A stretch of DNA of 44,764 bases from Methanobrevibacter sp. (GTDB taxonomy: Archaea > Methanobacteriota > Methanobacteria > Methanobacteriales > Methanobacteriaceae). A model generated the notes under the pieces. The model saw only the letters and a list, made by a program, of their open reading frames with translations, was not told the DNA's origin and searched no databases. This document shows, in pieces, positions 1 through 44,764 of the stretch. The DNA lies in contig JAILDN010000015.1 of NCBI GenBank assembly GCA_024689425.1, positions 1-44,764 on the forward strand. Reading direction: 5' to 3'. The first letter of the stretch is position 1, and each line of letters starts with the position of its first letter. The position numbers and the translations under genes were made by a program.

Positions 1-856
<856 letters not shown>

Positions 857-892
857 ACTTGCTCTCTTTTTCTTTTTTATTTTTTTAAATCC
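857..892 (+). terminator. T-rich terminator after mer
   Basis: Directly after the mer stop the coding strand has T runs (CTCTTTTTCTTTTTTATTTTTTT). Archaeal RNA polymerase terminates at oligo-T stretches without needing a hairpin. No clear stem is visible here. Function is inferred from position. Confidence 0.6.
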
Positions 893-965
893 CGTATACA
901 CAAGTTAATAACAACTATTTCTTAACAATAATTTTTTATTATACCATCAACCATAATATATTATA

Positions 966-2048
966 ATGGAAATTGAAAATTTATGCAAAGATATTAGAGC
1001 AAGAGCTTTTGAAAGAAAAGAGCCAAAAACCCCCGAACAGGTTGGTGCAAGTTGGTATAATGATGATTTAACTTATGATGGCGTTTCAAAAACGTTGTTT
1101 ATTATCCTGCCCACCCCGGGATGTGCATGGGCACTGGGAGATAGTGGCGGATGTACAATGTGCAGTTATGTTTCAGACTGTACTTTAGAACCTATTGATA
1201 CTGACACAATAATTAATATTTTCAATGATCACCTATCCCGATTTGATATTGAAAACGAAGAAAAAATAGCTGTGAAATTATTTGCATCAGGAAGTTTTTT
1301 AAATCCTTATGAATTACCGGTTGATGCAAGAGATACAATACTTAAAACATTAGCAGATATGATTAATGTTCGAGAAATCATTGTTGAATCAAGGCCGGAA
1401 TATGTAAAAGAAGAAGCCTTGGATGATATTTTTGATATTATTGGGGATAGATTATTTGAAGTGAGCATTGGTCTTGAAACATCAAACGATTATACTAGAT
1501 TAAATAAAATCAATAAAGGTTTTACATTAAAAGACTTTGAGGATGCAGTAAATCTAATGCAAAATTTAAGGGATAAAAAAGGATATAATCTTAAATCTAA
1601 AGCATATATCTTCGTTAAACCTATTTTGGTAAGTGAAAGCGAAGCAATAGCTGAAGCAATTGAAACTGCCAGACATTGCGAAAGCATTGGTGTGGATAGA
1701 TTGTCCTTTTGTCCGGCAACAATCCATGGAGGAACTGTTATTGAAAGATTCTGGAGAAAAGGCGCTTATCAGCCCCCATGGATTTGGAGCTGTATTGAAA
1801 TCATTAATACAGTTAGGGATGAAATCAGCATACCTGCACTTTTAGACACATCAGGTTTTGGATCAAAACGCGGCCCATATAACTGTAAAAAATGTAACAA
1901 AGACTTGAAACATTTGATTATAGATTGCAACTTATCCCAAAGCATCGTTGAATATGATTGTGAGTGTAAAAATGAATGGATGGCTGAAGTTAAAAATGCA
2001 GACTTAAACCAATCCAAAGTCAAAATCAAACACATACCATTATATTGA
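966..2048 (+). CDS. Radical SAM protein, archaeosine biosynthesis RaSEA-type
   Basis: This matches my recollection of the archaeal TIGR01210 radical SAM family, now named RaSEA, which works with ArcS to turn the lysine adduct on preQ0-modified G15 of tRNA into archaeosine. Seen directly: an N-terminal Cys cluster (C53 AWALGDSGG C TM C, about residues 53-66) that would hold the 4Fe-4S cluster, a TIM-barrel-like middle with VKLFASGSF and ESRPEY, and a C-terminal Cys set (CKKC near 305, then C-x-C near 335) that looks like a metal site. At 360 residues it is of normal length. The ATG lies after an AT-rich stretch with a TATA-like element (TTTTTTATTATA near 930). It stands alone between mer and a DUF308 gene. 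An Elp3-related function is the main alternative. Confidence 0.8.
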   Translation: MEIENLCKDIRARAFERKEPKTPEQVGASWYNDDLTYDGVSKTLFIILPTPGCAWALGDSGGCTMCSYVSDCTLEPIDTDTIINIFNDHLSRFDIENEEKIAVKLFASGSFLNPYELPVDARDTILKTLADMINVREIIVESRPEYVKEEALDDIFDIIGDRLFEVSIGLETSNDYTRLNKINKGFTLKDFEDAVNLMQNLRDKKGYNLKSKAYIFVKPILVSESEAIAEAIETARHCESIGVDRLSFCPATIHGGTVIERFWRKGAYQPPWIWSCIEIINTVRDEISIPALLDTSGFGSKRGPYNCKKCNKDLKHLIIDCNLSQSIVEYDCECKNEWMAEVKNADLNQSKVKIKHIPLY

Positions 2049-2082
2049 ATCAATACAAATTTATTAATTGGAGGATTTTTAG

Positions 2083-2562
2083 ATGAAAAATAAAATTGTT
2101 AGCTTACTGGCCATTATTTTAGGAATAATGATTATTTCATTCCCCCTTATTGGAGTTATAACAACAAGTGCCATACTTGGAGTATCAGTATTATTCATAT
2201 CAATTTTTGCATTGGTTCTTGGAATATCCATAATTGATTATAATACTCCGGGAGCAATACTCGATATTATCTTAGGAATGATACTTCTCCTCATTAGTAT
2301 TAGTTTAATATTTAATCCTGCATTGCTTGGATTTTTAAGTGAAATTACCCTTTTCCTTGCAGGAATAATATTGATCATTGCAGGAGTTGTTTCATTGATA
2401 AACAATAGGGCTTCAAAAAACGGCTTTTATATCGGAATTGCCGGAATTATATTGGGTGTATGTTATATAATTATTGGAACTTATGTTGCAGATCCAATTA
2501 TTTTAGGTACTTTAATTGGACTTTGGTTATTAATTAGTGGTGTAATGAGATTATTGAATTAA
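2083..2562 (+). CDS. DUF308/HdeD-like membrane protein
   Basis: A 159-residue, very hydrophobic protein with about six membrane segments arranged as repeated pairs, joined by short loops (for example YNTPG near 58 and NNRASKNG near 108). This is the pattern of the DUF308 (HdeD) family, whose role is poorly known outside enterobacterial acid stress. A good GGAGG site at 2070-2074 fixes the ATG. It follows the radical SAM gene by 34 bp and could be co-transcribed with it, though no functional link is evident. Confidence 0.75.
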   Translation: MKNKIVSLLAIILGIMIISFPLIGVITTSAILGVSVLFISIFALVLGISIIDYNTPGAILDIILGMILLLISISLIFNPALLGFLSEITLFLAGIILIIAGVVSLINNRASKNGFYIGIAGIILGVCYIIIGTYVADPIILGTLIGLWLLISGVMRLLN

Positions 2563-2595
2563 AATAATCTCTAAAATCTTTTTTTGGTGTTTATC

Positions 2596-3867
2596 TTGAT
2601 ATGTATTAGCGCAGATTTTGACCCTGTTCATAAGGGACATGAAAAATTAATTAAAGAGGCCCGTAAAATTGCTGATAGCGAATCCAAGAAATTAGTTGTT
2701 TATTTAAATAAAGGATTCAGTGCAAATCATGCCCCATTTTTCGTTGACTTTGAAGCCAGAAGTAAAATGGCGTTGGCTTTAGGTGCCGATGAGGTGAAAT
2801 CATTTGAAGGACTGCATCATAGGCTCGTTTTATCTTACAGTGTTCCTATCAGATTGCAGCAGATGATTGATGATGGTGCTACAGACTACATTACCTCGGC
2901 AAGCATATCACTTGAAGAGATTTCAAACAAAGCTCAAAAATTTATAGATGAAGGCAATTTTGTGGGAATGCCGAAAAACTACACCAATAGAAATGAAATT
3001 CGCTGGTATGCATTAAATGAATTTTTAGGTTCAAAATTAGATTTCCATATAGTTAAAGAACTGGATAAGGAAAAATATTCTGGTCGTTTAATAAGACAAT
3101 CAATAATCGATAATGATTATACAATTACTTCTGAAATTAAAAAATTACTTCCAAAATCAACAGTAGAAATTTTAAAAGAGGAATTGGAGAAAAATAATAT
3201 TGATTTGGGACGAAATTGGGACGATATATACAAAAGAATGAATACTTATTCAAGAGGCAATCTTGGTAAAATTGCATATTTAAATGGTGAAACCGTCAAC
3301 CAGATTATTAAAAAAAGAGTTTATTCAAATCCGGAATCTGTTTGGGCCGCATTTAGAAGGTCTGATTACGGTCCTGTAATGACTCGTCTTGCAATCAGTG
3401 CGATAGAAATGGATGTTAGTAAGGCCGAAGTGATGGATTTAATGAAAAGTTACGAGAATAAAGGCGTTATTCCTGAAATGCAGAAAGTTTCTAAAGTAAT
3501 TGAAAGAGCTTGGTACGTTGCATGTAAAACTGATGAAGGAATGAGTGCCCGTGAAGCAAATAATAACTTTAGACAAGGAAATGTTGAAGTTAAAGATGTT
3601 CCATTAAATATCATTGCCGGACTAAATCTAACACGCTTTGAAACTAAAATCATGAAAGAAAACTTGAATGCAGATTTATACATTGATAAAAATAATAAAA
3701 TATCCATTCAACTTAAAAGTGAAGGTAAAAAAATCAAAACAAACTTAAGGCTTCCCGCCCGTGAAGTTACATATTTAAGGTATATCATGGATTCACATTT
3801 TATTCCAGTTAGCGGAACAACACAAAAAGATAAAAAAGGCTATAAAATCAATGTTAAAATTGCTTAA
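2596..3867 (+). CDS. Nucleotidyltransferase-fold protein (HxGH) with a long C-terminal domain
   Basis: The N-terminus ADFDPVHKGHEKLI carries the HxGH motif of the HIGH-superfamily nucleotidyltransferases. The sequence GRLIRQSI near residue 155 stands where the second (ISSTxIR-like) nucleotide motif is expected. The overall plan resembles the bacterial tRNA-Met cytidine acetate ligase TmcAL family. The last 200 residues are an extra domain (helical, with ARE-rich and AREVTYLRYIMDSHF segments) that I do not recognise. The start was set at a TTG at 2596 because GGTG sits 6 bp upstream. An in-frame TTG at 2584 overlaps that site. The 3' end overlaps the convergent gene by 14 bp. A role in nucleotide transfer to a cofactor or tRNA is inferred. 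The substrate is unknown. Confidence 0.65.
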   Translation: MICISADFDPVHKGHEKLIKEARKIADSESKKLVVYLNKGFSANHAPFFVDFEARSKMALALGADEVKSFEGLHHRLVLSYSVPIRLQQMIDDGATDYITSASISLEEISNKAQKFIDEGNFVGMPKNYTNRNEIRWYALNEFLGSKLDFHIVKELDKEKYSGRLIRQSIIDNDYTITSEIKKLLPKSTVEILKEELEKNNIDLGRNWDDIYKRMNTYSRGNLGKIAYLNGETVNQIIKKRVYSNPESVWAAFRRSDYGPVMTRLAISAIEMDVSKAEVMDLMKSYENKGVIPEMQKVSKVIERAWYVACKTDEGMSAREANNNFRQGNVEVKDVPLNIIAGLNLTRFETKIMKENLNADLYIDKNNKISIQLKSEGKKIKTNLRLPAREVTYLRYIMDSHFIPVSGTTQKDKKGYKINVKIA

Positions 3868-4591
3868 GCTTTTTTAATGCTGCCTCAACCATTTCCAAAT
3901 CACCATTACCAAAATAATCCAAGATTTCTTCAAGCTCTTCAGCTTTTCTTTTTGAAGATTTTAAAGTGTTGTTTATTCTGGATAATGATTTTTCTTTAAA
4001 ATCATCCCCTTCAGTTAAAGATAATGTATTAAAAAATTCATCTTCCAAATTCAAACTTTGAGCCAGTTGGTAGGATTCTATTAATAAAGCTGAAAGGGAT
4101 TTTGTATATGTGCTTCTAAGCAGTTTTAATCTTGATGCATCACCAACATTATCTGAAATGACTTTAATATCCAAATAATCATTTAAAAATAGTAATTCTT
4201 CAGCTTTGCTTCCGGACAAATATATTGTTGGGTTTTTTGAATCAATTTTACCAATGATTGCACCATCAACAAAATTATCTACTAAATCATTGATTTCGAG
4301 AGCCGTTTTGGGGGATATGTTATTTAAGTCTAAAAATATTCCATTGCAATATTTAGAATAAGATTTAGCAACTTCAATAGCTTTTGATGGTGTGTTAACT
4401 GAAATTACAATGTCTGCACTTTCAATAGCTTGCATAAAAGTGTCACAAACTTGGACATTGGACTTGTTAATTAAATCTATTGTTGATTCTGATCTGTTTT
4501 CTTTCGAAGTTAAAAAGACAATATCCCTTGATTGTATGATATCAACCAAATTAAAAGCGACTTTTCCAAATCCAATAAAAGTTATATTCAT
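3854..4591 (-). CDS. 6-phosphogluconate dehydrogenase-like NAD(P)-binding protein (DUF1932 type)
   Basis: The N-terminal Rossmann fold begins MNITFIGFGKVAF, a GxGxxA-type dinucleotide site. It is followed by ADIVISVNTPSKA and a GIFLDLNNISPKTA segment, the pattern of 3-hydroxyisobutyrate/6-phosphogluconate dehydrogenase relatives. The C-terminal half (RLKLLRSTYTKSLSALLIESYQ) fits the DUF1932 helical domain. The ATG at 4591 was preferred over the GTG at 4600 because GGTG directly precedes it. It is the last gene of a tight leftward cluster and starts about 10 bp after the DUF89 gene. The substrate cannot be read from sequence. Confidence 0.7.
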   Translation of the reverse strand: MNITFIGFGKVAFNLVDIIQSRDIVFLTSKENRSESTIDLINKSNVQVCDTFMQAIESADIVISVNTPSKAIEVAKSYSKYCNGIFLDLNNISPKTALEINDLVDNFVDGAIIGKIDSKNPTIYLSGSKAEELLFLNDYLDIKVISDNVGDASRLKLLRSTYTKSLSALLIESYQLAQSLNLEDEFFNTLSLTEGDDFKEKSLSRINNTLKSSKRKAEELEEILDYFGNGDLEMVEAALKKLKQF

Positions 4592-4600
4592 AATCACCAC

Positions 4601-5461
4601 TTATTTTTTAAAAAGCAACATATCCTGCAAGTTAACACCAATATCCTTTGCAATCGTATTGCATTTTGCACATAATAAGAAATAAATATCCTTTTTTGAT
4701 AAATCAATTTCTGTTAATCCTTCATAATTCCCCATCCCTTTTGAAATTATGAATTCATGTTGGTTAAAGATTTCTCTAAATTCATCAGAAATTTCACTAT
4801 CAACATAACCGACAGTTCCTGCACCAATTTCAACAATTTCTCCGAATTCATCAAGGCCTGCAGCAACTGCATCTTCCATGCATGCATCATTTAAAATTGG
4901 TTCTGATTTGACTGCAATAGTAATGGCTAAGCCATATTCTTTAATCTTGGACAACAGTAATTTATCAAAGACAATTTCTCCTGTATTATCTACCATATAT
5001 AATACTTTATCATGTTTTTTTAATGAATTTTCAAAACTTTCGATATCTTTAACGGCCAAATCTTTTTTTAGGGAAGTTTTGATTAACTTTTCAATATCTT
5101 CACTTAATTCAAAAGCCCCAAAATCCAAAATATTGCCAACAATAGCTATTTTAACACGATTTTCTAAGGTGTCATTTTCTTTTAGAATATTCTGGGCTAT
5201 AGGCAAGTATTTGATTGCTATTTCATTACCCAGTTTTTTCTCGTTTCTATATGGGTCTTTACAATTGGTTTTCTCTTTTATGAGATTGTGCATATAAGAG
5301 CCCGTCTTATTAGAATTAGTTCCTTTTTTAAATGTGGAACTTAAAAAATTAAAGATATCATTTGTAATTTCAATCTTTAAGTCTTCATCATCTGTTGCCA
5401 AATCCATAGCTTCGCGAGCTTGTCTTAAAAAGCATGCTCCACATTCATAACTAATTTTCAA
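4601..5461 (-). CDS. DUF89 damage-control phosphatase family protein
   Basis: Archaeal DUF89 proteins (AF1104-like) are metal-dependent phosphatases proposed to remove damaged or surplus phosphometabolites. The typical features are present: an N-terminal CGACFLRQA Cys pair (about residues 8-11), a central YMVDNTGEIVFDKLLL motif with the Asp-Asn metal site (about 157-171), KSEPILNDAC, and a C-terminal KGMGNYEGL followed by LLCAKCNTIA. The 286-residue length is normal. Start is TTG, with GGTGG just upstream inside the preceding sulfur-carrier gene. The stop of that gene lies 3 bp away, so the two are probably translated together. Confidence 0.85.
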   Translation of the reverse strand: MKISYECGACFLRQAREAMDLATDDEDLKIEITNDIFNFLSSTFKKGTNSNKTGSYMHNLIKEKTNCKDPYRNEKKLGNEIAIKYLPIAQNILKENDTLENRVKIAIVGNILDFGAFELSEDIEKLIKTSLKKDLAVKDIESFENSLKKHDKVLYMVDNTGEIVFDKLLLSKIKEYGLAITIAVKSEPILNDACMEDAVAAGLDEFGEIVEIGAGTVGYVDSEISDEFREIFNQHEFIISKGMGNYEGLTEIDLSKKDIYFLLCAKCNTIAKDIGVNLQDMLLFKK

Positions 5462-5463
5462 GC

Positions 5464-5667
5464 CTAACCACCATATATAATTTGAACCAATTGAATTTCA
5501 TCGCCATCTTGAATAATAGTATCCTCTATAACCAACTCGCCGTTTTGTTTAGATACGACCGTTTGGGCAGATAATCCTAATTCATTTATTAGATCTTTTA
5601 TTGAATAATTATCATTGGGTATTTCTTTTTCTTCTAAAGTATCTTTATATTTTAATGTAAATGTCAT
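5464..5667 (-). CDS. ThiS/MoaD-like small sulfur carrier protein
   Basis: A 67-residue beta-grasp protein ending in Gly-Gly (QIIYGG), the signature of ThiS/MoaD/SAMP carriers. Their C-terminus is adenylated by an E1-like enzyme and loaded with sulfur. It lies immediately downstream of the TtuA-type tRNA thiolase gene; that stop overlaps the GGTGAT site of this gene. This strongly suggests it hands sulfur to tRNA 2-thiouridine synthesis, as the archaeal SAMP2-NcsA pair does. A role in molybdopterin or thiamin synthesis remains possible. The ATG is fixed by GGTGAT 5 bp upstream. Confidence 0.85.
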   Translation of the reverse strand: MTFTLKYKDTLEEKEIPNDNYSIKDLINELGLSAQTVVSKQNGELVIEDTIIQDGDEIQLVQIIYGG

Positions 5668-6588
5668 TTAATCACCAGCCAATTCTTCTAAAAATGAACA
5701 TGCCTTGCATAATCTATTTGCTGCAGGTTCACCACATTTTTCACATCTTCCATGATCATATTTCTTTTTAAAATCATCCTTTAATGCTTTTCTGATTTTA
5801 TCATACCCTCTAAGAGTTGAGTATTTCAAAGTTGGATGTGATTCACACAATTGGTTTATTACATCTGAAATTTCTCCCCTAAATGACTGTTGTGCATATG
5901 GACAACTTGCAAAGTGTACTTCAAGGTCTTTTGCAACAACATATAAACCTATTTCACGTTCAGGGATTTCTCTTAAAGGTTTAATTTTAACTGTGAATTC
6001 TTCAGCTTTTGATTCAGTTTTTGGACCCAATTTAGTTAGATTATCAGTATTCCCTTCCAGGTAATTCATCATTATCGCCTGAACTTCATCATCTAAATTA
6101 TGGCCTGTTGCGATTTTTGTAGCGCCCATTTCACGAGCAGCTTTGTTAATAATGGTCCTTCTAAAGACTCCACAGTAGGAACATGATCCCTTATGATTAG
6201 GTTTTTCCATTATTTCATCCAATGTAATGCCGTAAGTGTCTTTTAGTGAAACTACCTTATGCTCGATGCCTAATCTTTGAGCATGCCTAATGGCTATATC
6301 AACACCATCCTGGCGGTAGTTGTCTATTCCTTCATCCACTGTTACTGCACAGATGTCTATAATATTCATCTTTCTAAATGAATTTAGAATTTCAAGAGCA
6401 GTGACACTATCCTTTCCACCAGAAAGTGCTACTAAAACTTTGTCACCTTTATCCAATAATTTTTCTTTTCTAATTGTTTTAATAACCTTTTTCTCTATCG
6501 ATTCGATGAAGCAATCTTTACATAAGTATTGTCCTGATTGCTCTCTTTTAATAATAACATGAGGATTACCACATTTGGTACAATCCAT
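5668..6588 (-). CDS. tRNA-5-methyluridine/uridine 2-sulfurtransferase, TtuA/NcsA (CTU1) family
   Basis: This adenylates tRNA uridine and transfers sulfur from a carrier protein. Visible landmarks: N-terminal zinc site CTKCG plus CKDC; PP-loop SGGKDS at about residues 56-61; CSYCGVFRR near 137 and SCPYAQ near 228, which provide cluster or active-site cysteines; [14 protein letters not shown]; and a C-terminal zinc finger [16 protein letters not shown]. About 306 residues, normal for the family. ATG at 6588 was chosen because AGGTGA sits at the right distance; a GTG at 6597 lies inside that site. It forms a unit with the sulfur carrier gene that follows. Confidence 0.9.
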
Positions 6589-6597
6589 ATCTTTCAC

Positions 6598-7755
6598 CTA
6601 CATTTGCTCTACAAACTGAGCTAATTGATTAAGAGTATTAACTTCAAAAACTTGTGCTCCCGCATCCATATAAAGTGAAACACAACTATCAACAACATCC
6701 CACTTATTTCTATCTTCAGGATTTAAAATTACGACTTTTTTGGAGTCACGAACCATTTCTTCAACCAGATGTACACTCGCAGGAACTCCATTTTGTTTAG
6801 GTCCTGCCCAGTCTCTGCAATCCGTTAACATGATTACATAAGATTTATTGCTAAGATTTGCTTTTTCTTGAAACTGCTTAAATGCATGATACATGTCCGA
6901 TGTTCCGTGAATCATCATATTCTTTACTCTGAGGTCTTTAACTTTTACGAATGAATCAATCAAATATTCTTCATTAAGTGCTTCGGTAGTTTCAATAACC
7001 TTATTATCAAATTCAAAGGTTCTTGAATGCTTAAATGCCGTTTGAGCTGAAAACATTAACATGAAAAACCAACTACTAATCCATTCACAAGACCCACTAA
7101 TGTCATTTAAAAACAAATGTTCGTTTTTATGAGGCCTTGGCTTTGCCTTTACAAGCTCGACTGGAATTCCACCATATTTTAAATTTGCCCTAATAGTTCT
7201 GCGCATATCAATTTTATTAGAATTGGTTCTGAATTTACGTCTTGAACGTTTATTGGCAATTCTTCTACCTAATCTTTGGCAAATCTCAAGCATTCTTGGA
7301 TCAAACCTGTTAAGTTTAGTCAAATCTTTGTTCATCAGTTCCCCATCACGTTCAAGTTCCTTAACTTCATCCAGCAATGGCTGACCAGATAACATTCTTA
7401 ACTTTTCATTATTAATTTTTTCTTTTTGTATTTTTCCAAAAGTGTCATTCTGCTTTTTAATAATATACCTATTAGATTTTGGACCTCTGCCCCTATAAGC
7501 ATCACTTCTCTTTTGGATTTCATCCAATTCAGTTTCTTCCTTTTCTTTTTTGAAAATTTCTTCAAAAATTTTATTAAATTTAGGGATGTCGTACCTATCC
7601 TTAACATAAATGGCTCTTAGAGCAGTTCTAAGCAAATCCCTGTCTGCTTCACCAAGTTGAAAATAAACTTCACTTGCAGAATAAGTACTTCTAATACTTA
7701 CAGGCAGTCCTTCCTGTCTTAACCGATTAGATAAATTAACTATTTTGGAAATCAT
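6598..7755 (-). CDS. VWA (CoxE-like) domain protein, MoxR partner
   Basis: A 385-residue protein with a basic, charged N-terminal half and a C-terminal von Willebrand A domain. The segment FLNDISGSCEWIS carries a degenerate metal-ion-dependent adhesion motif (DISGS, matching DxSxS), and MLTDCRDW supplies the downstream Asp. It follows the MoxR ATPase gene with a 1-bp gap. MoxR and VWA proteins act as pairs, usually as chaperones that insert metals or mature large complexes. The client here is unknown. The neighbours downstream are the tRNA thiolation genes, but there is no evidence of a functional link. Confidence 0.85.
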   Translation of the reverse strand: MISKIVNLSNRLRQEGLPVSIRSTYSASEVYFQLGEADRDLLRTALRAIYVKDRYDIPKFNKIFEEIFKKEKEETELDEIQKRSDAYRGRGPKSNRYIIKKQNDTFGKIQKEKINNEKLRMLSGQPLLDEVKELERDGELMNKDLTKLNRFDPRMLEICQRLGRRIANKRSRRKFRTNSNKIDMRRTIRANLKYGGIPVELVKAKPRPHKNEHLFLNDISGSCEWISSWFFMLMFSAQTAFKHSRTFEFDNKVIETTEALNEEYLIDSFVKVKDLRVKNMMIHGTSDMYHAFKQFQEKANLSNKSYVIMLTDCRDWAGPKQNGVPASVHLVEEMVRDSKKVVILNPEDRNKWDVVDSCVSLYMDAGAQVFEVNTLNQLAQFVEQM

Positions 7756-7756
7756 T

Positions 7757-8620
7757 TTAGTAATCCTTATCTAGGATATCTTTAATAACACGTTTTTTAT
7801 CACTTTCATTTTTAATGGCTACACCAATACTTTCCTTCATAGCTTCATTGGTATTTCTGGCTTTTAGATGTGAAACTGACTTGACCCAATCCACAGTACC
7901 CCTTACAGAAGGCTTTTTAAGTAAATTAAGGTTCCTTATTTCATGAACTATTTTAACGACTTTTGAAATCGTATCCTCATCAGCATCAGGAATTTTGGAT
8001 TTTACTATTTCGATTTCCCTTTCGACAGACGGATATGGGATATATAAGAACAAACATCTGTCTTTAGTTTCGTCAAGTAAAGATCTTTGAGAGTTGGAAG
8101 TTAAAATTACAATCAAATCATTTTGTAATTTGAATGTTCCTAAATCGTTTATTGTAATTTCCTGTTCGCCCAGCGCTTGCAAGAGAAAACTTTCAACTTC
8201 CTCATCCGCTTTATCAATTTCATCAATGAGTAAAACTGAATCCTTTTCATTTAAAAAAGCATTTAAAAGTGATCTTCTGATAAAATATTCCTCTTCAAAA
8301 ATTGTCTCTTCATTAAAAGACTCTTTTTTAGCGGCTTCTAAGTGCAATAATTGTTTTTGGTAATTCCATTCACCAACAATTTGTTCAAAAGTGATTCCTT
8401 CATAACATTGTATTCTGAAAAAATCCCTATCAAAAGATTTAGCAATGACTTTTGCCAATTCGGTTTTACCGACACCCGGAGGCCCTTCAATTAACATTGG
8501 TTTACACAATAAAAAAGATAAATATACTGTCGTGGAAATTTCCTTATTAGAAACATATTTCTCACCTATGAGATATTTATCTATATCCTTAATAGTTATT
8601 TCATCACTTTGCAAAGTCAA
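7757..8620 (-). CDS. MoxR-family AAA+ ATPase
   Basis: Walker A GPPGVGKTE lies at about residues 45-53 and Walker B VLLIDEIDKAD near 129-139. TSNSQRSLLDETKDRCLFLYIPYP is the sensor/arginine-finger region typical of MoxR. Length 287 is usual. The start is uncertain: TTG at 8620 or TTG at 8614, the latter having GGTG at a better distance. It is the first gene of a tight leftward cluster that continues with the VWA partner. Such pairs use ATP hydrolysis to remodel or load metal into client proteins. Confidence 0.88.
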   Translation of the reverse strand: MTLQSDEITIKDIDKYLIGEKYVSNKEISTTVYLSFLLCKPMLIEGPPGVGKTELAKVIAKSFDRDFFRIQCYEGITFEQIVGEWNYQKQLLHLEAAKKESFNEETIFEEEYFIRRSLLNAFLNEKDSVLLIDEIDKADEEVESFLLQALGEQEITINDLGTFKLQNDLIVILTSNSQRSLLDETKDRCLFLYIPYPSVEREIEIVKSKIPDADEDTISKVVKIVHEIRNLNLLKKPSVRGTVDWVKSVSHLKARNTNEAMKESIGVAIKNESDKKRVIKDILDKDY

Positions 8621-8759
8621 ACACCATTTTATATTTTCTTAATTAAATTATATAATAGATTTAATTTAAACTTTACTTAAACTATAAAAGATATTGGAAA
8701 GAGTTATATATAGATTAAAATAAATATTATATAACAGATTAATAAATTTGGAGGATATT

Positions 8760-9113
8760 ATGAAGTTTGATAATATCATTATCTTAATTATATTAGTAGT
8801 GATAATTGTATTAACTATGGGTGCATTTGTTTATACATTCAATATCGATAATGTAACAAACAATTTGACTGATGTTAATAATACGGACAATAATAATACA
8901 ACAAATTTAGTATCGGTCCCTGCAAATACTACTGGCTCTTCTGGTTCAGGAAGTAGTAATTCTCATTCATCACCAGCTAGTTCTAGTTCATCAAGTAGTA
9001 GAAGTAGTAATTCCTATTACTCATCAGGAGGTTCTAGTTCATCAAGTAGTGGCGGCAGTTCAAGTTCTAATAGTCATTCATCTGGTGTTATTGATATTGT
9101 AGAGCCCGAATAA
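8760..9113 (+). CDS. Ser/Gly-rich low-complexity protein with one N-terminal membrane segment
   Basis: ATG at 8760 follows a strong GGAGG (8750-8754). Residues about 5-25 are a hydrophobic segment (IIILIILVVIIVLTMGAF), followed by an Asn/Thr-rich linker and a Ser-dominated tail with many SSSS and SGGSSS runs, then a short acidic end. It may be a surface-anchored spacer-type protein. The low complexity gives no function. The Ser codons are mostly AGT/TCA/TCT, and the repeats could vary in number between strains. It is bounded by divergent MoxR and convergent DHPS-like genes. Confidence 0.7.
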   Translation: MKFDNIIILIILVVIIVLTMGAFVYTFNIDNVTNNLTDVNNTDNNNTTNLVSVPANTTGSSGSGSSNSHSSPASSSSSSSRSSNSYYSSGGSSSSSSGGSSSSNSHSSGVIDIVEPE

Positions 9114-9120
9114 ATAAAAA

Positions 9121-10722
9121 TTAATATTTAAACTGATCAGGATTTTTGAACAACTCGAAATCCTGCACATATTCTTTACCAGTAATCATGGCGATTTCTG
9201 CTTTTTGAAGTTCACTACCTAAATAAGCAGCATGCTCCATCCTGGTAACTAATTCTTTTTTTATTATTTCTTCATAGACTTCTTTAGCAGTTCGTCCTAT
9301 GATAACCAAATCAGCATTATTTTTCTTAAAGTGAGTAGCGATAATTCTGCTTTCGCCGACAGTAGTCCCATAATCAACACTAATTCTAAAACTGCCTGCC
9401 TTATCACGAATGAACTTTAACGGTTTTGAAATTTCCGCCTGCGGAATCCCGTTTAACTCATTTTCAATAATGTCATTTCTTTTGTGCTTATCTTTAAACG
9501 CAACCATGTTAATTCCCAAGTCTTTCGGAATGGATTTCCTATGTTTTGCAAGAAACATCATTTTTGATGCGGTAGCAAGTTCATAAACACTTCCCCTTGT
9601 TTTTCCACTTTCTTCAGGAGTAAATAATATGCTTACACCAAGTTCCATTCCAATTCCTGCAAGAAGAACATTAACACCACCAGAATCAGCATCCATTAAC
9701 TCCGTGACATTTCCTACACCGAAAAACATTGGTGCTTTGTTAATTTTATGGAATTCTCTACATGCCAAAATAGATTCGACAATACTTGCACTGTTAACTG
9801 GATCCAGAATCATGTCCGCAACATAGTTCAATCCATCAGTATCTTCAATTAATTGATTCATGAATTCAATTCTCTCTTCAGGAGTTTTAGGTGTGATTCC
9901 CTCTGTGAAATTAGTTGGAAGCAATACTGCAGGAATACCTTTTTCTTTGAGCAAAGGAGCAATTTCAGACTGATTACCCAAATCAAGACTTAAAACAAAA
10001 TCAATACCATGTTCTGCAGCAACTTTAATTTCTTTAGCATTTAATGTATCAATACTTAGTGGCCTATCACCAACAATTGGCCTTAACGTGTCAATTAACT
10101 CAGGGACCTTATCTGAAAAATCTTCACCTGCAGCCATACCTATATCAATCATGTCCGCTCCGCAATCAACAAAATATTGGCATTTATTGATTAAGGCCTC
10201 TTTTGATAGAAATGGAGCATTTGCAATCTCGGCCAATACCCTCATAGGGAAATCTTCGCCGACAGGCAATTTTCCAATCATTATATTATTCGGTTTTTGA
10301 AGAAGTTTTTCGACATTTTCCTCATCATTTTCAAAGTCATCGATTATTTTAAATGCTTCTTTTCTCTTTTCTTCTTCAATTAATTTATCTGCAGGCTTAT
10401 CTTCAGACAATTGAATGTTTTCAATTAAATTCAGAACCATCAATAAATCAGCACCATCAGTTGAGCCTTTAAATGTTGGTATCCCAAGCTCTTTTGTGAT
10501 TTCTCGAGTGCCTTTTTTAATTAAACCCGGGACTAAAATTAAATCAATTTCATCTAATTGATCTGCAAAATTAGTTTTTACTTCATTTATAATCATCCTA
10601 GGAGTTAAAAATGCGGCAACTTGTGTGTCTGCAATATGAACAATTACATCCTCACTAGAATCTTTAACAACATTTTTAATTAATGGATAAGCTAAATCCC
10701 CAGTAATAATTAAAACTTTCAT
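9121..10722 (-). CDS. Dihydropteroate synthase-like protein (archaeal TIGR00284 type)
   Basis: A 533-residue methanogen protein with a central pterin-binding TIM-barrel domain. Seen: [30 protein letters not shown] (about 175-205), [11 protein letters not shown], and DMILDPVNS, which parallel the substrate loops of dihydropteroate synthase. Flanking N- and C-terminal domains are specific to the archaeal family. Methanogens make methanopterin rather than folate, so a role in joining the pterin to an aminobenzoate-type precursor has been proposed but is not shown by the sequence. ATG at 10722 follows GAGGAG. The gene has its own promoter region shared divergently with the por operon. Confidence 0.85.
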
Positions 10723-10989
10723 ATTAACTCCTCGATTAATATATTATATATATTTATATTATATTAAATCTTTGAAAATGTATGCATTGTTAAAAATTAT
10801 TTTAACTAATAAAAACGGTTTAATATTTCTTTATTAGGCATAAAGACAAATATTGAAAGATTTACATGAAATAAACCAAAAATAGATTAAAAATTAAACA
10901 AAAATATTGTAAAATTAAAATATAACATAAGATTTATATATTTTGTAATTTATAATGATTATACATGATAAATATATGGAGGAAATTTA
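10723..10989. promoter_or_regulatory. Divergent promoter region between DHPS-like gene and por operon
   Basis: A very AT-rich 267-bp gap. The rightward por promoter is probably the TATA-like GATTTATATATTTT at 10931-10944, about 50 bp before the porC ATG, with GGAGG at 10978-10982. Near 10735-10760 is an AT-only TATATA stretch that could serve the leftward gene. A half-site TTAGGCATA near 10836 resembles the left arm of the iron-type box found at feo but lacks the right arm. Confidence 0.55.
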
Positions 10990-11511
10990 ATGATTGAAAT
11001 TCGTTTTCATGGAAGAGGCGGACAAGGAGCCGTAACCGCTGCTGAAATTTTGGCTAAAGCAGCATTTAAAGACGGCAATTATTCCCAAGCTTTTCCATTC
11101 TTTGGAGTTGAACGTAGAGGGGCTCCAGTTATGGCTTTCACAAGAATTGATGATAAGCCTATTGATTTGAGATATCAAGTATATAATCCAGACTATGTAT
11201 TAGTTCTAGATGACGGATTATTAAATGTAGTGGATGTATTTGCAGGAATTAAAGACAATACTGAAGTTACCATCAATACAGAAAGTTTTGAAGGTAGCGG
11301 AGAACATGAAGTTTACAGTATTGATGCGACCGGAATTGCATTAGACATGTTAGGTCGTAACATTGTAAATACTATTATTTTAGGATATTTTGCTAAGAAA
11401 ACCCAAGCAGTAACTATTGAATCACTTCTTGAAGTGATTAAAGAAACGTTCCCAGGAAAAGTTGGAGAACTAAATGTAGAAGCTACAAAAAAAGCTTATG
11501 ATATGGGATGA
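10990..11511 (+). CDS. porC: Pyruvate:ferredoxin oxidoreductase, gamma subunit
   Basis: The first gene of the por operon. Por makes pyruvate from acetyl-CoA and CO2 for carbon assimilation in autotrophic methanogens. The N-terminus [20 protein letters not shown] is the classic gamma-subunit (2-oxoacid oxidoreductase domain III) motif, followed by [16 protein letters not shown]. 173 residues, normal for this class. GGAGG 8 bp upstream fixes the start. Gene order C-D-A-B-E-F is that of other Methanobacteriales. Confidence 0.95.
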
Positions 11512-11522
11512 GGGTGATTAAT

Positions 11523-11765
11523 ATGGTAAGTATAGGATGTGTAATTAAAAACCCCGGCAATAGTAAAAATAATAAAACTGGAAGTTGGAGAACTTTTAAA
11601 CCAATTTTAGATAAAGAAAAATGTATTGATTGTGATAATTGTATTCTCTTCTGTCCAGATGCCAGTATAAACAAACAACATGATATTGATTACGATTACT
11701 GTAAAGGATGCGGAATTTGTGCATATGAGTGTCCTTCCGATGCAATCGAAATGGTAAAAGAATAA
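11523..11765 (+). CDS. porD: Pyruvate:ferredoxin oxidoreductase, delta (ferredoxin-like) subunit
   Basis: Two 4Fe-4S motifs, [14 protein letters not shown] and [15 protein letters not shown], are typical of the delta subunit that carries electrons from the TPP site to ferredoxin. ATG at 11523 was chosen because GGGTGA lies just upstream. The ATG at 11508 overlaps the porC stop and would place that site inside the gene. About 80 residues, as expected. Confidence 0.95.
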
Positions 11766-11778
11766 AGAGAGTGATGAA

Positions 11779-12924
11779 ATGGTAAAAGAAGTAATGACCT
11801 CAAATAAAGCAGTTGCAGAAGCTGTTAGATTAGCTAAACCAAAAGTTATTCCCGTTTATCCAATTACTCCACAAACTACAATTTCAGAATATTTAGCACA
11901 ATATGTTGCTGATGAAAAAATTGATGCTAAATATGTAAAAGTAGAATCTGAACACAGTGCAATAAGTGCTGCTGTTGGAGCTAGTGGTGCTGGAGTAAGG
12001 GTATTTACAGCAACATCTTCACAAGGATTAATGTTAATGCACGAAATTTTATATGCTGCAGCAGGTATGAGAACTCCATTCGTATTGGCTGATGCAAACA
12101 GAGCGATTTCTGCACCATTAAACATTTGGAATGACCAACAAGATTCCATTGCACAAAGAGATGCAGGATGGTTACAAATTTATGTTGAAAACGCTCAAGA
12201 AGCATTAGATACCACTTTAATGGCTTATAAAATTTCAGAAAATCCTGATGTATTACTTCCATCAATGGTATGTTTAGATGGATTTATTTTAACACACACA
12301 GTTGAACCGGTAGAAATTCCAGATCAAGAAAGTGTAGATGAATTCTTACCTCCATATGTTCCTGAACATGCATATCTTGATCCTAAAGAACCAATGTCTA
12401 TTGGTAACTTTGCTTCTCCAGATTATTATACTGAAGCAAGATATGCCATGGAAGTTGCAATGGATAATTCAATTGAAGTTATTCAAAAAACTTGTGATGA
12501 ATTTGCAGAAATCTTCGGAAGAAAATATGGTCTTGTTGAACCATACAAAACAGAAGATGCAGAAATAATATTTGTTGCAATGGGTTCACTTTGTAGTAGT
12601 ATTAGAGTAATAGTAGACCAATTAAGAGAAAAAGGTGAAAAAGTAGGTTTACTTAAAATTAGAGCATACAGACCATTCCCTGTTGAAGCAATAACAGAAG
12701 CAGTTAAAAACTGTGATAAAATAGCAGTTATTGATAAAAACTTCTCCTTTGGAATTGGTGGAGCACTTTATGCAGACATGAAAGTTAAAATCGATAAAGA
12801 AATTTATGGATTTATCGCAGGTTTAGGTGGAAGAGACATCATCCCTGAATACATCATAGAAGCATATGAAAAAACAAAAGCGCCAGAAAAAGATGTCACA
12901 TGGCTCGGACTTAAGGAGGAATAG
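11779..12924 (+). CDS. porA: Pyruvate:ferredoxin oxidoreductase, alpha subunit
   Basis: 381 residues. The N-terminal domain has [14 protein letters not shown] and [29 protein letters not shown], both diagnostic of the alpha subunit of pyruvate oxidoreductases. RKYGLVEPY and the [14 protein letters not shown] domain-II region follow. It is preceded by a GAGTGATGAA ribosome site and sits 13 bp after porD. It supplies one half of the TPP-binding active site with PorB. Confidence 0.96.
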
Positions 12925-12926
12925 AT

Positions 12927-13796
12927 ATGGTAGATATACCTGATAAAAATTTATTAGCACCAGGACACAGAGGTTGTGCTGGTTGTGGAGCATCAATTGC
13001 TGTAAAACTTGCTCTTAATGCTTTAGGCGAAAACACTGTAGCTATTTCTGCTACTGGTTGTCTTGAAGTAATGACTACACCGTACCCGGAAAGTTCATGG
13101 GAAATCCCATTTATTCACGTAGCATTTGAAAACTCAGGTGCTGTTGCTTCTGGTGTAGAAGCTGCATTAAGAATACAAGGAAAAGACGATGTTAATGTAG
13201 TTGCTTTCGGTGGTGACGGGGGAACTGTAGATATTGGGTTACAATCCCTTTCAGGAGCTATGGAAAGAGGACACAACATGACCTACATCTGTTATGATAA
13301 TGAAGCATATATGAATACAGGTATTCAAAGAAGTGGAGCAACACCATACGGTGCAAGTACTACAACTTCACCAAAAGGTTCAGCAAGTTTCGGAGAAGAC
13401 AAACCTAAAAAAGATATGCCTATGATTATGGCAGCTCATGGAATTCCTTATGTGGCTACAGCATCAATCGCATACCCAGAAGATTATGTTAACAAAGTCA
13501 AAAAAGCGGCTGAAACAAAAGGGCCTGCATATATACACTTACAACAACCATGTACTACTGGTTGGGGATATGACCCTGCTAGAACAATTGAAATGGGTAG
13601 ATTAGCTGTAGAAACTGGATCTTGGATATTATACGAAATTGAAAACGGTGAATTTAAAATTACTTTTACTCCTGAAGAAAGGAAACCTGTAAAAGATTAT
13701 TTATCACAACAAAAAAGATTCAAACACTTAGATGATGAACAAATAGAAAAAATACAAAAATATGTCGACGCTCAGTGTGAAGAATTAGGATTATAG
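12927..13796 (+). CDS. porB: Pyruvate:ferredoxin oxidoreductase, beta subunit
   Basis: The TPP-binding subunit. [20 protein letters not shown] carries the cluster cysteines near residues 17-20; [21 protein letters not shown] with [18 protein letters not shown] is the TPP/Mg site (GDG...N); and a later cluster cysteine lies in [12 protein letters not shown]. 289 residues, starting 2 bp after porA with GGAGG upstream (AAGGAGGAATAG). It is part of the same transcription unit. Confidence 0.96.
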
Positions 13797-13806
13797 GAGG
13801 TAAACT

Positions 13807-14307
13807 ATGGAAAAAATTTCCGTAAATAGTAATATATGTGATGGATGTCTCAATTGTGAGAACATGTGTGACTCTATTCATGCATCACCTAGAATAAAAA
13901 TCATAGAACATGATTCCTCCTTCTATGGTATTGTATGTCAACACTGTGAAAGTGCACCATGTATCAAAATCTGTCCAACTGATGCGATTAGTGATGAAAA
14001 AGTAGACACTGAAAAATGTATTGGTTGCGGATTATGTGTAATGGTTTGTCCATTCGGTGCAATGACATATACTGCAAGTATCGCTGAGAAATGTGACCTT
14101 TGTGCTGACAGGGAAGAAGGTCCTGCATGTATTAAAGCATGTACTAAAAGAGCCATTTCTATTGTTGATCCTAAAAAAGTTAAAGCTAAAAATCAAGAGA
14201 AATTCATTGCTAAACTTGCAGGATTATATGAACCTGACAGTAAACAAGGCGGATTTGTTCACTTCATTACAAGTCAAGCAAGAGCAAGACTTGTTTTAGA
14301 TGAATAG
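13807..14307 (+). CDS. porE: Por-associated polyferredoxin
   Basis: 166 residues with four cysteine groups: CDGCLNCENMC, CQHCESAPCIKICPTDA, CIGCGLCVMVCPFGA and CDLCADREEGPACIKAC. This is the HycB/DMSO-reductase-B type of electron-transfer protein. In methanogens PorE and PorF are needed for anabolic pyruvate synthesis and are thought to carry low-potential electrons to Por; that is knowledge of the family, not visible here. Strong AGGAGG precedes the ATG. The last 8 bp overlap porF. Confidence 0.92.
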   Translation: MEKISVNSNICDGCLNCENMCDSIHASPRIKIIEHDSSFYGIVCQHCESAPCIKICPTDAISDEKVDTEKCIGCGLCVMVCPFGAMTYTASIAEKCDLCADREEGPACIKACTKRAISIVDPKKVKAKNQEKFIAKLAGLYEPDSKQGGFVHFITSQARARLVLDE

Positions 14308-14548
14308 GAAAAATTCTATGAATTGTTTAAATTGTACAACTTGTGAAAGTGATTGTCAACTCAAAGAAGTTGACACACCTTCTTTATTTTGTATGAACTG
14401 TACACCAACCGAAGCACCATGCTTAAAAAAATGTCCAAATAATGCAATAAAAGTATTAGGCGGAGCTATCACTATTGATTCAAAAAAATGTGATAAGTGC
14501 AAACAATGTGTTGATGTTTGCCCAATAGGCATTATTAAAATTAACTAA
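14300..14548 (+). CDS. porF: Por-associated polyferredoxin, small
   Basis: 82 residues with [30 protein letters not shown] and [15 protein letters not shown], enough for two to three 4Fe-4S clusters. It starts inside the end of porE (ATGAATAG overlap), indicating coupled translation. It is the last gene of the por operon. The downstream 70 bp are AT-rich without a clear hairpin. Confidence 0.92.
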
Positions 14549-14616
14549 TTTTCAAAAATATTTATAATCTTTTAAAATCAAAAATATTATTAATTAAATT
14601 TTATAGGGTTTTTATT

Positions 14617-15459
14617 TTGATTACTAAAGATGTTATTAGAGACAAAGTTTATGAACTTTACAAGGAAGCAGTTATCGTTCTTGGTGATGATGTAAAGAAA
14701 TCGCTTGAAGACGCACTTAAAGTTGAGGAACATGACTTGGCCAAGTTAAATATTGAAGCCATTTTAAAAAATATTGAACTTGCTGAAGAAAAAGGTATTC
14801 CAATGTGCCAAGATACAGGTCTGCCCGTAGTTTTTGTAAAACTTGGGAATGTAGAAGTTGAAAACCTGCGTCAGGGAATTGAAGAAGGAATTGAAAAAGC
14901 AACAAAAGAAGTTCCAATTAGACCAAATATTGTAGATCCCCTATCTAGAAAGAATACAAACATCAATGTTGGAGATTACATCCCTCCAATAGACATTGAA
15001 TTAATTGATGAAAATTATCTTGAAATAACCATTTTACCTAAGGGATTCGGTTCAGAAAACAATAATGCTTTAAAAATGGCATTGCCTGCTGAAGGTATTG
15101 AAGGAATTAAAGAATTTGTTGTAGAATCTGTCTTAAAAGCAAAAGGAAAACCTTGCCCTCCAACAGTCGTAGGCGTTGGTATTGGAGGAACATCCGATTT
15201 ATGTTTGAAACTAGGTAAAAAGGCATTGCTCGGTAAAATCGGTGAGCGAAATCCTGATCCGGAAATAGCTGAATTAGAAGAAGAAATTTTAAAAGAAATT
15301 AATGCATCCGGAATTGGACCAATGGGTCTTGGTGGTAAAACAACCACATTAGATGTAAAAATACTAAAAGCTCATACCCATACTGCAGGTTTGCCTATTG
15401 GAGTTTGCATCCAATGTTGGGCAGATAGACATGCAACTGGAAGACTTTATGATAATTAG
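14617..15459 (+). CDS. fumA: Class I fumarate hydratase (tartrate dehydratase-like), alpha subunit
   Basis: Interconverts fumarate and malate in the incomplete reductive TCA branch used for biosynthesis; the enzyme holds a 4Fe-4S cluster and needs a beta subunit, which is not in this window. Conserved parts seen: [16 protein letters not shown] (about 66-81), [51 protein letters not shown], and the C-terminal [15 protein letters not shown]. Three conserved cysteines are present. Start is TTG at 14617 with AGGG upstream at a rather long distance. It follows the por operon and matches it functionally. Confidence 0.9.
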
Positions 15460-15469
15460 ATTTATTTTC

Positions 15470-16354
15470 TTATCTAAATGAACGAGGAGTTGTTGGTCTT
15501 GGAATATTTTCATGAAATTCTATGGCAACATCTCTAATCTCAACTGAAATATCGCCAATCCTTTCAAACGCCTTAATAACCCTAAATAAATAAATGAAAT
15601 AGCTAGAACGTTCTTTTTCATCAAATGAACTTTCGGCCATTTGAGTAGCTATTAAGTTGATTGATTTTGATTGAAGAATATGAATAGACTCCTCTAACTC
15701 CATAATATCATCTTTTAATTCTGTACGACCTTCAAGAAAAGCAAGCATTGATAAACGAATCATTTTTTGAGCAGTTTTATGCATTTTCTTTAATTTTTTA
15801 AGAATAGATTCATTGACTTCATAAATATCATTGATAACAAATTTTGCAATGTGTCCACAGTAATCTCCAATACGCTCTAAATCATAAGCCACTTCCGTAT
15901 ATAAAATAGATTTAGAAAACTCCGAATGTTGATCAATACTTGCAATAGTTTCAACAGACGTTCTTATTTTTTCAACCATGTTGTTTGTAGCATAATCCAT
16001 TTCTAGAGCTTTTTCGGCTTTATCTTCATCATATTCCAAAATAGCATCAAAAGATGTTTCAAGTTGAGAATGAACATGTTTAGCCATATTAGACAACATA
16101 TCATTAAGTATAACATTACCGGACGTATCTCTCGGAGCGACATATCCCCCTAATGATTCAGCAATTTCTTCGTAGCTTTTTAAATCAATCATATAAGCAC
16201 GTTTAATTGAACCCTCTTTAACTAATGGTTGAATTAATTGAGTTACATACCTACGGGATATGCCTAAACGTTCTGCAATCTCATCCTGAGTAGCTGGATT
16301 TTCATATAAGATTAAATCCAAGATATCCTTTAACGTTTTATTTTTTTTAGCCAT
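15470..16354 (-). CDS. phoU: PhoU-type phosphate uptake regulator with N-terminal HTH domain
   Basis: Residues 1-60 form a winged-helix-like segment (TQDEIAERLGISRRYVTQLIQPLVKEG), and the rest is a PhoU helical bundle with the metal-contacting repeats DYATNNMVEKI and DLERIGDYCGHIAKF, and later AFERIGDISVEIRDV. Archaeal PhoU proteins often carry such an HTH, suggesting direct transcriptional control of phosphate genes. No pst genes are in this window. The start follows the upstream gene by 6 bp with a weak ribosome site, so translation is probably coupled. Confidence 0.85.
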   Translation of the reverse strand: MAKKNKTLKDILDLILYENPATQDEIAERLGISRRYVTQLIQPLVKEGSIKRAYMIDLKSYEEIAESLGGYVAPRDTSGNVILNDMLSNMAKHVHSQLETSFDAILEYDEDKAEKALEMDYATNNMVEKIRTSVETIASIDQHSEFSKSILYTEVAYDLERIGDYCGHIAKFVINDIYEVNESILKKLKKMHKTAQKMIRLSMLAFLEGRTELKDDIMELEESIHILQSKSINLIATQMAESSFDEKERSSYFIYLFRVIKAFERIGDISVEIRDVAIEFHENIPRPTTPRSFR

Positions 16355-16360
16355 ATTAAT

Positions 16361-17266
16361 CTATTTTTTATAATCATCTAGCAAATCATTAGATTCAAAA
16401 TGTATTCCATTAATTGATTCGTTTATTTTACTGTTTTGATGAGTGTTCACAGTATTTTGTTTTCTATCCCTAGAACTTTGTTTTCTATTTCTAGAATTTT
16501 GCTTTCTATTTCTAGAACTTTGTTTTCTATTTTGATTAAAATATTTCTTTTTAGACACTTCTTTCAATTCCAAATCATCCAAATTCCTACTATCTTTCTT
16601 ACGATGAATATCTTTCAATTCCCAATCATCGAAGTCTTTTTCGCTTATTGAATGTCTTATTATATTGAACTCTTTTTCAGAAGATCTGGCTGATGTAATA
16701 ATATTTTTAATAACATGACCCAATACAAAGAATGCTACGATTGCCAATGGAAAATCCATGAAATCATACATTAAATCAAAAGTTGTAGATGCAGCACTAC
16801 CTACATCTGAAAATCCTTTCACTAAAAAGATTAAACCAACAACTAATATTAATAATCCGTCTGTTTTTTTAACGATATCCCTTTTCAAAATGAAAGGATA
16901 AACACTCATAACAATTAATGAGAATCCTAAAACCCTATACAAGTTATTTGATGCAACACCTTGAATAGATAAATAAATTCTTAAAAATATTTTTGGCAAT
17001 AATCCCCATTCAGATAAAAATGCAAAAATCAACATCAGTTGAATGATTAAGATTACAATCAATGGAAACACATAAGCTATATCCCATTCAAAATTAGTTG
17101 AAAACTTAGATTTACCAACAGGTTTTTCTAATGCTTCTGAAAGTACATTATAAAGAACTGAGGATAAAACTGATCCAATGATAGTACCTGTAACACCCAA
17201 TACAGCAGTTGTTATTGCGACAAAAGCTGAAATAAATGCTACTAAAATGATTTTTGAATGATTCAA
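16361..17266 (-). CDS. Unknown membrane protein with a basic repeat tail
   Basis: 301 residues. The N-terminal 190 or so residues contain about five hydrophobic segments (for example VAFISAFVAITTAVLGVTGTI and FPLIVILIIQLMLIFAFL). The cytoplasmic C-terminal part is highly charged, with a tandem RNRKQ-S repeat near residues 244-271, then a mixed tail. TTG start with a GGTGAT site upstream. It is just ahead of phoU on the same strand and is probably in one operon. I do not recognise the family. The basic Arg/Lys/Gln tail could bind nucleic acid or acidic lipids, but that is only a guess. Confidence 0.6.
   Translation of the reverse strand: MNHSKIILVAFISAFVAITTAVLGVTGTIIGSVLSSVLYNVLSEALEKPVGKSKFSTNFEWDIAYVFPLIVILIIQLMLIFAFLSEWGLLPKIFLRIYLSIQGVASNNLYRVLGFSLIVMSVYPFILKRDIVKKTDGLLILVVGLIFLVKGFSDVGSAASTTFDLMYDFMDFPLAIVAFFVLGHVIKNIITSARSSEKEFNIIRHSISEKDFDDWELKDIHRKKDSRNLDDLELKEVSKKKYFNQNRKQSSRNRKQNSRNRKQSSRDRKQNTVNTHQNSKINESINGIHFESNDLLDDYKK
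16454..16537 (-). repeat. Tandem 21-bp coding repeat (7-residue units)
   Basis: Within the membrane protein gene, units encoding (S/N)SRNRKQ recur about three to four times, differing by single residues (NRKQSS, RNRKQNS, RNRKQSS, RDRKQN). The nucleotide units (TTTCTATTTCTAGAA-like on the plus strand) are close copies, so copy number may change by slippage. Confidence 0.75.
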
Positions 17267-17383
17267 ATTATCACCTGAAAAAATTAATATTTAATAAATG
17301 CAATATAATCATATTATTTTTCACAGTAATAAACTTTAAGATTGAATCATTCTGAATAAAAAAAATGAAAAAATGCACTACTG

Positions 17384-18883
17384 CTAAATTAATGGTAATG
17401 CATTAGGAACTTTCTTTAAAATATTTTCTTTAACAGAAAACATTGTTGATGAAGCGATGGAAAAATCTGCTTCATTAGAAGCTGAAACGTCATCTTTTGC
17501 AGGAATAATTGTAGCATTTAATTCCTCTTGCAAATTATCAACAGTAATACTTTGTACCCAAGGGTCCGTGTCTGATATAATTATTTCATCAACTTGTTTA
17601 TCCAATTCCTTAGCTAAAACCCAAGATATGAACCTGGCACCATGCAATGCAATAGTATTACCTTGAGCAGTGTTGACTATTTCATCTAAAGAATATTTGA
17701 GATTAATATTTTCATACATTCTAGAATTAATTAATGTCGCCCAATGGGCATCTCCAACAGCATATTTACCAATTTTATTTGGATAGATGTAATCTGGCCC
17801 AGCAATCTTAACTGCAGTGGCTAATGCAAGCAAATCATGTTTTTGAACTGGAAAACCCCTATTAGGGAATTCTTCATTGATTATTTGAATGACTCTTGGA
17901 AGACCAAATTTGCCCCTTCTTGCAGTTCCCGGCTCAAATCCACACATGTATCCATGATGATTTTTTGGAAAACCAGTAATAACAATATTTAAACCAGATC
18001 TAAGACCTGCACGCACTTCATGCTCGTAAGCCCCATTAGTTGCAACAACTTTTCCTGGAGATAAAATTCTAGCTGCGGCAATGGTTTTTGCAAATGATTC
18101 TGTAGTATTTTCACAACGATTAAAAGGTCCACCTTCAACAACAATAATGTCTGCCCCAATTTCAATGGATTTTTCAAAACCTGTGATTACTTCATCGTAA
18201 CCATCACCGACAAACATGATAGATTCTAGACCCTTATTATATTCTTTAGCCAGGTTTGCAATGTCAATTGCTTCTCTTAATGGAGCTGCATGACCATCCC
18301 CAGTTTGTTCTGAAGTAACATTAACAGCAACAGATGAAGATAAATTAATCCAATCCAATTTATCAGGAGTCTCTTCTTTTTCTTTATCGATTAATCTTTC
18401 ATGTATTCTTCCACGAGGACACTCTGTATATGCAGGACCTTTTTTATAGCATTCCCCACCGCATCCACTAATATTTTTAGGAAGTCTCATCGGACCGTTT
18501 TCACCAAAATGATCTAAATCAAGGGGAACATCAACAATTTCATGAACCTTTTTCATTACTTCAATTCCTCTCATACCCTGACTTTCAGCAATATCTGAAA
18601 ATGCATAAGCGCATATATGAATTGGGGCCCCAATCATATCTGCTAATCTACAATTTCCAAGCAAATCTTTTAATTCTAAATCAGATGCACAAGTTCCAAC
18701 AACAACCTCTGTTAAATCACAACCCAATGGAAATCGTTTAAATTGCATTCCCAATTTCATAGTGTCTTCTAAAGATAACTCTGAAATTGCATCGACAACA
18801 GTAGTTACATCTTTATTTTCAATTTTTGATAACTCAATTGCTGCATCATCATCATGAACTGCTTGTTTAATTAAATCATACAT
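17384..18883 (-). CDS. hcgG: FeGP cofactor biosynthesis protein HcgG (HmdC family)
   Basis: A 499-residue cytoplasmic protein. Its length and sequence fit the HmdC/HcgG family that occurs only with [Fe]-hydrogenase and helps build the iron-guanylylpyridinol cofactor. Visible features: GTCASDLELKDLLGNCRL, then a Cys-rich stretch SGCGGECYKKG...CPRGR (about residues 119-137), SEQTGDGHAAPLREA, VEGGPFNRCENTTESF, and HHGYMCGFEPGTARRGKFGLPRVIQ. It is transcribed away from hmd, sharing a 390-bp control region. GGGGAT precedes the ATG. Its exact chemistry is not evident from sequence. The context makes the assignment strong. Confidence 0.82.
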   Translation of the reverse strand: MYDLIKQAVHDDDAAIELSKIENKDVTTVVDAISELSLEDTMKLGMQFKRFPLGCDLTEVVVGTCASDLELKDLLGNCRLADMIGAPIHICAYAFSDIAESQGMRGIEVMKKVHEIVDVPLDLDHFGENGPMRLPKNISGCGGECYKKGPAYTECPRGRIHERLIDKEKEETPDKLDWINLSSSVAVNVTSEQTGDGHAAPLREAIDIANLAKEYNKGLESIMFVGDGYDEVITGFEKSIEIGADIIVVEGGPFNRCENTTESFAKTIAAARILSPGKVVATNGAYEHEVRAGLRSGLNIVITGFPKNHHGYMCGFEPGTARRGKFGLPRVIQIINEEFPNRGFPVQKHDLLALATAVKIAGPDYIYPNKIGKYAVGDAHWATLINSRMYENINLKYSLDEIVNTAQGNTIALHGARFISWVLAKELDKQVDEIIISDTDPWVQSITVDNLQEELNATIIPAKDDVSASNEADFSIASSTMFSVKENILKKVPNALPLI

Positions 18884-18952
18884 ATAATATCCCCATTAAA
18901 TCCGTGTTTATTATATAATTATTTCAGTGAAATATTAAATAAAAATCTTTCG

Positions 18953-18970
18953 TTTTAGGCATACCAAAAA
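18953..18970. promoter_or_regulatory. DtxR/IdeR-like inverted repeat in the hcgG-hmd gap
   Basis: TTTTAGG-CATA-CCAAAAA is the same architecture (arms around a 4-nt spacer) as the boxes at feoB and feoA, with one arm mismatch. It lies about 70 bp upstream of hcgG, next to AT-rich sequence that could hold the hcgG TATA (near 18931-18945). An iron-responsive DtxR-type repressor is the natural candidate binder. This is inference. Confidence 0.5.
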
Positions 18971-19003
18971 ACTCTTAAAAATAAGTAAAATCAAAAAAAT
19001 AAA

Positions 19004-19083
19004 AGTAATACTTTTTTAATCAAATAAATAAAAAAGTAATACCGGTATTACTTAAACTAATAAATTTAATGATAAGTAATACT
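19004..19083. promoter_or_regulatory. AGTA(A/T)TACT box array upstream of hmd
   Basis: Three copies of AGTAATAC(T/C) start at 19004, 19035 and 19075. The middle copy is part of a 20-bp perfect palindrome AAGTAATACCGGTATTACTT at 19034-19053. Centres of GTAATAC/GTATTAC lie 31 bp apart twice (19008 to 19039, 19048 to 19079), about three helical turns. The array ends 15 bp before a TATA-like element at 19098. It recurs at the Ni/Co transporter. Confidence 0.7.
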
Positions 19084-19097
19084 AATTTAAAGCCACG

Positions 19098-19277
19098 TAT
19101 AAATATTTAAATAGTAGTAAGAATTTAAATAAAATTATTACTACATGTTTAACTACCGATGAAAAATATGTCTAACAATAATAAAAACATACGTTTTTAT
19201 AATAACATTGTAGTAACAATCTTTCGGAATTTTTTAAAAAAAAGAAAGATGAAAAATACCTTAAAGGAGATATAAAA
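19098..19277 (+). promoter_or_regulatory. hmd promoter and structured leader
   Basis: TATAAATA at 19098-19105 predicts a start near 19125-19130 and a leader of about 150 nt (or 210 nt to the inner start). The region holds GTAGTAA-N17-TTACTAC (19114-19144), then an 8-bp perfect hairpin ATAAAAAC/GTTTTTAT (19181-19200), ATTGT/ACAAT (19207-19220), and ATCTTTC/GAAAGAT (19219-19250) just before AAAGGAGA. The last two share bases, so they cannot both form fully. Confidence 0.5.
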
Positions 19278-19337
19278 ATGGTTCTTTCTAAATTAAAAGA
19301 AAAATTAGGAAGCCAAAATAAAAAAGGAGATAAAAAA

Positions 19338-20351
19338 ATGAAAGTAGCAATTTTAGGTGCAGGATGTTACAGAACACACGCTGCAAGTGGAATTACCAAC
19401 TTCGCAAGAGCTTGTAAAGTTGCAGATGCAACCGGAAAAGAAAACATTTCTATGACCCACTCCACTATTGAAATGGGTGCAGAATTATTAGAATTAGCAG
19501 GTGTAGATGAAGTAGTAGTATCCGACCCAATATTTGACGGAGAATTCACTGTAGTAGATGACTTCGATTACGCAGAAGTAATCGCAGCACACAAAGCAGG
19601 AAATCCTGAAGATGTAATGCCTGCTATCAGAGCAAAAGTAAATGAATTAGCTGAAACCGTACCAAAACCAGCTAAAGGTGCTATTCACTTTACCCACCCA
19701 GAAGACTTAGGAATGAAATGTACTACTGATGATTCAGAAGCAGTAGCTGACGCTGACTGGGTAATGACCTGGTTACCAGAAGGAGGTATGCAACCTGACA
19801 TCATCAAAAACTTCGCTGATGACATTAAAGACGGTGCAATCGTAACCCACGCATGTACTATTCCAACTCCTGGATTAAACAAAATTTTCGAAGACTTAGG
19901 TAAAAATGTGAACGTAGCTTCCTACCACCCAGGTGCTGTACCTGAAATGAAAGGACAAGTTTACATTGCAGAAGGTTTCGCAGACCAAGCTTCCATCGAC
20001 ACTTTAATGGACTTAGGTCAAAAAGCAAGAGGATCTGCATTCACCTTACCAGCTAATATGGTTGGTCCTGTATGTGACATGTGTTCCGCAGTTACCGCTA
20101 TTACCTACGCAGGTATCTTAGCTTACAGAGACACTGTTACCCAAATTTTAGGCGCTCCTGCTGGATTCGCTCAAATGATGGCAAACGAAGCTTTAACTAA
20201 TGTAACTAAATTAATGCAAGATGAAGGTATTGACAAAATGGATGATGCTTTAAACCCTGCTGCATTATTAGGTACTGCTGACTCAATGAACTTCGGATCA
20301 TTAGCAGAAATCGTACCTACTGTATTAGATTACTTAGGTAAAGAAGAATAA
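19338..20351 (+). CDS. hmd: [Fe]-hydrogenase, H2-forming methylene-H4MPT dehydrogenase
   Basis: Catalyses reversible transfer of hydride from H2 to methenyl-H4MPT using the iron-guanylylpyridinol cofactor, with no nickel or Fe-S cluster. The family start MKVAILGAGCYRTHAASGIT is seen. Cys173 (in VTHACTIPTP) is the equivalent of the iron-ligand cysteine; His14 and His197 (SYHPGAVPEMKGQ) match the catalytic histidines. GPVCDMCSAVTAITYAGILAYRD and LLGTADSMNFG complete the C-terminal domain. From this ATG the protein has 337 residues, close to known Hmd. An in-frame ATG at 19278 with an equally good ribosome site would add 20 residues. C-rich codon choice suggests high expression. It heads the hcgABCDEF cluster. 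Confidence 0.97.
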   Translation: MKVAILGAGCYRTHAASGITNFARACKVADATGKENISMTHSTIEMGAELLELAGVDEVVVSDPIFDGEFTVVDDFDYAEVIAAHKAGNPEDVMPAIRAKVNELAETVPKPAKGAIHFTHPEDLGMKCTTDDSEAVADADWVMTWLPEGGMQPDIIKNFADDIKDGAIVTHACTIPTPGLNKIFEDLGKNVNVASYHPGAVPEMKGQVYIAEGFADQASIDTLMDLGQKARGSAFTLPANMVGPVCDMCSAVTAITYAGILAYRDTVTQILGAPAGFAQMMANEALTNVTKLMQDEGIDKMDDALNPAALLGTADSMNFGSLAEIVPTVLDYLGKEE

Positions 20352-20360
20352 ACACGTTTA

Positions 20361-20453
20361 AATAAGTTATTTGTTGATTTTTAATCAACATTTTTAACTT
20401 ATTTTTTAATGGCTGAGTCAAATTAGCTATTAAAAAATAAGTTATTTATTTTT
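20361..20453 (+). terminator. Overlapping alternative hairpins between hmd and hcgA
   Basis: Hairpin 1: AATAAGTTA (20361-20369) with TAACTTATT (20395-20403), capped by TGTTGATT/AATCAACA (20372-20379/20383-20390), followed by T6. Hairpin 2: 20395-20414 pairs with 20425-20444 over 20 consecutive positions with a single G-U and a 10-nt loop, followed by TTTATTTTT. Both use the segment 20395-20403, so they exclude each other. Probably a partial terminator or processing site that lowers hcg relative to hmd. Confidence 0.65.
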
Positions 20454-20468
20454 AAATATGGTGTTAAA

Positions 20469-21467
20469 TTGATTGATAGAATTTTAGAAAGAGCAAAAGA
20501 AGGGAAAGACTTAAGCGATGAAGAATTTTTAGAGTTATTAAGAATAGATGATGATGAAAATTTAGATAAGTTATTCAAAATTGCTGCTGAAATAAGAGAC
20601 AAACAATCAAAAACAATAAAATTGACATCCACAGTCCATATTACAAATAAATGCCAAATTCAACCGAGATGTGGATATTGTGGATTTGCTGAAGAAACTT
20701 CTTCTAAAGGTTATTATAATGCATTTTATAAATCTGATGAAGAAATTTTAAAAGCAGTAATCTCTATAACAGATGCACATATTCCTCGTGTAAGCTGTTC
20801 TGGAGGATATGGTTACAAAGGAAAACAAGCAATAAATGCTTGCAGAATCGTTAAAGAAAATACTAATCTAGAAATACTAGTGAATGTTGGAGGAGATTTA
20901 ACCCCAAAATCTATCGATAAACTTGCTGAACTCGGAGCAGATACAATTTGTTGCAATTTGGAAACTATTAATGAAGAAGTATTTAAAAAGGTTAAGCCTG
21001 GCGATTCATTAGCTCAAAGAATTGAAACCTGTGAAAGAGTTTGTGAAGCAGGGATTAATTTATCTTCAGGATTACTATTAGGTATTGGTGAAAGTCCAGA
21101 AGATAGAATTAAACATTTACGTTTCTTAGGCACCTTTAAAACCCTAGAAGAAATTCCTATAATGGGTTTTAATCCTTATGAAGACACCCCGATGGCTAAT
21201 CATCCGGCTTTTCCATTGAAAGAACAATTGAAAATAGTTGCTATTACACGCATTATGTATCCAACAATTAGAATTACAATGCCCACACCAACTGTTGGAC
21301 CTGAAAATGTAGAATATTCTCTTAAAGCAGGAGCAAATAATCTAGCAACTGTAATTGCTGATAATTACCCTCTAGAAGTAAAAGGCGTAGGTTCACCTAG
21401 ATATGGAAATTACACCGAAGTAGTAAATGTAATTGAAAAGTTAGGTTTAATACCTCAAACTATTTAA
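20469..21467 (+). CDS. hcgA: Radical SAM enzyme of FeGP cofactor synthesis, HcgA
   Basis: The BioB/HydE-like radical SAM protein thought to act in making the pyridinol or acyl part of the FeGP cofactor. It carries the unusual CX5CX2C motif known for HcgA: C62-QIQPR-C68-GY-C71, rather than CX3CX2C. SCSGGYGYKG and GLLLGIGESPEDRI follow, as in biotin synthase relatives. 332 residues. TTG start at 20469 with GGTG at 20460-20463. It is the first of six tightly packed hcg genes. Confidence 0.92.
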   Translation: MIDRILERAKEGKDLSDEEFLELLRIDDDENLDKLFKIAAEIRDKQSKTIKLTSTVHITNKCQIQPRCGYCGFAEETSSKGYYNAFYKSDEEILKAVISITDAHIPRVSCSGGYGYKGKQAINACRIVKENTNLEILVNVGGDLTPKSIDKLAELGADTICCNLETINEEVFKKVKPGDSLAQRIETCERVCEAGINLSSGLLLGIGESPEDRIKHLRFLGTFKTLEEIPIMGFNPYEDTPMANHPAFPLKEQLKIVAITRIMYPTIRITMPTPTVGPENVEYSLKAGANNLATVIADNYPLEVKGVGSPRYGNYTEVVNVIEKLGLIPQTI

Positions 21468-21491
21468 TCTCTTTTTTTAAGATATGATATT

Positions 21492-21968
21492 ATGGCATTT
21501 GAAAGAATGATAAAAAATGCATTTGAAGAATCTAGAAATAATACTAGAATGGGAGATACTTTTGAAGAATTAAATGAGATTCAAGAGTATATTAAAAATG
21601 CAAAGAAAATATACGTTCCGAATAAAAATGGAATTAAAGTGGAAGTCTTAAATGAAGTTTTAAGTGATTATGGATTACCTCAAGCCGAAATACTTCAAAT
21701 TAATACAAATACTGCAGATACAAGTAGAATTCCTGCACTTGCAAAAGCATATATGGCTCTCGATCAAAGTGACGCAGATTTAATAATAGCTAGAGGACGT
21801 TTAGGAATTCCTGGATCTGGTTCATTGCTCATATTTATAGATAATAAAGGAAGAATATTGACTGCGGGAACTTCACCATCACATATTATTCATCAAAAAT
21901 CAATTGAACAAGCAGTTTATGAAGAAGCATGCGAAGCACTAGAAAAAATTGGTTTTAAAAGGTTGTAA
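21492..21968 (+). CDS. hcgB: FeGP cofactor guanylyltransferase HcgB
   Basis: HcgB (DUF3236) joins GMP from GTP to the pyridinol to form guanylylpyridinol. The 158-residue protein has the family segments LNEVLSDYGLPQAEILQINTNTADTSRIPA and IARGRLGIPGSGSLLIFID, and ends with TAGTSPSHIIHQ. It lies 24 bp after hcgA and its stop is 1 bp before the hcgC ATG. Assignment is supported by both sequence and position. Confidence 0.9.
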   Translation: MAFERMIKNAFEESRNNTRMGDTFEELNEIQEYIKNAKKIYVPNKNGIKVEVLNEVLSDYGLPQAEILQINTNTADTSRIPALAKAYMALDQSDADLIIARGRLGIPGSGSLLIFIDNKGRILTAGTSPSHIIHQKSIEQAVYEEACEALEKIGFKRL

Positions 21969-21969
21969 T

Positions 21970-22755
21970 ATGGATATTGATACTGGAATAACCTCAGAAG
22001 TGTTAACAATAAAATCTGAAACTAAAATAAAAGATATATTTAATACCATTATCTTAAAAAAGTCAAATGCTGTTTATGATTATATTGAAAATTTAGATTT
22101 TGATGAAGACATTAAAATAATTGTTATTGGAACATATTTAACTGGTTTAGGAATTGTTAAAAAATTAAGTGAAAAATATAACAATATTTTATTAATTGAT
22201 ATATATCCTCACCTTGAAGAGTTATTGTATACTCAAATTGGTGGTGAATTAAAAAATAAGATTAAATTCTCATCAGATTTAAATTTGATTTACTCTGGAG
22301 ATGTTGTAATTGATACTACAGGTTTTGGTGGATTAGATGTTGAAAAATCCTCAAAATTTAATGTTAAAGCATTTATAATAGAAGATCCTGTTGCAGAAGA
22401 CAACGATGAACTTCTAAAAAATAAAAATAATATCCATCAAAGATTAGAAGTAGTTAAATCACCTAATAAAGCCATTATAAAAACAACCGGAATAAATACT
22501 AAAACTTCAGGAACAATGACATTGACAATTGGTGTTTTAACAGATGTGCTAAATAAATGCCTTAGAAATAAAGGTGTGCTTTATAGTGCATGTGAAATGG
22601 GATTTTTTGAAGAAGTGATTTTTAAACAAAAAAATATTAAAAAATTCGAAGAACTAATTGATAATAAAGCAATTAAAGTATCAACAATAAGTCCATTTGA
22701 CTGTGATGAAATTATTTCAGATGAATTAAATAAAATTGAATCAAAAATGATTTAG
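21970..22755 (+). CDS. hcgC: FeGP cofactor pyridinol C3-methyltransferase HcgC
   Basis: HcgC is an SAM-dependent methyltransferase of the pyridinol ring with a Rossmann-type fold. Seen: IKIIVIGTYLTGLGIVKKLSEKY (nucleotide-binding Gly region, about residues 45-67), DVVIDTTGFGGLDVEKS, and KTSGTMTLTIGVL. ATG at 21970 immediately follows the hcgB stop; an upstream in-frame start at 21949 inside hcgB has no better site. About 261 residues, normal. It abuts hcgD with no gap. Confidence 0.88.
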   Translation: MDIDTGITSEVLTIKSETKIKDIFNTIILKKSNAVYDYIENLDFDEDIKIIVIGTYLTGLGIVKKLSEKYNNILLIDIYPHLEELLYTQIGGELKNKIKFSSDLNLIYSGDVVIDTTGFGGLDVEKSSKFNVKAFIIEDPVAEDNDELLKNKNNIHQRLEVVKSPNKAIIKTTGINTKTSGTMTLTIGVLTDVLNKCLRNKGVLYSACEMGFFEEVIFKQKNIKKFEELIDNKAIKVSTISPFDCDEIISDELNKIESKMI

Positions 22756-23454
22756 ATGAAACTCAAAGCGATTATTGAATTTTTAGAAAAAGAAATTCCA
22801 AAAGAACTGGCTCTTCCTAACGATAATGTTGGACTTCAAGATGATTATAATTTAAACCAGGAAATCAATCAGATAAAAATATATATGGATTTGATTCTAG
22901 AATTTGATGAATATTGTGAAAATACTTTAAATATTACACACCATCCCCCATTATTTAAACCAAAAAATCCAACATATACCATTCATTCAAATTGGGACAT
23001 TATAATAGGCGGTGCTAACGAAGCATTGGCCGATACATTAAATTTAAAAGTTATCGATTATTTTGATTGTGAAACAAGAATTGGAAGAATATGTAAATCC
23101 AACTATAACTTTTTACAAATGAAAAAAATAATTTTTAAGAATTTTAAAACATCTAGAATTGTTAACAAATTAAATGATGAAGAAAAAATTGAAAAAATTG
23201 CTATAATTTCAGGTTTTGGTTTAAAAAATCCAAATTATATTAAGTTGGCCAAAAATAAAAATTTAAACATTATAATTTCTGGAGATTTAACTCATGAAAG
23301 CGCAATTCTGGCAAAAAATTTAGGAATAACTTTAATAGATTTAGGACACCATGAAAGTGAGATTCCCGGATTAATATATTTAAAAAAATTAATAGACAAG
23401 TTAAACATAGATAATGAAATAATTAATGAACCCCCTATTGAAGTGATAGAATGA
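22756..23454 (+). CDS. hcgD: Nif3-like iron-binding protein HcgD
   Basis: HcgD belongs to the NIF3 family and binds two metal ions; it is proposed to supply iron for the FeGP cofactor. Typical NIF3 parts are present: an N-terminal LALPNDNVGLQ, the metal-binding NITHHPPLFKP (His-His near residues 58-59), AIISGFGLKNPNYIKLAKNKNLNIIISGDLTHES, and the C-terminal IDLGHHESEIPGL with metal-ligand His/Glu. 232 residues. It starts right after the hcgC stop and overlaps hcgE by 4 bp (ATGA). Confidence 0.9.
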   Translation: MKLKAIIEFLEKEIPKELALPNDNVGLQDDYNLNQEINQIKIYMDLILEFDEYCENTLNITHHPPLFKPKNPTYTIHSNWDIIIGGANEALADTLNLKVIDYFDCETRIGRICKSNYNFLQMKKIIFKNFKTSRIVNKLNDEEKIEKIAIISGFGLKNPNYIKLAKNKNLNIIISGDLTHESAILAKNLGITLIDLGHHESEIPGLIYLKKLIDKLNIDNEIINEPPIEVIE

Positions 23455-24119
23455 CAAACGATGAAATACAAAAAATGGAAGATTTACAAGTTCCAAAAGG
23501 ACGTATAGACATTATTGGATCCGGACGATTAGGTTTAAGAATAGCTATAAACTTAATGCAAGTCCATAGAGGAGGACCAAAAACAATTGGTGTTTTTGAT
23601 GGGCAAGAAATATCCGGAGGAGACGTTATTTTCACACTTTATGGAGCAGAAATCGGAGAAAAAAAGCCGGACTTTGTAAAAAGACTCTGTACACACGATG
23701 AAAATTTTAGGAAGATAATAAGTTATCCCGAATATATAACTGATGAAAACATTGATTTAATTAAAGGAGATGTTGTAATTATCGTAATAGCTGGCGGAAA
23801 TACAATCCCTACAGCTTCAAAAATTGTTAAACATGCTCACAAACAGGGTTCTGTAACAATTGGAACTGCAGGAATATTTGGGTTTGGAAATGAAAACATA
23901 GAAATCAAAGACATTTCCGAATATGACACAAATAATCCTGCTATTGAAGAATTAAGAGCACAAGGAATAATTGAAAATCATTTAGTTTTAACAACAAATA
24001 AATTAATTAGGGATAATGAACCTGTGACTCCATATACATTAGATGAAGTTGCAAATATAATTACAATGGCTGCATTAAAAGAATTGAGAGATATTAATGA
24101 TAAAAATAGCAACAGCTGA
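23451..24119 (+). CDS. hcgE: E1-like adenylating enzyme HcgE
   Basis: A ThiF/E1-fold protein that activates the carboxyl group of guanylylpyridinol as an adenylate. RIDIIGSGRLGLRIAINLMQVHRGGPKTIGVFD (about residues 18-50) contains the Gly-rich ATP site. GGDVIFTLYGAEIGEKKPDFVKRL and VVIIVIAGGNTIPTASKIV follow. It lacks the usual E1 Cys-X-X-Cys zinc site, as expected for HcgE. Start overlaps the hcgD stop as ATGA, and the 3' end overlaps hcgF by 23 bp. Confidence 0.9.
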   Translation: MTNDEIQKMEDLQVPKGRIDIIGSGRLGLRIAINLMQVHRGGPKTIGVFDGQEISGGDVIFTLYGAEIGEKKPDFVKRLCTHDENFRKIISYPEYITDENIDLIKGDVVIIVIAGGNTIPTASKIVKHAHKQGSVTIGTAGIFGFGNENIEIKDISEYDTNNPAIEELRAQGIIENHLVLTTNKLIRDNEPVTPYTLDEVANIITMAALKELRDINDKNSNS

Positions 24120-24663
24120 ATGTTTTACTCAAGGAAAAATAGGAAGAGAACTACATTCAATAGCACAAAACTATGAAGGAAATTTCGGAAATGAATATGT
24201 TAAAAATCCAAAAAAATTTGGAGATTTTAACTATGCGGAGATTAGTGTGACCTGCAGTTTATTTATTCCCACCATTGAAGGTGTTAAAAAAATATTGAAT
24301 GTAAAAAACCCCCCAAAACCAAAAAACCTAATTAAAAATATAAAAGTTTATGATGAAGAAGGGGATAAAAAGATAAGTAAAATCATGGCACAAGCCGTGA
24401 AAAAATTAAGTGATTGCGATATTGCAATTGGAACAAGTGCCGGTATTGGACATGGAGCAATAACAATTATCGCAGATGATTATGAAATTATAACCACCAC
24501 CGATGTTTATGCTAATTTGAATGAAAATAATAGTGAAGATTTGTTTAAAAGATCACAAAATGGGATTCAAAAAGCATTGATGATAACTTTACTACTTTTA
24601 AATGAAGATCTTGAAAAAATAGAATCATTAGAAAAAATCGAAATTTTGAAAAAAAAGTTTTGA
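24097..24663 (+). CDS. hcgF: FeGP cofactor thioester-forming protein HcgF (UPF0254)
   Basis: HcgF binds guanylylpyridinol through a Cys thioester after activation by HcgE. The start MIKIATAECFTQGKIGRELHSIA contains the conserved Cys9. EISVTCSLFIPTIEGVKKIL, CDIAIGTSAGIGHGAITII and TTTDVYANL also match UPF0254. 188 residues. It starts inside hcgE, and its stop codon abuts the 3' end of the convergent tRNA-Thr gene. It ends the hcg cluster. Confidence 0.9.
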   Translation: MIKIATAECFTQGKIGRELHSIAQNYEGNFGNEYVKNPKKFGDFNYAEISVTCSLFIPTIEGVKKILNVKNPPKPKNLIKNIKVYDEEGDKKISKIMAQAVKKLSDCDIAIGTSAGIGHGAITIIADDYEIITTTDVYANLNENNSEDLFKRSQNGIQKALMITLLLLNEDLEKIESLEKIEILKKKF

Positions 24664-24736
24664 AGCCTTAGGGGGGATTCGAACCCCCGACTTCCACCTT
24701 ACCAAGGTGGCGCTCTACCGGCTGAGCCACTAAGGC
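24664..24736 (-). tRNA. tRNA-Thr (GGT anticodon)
   Basis: Reading the minus strand, acceptor GCCTTAG pairs with CTAAGGC; D arm GGCTCAGCCGGTAGAGC; anticodon arm CCACC-TTGGTAA-GGTGG gives GGU; T arm GGGGG-TTCGAAT-CCCCC. The discriminator is U, as usual for archaeal tRNA-Thr. CCA is not encoded. No intron. Its 3' end touches the hcgF stop codon at 24661-24663. Confidence 0.97.
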
Positions 24737-24771
24737 GATAAAATCGAGAATAAATTAAAAATATAAACAGA

Positions 24772-24859
<88 letters not shown>

Positions 24860-25030
24860 TACACTATAAATGTTTGTCTTTATAATATATAAATATTTGC
24901 TTCAAATAAGAATTAATGCTTTCTGCAAAAAAATATAAAAAAAACTATTTAAATATTGAAAAAGAAAATATACAATAAGTTATATGGAATTATTTTTTGG
25001 TAAATAATTAACTCGTGGTGTAGTACATTG

Positions 25031-25198
25031 ATGATAATAGACATGGAAGAATGTGGCATATGTGAAGATTGCATTGATGTATGTATGGAAGAAGCAATCA
25101 CAAAAAAAGCGTATAAAGTAATTATTGACCCGGACAAATGCGATTCATGCGGAGAATGTGTCGATGTCTGTCCTGTTGGTGCAATATATGAACAATGA
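25031..25198 (+). CDS. Small 2x[4Fe-4S] ferredoxin
   Basis: A 55-residue ferredoxin with CGICEDCIDVCMEEA and CDSCGECVDVCPVGA. Both are cluster-type motifs, the first missing the usual Pro after the last Cys. ATG at 25031; GGTG at 25017-25020 is a little far upstream. Its TGA overlaps the ATG of the next gene (ATGA), so the two are likely translated together, which is unexpected for a ferredoxin and a membrane-anchored protein. It is a general low-potential electron carrier; the partner is unknown. Confidence 0.85.
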   Translation: MIIDMEECGICEDCIDVCMEEAITKKAYKVIIDPDKCDSCGECVDVCPVGAIYEQ

Positions 25199-25980
25199 TT
25201 AAAATGAAAATTAAACTTACCTTAGTCGATTATGCAATTATAATTTTAGTAATATGTGCAGTAATTTTTGCATTCATACATATTACGTCAGATAATCACT
25301 CAACTAGTGAAAGTACTTCTTATGATTCTTCAACAATGAATAAGATTGTTGAAAAATATTTAACTTATTATAGGCAAGGCTACATCGTTAATACCACTGT
25401 CCATGGTTATAATGCTACTGATGGAAAACCAGTTACAATAAAAGGAACAATAAAATGGATGGATGACGATAAAGGATCGAATGTAAAGGCTTTAGTTTGT
25501 GCAAATGGTACCGATTATATTGTTGGACTTTATAATCATGTTCCAAATGCAAACATTTATGTTGACAGTATGACCCTTGAAATCAATGGAGAAAAGTATT
25601 CAAATTTAACTGAAATTAAAATTGATCCTAAAAATATAACTTCAATAAACGAATTGATTTCTGGAATCTCAAATGATACTGATTATGAAATTACATTGAC
25701 AATATCTTCTGATTCAATAAATACAGAAAATATTCAAAAAATAACTAACTTCTTATTCCAAAACCACACAAGAATTTCCATTAAGAGTTTGAATAATGGA
25801 TTAACAAATCAGATTATTATAACAAGAGCTACAGCCTCTGAATTAAATGAACTAAATAATATATTAGGAAACTTTAATGGAATTACAAGTACAATAACAA
25901 TAAGAATTTATAATTGTAGTGACAATGACATAAATGCAATTAAAAATAATTATAACGTGACAAATATCCAAAAATTTTAA
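25195..25980 (+). CDS. Membrane-anchored extracellular protein, possibly DUF4330-like
   Basis: 261 residues: one N-terminal membrane segment (VDYAIIILVICAVIFAFIHI, about residues 13-32), then a Ser/Thr/Asn-rich soluble region with many N-x-S/T sites, probably outside the cell. The membrane-start style (short KIKLTLVDYAIIILV) recalls DUF4330 proteins. It overlaps the ferredoxin stop by 4 bp (ATGA); an ATG at 25204 is also possible. The oligosaccharide polymerase-like gene follows after 12 bp. I cannot assign a function beyond a likely cell-surface role. Confidence 0.6.
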   Translation: MIKMKIKLTLVDYAIIILVICAVIFAFIHITSDNHSTSESTSYDSSTMNKIVEKYLTYYRQGYIVNTTVHGYNATDGKPVTIKGTIKWMDDDKGSNVKALVCANGTDYIVGLYNHVPNANIYVDSMTLEINGEKYSNLTEIKIDPKNITSINELISGISNDTDYEITLTISSDSINTENIQKITNFLFQNHTRISIKSLNNGLTNQIIITRATASELNELNNILGNFNGITSTITIRIYNCSDNDINAIKNNYNVTNIQKF

Positions 25981-25992
25981 GAGGCGTAATTA

Positions 25993-27288
25993 ATGAGTTT
26001 CATTTATTCCAAATTAACCTCTCTTTTTAATTTAATCAGTGATGAATTTCATAAATCATTTTTATTTACGATTATCTTTTCTATTTTGGAATTTTTAGAA
26101 AATCAATGGGTTAATAGCTTTTTTATAAGTCTTTATCCAAAAGAGAACTCTTTAGAGTTTTTAAAAAGAAACAATATTTTAAAAAATCATGTCTTTAATC
26201 CACTTATCGTTTTGGTTGTTTTTGCAGCTTTTTTGTCACTGTCTTTGAGCCCCATCTCTTTAAGCTTAACTGAAACGTTGGCAATTGGATTTTTATTCTT
26301 TTTTATTGGTGCTATAATATTGCCCAGATTCTTTTTAAACAAAAGTGAAAACATAATAACTTTCAACAAAAGAGACATATATTCCATCGGATTTTGCCTA
26401 ATTTTAGTTAGTGTTGCATTCTTCTTTATCAGCATCGCTTCCGTTGGTGGAATTCCTCTTTTAAAACCATCCATAAGATATCTACTTAAACCGGCTTTTA
26501 CAATGCCTGTTTTTTTAATAATACCTGGAACGTGCATATTGGCTAGTGTTTATCTAAAGGAATATCAGGATAAAACTATTACAAGATTCCAAGTTCGTTT
26601 CAGATTTTTAATCTTGCTTGTCATTGATGTTGTCTTTTTATTAGGTTTAGGTTATAGGACTCCACTGCTTGCAGCATTATTGATGCTGATTATAATAGCT
26701 TACTTCGGAGACATTATAGCAGTATGGGAAGTTGTCATTGGAGCACTGCTTGGTGTAGGTGCAATAATCGGCATAGGATATTTTAGGTCTATTGGAGAAT
26801 ATACAGTCAGCAAAGCAATCGACCCATTTTATACCCTAAAAAGCAGAGCTGACTTTACATTACATGTTCTAAATTTGCTTGACATTATCGGCGGAAACTT
26901 CGGAGCTACCCATGGGAATTTATTAGTCGCTTCCATACCTGGAAGTGAACTTGGGCCTAGAATGATGGTTGGTAAGTTAATTGCCTGGAGAACCGAAGTT
27001 ACAGTCACACCTACTTTAATAGGGCAGATGGTTGTTGATTTTGGAAAGGTTGGTGTTGCTTTAGAAATGTGCCTTTTAGGTTTCATTTTAGGAATCGGTT
27101 TTAAGATTATTAGGAAAACTAAAGATTATTTCTACATTGGACTTTATAGTTTAATATTAACTTATTCAATACTCGGTGTCGAAACTGGGATACTTGATAT
27201 TCAAGTTTTATTCTATTTTGCGATAGCTATTTTTATATATTTCACACTAATTTTAAAATCAGTAATAAAAAGTAATACTAAAAGTTAA
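25993..27288 (+). CDS. Polytopic membrane protein, oligosaccharide repeat-unit polymerase-like
   Basis: 431 residues with about ten to twelve hydrophobic segments. A large outward loop near residues 270-345 holds GGNFGATHGNLLVASIPGSELGPRM and GQMVVDFGKVGVALE, which resembles archaeal/bacterial Wzy-type (TIGR04370) polymerases that join polysaccharide repeat units. GLGYRTPLLAALLMLII is also typical. The final codons contain an AGTAATACT box belonging to the array of the next operon. The substrate polymer is unknown; pseudomurein-associated or capsular glycan is plausible. Confidence 0.7.
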   Translation: MSFIYSKLTSLFNLISDEFHKSFLFTIIFSILEFLENQWVNSFFISLYPKENSLEFLKRNNILKNHVFNPLIVLVVFAAFLSLSLSPISLSLTETLAIGFLFFFIGAIILPRFFLNKSENIITFNKRDIYSIGFCLILVSVAFFFISIASVGGIPLLKPSIRYLLKPAFTMPVFLIIPGTCILASVYLKEYQDKTITRFQVRFRFLILLVIDVVFLLGLGYRTPLLAALLMLIIIAYFGDIIAVWEVVIGALLGVGAIIGIGYFRSIGEYTVSKAIDPFYTLKSRADFTLHVLNLLDIIGGNFGATHGNLLVASIPGSELGPRMMVGKLIAWRTEVTVTPTLIGQMVVDFGKVGVALEMCLLGFILGIGFKIIRKTKDYFYIGLYSLILTYSILGVETGILDIQVLFYFAIAIFIYFTLILKSVIKSNTKS

Positions 27289-27353
27289 GAAAATAGGATA
27301 TTAGTAATACTTTTGTAATACTTTTTTAAAAAAATTTAATGAAAAGTATTACT
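27271..27353. promoter_or_regulatory. AGTA(A/T)TACT box array upstream of the Ni/Co transporter
   Basis: Boxes at 27271-27279, 27303-27311, 27315-27322 (GTAATACT) and 27345-27353 (AGTATTACT). Centre spacings include 32, 11 and 31 bp. A TATA-like TTTAAATATA follows at 27363-27372, about ten bp after the last box, the same arrangement as at hmd. Two further boxes lie in the leader at 27459 and 27492. Confidence 0.7.
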
Positions 27354-27389
27354 TTAAAAACCTTTAAATATAAAAATTAGGATAAATAC

Positions 27390-27526
27390 CTAATATCAAG
27401 CAACAAATAATTAGTTAAAAACAAATAAACTTGAAGAACTAATTTTAAACTTGATATTAGTAATACTACTATCAAATAAACCTGAAAAAGAAGTATTACT
27501 TTTTTAATAATTGGAGGAAAAATAAA
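27390..27526 (+). promoter_or_regulatory. Structured leader of the cbiM operon
   Basis: A nested stem: CTAATATCAAG (27390-27400) pairs perfectly with CTTGATATTAG (27450-27460), and AATTAGTT (27409-27416) pairs with AACTAATT (27437-27444). The distal arm can instead fold within TTGATATTAGTA-A-TACTACTATCAA (27451-27475; one mismatch). An AGTATTACT followed by T6 sits at 27492-27506, then GGAGG at 27513-27517. It could be a switch in RNA or a DNA operator within the transcribed region. Confidence 0.5.
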
Positions 27527-28165
27527 ATGCATATACCTGACGGATTTATACCATTTTGGCAATGTGCGATATACTATGTAATTTTAATAATAGCATTGTA
27601 CTTTGCTAGCAAATGGGCTAGAGAAAACCTTGATGAAAAAAGAATTCCTCTCTTAGCAGTTCTTGCAGCAGGTATCTTTGCTATCATGTCCATGAATATG
27701 CCTATTCCATTCGGAACCAGTGGACACATGGTAGGTGGAGCACTAGTAGCAATACTATTCTGTGCACCTGAAGCTGCAGTACTTGTATTTACAGTCGTAT
27801 TGATTATTCAAGCATTAGTATTCGGTGACGGAGGAATTACCGCTCTTGGAGCTAATGTATTAAATATGGCAATAATTGGAGGATCTGTAGGATTATACAC
27901 CTTTAAAGGTTTAAAAGGAATTATTGGAATCTATGGTGCTGCTGGTGTTGGAGCATGGTTAGCAACAGTAGTTGCTGCTCTTGCATGTGCTATTGAAATG
28001 GCAATCGCTGGAACATTCCCATTGACTATTGGAGTTGCATCAATGGTATTATACCACTTCTTCATTGGTATAATTGAAGCTGTATTAACTGTTGTTGTTT
28101 TATTAGCATTGAATTCATTCAGACCAGATCTTTTACCATGGAATAAAACGGAAGGAGGACAATAA
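27527..28165 (+). CDS. cbiM: ECF-type nickel/cobalt transporter, substrate-specific membrane subunit
   Basis: CbiM/NikM proteins bind Ni2+ or Co2+ through their very N-terminus. The mature start [11 protein letters not shown] has the invariant His2, and [20 protein letters not shown] (about residues 60-80) carries further metal-binding His/Met. About seven membrane segments, 212 residues. It is the first gene of the cbiM-N-Q-O operon with GGAGG 10 bp upstream. The metal cannot be read from this subunit alone. The promoter boxes shared with hmd and the PDGLE motif of the next gene favour nickel. Confidence 0.93.
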
Positions 28166-28166
28166 A

Positions 28167-28454
28167 ATGGATAAAACTGATAAATATTTAATAATAGTTG
28201 CGGTTGTTATTTGTATCATCATTAGTTGTCTTTCACCATTTATTGCATCTGGTGATCCAGACGGATTAGAAAAATCAGCAGAAGATGCTAATGTTCCTGA
28301 AGAAATAGAAACCGCAGTTGTTGAATCACCATTCCCAGACTACACCTTTGAACCTCTCGGATCTATTGGAGAAGTGGGTGTTCTTATATTAGGTGCCTTG
28401 CTAACATTAATTTGTGGATATGGTGTTGCTCAAATCGTAAAAAGAAGAAGTTAA
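28167..28454 (+). CDS. cbiN: ECF transporter accessory subunit with PDGLE motif (CbiN/NikN-like)
   Basis: 95 residues with two membrane segments (about 7-27 and 70-90) around an outward loop. The loop begins SGDPDGLEKSAED, the PDGLE motif, which I associate more with NikN than with classical CbiN (EFGGAD-type). It is required with the M subunit for metal uptake in ECF nickel/cobalt systems. ATG follows GGAGG at 1 bp after the cbiM stop region. A hairpin overlaps its stop codon. Confidence 0.85.
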   Translation: MDKTDKYLIIVAVVICIIISCLSPFIASGDPDGLEKSAEDANVPEEIETAVVESPFPDYTFEPLGSIGEVGVLILGALLTLICGYGVAQIVKRRS

Positions 28455-28488
28455 TTTTAACTTCTATCTTTTTATACTTTTTTTTACA
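28446..28488 (+). terminator. Hairpin and T-runs between cbiN and cbiQ
   Basis: AGAAGTTAA-TT-TTAACTTCT (28446-28465) is a perfect inverted repeat overlapping the cbiN stop, followed by CTTTTTAT and a T8 run. Likely a partial terminator or 3' stabiliser separating cbiMN from cbiQO; cbiQ starts only 78 bp after cbiN. Confidence 0.65.
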
Positions 28489-28532
28489 GAATAATTATTA
28501 GTTAAATTAATAAACATTTATAGAGATATATT

Positions 28533-29363
28533 ATGCCAGATATAACGAAAGCTTTGAATTTAGATGAACTAGCTTCAAAAGATAGTCCTATTCATAATTT
28601 AGACGGACGTGTTAAGTTAATATCTGTTTTACTAGTCATTGTTATATCTGCTTTTTCAAATAATCTATTTATTCCAATTATTTTAGAAATATTTTTATTA
28701 ATTGTTATATTCATAGCAAAATTATCATATATTGATTCATTTAAAAGAATTGCCATGTTACTCCCATTTGGTGGAGCAATCATAATTTTTCAACCGTTTA
28801 TTCATCCGGGAAATATTTTATGGTCATATTCCTGGTTAACAGTTACAGATGTTGGTCTTAATTGGGCAATCTTATTATTAGTTAGAATTATAGTTTCTCT
28901 AACAGCAATAGTTATTTTATCTTCAACAAGTCCAATGCAACAAATTGTTACTTCTTTAAGAAGATTAAAAATGCCAAAAGACCTTGCTATGATATTAAGT
29001 ATCATGGTTAGATTCTTATTCGTATTTATCGACGAACTTGCGGCCATTAGGAGATCTCAAAAGTCAAGAAATTTCCATATACACTCAAAGTTAACTCCAT
29101 ATAAATGGAGAGTTAAGCAAGTCGGTTATACCGTCGCTATGATGTTTGTTAAATCATATGAACAAGGAGAAAGAGTCTATAAAAGTATGATTAGTAGAGG
29201 TTTTTCAGATAAATCTGACCTTTATAACGAAAAAAGTTCACTTGAAAAATCAGATTACATATATATTTTCATAATCCTTATCATAATAATAACCGCAGAG
29301 ATTATAATCTTTAAATATTCAAATCAATTAGGATACCTTGGAATGAACTTATCTATAAATTAA
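28533..29363 (+). CDS. cbiQ: ECF transporter transmembrane (T) subunit
   Basis: 276 residues, about five to six membrane segments, with coupling motifs near residues 170-190 (ELAAIRRSQKSRN and the later EQGERVYKSMISRGF) that match the conserved Ala-Arg-Gly helices contacting the ATPase. The N-terminus DSPIHNLDGRVKLISVLLVIVISAF is typical of CbiQ. ATG at 28533 lacks a strong ribosome site but lies within a TATA-like AT stretch. It works with the M/N and O subunits. Confidence 0.9.
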   Translation: MPDITKALNLDELASKDSPIHNLDGRVKLISVLLVIVISAFSNNLFIPIILEIFLLIVIFIAKLSYIDSFKRIAMLLPFGGAIIIFQPFIHPGNILWSYSWLTVTDVGLNWAILLLVRIIVSLTAIVILSSTSPMQQIVTSLRRLKMPKDLAMILSIMVRFLFVFIDELAAIRRSQKSRNFHIHSKLTPYKWRVKQVGYTVAMMFVKSYEQGERVYKSMISRGFSDKSDLYNEKSSLEKSDYIYIFIILIIIITAEIIIFKYSNQLGYLGMNLSIN

Positions 29364-29379
29364 TGGGGCTTGAATTAAA

Positions 29380-30222
29380 ATGAGTAAAATACATTTTTCA
29401 ACAAAAAACTTAAGTTACACATATCCGGACGGAACTCATGCTTTAAGAAATGTTAACATGGACATAGAGAAAGGTCTAAAAGTTGCAATAATGGGACCTA
29501 ATGGTGCTGGAAAATCCACATTATTCTCACATTTCAATGGATTAACAGAACCTACCTCAGGACACCTGGAGCTTGAAGGAGAACGGATGCAATACGATAA
29601 AAAATCACTTTTAGAAATTAGACAAAGAGTAGGAATCGTATTCCAAGATCCAAATGACCAGTTATTTGCACCGACTGTAAAGGAAGATGTTGCTTTTGGC
29701 CCGATGAATCTGGGTTTAGGCTATGAAGAAGTGGAAAAACGAGTTGACGAAGCTTTAGAAATGGTAGAAATGAAAGAATTTAAAGACAAAACACCACATC
29801 ATTTAAGTGGAGGTCAGCAAAAAAGAGTGGCTATTGCAGGTATAATTGCAATGAGGCCTGAAATAATGATACTTGATGAACCGACAGCAGGTCTTGACCC
29901 TCAAGGTGTTGATAAAGTATTAGAAATCTTAAATAAATTAAACGAAGAAGGAATGACCATTGTAATATCTTCACATGATATAGAGATGGTAAATTCTTTT
30001 GCAGATAAAATCTTTGTTTTATATAAAGGTCAAATTATTGATAGTGGAGATAAACACGATATCTTTTCAAATAAAGAATTACTAAAAAAAGCCCACTTAA
30101 AAGCGCCGATAACGACTGAAATATTATATTCCCTAAAGGAAAAAGGTTACGGTGTCGATACCACTAAAATAACATTGAATGAAATTATTGATGAAATAGA
30201 AAATATGAAAAAAGAAAATTAA
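29380..30222 (+). CDS. cbiO: ECF transporter ATP-binding subunit
   Basis: An ABC ATPase: Walker A GPNGAGKST at 39-47, Q-loop FQDPNDQLFAPTV, signature LSGGQQKR near 142-149, Walker B IMILDEPTAGLDP and a switch His in ISSHDIEMV. 280 residues. The C-terminal ITLNEIIDEIENM is a common tail. GGGG at 29364-29367 precedes the ATG. Its TAA overlaps the stop codon of the convergent zinc-ribbon gene within TTAA (30219-30222). Confidence 0.95.
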   Translation: MSKIHFSTKNLSYTYPDGTHALRNVNMDIEKGLKVAIMGPNGAGKSTLFSHFNGLTEPTSGHLELEGERMQYDKKSLLEIRQRVGIVFQDPNDQLFAPTVKEDVAFGPMNLGLGYEEVEKRVDEALEMVEMKEFKDKTPHHLSGGQQKRVAIAGIIAMRPEIMILDEPTAGLDPQGVDKVLEILNKLNEEGMTIVISSHDIEMVNSFADKIFVLYKGQIIDSGDKHDIFSNKELLKKAHLKAPITTEILYSLKEKGYGVDTTKITLNEIIDEIENMKKEN

Positions 30223-30422
30223 TTTGTAGATTTTTTTCTATTTCTAAGTTTTTCTTTAAGTTTATTGATGAATTCAAATTCTTCATCCAGTTCTGGATGA
30301 TTACCGAAGCCACATCTAGGACAATGCACTTGATTGCAATTACTATGTTTTCCACAAGCAACGCAACCGCGGTTTTCCAACTTATTTTCATCAAACTCAA
30401 AACCGCACATACGACATTTCAT
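30219..30422 (-). CDS. Small protein with four Cys pairs (zinc ribbon-like)
   Basis: 67 residues. MKCRMCGFEFDE begins a CxxC; GCVACGKHSNCNQVHCPRCGFGNHP follows, then a charged helix FEFINKLKEKLRNRKK. The Cys-rich pattern binds Zn or Fe. GGTGTT is upstream of the ATG. It lies between the Ni/Co transporter (convergent) and feoA (same strand), so a role in metal handling is suggested by position only. Its stop shares TTAA with that of cbiO. Confidence 0.75.
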   Translation of the reverse strand: MKCRMCGFEFDENKLENRGCVACGKHSNCNQVHCPRCGFGNHPELDEEFEFINKLKEKLRNRKKSTN

Positions 30423-30473
30423 AATAACACCTTAAAAAAATTAGTTTAAAAAAAAATAAATTAAATATTGAAG

Positions 30474-30701
30474 CTATTCTACTTCAATATTTCTTGCTTC
30501 ATCTTTGCGAAGACAAACATCGTATCCTTTGATGCTCATTTCGATAGGATCCCCTAAAGTAGCTACTTTTTTAATGTGAATTTCAGCTCCTTTAACAAAA
30601 CCCATACCCAATAAGTGTCTTCTTAAGCCTAAATCGCCTGTGCTGTGGTATTTAACCAAAGTTACTCTTTCACCAGGTTTTACATCACTTAAGGTTTTCA
30701 T
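30474..30701 (-). CDS. feoA: Ferrous iron transport protein A
   Basis: 75 residues with an SH3-like fold: MKTLSDVKPGERVTLVKY, LGLRRHLLGMGFVKGAEIHIKK, and DPIEMSIKGYDVCLRKDEARNIEVE are classic FeoA. FeoA assists FeoB at the membrane. ATG at 30701 was chosen with GGTGAT upstream; an in-frame ATG at 30740 would add MPKNYFFNNFGDI without a ribosome site. It lies downstream of feoB but has its own promoter with metal boxes. Confidence 0.93.
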   Translation of the reverse strand: MKTLSDVKPGERVTLVKYHSTGDLGLRRHLLGMGFVKGAEIHIKKVATLGDPIEMSIKGYDVCLRKDEARNIEVE

Positions 30702-30727
30702 AATATCACCAAAATTGTTAAAAAAAT

Positions 30728-30763
30728 AATTTTTAGGCACACTAAAAATTTTATAGTAATACT
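30728..30763. promoter_or_regulatory. Iron-type and AGTA-type boxes at the feoA promoter
   Basis: AATTTTTAG-GCACA-CTAAAAATT (30728-30750) is a perfect inverted repeat, a variant of the feoB boxes. AGTAATACT (30755-30763) lies next to it. On the minus strand a TATA-like AAATATTTATATATT (30776-30790) lies just upstream, so both boxes cover the expected transcription start. Confidence 0.6.
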
Positions 30764-30829
30764 TTGTAAAAAGGAATATATAAATATTTAGTTATGACTA
30801 AAAATTAAAAAAATAATAATTAGAAAAAT

Positions 30830-30883
30830 CTAATCATCATCTTTTGGAAGTTTTACTCCTCTAATTCCGCTTCTACTGAGCAT
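30830..30883 (-). CDS. Putative 17-residue peptide after feoB
   Basis: Begins MLSRSGIRGVKLPKDDD and then stops (TAG). GGTGAT, which also spans the feoB stop codon, precedes the ATG at 30883 by a proper spacing. It may be a real small protein or translation leader. No family is recognised. The basic head and acidic tail are not obviously membrane-active. Ribosome-site quality is the main support. Confidence 0.4.
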   Translation of the reverse strand: MLSRSGIRGVKLPKDDD

Positions 30884-30891
30884 TTTATCAC

Positions 30892-32883
30892 CTATCCAAA
30901 TCCTGCAAGCAAACCAACATTAAATATTAAACATGCCACAATATATGCAGTTGATAGGGTTATTGCACACATAATTAATGGCCATTTCCAACTATTAGTT
31001 TCTTGCTTAATTGCACCAATAGCTGCAAAACATGGAGTGTATAGCAATGTAAATACCATGAATGCAAATGCAGATAATGGTGTGAATATACTATTAATTA
31101 ATGTTTCTCCACCAAGGGTACCAAATGTAGCTACTACAACTTCTTTAGCACCTAAACCAGAAATAACTGCAACTGTTGACTGCCAATTTCCAAAACCTAA
31201 AGGTGAAAATATTGGTGCAAGATTTGTACCGATAATTCCTAAAAGACTCATTTGAGGCTCTGCTCCTCCAAATGGGAATACATTTTCTAAAATCCATAAA
31301 ATTATAGACAATGCGAGAATAATGGTTCCTGCTTTTTTTAAGAAACCTTTTACTTTTTCCCAAGTATGCAACAATACACCTTTAACAGAAGGTATTTTAT
31401 AGGTTGGAAGTTCCATTACAAATGGAGCAGACATGCCTTTAAACATTGTTCTTTTGAGTATGGCTGCAACAATCAATGCAACAATAATACCTATGACATA
31501 CATAAGCAATAAGATATTTCCACCACTTGCTGCAAAGAATACTCCCGCAAAAAGAACGTAAATTGGTAATCTTGCAGTACAAGACATGAATGGAACAAGC
31601 ATCATAGCAAGTAAACGATCAGATTCATTTTCCATTGTTCTGGTTGCCATTATCGCAGGCACACCACAACCAAAACCCAAAATCATAGGAATGAAAGCTT
31701 TACCATGAAGACCAACTAATTTATGCATTAGCCAGTCTAGAGTAAATGCTGCCCTTGCTAAATATCCACAATCTTCCAATACACTTAAGAATAAAAACAT
31801 TAGAATAATAATTGGTAAAAATTCAAGAACTCCACCAACACCGCCAATGATACCATCACAAATAAATGATGATAACATTTCATTTGGAATATATGCGGCA
31901 GCAACTTCCATTAGCCACTCGAAGAATCCTCCAACCATTTCCTGGAAAGGAGCTCCAATTATAAATGTTAATTGAAACATCGCCCACATTATAAAAAGAA
32001 ATATAAATGGGGCCAAAAGTCTATTAGTTACAAATTTATCAATTTTATCAGTTGTTGTTTCTTTTTCTACAGCAGGCCTTTTAACGGCTTCAGCCATTAA
32101 TCCATCGATAAATGCATATCTTGCATTAGCAATTACTTCATCAGCACTTTCATCAAAAATATCGATTAAATGTTTACTTACTTTATCAACTTCCATCATA
32201 ATTTTTGAGCTCAAAGAAGATTTTTGAACTTTTTGAATTACAATAGAATCTTTTTCTAACAACTTAATTGCAGTCCATATAGATGGAACATCTAATAACT
32301 CCTTATCTTGTTCAATGAGTACTTGAAGATCACCCAAATGCTCTTTCAATTCATTACCATAAGATAACTTTTGACTAGAATCAATAGGTTTCGCCGATGC
32401 CTTTTCAGCAGCGACCAATAACTCTTCAAATCCATCCTTAGATTTTGCATTAATTTCTATTACTGGAAAACCTAAAAGTTCACTCATTAAATCAATGTCA
32501 ATGATATGTTCTTTTTTCTTAGCAAAATCATTCATATTAAGTGCCATTACTAAATTGGCACCCAACTCCATCATTTGAACTGTTAAATATAAATTACGTT
32601 CTAGATTAGCTGCATCAACTACATTTATAATAACATCCGAGTCGTCATCTACAATGAAATCTCTAGAAACGATTTCTTCCATAGAATGGGCACTTAATGC
32701 ATAATTACCTGGCAGATCAACAATATCATAGTCATAATCACCATGCTTAAAACGACCTTCTGCTCTTTCAACAGTTTTTCCAGGCCAATTTCCTACATGT
32801 TGACGCATACCAGTTAATTGATTAAAGACTGTAGTTTTACCCACATTTGGGTTTCCAGCCAATCCAACAATTACTTCTTTCAT
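30892..32883 (-). CDS. feoB: Ferrous iron transporter B
   Basis: 663 residues. The N-terminal GTPase has G1 GNPNVGKT (10-17), G3 DLPGNY (56-61) and G4 NMND (116-119). A helical linker is followed by the permease domain, with [43 protein letters not shown] and [18 protein letters not shown], the last carrying the conserved Cys. Length is usual. Start ATG at 32883 with GGTAA upstream. The promoter lies far upstream near 33050 with iron-type boxes on both sides. Imports Fe2+, the metal needed for Hmd and Fe-S proteins. Confidence 0.96.
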
Positions 32884-33009
32884 TTACCATTCTCCCGTTT
32901 TTATTTAGACTATAGGAAAATTTATTTAATTTTAATAAAAAAATAAAAAATTCCCACAATTTAAAAATCATTTTAGTTTAAGTTTCAACTTACTTGCTGA
33001 CCAAAAAAA

Positions 33010-33165
33010 TTAGGTCAACCTAAAGTTATACTAAAATTTAATTTTTATTCTATATAAATGTTTAGGCACACCAAACTTTTTATTTAGGTTAACCTAAAAA
33101 AATACAAAACTTTATATATTCAAAAGAGCAATTTAAAAATAGTGATAGAAATTAGGTTTACCTAA
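33010..33165. promoter_or_regulatory. Four DtxR/IdeR-like boxes between feoB and a divergent unit
   Basis: TTAGG-TCAA-CCTAA (33010-33023), TTTAGG-CACA-CCAAA (33061-33075), perfect palindrome TTTAGGTTAACCTAAA (33083-33098), and TTAGG-TTTA-CCTAA (33152-33165). A leftward TATA-like TTTATATAGAA (about 33050-33059, minus strand) is flanked by the first two; a rightward TTTATATATT (33111-33120) is flanked by the last two. The consensus is that of DtxR-family iron repressors. Confidence 0.75.
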
Positions 33166-33187
33166 AAATCTGAATTGATATTACTAA

Positions 33188-33302
33188 AGTGTTGTGGTAA
33201 ATACTACACACTGATATATTAAATTAGTTTACTCTCTTGCTAATTTAATAAAAAACATATAACTACTCTCAGAAATTAAATATGGATACCATATTTAATT
33301 TC
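33188..33302 (+). ncRNA. Structured rightward leader or small RNA opposite feoB
   Basis: Three hairpins in a row: 33188-33212 (AGTGT/ACACT plus GTGGT/ACTAC with a bulge), 33218-33249 (ATTAAATTAG/CTAATTTAAT, perfect), and 33272-33302 (14-bp perfect arms, 3-nt loop ATA). A predicted start near 33145 would place them in one transcript that continues into the Cys-rich microprotein after GGTGAT at 33324. Confidence 0.45.
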
Positions 33303-33332
33303 ATATACCTTTTTAATCAAAATGGTGATAGA

Positions 33333-33437
33333 ATGTCTAAATCGTCAAAATGTTGTTCAAAAGAACAAGAACCCAATAAGGTTAAAAGAATTTTAAAAAA
33401 AATTTGGACTTTTTTCTTCGGATGTAATTGTAGCTGA
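33333..33437 (+). CDS. 34-residue Cys-rich microprotein, divergent from feoB
   Basis: Sequence plan: MSKSSKCCSKEQEP, a basic helix (NKVKRILKKIWTFFFG), and an end CNCS. A good GGTGATAG precedes the ATG. Two cysteines near the start and two at the end could bind metal; the middle is amphipathic and basic. The promoter region upstream holds iron-type boxes. A hairpin GGATGTA/TACATCC overlaps the stop. I do not recognise a family; a membrane- or metal-associated small protein is likely. Confidence 0.55.
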   Translation: MSKSSKCCSKEQEPNKVKRILKKIWTFFFGCNCS

Positions 33438-33554
33438 ACTACATCCAATATATTTATTATAAACTACTCCCAATATCCCCTATTTTTCAATAATTGTTAA
33501 ATATTAATAAATAGAAATTAATAAATAATTATTAGAAAACTGTAGGTAATCTAA

Positions 33555-34271
33555 ATGAATCGGAGAAAAAAACTAACTATAGCAATATTGGTTGTTATCC
33601 TTATAGGTATTTTAATTATTATTGCAGGTGCTCTCTTTTTAAATGTGAATGGGGATTTAAACTCCGGATCTCGCGTTATTCTAGTTTGTGCAATCGATGA
33701 AAGTGAGCCAAGACCTGGAATGGGCGCATGTGACATGGCATTTCTCATATATCTAAACAATGGTAAAATTGTAAAATATACTGCAGTTTACCCACATGGA
33801 ATGACTCACCCTAATGCATCGGAGCCCGCTGAAGCTCAAGCACAAGGAGCAGGATCGAAATTATTACTTCACGATGCTTTCTGGAATGCTGATCCTGTAA
33901 AATCAATGAAATTAGCAAAAGAAATTGTTGAATATCAAACAAATACTAAAATTGATGCAGTTATAGCAATTAACACTAAAGGATTAGATGCAATTTTAGA
34001 AGCCGCTTCACCATTAGAAATTAATGGAACAAAAATTAATGCAAGTGGTATTGACTTTATTCGTGAAGAACAATCTAGTAATGGACAATCACGGGGAGAT
34101 GCAGTATTAAATATTGTTAAAGCCGTCGCAAAATCAGCAACCGACTCAGATAAAAGAAGCAAAATGATTAATGCTGCTCTTAATCAATACTCCAAAGGAA
34201 ATATAGTAATGGAACCACAAGGTTCATTTATTGGATTGTTAACCACCAAAGGAATCGAAAATATACTGTGA
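33555..34271 (+). CDS. DUF4012-like membrane-anchored protein
   Basis: 238 residues with one N-terminal membrane segment (about residues 6-28), then an extracellular domain. VILVCAIDESEPRPGMGACDMAFLIYLNNGKIVKYTAVYP and DAVIAINTKGLDAILEAASPLEINGTKI resemble the DUF4012 family and, more distantly, LytR-CpsA-Psr proteins that attach glycans to cell-wall polymers. In this organism it could act on surface polymers. Only the fold-level likeness is seen; catalytic residues are not confirmed. Confidence 0.6.
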   Translation: MNRRKKLTIAILVVILIGILIIIAGALFLNVNGDLNSGSRVILVCAIDESEPRPGMGACDMAFLIYLNNGKIVKYTAVYPHGMTHPNASEPAEAQAQGAGSKLLLHDAFWNADPVKSMKLAKEIVEYQTNTKIDAVIAINTKGLDAILEAASPLEINGTKINASGIDFIREEQSSNGQSRGDAVLNIVKAVAKSATDSDKRSKMINAALNQYSKGNIVMEPQGSFIGLLTTKGIENIL

Positions 34272-34306
34272 CGATTTTGAAACCTAATTTAATAGTTATT
34301 AAACTA

Positions 34307-35209
34307 TTAAATTTTAGGTTCTAATTTTTTTATGAAAAGACCCATAACAACTACCACCATAGGAAATAGGCCTACATACAACATCATTATCAAACTTGAA
34401 GATATAATATCTCCTAAGACCGTTGAAGCAGCCATTAACATTATAAGCAATATTACAGGCGCCAAAATAGCTACAAATGTATAAATTAAAATGAATCCAT
34501 TTAATCTCTGTGAGTAATCTTTCAATTTAACATGCATATCAAATGAAATATCATCGGCAATAACCTCTAAACTATGGGCTAAATTTCCTCCAACACGCAA
34601 AGTTCCAACAATTTGTTGAACACACCTTGAAAGACCATCTGAATTTACACGTCGAGCCATTTCCAAAAGAGAATTTTCAGTTGATTGACCGTATCGAACT
34701 TCTTCTAAAACTCTTGTCAATTCATTTGAAAACGAACCATAATCCTCATTTGCAACTGTAGCCAATGTATCATGCAATCCTTTACCTGATTTCAATTCAA
34801 TACCCATATGTCTTAATGCATAAGGTAATTCTAAATTTAAATCATCATATTTCCTCTGTTGAATGATTTGAGGGTAAAATAACATGAAAATATATGTCAT
34901 CACAACCAAACAACAATAAATCCCCGCAAGTTCAATACCCAACACCACAATTGAAATTATGCCAATTACGATTAGAATTAAAATGACACTCTTTGATAAA
35001 AAATAATCAATAAAATACTCCCTTAATTTGTTTATTAGATTATCATCTTCAATTTTAAATTTTTCAAGATTGAATCTCTTGAAATCAACTTCTTTTTTCT
35101 TAGATAGATTGAATTTAGGAATTTTAATGTTAATTATAGAATAATAGATTATAAAAGCAACATTTCCAATGCCTACAAAAAATTTATCAAACATTAAACC
35201 ACTATCCAT
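34307..35209 (-). CDS. TadC/GspF-like secretion membrane protein
   Basis: 300 residues with the type II secretion F domain: membrane segments near residues 75-115 and in the last 80 residues ([18 protein letters not shown]), around a cytoplasmic helical region [27 protein letters not shown] and [30 protein letters not shown]. It pairs with the ATPase encoded just upstream (8-bp overlap). In methanogens such pairs assemble pilus-like filaments from class III prepilins; no pilin is seen nearby. Confidence 0.85.
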
Positions 35210-36635
35210 TTAGAATAATCTGATTTAAAACTTTCTGAGGATTTTCATAGTACAATTCTAAAACAGATTTAACTTCATTTACAGATCTTATATTTTGATT
35301 AACCATATGCTGCAAAACCAATTGACGATTTCCAATTTCTTTATATAAATCATTTAATGGCCTTCCACTTAATTTTGCGATTTCAGATAATGTTTTTGAC
35401 GCAATACTAATATTTTCAATCTTATCGTTCTCCGGATTCCATTCAAATATCTTATTTAACTGAACCGTTCCCTCTTCAATACCGACTACTTCAGCCACTT
35501 CACTTATTCTCCTATATGAAACTCCATTAGGCTTATAAATTCTATTTTGCATTATGATAAAGTCAATGGCTGTAATCATTATTTCTGGAACAGACATAGG
35601 TTCATTTGTTAGTCTAGTAATTGTTTCTCTTGCATCATTAGAGTGGAGCGTTCCAAAGCCAGAATGACCAGTATTCAATGCCGTGAATAATGTTATAGCT
35701 TCACTTGCCCTCACTTCTCCAACTATTATCCTATCCGGCCTTTGCCTTAAAGAATTTTTAACCAAATCGTTCATTGTTAGTTCACCACGATTTTCAGTAT
35801 TTGAAGGTCTTGTTTCCATCCTTATTACATGTTCATGAGGAATTTGAAGTTCTAACGTGTCTTCTATTGTTATAATTCTTTCTTTTGGATTGATTAATGC
35901 CGTTAAAGCATTGAGCGTTGTTGTTTTTCCAGAACTTGTACCTCCAGAAATTATTGCATTTGCAGATTTCACTCCCAAACCATCAAAGCACAACCAGAAA
36001 AATGCCGCTAATTCCGTAGAAATCGTGTTAAAATTTATTAAGTCTATAATTGTTAATGGATCTCTTCTGAATTTACGAATTGTAAGTGAAGGACCATCTG
36101 CAGAAACTGGAGGAATGGTTGCGTTTATTCTTGAGCCATCTTTTAATCTTCCATCCAATATTGGAGATTCCTGGTCTATTCTTCTGTTAATCTGTCTTGC
36201 CATCAAATCTATGAGTTCTGTCAGTTCATCTTCGTTTTTATATACGATATTGGTTTTCATCATCCCATATTTTCTGTGATAAACAAAAACGGGTTTATTT
36301 AAGCCTATTACCATTATTTCCTCCAAATCATCATCATGAATTAGGGAGTCTATTTGACCGTAGCCAATGATATTTTGAAGTAATTTTTTAGATAAGGAAT
36401 CAATATATTCCTTTGAGATACTTCCGGAATCAAATGAAAGCCTTGAAAATAAGAAATTTTTAATATCATTTAACAGTTTAGTCTCATTTATCTGAAAGTT
36501 TTCTCCAGAAGATATTGCCAAATCGACAAGATTTTCTCTAAGTTCCTTTAAAAGAAGTTTCTCTTCAGGCGTGTATTTCTGTTTAAAGACCTCATAGGTG
36601 GGGATTAAGCTATTATTTTCGATTATTTCATTCAT
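35202..36635 (-). CDS. TadA/VirB11-family secretion ATPase
   Basis: About 477 residues. Walker [17 protein letters not shown] (about 229-244), an Asp box/Walker [45 protein letters not shown] and [18 protein letters not shown] are the signature of the GspE/VirB11 superfamily, CpaF/TadA branch. ATG at 36635 was chosen because GGTGATG precedes it; a GTG at 36644 lies in that site. It energises assembly of surface filaments with the TadC-like protein. An AGTATTAGTAATACT box lies in its promoter region. Confidence 0.9.
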
Positions 36636-36671
36636 GAACATCACCTTTTTGAAAGATTTTTTGTAAAAGAT

Positions 36672-36686
36672 AGTATTAGTAATACT
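36672..36686. promoter_or_regulatory. AGTA-type box between tadA and methyltransferase genes
   Basis: AGTATTA-G-TAATACT (36672-36686) is a perfect inverted repeat containing the AGTAATACT box. It lies about 40 bp before tadA and 60 bp before the rightward gene. On the minus strand an AT-rich AAAAATTTATTAAT (36688-36702) could be the TATA. Only one box is present, so it is weaker evidence than the hmd and cbi arrays. Confidence 0.45.
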
Positions 36687-36746
36687 TATTAATAAATTTT
36701 TATTACGAGTGAAATTATAATTATAAAGTCAAAGCAATATAAGAAT

Positions 36747-37685
36747 ATGAGCAAAAAATGTAGCTGTGGCAAAAATTGTATAACCGACTTTGAAAATTTA
36801 GATGAAAAAATTCAAAAATTATATGAATGTGAAAATTGTGAAGACATTCAAATTAAAAAATTCAGTCCATTAATTGAATTAATTGACTTTGATGAGCTAG
36901 ACGGCAATTATAAAAAGTGTTCATGTGGAAAAAGACCCTTAGATGTTGTAATGAGCCATATCTTAAAAATAATGATTGAAGATGAAATAGTTCCCAAAAA
37001 AGCCACACTACGAAGAAACAGTCCAGTGCCATTAAGTGAATTTTACTACAGCAGTTTTAACCCACAATTCATTAATGAAAATACATTAATCCTGCTCCAT
37101 CCAGATTTTACCCCAAAAACAGCCGCAAAACTAATGACTGAAGTTCCAGAAGTTAAAGGCATTTTAAAGGGAAGTCCTCAAGAAACTGTTGGGCAATTCA
37201 ATAGACAAAGCGAAATTAAAAACTTTGAACTGTTAGCAGGATGTGACATGCAAACAAATGTTATGAGAACCTTGATTAATGAAAAGATAATCATAAACAA
37301 AAAGCAAAGCCAACACCATATTGAAGTCGCTCCAACAACTGAAAATAAGCTGATTAAATTACACAATTACATAAAAAACAATGACATCAATCCCGGCACT
37401 GCAATAGATGCAATGTGCGGCAGCGGAGCTCTTGGAATCTATCTGCTCAAATACGGTTTTGAAAAAGTAATATTCAATGACATTTATCCCCAAGCCATTT
37501 CCAATTTAAAAGAAAATTTAGAAGTTAACGGTATTTCTGAAGGTTATGAAATAAACAACAAAGCTTTTGAAGATTTGAAAGTTGAACACACAGACATTTG
37601 TATTGTTGATCCGTTTCCAAAAGACGATGCAGAAGAAATAATTGAAAAAGCAGAAAAAATAGCAGACCATACAATAATTATTTAA
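36747..37685 (+). CDS. SAM-dependent methyltransferase-like protein with N-terminal Cys motifs
   Basis: 312 residues. The N-terminal part has CSCGKNC, CENCED and CSCGKRPLDVV (possible metal sites). The C-terminal half is a class I methyltransferase fold: TAIDAMCGSGALGIYLLKYGFEKVIFND (motif I, about residues 218-245) and CIVDPFPKD (motif IV, about 290). DPF rather than NPPY suggests a small-molecule, tRNA-ribose or protein substrate rather than base N-methylation; that is tentative. I recall similar proteins only as uncharacterised methanogen proteins. Confidence 0.65.
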   Translation: MSKKCSCGKNCITDFENLDEKIQKLYECENCEDIQIKKFSPLIELIDFDELDGNYKKCSCGKRPLDVVMSHILKIMIEDEIVPKKATLRRNSPVPLSEFYYSSFNPQFINENTLILLHPDFTPKTAAKLMTEVPEVKGILKGSPQETVGQFNRQSEIKNFELLAGCDMQTNVMRTLINEKIIINKKQSQHHIEVAPTTENKLIKLHNYIKNNDINPGTAIDAMCGSGALGIYLLKYGFEKVIFNDIYPQAISNLKENLEVNGISEGYEINNKAFEDLKVEHTDICIVDPFPKDDAEEIIEKAEKIADHTIII

Positions 37686-37703
37686 GAGTTAAATTCTTCC
37701 CAC

Positions 37704-38957
37704 TTAAAGAAACATTTGCATGTAAATGACAATTGCAGGAATAATTAAAACACCCATTAGATGAGATTTTCCAACACCTAAATAATGAGGCAACATCCCC
37801 AAAGCAGTTGAAGTGATTAACGCTAGCGTCATGTAAGCCATTGGAGCCTGATAATAGAAAATAAAAATATATAAAATCACTATTTGAAGTAAAATAACGC
37901 CGATTGATAGCTTTCTATAATTTATTTTAGCCATCAAGTTTGAAAATGAATCCCCTAATTTTAATGCCAAAACCAATGAAATAGAAACCGCAAGTAAAGA
38001 TGCAAAAATATAAATTATCAGGTGATTTAAAGACATTTTAGAGATTAAATAAGACATATAAACTGCAATTCCGCTTCTAGGATTGCCAATGATATAAATT
38101 GCCATTAGGGAAAATAGACAGTCTGAAATATTTAACCCTGAAGTCGCAAGTAAAAAATTAACCGTGTCATCATCATTTACATCACTAGCCCCACTAACAG
38201 CCTGGGCAATGACAGTCCCCTGAGCTGGCCCAAAACCTGGCAGGAACCCTAAAATGGCCCCAGTTATTCCTCCAGCGAAAATGCTTTTAAATTTTTTAAA
38301 GTCAATTTCTAAATCATAAAATGAATTTTGATGAGGGAGTATTGAATTATCATTTAAACTAAATAAAATCGTACTGATGCCGAATAGTCCAGAAAAAGTG
38401 CACATTAAACTAATTCCTGAAGATATTGGAGTTTGAAAAACTGTCCAACCTAAAATCCCTGAAAGTACAAACAAGAGCAATGCCCAGATGAAATCCCTTG
38501 AAGTGCTTGTTAAACTATATGTCAAATAAATTGAAGCAAGAAGTAAAATTATCCATGTAAACGGCTTTGTAGCATCATGCAATAACGGTAAAACAATAGC
38601 GAATATTGGAAGCATTAATATTGTAACCAAAATAGCTCCAAACCCACCAACACAGACTATCCTAATTACTTCCTTTGAACGGCCTTGCAAGACCATCCTA
38701 TGGCCTGGAAGAACTGAAGTGGCCGTTCCTTCTTCCGGCACTCCCAAAAGCATTGATGGGACAAATTCTATAAGGGCATGCGCGATTGACATTGAAACCA
38801 TCACCACACACAGAAATTCTGGGCTTAAAAAGCCAAGTAAAAATGTTGATGATGCAAATATAATCGCTCCGGCAGTATTAACATGAATGCCCGGAGTCAT
38901 GCCAGTTATTGTTCCTATTAATATACCTATAAAACATGCAATGACCAATTCTATCAT
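37704..38957 (-). CDS. TctA/DUF112-like membrane permease
   Basis: About 417 residues, ten or so membrane segments. IACFIGILIGTITGMTPGIHVNTAG and GGITGAILGFLPGFGPAQGTVIAQAV are a repeated Gly/Pro-rich pair typical of TctA permeases of tripartite tricarboxylate transporters; AHALIEFVPSMLLGVPEEGTATSVLPGH is also diagnostic. No TctB or TctC genes are adjacent, as usual in archaea, so the substrate is open. ATG at 38957 sits right before the first membrane segment; ATG/TTG at 39005/39008 is possible, since a TATA-like sequence near 39030 would give a nearly leaderless mRNA there. Confidence 0.75.
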   Translation of the reverse strand: MIELVIACFIGILIGTITGMTPGIHVNTAGAIIFASSTFLLGFLSPEFLCVVMVSMSIAHALIEFVPSMLLGVPEEGTATSVLPGHRMVLQGRSKEVIRIVCVGGFGAILVTILMLPIFAIVLPLLHDATKPFTWIILLLASIYLTYSLTSTSRDFIWALLLFVLSGILGWTVFQTPISSGISLMCTFSGLFGISTILFSLNDNSILPHQNSFYDLEIDFKKFKSIFAGGITGAILGFLPGFGPAQGTVIAQAVSGASDVNDDDTVNFLLATSGLNISDCLFSLMAIYIIGNPRSGIAVYMSYLISKMSLNHLIIYIFASLLAVSISLVLALKLGDSFSNLMAKINYRKLSIGVILLQIVILYIFIFYYQAPMAYMTLALITSTALGMLPHYLGVGKSHLMGVLIIPAIVIYMQMFL

Positions 38958-39063
38958 GAATATAAAATAATCAGAAATAGCTATTAAATCTTGTTGAAAG
39001 CACATCAAAAAATTGCTTTGAAATGCAAATATTTATGTAAAATGTTTAAAAGTAGATTTAAAG

Positions 39064-39381
39064 TTATTTGCGTTTTTTCCTTGGAGCAGGAAGCTCATCA
39101 TACATCGCGTCTAATAGTTCCTTTAGAAAGTCCCTATTCTCCACATCGTCAACCAGCACCATTTCCTTTGCACCTGCATATGGCAATTCCATGTTTGCAT
39201 CAGGCATCATCTCTAGGGCTACTTTGACCGGTTTGATGAGAAACCTGTCATCGTATATGCCTCCGACAATCTTTCCACGATAGTAAATGATGTATTCTCC
39301 CATCATCGCCCTATAAGATATATCGTCCAAATCGGATAGTTGCTCCAACATATATTCTAAATACTCTTTACTTGATGCCAT
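39064..39381 (-). CDS. TfoX N-terminal domain protein
   Basis: 105 residues: EYLEYMLEQLSDLDDISYRAMMGEYIIYYRGKIVGGIYDDRFLIKPV is the TfoX/Sxy N-terminal fold, ending in a basic tail RKKRK. Bacterial relatives control competence; the role in methanogens is unknown. The start lies in AT-rich sequence with no strong ribosome site visible. It stands between the permease and the 2TM gene on the same strand, with its own gaps. Confidence 0.8.
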   Translation of the reverse strand: MASSKEYLEYMLEQLSDLDDISYRAMMGEYIIYYRGKIVGGIYDDRFLIKPVKVALEMMPDANMELPYAGAKEMVLVDDVENRDFLKELLDAMYDELPAPRKKRK

Positions 39382-39501
39382 ATTAAATCACAATTAAAAC
39401 CCCAAACAATTCATCCTGTTAAGCCATCTCTTTAAAATTCTGATGAAATTGTTCGTTTAAAAAAAAAGTAATGGTTAATGGAATTTGATTTTCTTCGAAA
39501 A
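39382..39501. other. Short gap without clear features
   Basis: 120 bp between the TfoX and 2TM genes. It holds an A/T-rich run (TTTAAAAAAAAAG near 39455) but no convincing gene, hairpin or box. Confidence 0.4.
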
Positions 39502-39774
39502 CTATTTTCTCATTTTTTCCATTTCTTTTTCAATCATCTTCTCCTTATAATCGTCATCAAGTTTTTCAGCGAAAACGAATACTTTTAAGAAGTGTAATAT
39601 TAAAATGATTGCCCATGGGAATGTAACCCAATAAAACCACAAGTCGCCCCCAGAAATAATATTTATAATGATAAAAAATATATTGGCCGCAATGAAACCA
39701 TACAAATGCTTATAAAAATGAATTTTTTCTTCTGCCTTTTTCTTTGCTTTACGGTACAATTCTTCTTCTGACAT
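39502..39774 (-). CDS. Small 2TM-domain membrane protein
   Basis: 90 residues. A charged N-terminal helix (YRKAKKKAEEKIHFYKHLY), two membrane segments (about residues 25-45 and 50-70), and a charged C-terminal helix (DDYKEKMIEKEMEKMRK). This is the pattern of the 2TM family (sometimes fused to histidine kinases), whose job is unknown. The minus strand upstream has GGGGTTGTGATTTA before the ATG. Confidence 0.75.
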   Translation of the reverse strand: MSEEELYRKAKKKAEEKIHFYKHLYGFIAANIFFIIINIISGGDLWFYWVTFPWAIILILHFLKVFVFAEKLDDDYKEKMIEKEMEKMRK

Positions 39775-39944
39775 TAAATCACAACCCCAATTAAATTTAA
39801 AAGTTTTTATTCTAAAAGATTAAATAAATCCTTTGTAAATAGTAATATTTTGCAAATAATAATATATATAACTTTTTAAAGAGTTTTAAAGTTTAAATAC
39901 ATGTAAATAAATACATTAAAGTATAAATTAAAGGGAGTATTATT

Positions 39945-40070
39945 ATGATTACATGTTCCGTTTGCGGTTGTCTAAATGACCCATTGAATGCAGTATGCGA
40001 AGAATGTGGGTCCGATTTAATTGATGAGAGTGAATTAGCACTGTTTGAAGACGAAAATGATGATTACTAA
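39945..40070 (+). CDS. 41-residue zinc-ribbon-like protein
   Basis: MITCSVCGCLNDPLNAVCEECGSDL has two CxxC pairs that can bind zinc, followed by a very acidic tail (ESELALFEDENDDY). AAAGGGAG precedes the ATG well. It stands convergent to the MarR gene (stop codons 2 bp apart). Small double-CxxC proteins of this kind are common in archaea and usually unassigned. Confidence 0.75.
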   Translation: MITCSVCGCLNDPLNAVCEECGSDLIDESELALFEDENDDY

Positions 40071-40072
40071 AT

Positions 40073-40531
40073 CTAAAATTTGTTTCTATTAAAATTAAGG
40101 GATTTTATTGATAACTTAGATAATATTTCCAGCAAATCTTCGCGGGAAATATTTAAATCTTCACAAATCATATTATCCCATTCGATTTCTTTTTCTTCCA
40201 ATAACTTTGCCGTATCAAGGCCTTTTTGAGTTAATGTAGTGATATATTCACGTTTATTTTCAGGATTGACTTCCCTTTTGATTAATCCTTTCTTTTCAAA
40301 ATCGCTGAATGCTCTTGAAACACCACTACGATTCATAAAACAAGCTTTTGCTATATCTGATTGGTTAACTGAAGGTTCATAGTAAAGCATCATGAACATA
40401 TAATATTGTGAATAGGATATTTCAGTTTCATTTTTGATAAATTGATTTAAATAGTAATCGTGAGTTTCTTTCAAGGAAATTAAATGATTTAAAATAAATG
40501 GTGAGCAATTAATTATATCTTCATAATCCAT
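40073..40531 (-). CDS. MarR-family transcriptional regulator
   Basis: About 152 residues. The winged-helix domain is clear: PSVNQSDIAKACFMNRSGVSRAFSDFEKKGLIKREVNPENKREYITTLTQKG (about residues 54-105), with flanking helices for dimerisation. ATG at 40531 is preceded by GGTGAT. Target genes are unknown. The gene stands between a zinc-ribbon ORF and the recombinase, and no operator could be identified. Confidence 0.88.
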   Translation of the reverse strand: MDYEDIINCSPFILNHLISLKETHDYYLNQFIKNETEISYSQYYMFMMLYYEPSVNQSDIAKACFMNRSGVSRAFSDFEKKGLIKREVNPENKREYITTLTQKGLDTAKLLEEKEIEWDNMICEDLNISREDLLEILSKLSIKSLNFNRNKF

Positions 40532-40543
40532 CACAATAATCAC

Positions 40544-40731
40544 CTGTAAAAATAGTTATTGCAATTCATCATATATAAATGTTGTCAAACGCAACAATTA
40601 TGTTTAAAATAAAAAAAGAAAAAAAGTTTTGAAAGATTTTACATTAAACTACCTCTTCTGAAGAAGGAAAGATGAAAAATTTAAATACTCCTTAAAACAA
40701 ATAATATATTAAACATCAGGAGGACCCACCC
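40544..40731. other. Intergenic region upstream of the recombinase
   Basis: 188 bp. It holds the promoters of the MarR gene and the recombinase. TATA-like AAATTTAAATACTCC lies at 40677-40691 and AGGAGG at 40720-40725. A possible short hairpin CTTCTGAAGAAG is at 40653-40664. No direct repeat matching the region after the recombinase was recognised by eye. Confidence 0.4.
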
Positions 40732-42597
40732 ATGAATTCAGAATACGAAGTAGAAAATGATGATTATTATAAAGCTTACATGTCTAAGCCAGAAAGAAAC
40801 GAATCAACTGGTAAAAGATATAAAACAATTTTAAGAAAAGTGTACAAATCAACTGGTTATAACGTTGGTGAAATAATCGAAAAATGTTTAGATGAACAAA
40901 GCATTGTTACAAGAGAGACACTGGCCCCTGATGAAAATGGAAATGAACGTTATAGAGAAATCAAATTTAATGTTAACAATAAAGATAATACAGTTAACAA
41001 AGTTTTTAATAAGTATGAAGAATATTGTGTGCAAAGAAAAAATAAAAAAGTTTCAATTCAAGCAGAAACTGATTCACTTAGAGCATTTTTAAGTGAATTT
41101 GGCGTGATACTACCAAAACGTAAAAATTACGAAGATGATGCTGAAGAATGGTACCTTCCAACAAAAGATGATTTTAATTTTATTACACAGGACCTCTCAT
41201 TAGTCCATCAAGCCCTTCTGAATTTTCTCATATCAACAGGAATGCGAGTCTCCGATGCCACATCAATTACCATCGGCCAGTATATGGAAGCCACATCCGA
41301 ATATCATGATTTTGTGGATGTAGAAGAATTTATTGATAATGCACCAGACGATATGATTGGACAATGGGAATTCGTGCCCAAAAAAGCAAAAAGAAAAAAA
41401 ACACAATGCATAACATTCAACTCTACAGAATCCAACAATCTGATATTACAACATCTAAGACATGTGAAAAACCACTACATTCCATTCAAAAATAATAGAG
41501 ATAAAATAAATCTAAAAATTAACAAGAAGTACCCATTATTTGGATCAAGAAGCCATAGATATAAAAAAGAAATAACCCCAAAATCAGTAGGGGGAGAGTG
41601 GAGTAGAAAAAACAAAAAATTCCGAGAGTGGAAAATACAACAAATTAAACAAAAAATTGAAAATGGAGAATTAAGTGCTGAAGATTATGACGACGAAGTC
41701 TCAAAAATACCGAAATTTCATCCACACATATGTAGAAAATTCTTTAGTACAACAGTAAGTAATAACTGTGGCGACATTAGAGTATGTGCTCGCTTAGAAG
41801 GTCATTCCGATGGATTGCCAAATGATAAATTCTATATCAAAAAAAGTGTCGAAGATATTAAAGAAATTTATGTCAACAACATTCATGACGAATTATGCTT
41901 ATCAAATATAGAGACAAAAATTGTTACTAATAAAAAAACAGAAGAATTAAACAAGAAAGTAGCAGAATCTGATGCAAAAATAGAAGCATTAACAAATGAA
42001 AATGCTAAATTAAAACAACAACTTAACAAAACACAAGAACAAATTGCTGAAACAAACAAAGTTGTAGAAGAACTTACATTAAAACGAAAAAGATCAGATA
42101 TACGTAAAATAATAACAAACCATTTTTATGACAATTATCGTGATAGAATTCTACAAAAAGAATATGATAAAGATGGAGAACAATCAATTGGATTAAAAAA
42201 ATGTGTAGTGATATGTGAAATTGCATATGAAATGGCATTAGAAAATGAATCTAGTTTTACAGAAACTACTGAATATTTAGATTCACTTATCAAAAAAGCT
42301 ATAGTTACTTGTTCTTTTAATCCAGATATGATAGTGCCAAAATATGAGAAAATACATGCTAAAAATAGTCATTTTAATGAAATTAATATGACCATGTCAA
42401 ATATTATTGCAGATGTAATTGTAATTATAGGAAATCATGAAGAAGTATGGGATATGGTAAAAGAAGACCAAAAAACATTAAAAAACACAATTGTCAATCA
42501 TATACAAAACTCAAATTATGATCTTGACAATATAACTCTTAAGGATAAACAAAATATGGCAGAAACTGTTATCATGGAATATTTAACTGCAGTTTAA
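40732..42597 (+). CDS. Tyrosine recombinase/integrase with a long C-terminal coiled-coil extension
   Basis: 621 residues. The tyrosine recombinase core is visible: Arg172 in STGMRVSDA, His332 and Arg335 in HPHICRKFF, His358 in LEGHSDG and Tyr368 in NDKFYIKK; a Lys-rich stretch KKAKRKKTQ (about 221-229) may give the catalytic Lys. An N-terminal SAM-like DNA-binding region precedes it. After Tyr368 come about 250 further residues: a predicted coiled coil (about 395-455, NENAKLKQQLNKTQEQ) and an unknown helical part. That is much longer than normal phage integrases. AGGAGG upstream is strong. It may integrate or invert an element; next to it are gene fragments. Confidence 0.85.
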   Translation: MNSEYEVENDDYYKAYMSKPERNESTGKRYKTILRKVYKSTGYNVGEIIEKCLDEQSIVTRETLAPDENGNERYREIKFNVNNKDNTVNKVFNKYEEYCVQRKNKKVSIQAETDSLRAFLSEFGVILPKRKNYEDDAEEWYLPTKDDFNFITQDLSLVHQALLNFLISTGMRVSDATSITIGQYMEATSEYHDFVDVEEFIDNAPDDMIGQWEFVPKKAKRKKTQCITFNSTESNNLILQHLRHVKNHYIPFKNNRDKINLKINKKYPLFGSRSHRYKKEITPKSVGGEWSRKNKKFREWKIQQIKQKIENGELSAEDYDDEVSKIPKFHPHICRKFFSTTVSNNCGDIRVCARLEGHSDGLPNDKFYIKKSVEDIKEIYVNNIHDELCLSNIETKIVTNKKTEELNKKVAESDAKIEALTNENAKLKQQLNKTQEQIAETNKVVEELTLKRKRSDIRKIITNHFYDNYRDRILQKEYDKDGEQSIGLKKCVVICEIAYEMALENESSFTETTEYLDSLIKKAIVTCSFNPDMIVPKYEKIHAKNSHFNEINMTMSNIIADVIVIIGNHEEVWDMVKEDQKTLKNTIVNHIQNSNYDLDNITLKDKQNMAETVIMEYLTAV

Positions 42598-42599
42598 AT

Positions 42600-42737
42600 A
42601 ATTTTACAATACATATAATCATCACCACAACTATTCCTGCCCTAATACTCCTGCTTCCAGTCACAATTGCGAAGGCAAGAGTGTTCATAAATGCATTCAT
42701 GGCTTCCAGTATATATGCAACAAGGCATTTACGATAA
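42600..42737 (+). pseudogene. C-terminal fragment of a membrane protein (frame remnant)
   Basis: An open frame without a start reads TIPALILLLPVTIAKARVF and ends ASSIYATRHLR before TAA at 42735-42737. It is hydrophobic and uses GC-richer codons (GCC, CTG, CTT) than its surroundings. It looks like the tail of a membrane-protein gene cut off by insertion or deletion near the recombinase. Only the tail is present. Confidence 0.45.
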
Positions 42738-42793
42738 AAATTTTAAGTAGTGGCGACAGAGATAATAACAAAATTAATACACTGGTGTTTATA

Positions 42794-43129
42794 ATGTTAA
42801 TTTCTCCAAAAAATTTCATAAAAAGATATGAAAATGCATCATTAGATGAAATTTATAAAGTGAAAAAGAGCATAATGAAATTCATCAGAGAATATGAATC
42901 AGGCAAATATGATAAAATAGACCATTTAAGATGTCCTAGTTACAGCAGCCAATATTACAACGATAAAGAAATACTTAAAGGATTAAATAAGTTAATAGAA
43001 ATTAAAAAGCAAGAATCTGGAATTAATGATAATAATCAGTTAGTCGATGATCTTGAAAAAAGAGCAGGCATAATGAGACTGGACACTCCCAAAGTTCCTG
43101 TAAATATTCCAGCATATAAGCTGGCGTAG
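42794..43129 (+). CDS. Unknown 111-residue protein beside the recombinase
   Basis: MLISPKNFIKRYENASLDEIYKVKK begins a mostly helical, charged protein; DHLRCPSYSSQYY is in the middle and the end is PKVPVNIPAYKLA. GGTG upstream supports ATG at 42794. No family is recognised. Position suggests it belongs to the same accessory segment as the recombinase. GC content is slightly higher toward its 3' end. Confidence 0.55.
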   Translation: MLISPKNFIKRYENASLDEIYKVKKSIMKFIREYESGKYDKIDHLRCPSYSSQYYNDKEILKGLNKLIEIKKQESGINDNNQLVDDLEKRAGIMRLDTPKVPVNIPAYKLA

Positions 43130-43140
43130 GTAATTGAAAC

Positions 43141-43260
43141 ATGATAATAGATTTCAAGAACGGATATGATACCGACCAGACAGCAGTGAGGACAGTGAGA
43201 AGCATACTAAAGATAATGTCCATACAGTTTTATTCACCATTAATAATATTTTTTCATTGA
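43141..43260 (+). pseudogene. Short ORF, probable 5' fragment of a gene
   Basis: MIIDFKNGYDTDQTAVRTV followed by a helical RSILKIMS, then a nonsense-like hydrophobic tail and stop at 43258-43260. GGTAATTGAAAC precedes the ATG. The first 27 codons look protein-like and GC-richer (CCGACCAGACAGCAGTGAGG), while the tail does not, so a truncated gene is more likely than a real 39-residue protein. It follows the unknown ORF by 11 bp. Confidence 0.4.
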
Positions 43261-43304
43261 TTTAATTTAAATTTTTTTAATTTACTAAAATAATCAATTG
43301 ATTT

Positions 43305-44309
43305 TTATCTGGTATAATAATCTTCTATTCTAACGGTATCATCTAAAAATGGAGTTGATATTTCATGTAAAATCGTATTTTCAACCGCCACGATTGAATG
43401 TGGCACATTATGATTTATACGAATTGTGTCATTTTCCGAGAAATATTTTCTTTCATTTTCAAATTGTATATAACCTGAACCGGAAATGATATACATTGTT
43501 TCATCTTTTTGATTGTGATAATGGAAGGATGTCCTGAATCCTTCTTTAATATAGAGTTCTTTGGACATATATTTCTCGGTGGAAATCAGTACTTTTTCAT
43601 AGCCCCACGGTTTGTCTGTTTTGTTTTTATATTCCTTTTTGACGGATTCTAATCCTTTTACAGTGTCTATTGCATTCCAATAAATGCCGTCTTCCTTATA
43701 ATAACCCAGACTGTTTTCCTTGGCAATTGCCGGGAAGTATAATTTTTCAATGTCTCCTGTTTCAAATTCGCCAAAGTCAATTTTTGATTTTGTAAAGTAA
43801 ATTCCTCCGTTGATATAATAGTCTTCCAGCAGAGGTTTTTCTTTAAATGAGACTAAACGGTCGCCATTTATCTCAACAATACCATAGGGGGAGGGCATTT
43901 GAGTAATGAACATAGTGACCGGTAAGGAAGATTTAACTCCATATTCAATCATTGCCTTTAAGTTAATGTCTGAGACAATATCTCCGTTACGTATAATGCA
44001 TTGTTTGTCTCCTTCGATTGCATTCATACCTAACCTGATGGCATTTAAAGTTCCTAAAGGTTCGTCTTCGATAATATAATGGATTTTAACGCCTTTATAT
44101 TCATTGCCGTATCGTTCTTCAATTTTCTCATGCAGAAATCCGGCTAAAAGATATACTTCATTAACGCCAGCGTTTTTAAAGTCAAATAACTGTTTGTCCA
44201 GTATTGTATAATCCTCACAAATTTCAACCAGGGGTTTTGGTATAGTTTCGGTAACAGGTCTTAAACGTTTTCCAAAACCTCCGCATAAAATCATTCCGAC
44301 AGTTTCCAT
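43305..44309 (-). CDS. Sugar nucleotidyltransferase fused to a cupin domain
   Basis: 334 residues. The N-terminal domain starts [26 protein letters not shown], the signature of sugar-1-phosphate nucleotidyltransferases (about residues 5-30); [11 protein letters not shown] and [17 protein letters not shown] follow. The C-terminal 90 residues form a cupin with [19 protein letters not shown] and [18 protein letters not shown], as in mannose-1-phosphate guanylyltransferase/isomerase-type enzymes. It is likely to make an activated sugar for surface glycans. It follows the DegT-type aminotransferase by 6 bp. Confidence 0.88.
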
Positions 44310-44315
44310 AAATAT

Positions 44316-44764
44316 TCAGTCCCCTATATTATTAGCTAATAGTTCATAAATTTCATTTAACTTCTCTTTCACGTCAAAGTGATGATTTCCGATGAATAAT
44401 CCATTGTTATGAAGAATATCTGCGTTTTTCAAATCTCCATAAATGGTATAGTCAAAGTAATCAATAACCTTGTTTTTTGTAAAGTTTCCCGCAACAATAG
44501 GTCTGCAGTCAACATCATTCTCTTCAAATAATTCAATAAATATTTCCCGTTTGCTTTCATCTTCAAATATAATTGGAAAACCAAAAAATGAGGAATCATC
44601 CTGATTTTTTTGAAGGGAAATATAATTGATATTTGAAAATTTTTCCAAAAAGTATTTGCCGTTTTCTTTGCGTTCTTTTAAGAAACTATTTAATTTTTTT
44701 AATTGCTCACGTCCAATTGCAGCTTCCATTTCAACAGGTCTGACATTATATCCTGGAAATATAA
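44316..44764 (-). CDS. DegT/DnrJ/EryC1/StrS-family sugar aminotransferase, 5' end outside window
   Basis: The frame runs off the right edge of the window, so only the C-terminal 150 or so residues are visible. PGYNVRPVEMEAAIGREQLKKLNSF is the conserved segment of PLP-dependent sugar aminotransferases, and the remainder (FFGFPIIFEDESKREIFIELFEENDVDCRPIVAGNF) fits the C-terminal domain of the perosamine synthetase or dehydrase-type branch. Together with the adjacent nucleotidyltransferase it suggests a surface polysaccharide locus. The PLP lysine is upstream of the visible part. Confidence 0.88.
   Translation of the reverse strand, partial: IFPGYNVRPVEMEAAIGREQLKKLNSFLKERKENGKYFLEKFSNINYISLQKNQDDSSFFGFPIIFEDESKREIFIELFEENDVDCRPIVAGNFTKNKVIDYFDYTIYGDLKNADILHNNGLFIGNHHFDVKEKLNEIYELLANNIGD

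Follow-up and report, generated by a model that had tools for sequence, protein, structure and literature searches.

A multi-box array at the hmd promoter of Methanobrevibacter, a probable NikR operator one helical turn longer than its bacterial counterparts

Methanobrevibacter is a main genus of methanogens in the gut and the rumen, and the [Fe]-hydrogenase Hmd replaces nickel hydrogenases when nickel is scarce. Predictions of NikR sites in methanogens reportedly go back to Rodionov in 2006. An RHH dimer has two-fold symmetry and reads a short palindrome of about the size of a 9-bp box. In the excerpts of published work on which the comparisons in this report draw, NikR is described as a tetramer with two RHH heads attached to a core in its middle that binds Ni (PMC7055735, PMC9860126). 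The E. coli NikR operator, GTATGA-N16-TCATAC, lies in a bacterial promoter, has paired symmetric half-sites 22 bp apart from centre to centre (c-c), and serves a nickel importer (PMC7055735). In delta-proteobacteria, the NikR box is GTGTTAC-N13/14-GTAACAC with half-sites at c-c 20-21 bp, and its targets are nikMNQO-type genes as well as hydAB2, the operon of a nickel-free hydrogenase predicted to be NikR-repressed (PMC545781). Nickel limitation in Methanothermobacter marburgensis raises Hmd, HcgG, CobN1, transporters, and NikR1 (PMC12350162), and the excerpts dealing with this response give no operator (PMC12350162, PMC3087415). In M. ruminantium exposed to lauric acid, hmd, cbiM1/N1, and nikA2-D2 rose together, as did many unrelated genes, and a P-type ATPase, possibly not the ortholog of the box-bearing gene described here, moved in the opposite direction (-6.61 log2) (PMC5816558). 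According to PMC10617489, NikR sites were predicted for eight genomes of methanogens in a study of 2006, so part of the nikM motif reported here may already be in print. For hmd, no operator was described in the titles and abstract openings on NikR with Methanobrevibacter, hmd, or archaeal regulons among the matches listed.

We analyzed a stretch of 44,764 nucleotides from Methanobrevibacter sp. (hereafter the window). Four AGTAWTACT-type boxes lie at the hmd promoter, within 19004-19083; the initial annotation had recognized an array but counted only three boxes. Matches to AGTAATAC start at 19004, 19035, and 19075 on the + strand and at 19045 on the - strand, and since the full AGTAWTACT box is a 9-bp palindrome around its central base, the strand of a box means little. 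Boxes A (19004-19012) and D (19075-19083), both AGTAATACT, flank boxes B and C, which together make up the palindrome AAGTAATACCGGTATTACTT (19034-19053), 20 bp long, perfect, and without further extension. The GTAWTAC cores start at 19005, 19036, 19045, and 19076, which gives c-c distances of 31 (A-B), 9 (B-C), and 31 bp (C-D). The likely hmd TATA box, TATAAATA (19098-19105, + strand), is 14 bp downstream of the array. The 20-bp box-containing palindrome, the 31-bp spacing occurring twice, and the ending of the array just before TATAAATA were all described correctly in the initial annotation. Hmd is encoded at 19338-20351 (+ strand; PF22616, PF03201, TIGR01723), with the conserved start MKVAILG, and divergent from it lies an hcgG-type gene (17384-18883, - strand; PF10113, FeGP cofactor biosynthesis protein, fibrillarin family).

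The boxes resemble the E. coli operator in their GTAT/ATAC edges, in the pairing of symmetric half-sites, and in having a nickel importer as target, but differ from it in spacing and in promoter type. GTATTAC and GTAATAC are one base off the delta-proteobacterial 7-mers GTGTTAC and GTAACAC, so that GTAWTAC pairs, like the known operators, consist of two related half-sites, and nikMNQO-type genes are targets in both groups. In contrast with the delta-proteobacterial operators, the half-sites here are 31-33 bp apart, every box is itself palindromic, and the boxes are organized in multi-pair arrays.

The region between the likely TATA box and the body of hmd has features of its own. At 19278-19337, an in-frame ATG at 19278 with its own RBS-like stretch makes a 20-codon hmd extension ahead of 19338, and such N-terminal extensions are visible in several relatives too. 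The hmd mRNA leader (19138-19250) contains two stem-loops that recur among relatives; the first has the form TTACTRCATG...CATGYAGTAA with AACTACC shared in the loop, and the second hairpin precedes the RBS. In 6 of 20 sequences, both partners of one pair in the first stem are exchanged together, A-U becoming G-C. Set against this, 7-8 of the 20 do not form the three innermost pairs, and a structure slid by one column scores 0.105 versus 0.113, which makes the covariation support weak. An Rfam search around the hmd promoter (18880-19400) returned a single, sub-threshold match (E 2.2).

A second array, of six boxes (27271-27500), goes beyond the initial annotation; it stands ahead of cbi/nikMNQO, the Ni/Co transporter genes that the window also contains. 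Its first four boxes (27271-27353) start at 27271, 27303, 27314, and 27345, at c-c distances of 32, 11, and 31 bp, and are followed by TTTAAATA (27363-27370, + strand), the likely TATA box of cbiMNQO. Another pair (27459-27500; starts 27459 and 27492, c-c 33) sits between the likely TATA box and the start codon. The hmd and cbiM promoters thus have a layout in common: a pair, about one turn, and a pair. The genes behind the second array, all on the + strand, are cbiM/nikM, the S component of a Ni/Co ECF transporter (27527-28165; PF01891), a PDGLE/cbiN-like subunit (28167-28454; PF13190), cbiQ/nikQ (28533-29363; PF02361, TIGR02454), and the ATPase gene cbiO/nikO (29380-30222; PF00005, TIGR01166). 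Lone full AGTAWTACT boxes are also present in the window at 30755-30763, in the feoB-feoA gap, and at 36678-36686; neither 9-mer has a partner at c-c 31-33 with up to two mismatches, and feoA/B was dropped as a target. Elsewhere in this genome (L266, G000:C32), a lone full box (core at 824) stands some 90 bp ahead of the start of another CbiM-like gene (67-732, - strand, 34% identity), and a divergent gene that begins at 996 shares this box.

Within the window, AGTAATAC occurs 13 times against 1.27 expected, a number reached by 0 of 100 shuffles, and there are five perfect pairs at c-c 31-33, confined to the two promoters, compared to zero such pairs in 40 windows simulated from a first-order Markov model. 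Counted genome-wide, AGTAWTAC by itself shows no enrichment (93 forward and 92 reverse matches, versus 88 and 92 for the reversed pattern that served as control), and single-box enrichment was rejected as evidence. Spaced pairs, in contrast, are enriched, with 13 pairs versus 2 in the control at gaps of 12-41 bases and 9 versus 0 at 22-27 bases between cores, mainly at nickel-related genes, so that box enrichment, a check proposed in the initial annotation, holds for pairs and not for single boxes. The signal is the spaced pair rather than the single box. Over 67 congeneric genomes, pairs at gaps of 22-27 number 540 versus 50 in the control, with at least one in 67 of 67. When five genomes were scanned at gaps of 1-31, 46 of the 62 pairs found (control 13) fell at c-c 31-33, or three helical turns; the corresponding P-value of 1e-33 assumes independent pairs and uniform spacing and, the genomes being related, is unusable as a probability. 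The main class therefore lies outside the two-turn spacing of 20-22 bp c-c, while a minor class at gaps of 12-17 (c-c 19-24) amounts to 83 pairs versus 19 over the 67 genomes and is present in 44 of them. Across the order, the exact pair occurs in 139 of 150 genomes, and the 12 genomes of families f2 and f3 have only 6 pairs versus 2 in the control. For genomes outside the genus, the exact-pair scan was nevertheless rejected as a way to tell whether the pair is present, given that f2/f3 nikM has the pair with zero to two mismatches.

That the boxes are chance repeats in AT-rich intergenic DNA, or reflect a structural bend without a dedicated regulator, would agree with the genome-wide number of single boxes, which does not exceed the control. 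This explanation is scarcely credible in view of the pair enrichment, the sharp spacing at 31-33 bp, the conservation at hmd and nikM, and the function-specific targets.

In this genome, the pairs at c-c 31-33 precede hmd/hcgG, cbiMNQO, a GNAT gene, and genes that encode a P-type ATPase of the heavy-metal type, a CobN-like protein, and a DUF3344 protein. We examined the neighborhoods of all pairs in this genome (G000) and in G010, G011, and G014, together with 8 of 12 pairs in G041, 6 of 9 in G044, and 1 of 10 in G009. A script assigned 46 of the 52 examined pairs at c-c 31-33 to the target classes cbiM (13), P-type ATPase (7), hmd or hcgG (6), NikA-like SBP (5), small RNA (5), NikD/E-like ATPase (4), DUF3344 (3), CobN (2), and GNAT (1), where the label of a pair between divergent genes, as at hmd/hcgG, NikD/E-GNAT, and some DUF3344 genes, denotes the nearest start and the target could be either gene. 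By reading, the six pairs that the script left unassigned lie before the GNAT gene (L069), at DUF3344-type genes (twice in L187, and in L195), and at two secreted-type ORFs (L274). One G014 pair at c-c 29 (L199) is inside a coding frame. The cbi/nikMNQO and NikA-like operons place the pairs at nickel-import genes, as expected of a NikR operator; the three NikA-like proteins scanned have nickel_nikA (TIGR02294) as best profile, with scores under its cut-off. Hmd, HcgG, CobN1, and nickel transporters also figure in the M. marburgensis nickel response. The P-type ATPase behind the boxes, of the CPC, heavy-metal type, is hard to fit and unexpected in an uptake regulon. Its promoter in this genome (L070 5816-5930, G000:C32) looks tandemly duplicated, with TATATAAATG between two boxes in each copy and a degenerate outermost box.

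In five genomes, a candidate small RNA of 77-88 nt follows a box pair and a TATA-like element (L196 3067-3152, - strand; L186 3270-3357, + strand; L272 1556-1641, + strand; L273 562-648, - strand; L281 1445-1521, - strand). It is closed by GTTTGRAG...CTTCAAAC, contains CTTTCAAA and TTCCCTCTT in all five cases, is followed by a T-rich stretch, and adjoins a DUF3194-type gene (a Pfam assignment made from L196 only). No candidate was found among the pairs of G000 or G011, and Rfam searches over the five loci gave no match on the RNA and one sub-threshold match away from it (E 0.11). RyhB is an iron-sparing small RNA, and by analogy the candidate could be an archaeal counterpart of RyhB or NikS that shuts off nickel enzymes in nickel shortage. 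NikS of Helicobacter pylori is NikR-repressed (PMC8322730) and thus likewise a small RNA behind a NikR-type promoter, although the archaeal RNA is only predicted.

Conservation was assessed at 29 usable hmd loci, 28 labelled Methanobrevibacter and one labelled only "archaeon", which were left from 58 after 12 had been excluded by hand (other genera or unlabelled) and 17 because fewer than 400 bp preceded the gene or its N-terminus matched poorly; some of the 29 share a genome (L115 and L125; L102 and L107). When one mismatch is allowed, a three-turn pair is present at 24 of these loci, 18 of them exact, compared to 0 of 29 for the reversed control, and two pairs offset by 40-41 bp, the A-B/C-D layout, occur at 15. 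Over 46 of the 49 hmd loci with a gene start (9 of the 58 have none), exact boxes number 98 in 35,945 upstream bases versus 43 in 242,022 other bases. Upstream of hmd, exact boxes are missing from the loci of Methanovirga and of Methanococci type among those 46, and a two-mismatch pair at the Methanococci-type loci L141 and L146 was taken as chance. At nikM outside the genus, the pair was found in 14 of 16 genomes with up to two mismatches and in 12 with up to one, compared to 0 of 16 for the reversed control; pairs at other spacings occurred in 0 to 3 of the 16.

At hmd in f2 and f3, families of the same order that are taken to be Methanothermobacter-like, the three-turn pair occurs at 0 of 12 loci, unlike in Methanobrevibacter. 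The link to hmd is thus clade-limited, and the conservation in sister species raised in the initial annotation holds at genus level but not in these families. A looser pair at c-c 20-22 is present at 8 of the 12 loci. In f2 (L233-L240, about -45 to -18), we observed GTACTAC-N14-GTATTAC or close variants, near the two-turn NikR geometry; by reading, this pair overlaps a short TACTAC...GTAGTA hairpin near the likely transcript start. The f2 pair might serve as an operator or else act within the RNA, and control of hmd in f2/f3 may differ from that in Methanobrevibacter.

The candidate regulator, NikR, is encoded by one gene in this genome (G000:C45, L068:7917-8369, - strand). The protein has an N-terminal RHH domain (PF01402, 23.6 bits, cut-off 20.5) and a C-terminal NikR_C domain (PF08753, 103.7 bits, cut-off 22), scores above the NCBIfam cut-offs of NF002169 (236.4, cut-off 111), NF003381 (138.9, cut-off 105), and NF002815 (96, cut-off 83), and falls under those of TIGR02793 (77.9, cut-off 175.45) and NF001884 (118.9, cut-off 119). 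The four Ni ligands H-X10-H-X-H-X5-C, a motif that we take from E. coli NikR, are intact (qHsfrneintsmHiHmtdkyC), and the same expression matches at 42 of 42 relatives' loci. The best solved relative is 2bj1 (E 1e-34), which we take to be P. horikoshii NikR and whose linker is one residue shorter. MMRISMSLP, presumably the DNA-reading strand, is present in 40 of 41 parsed NikR sequences, and L044 has VMRISMSLP. NikR was detected in 63 of 67 congeneric genomes and in 37 of the 37 with a completeness of 90% or more and a contamination of 5% or less; the four genomes with boxes and without a NikR match are all less than 90% complete. Because NikR is near-universal in the clade, its co-occurrence with the boxes has little power. 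At 41 nikR genes (of 42 loci, L161 being left out as its start reads X), the preceding 300 bp hold no exact box, nor was one found at nikR in G000, and nikR autoregulation was rejected on these grounds.

The boxes might instead be read by another metal-responsive regulator, of ArsR, DtxR, or MarR type or undescribed, that controls the same nickel genes. Binding by NikR is only predicted, three-turn spacing is atypical for NikR, and both an ArsR-type gene of G000 (L069 3463-3846), some 4 kb away from its GNAT locus, and a MarR-type gene in the window (40073-40543) would be at hand for such a role. We nonetheless regard this as improbable, since the box has the size of an RHH site and differs by a single base from NikR 7-mers already known, NikR was the sole match over the cut-off in a search of G000 with RHH_1 (PF01402; the second match was just below, at 19.9 of 20.5 bits), and the NikA-like and nikMNQO operons among the targets are usual for NikR.

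Based on the pair enrichment, the nickel gene set, the conservation at hmd, and the presence of one NikR, the proposal in the initial annotation of an operator for a nickel-responsive regulator such as NikR, or for a new metal sensor, appears well founded, and we consider it probable that the hmd array is a multi-box operator for NikR, one turn longer than the bacterial ones, through which a nickel-sparing regulon would be repressed in Ni-replete cells. Two NikR tetramers would be involved, one spanning boxes A and B and the other boxes C and D; the boxes within each pair are three helical turns apart, and B and C are neighbors in the palindrome. With nickel bound, NikR would keep hold of the array next to the hmd TATA/BRE and thereby shut out TBP/TFB, and the divergent hcgG-type gene might be affected as well. 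In nickel shortage, NikR would release the DNA, and nickel-free Hmd would be switched on together with the nickel importers and likely surface proteins that bear the same boxes. The sites adjoin or surround TATA-like elements at hmd, cbiM, and the P-type ATPase, which suits blocking of TBP/TFB.

Archaeal activators often sit just upstream of the TATA box, and all four hmd boxes are upstream of the likely TATA box, as would be expected if apo-NikR acted as an activator that recruits TBP/TFB at hmd in nickel shortage. This is quite improbable, as the TATA-like TATATAAATG between boxes at the P-type ATPase and the cbiM pair between TATA and start codon suit blocking.

Several observations speak against a NikR operator. 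Bacterial operators span about two turns, not three, and the NikR linker is only one residue longer than that of 2bj1; the extra turn would imply a more open tetramer or bent DNA. The RHH region of f2/f3 NikR is nearly unchanged (38-40 of 45 residues, from a comparison of four sequences), yet the three-turn hmd pair is absent from all 12 loci there. Finally, nikR has no exact box, although NikR1 rises under nickel limitation in M. marburgensis.

A wider reading, on which we place somewhat less than even confidence, is that the NikR code of the Methanobacteriales consists of palindromic boxes three turns apart and was widened in Methanobrevibacter from nickel import to a nickel-sparing regulon that comprises the [Fe]-hydrogenase, CobN/DUF3344 proteins likely to be at the cell surface, and a regulatory small RNA. 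For the nickel switch of Hmd, for which the literature passages available give no operator, the present analysis points to one specific DNA site, names a candidate regulator, and lists genes predicted to be co-controlled. The extra helical turn, if true, would be a new NikR geometry among the operators compared here.
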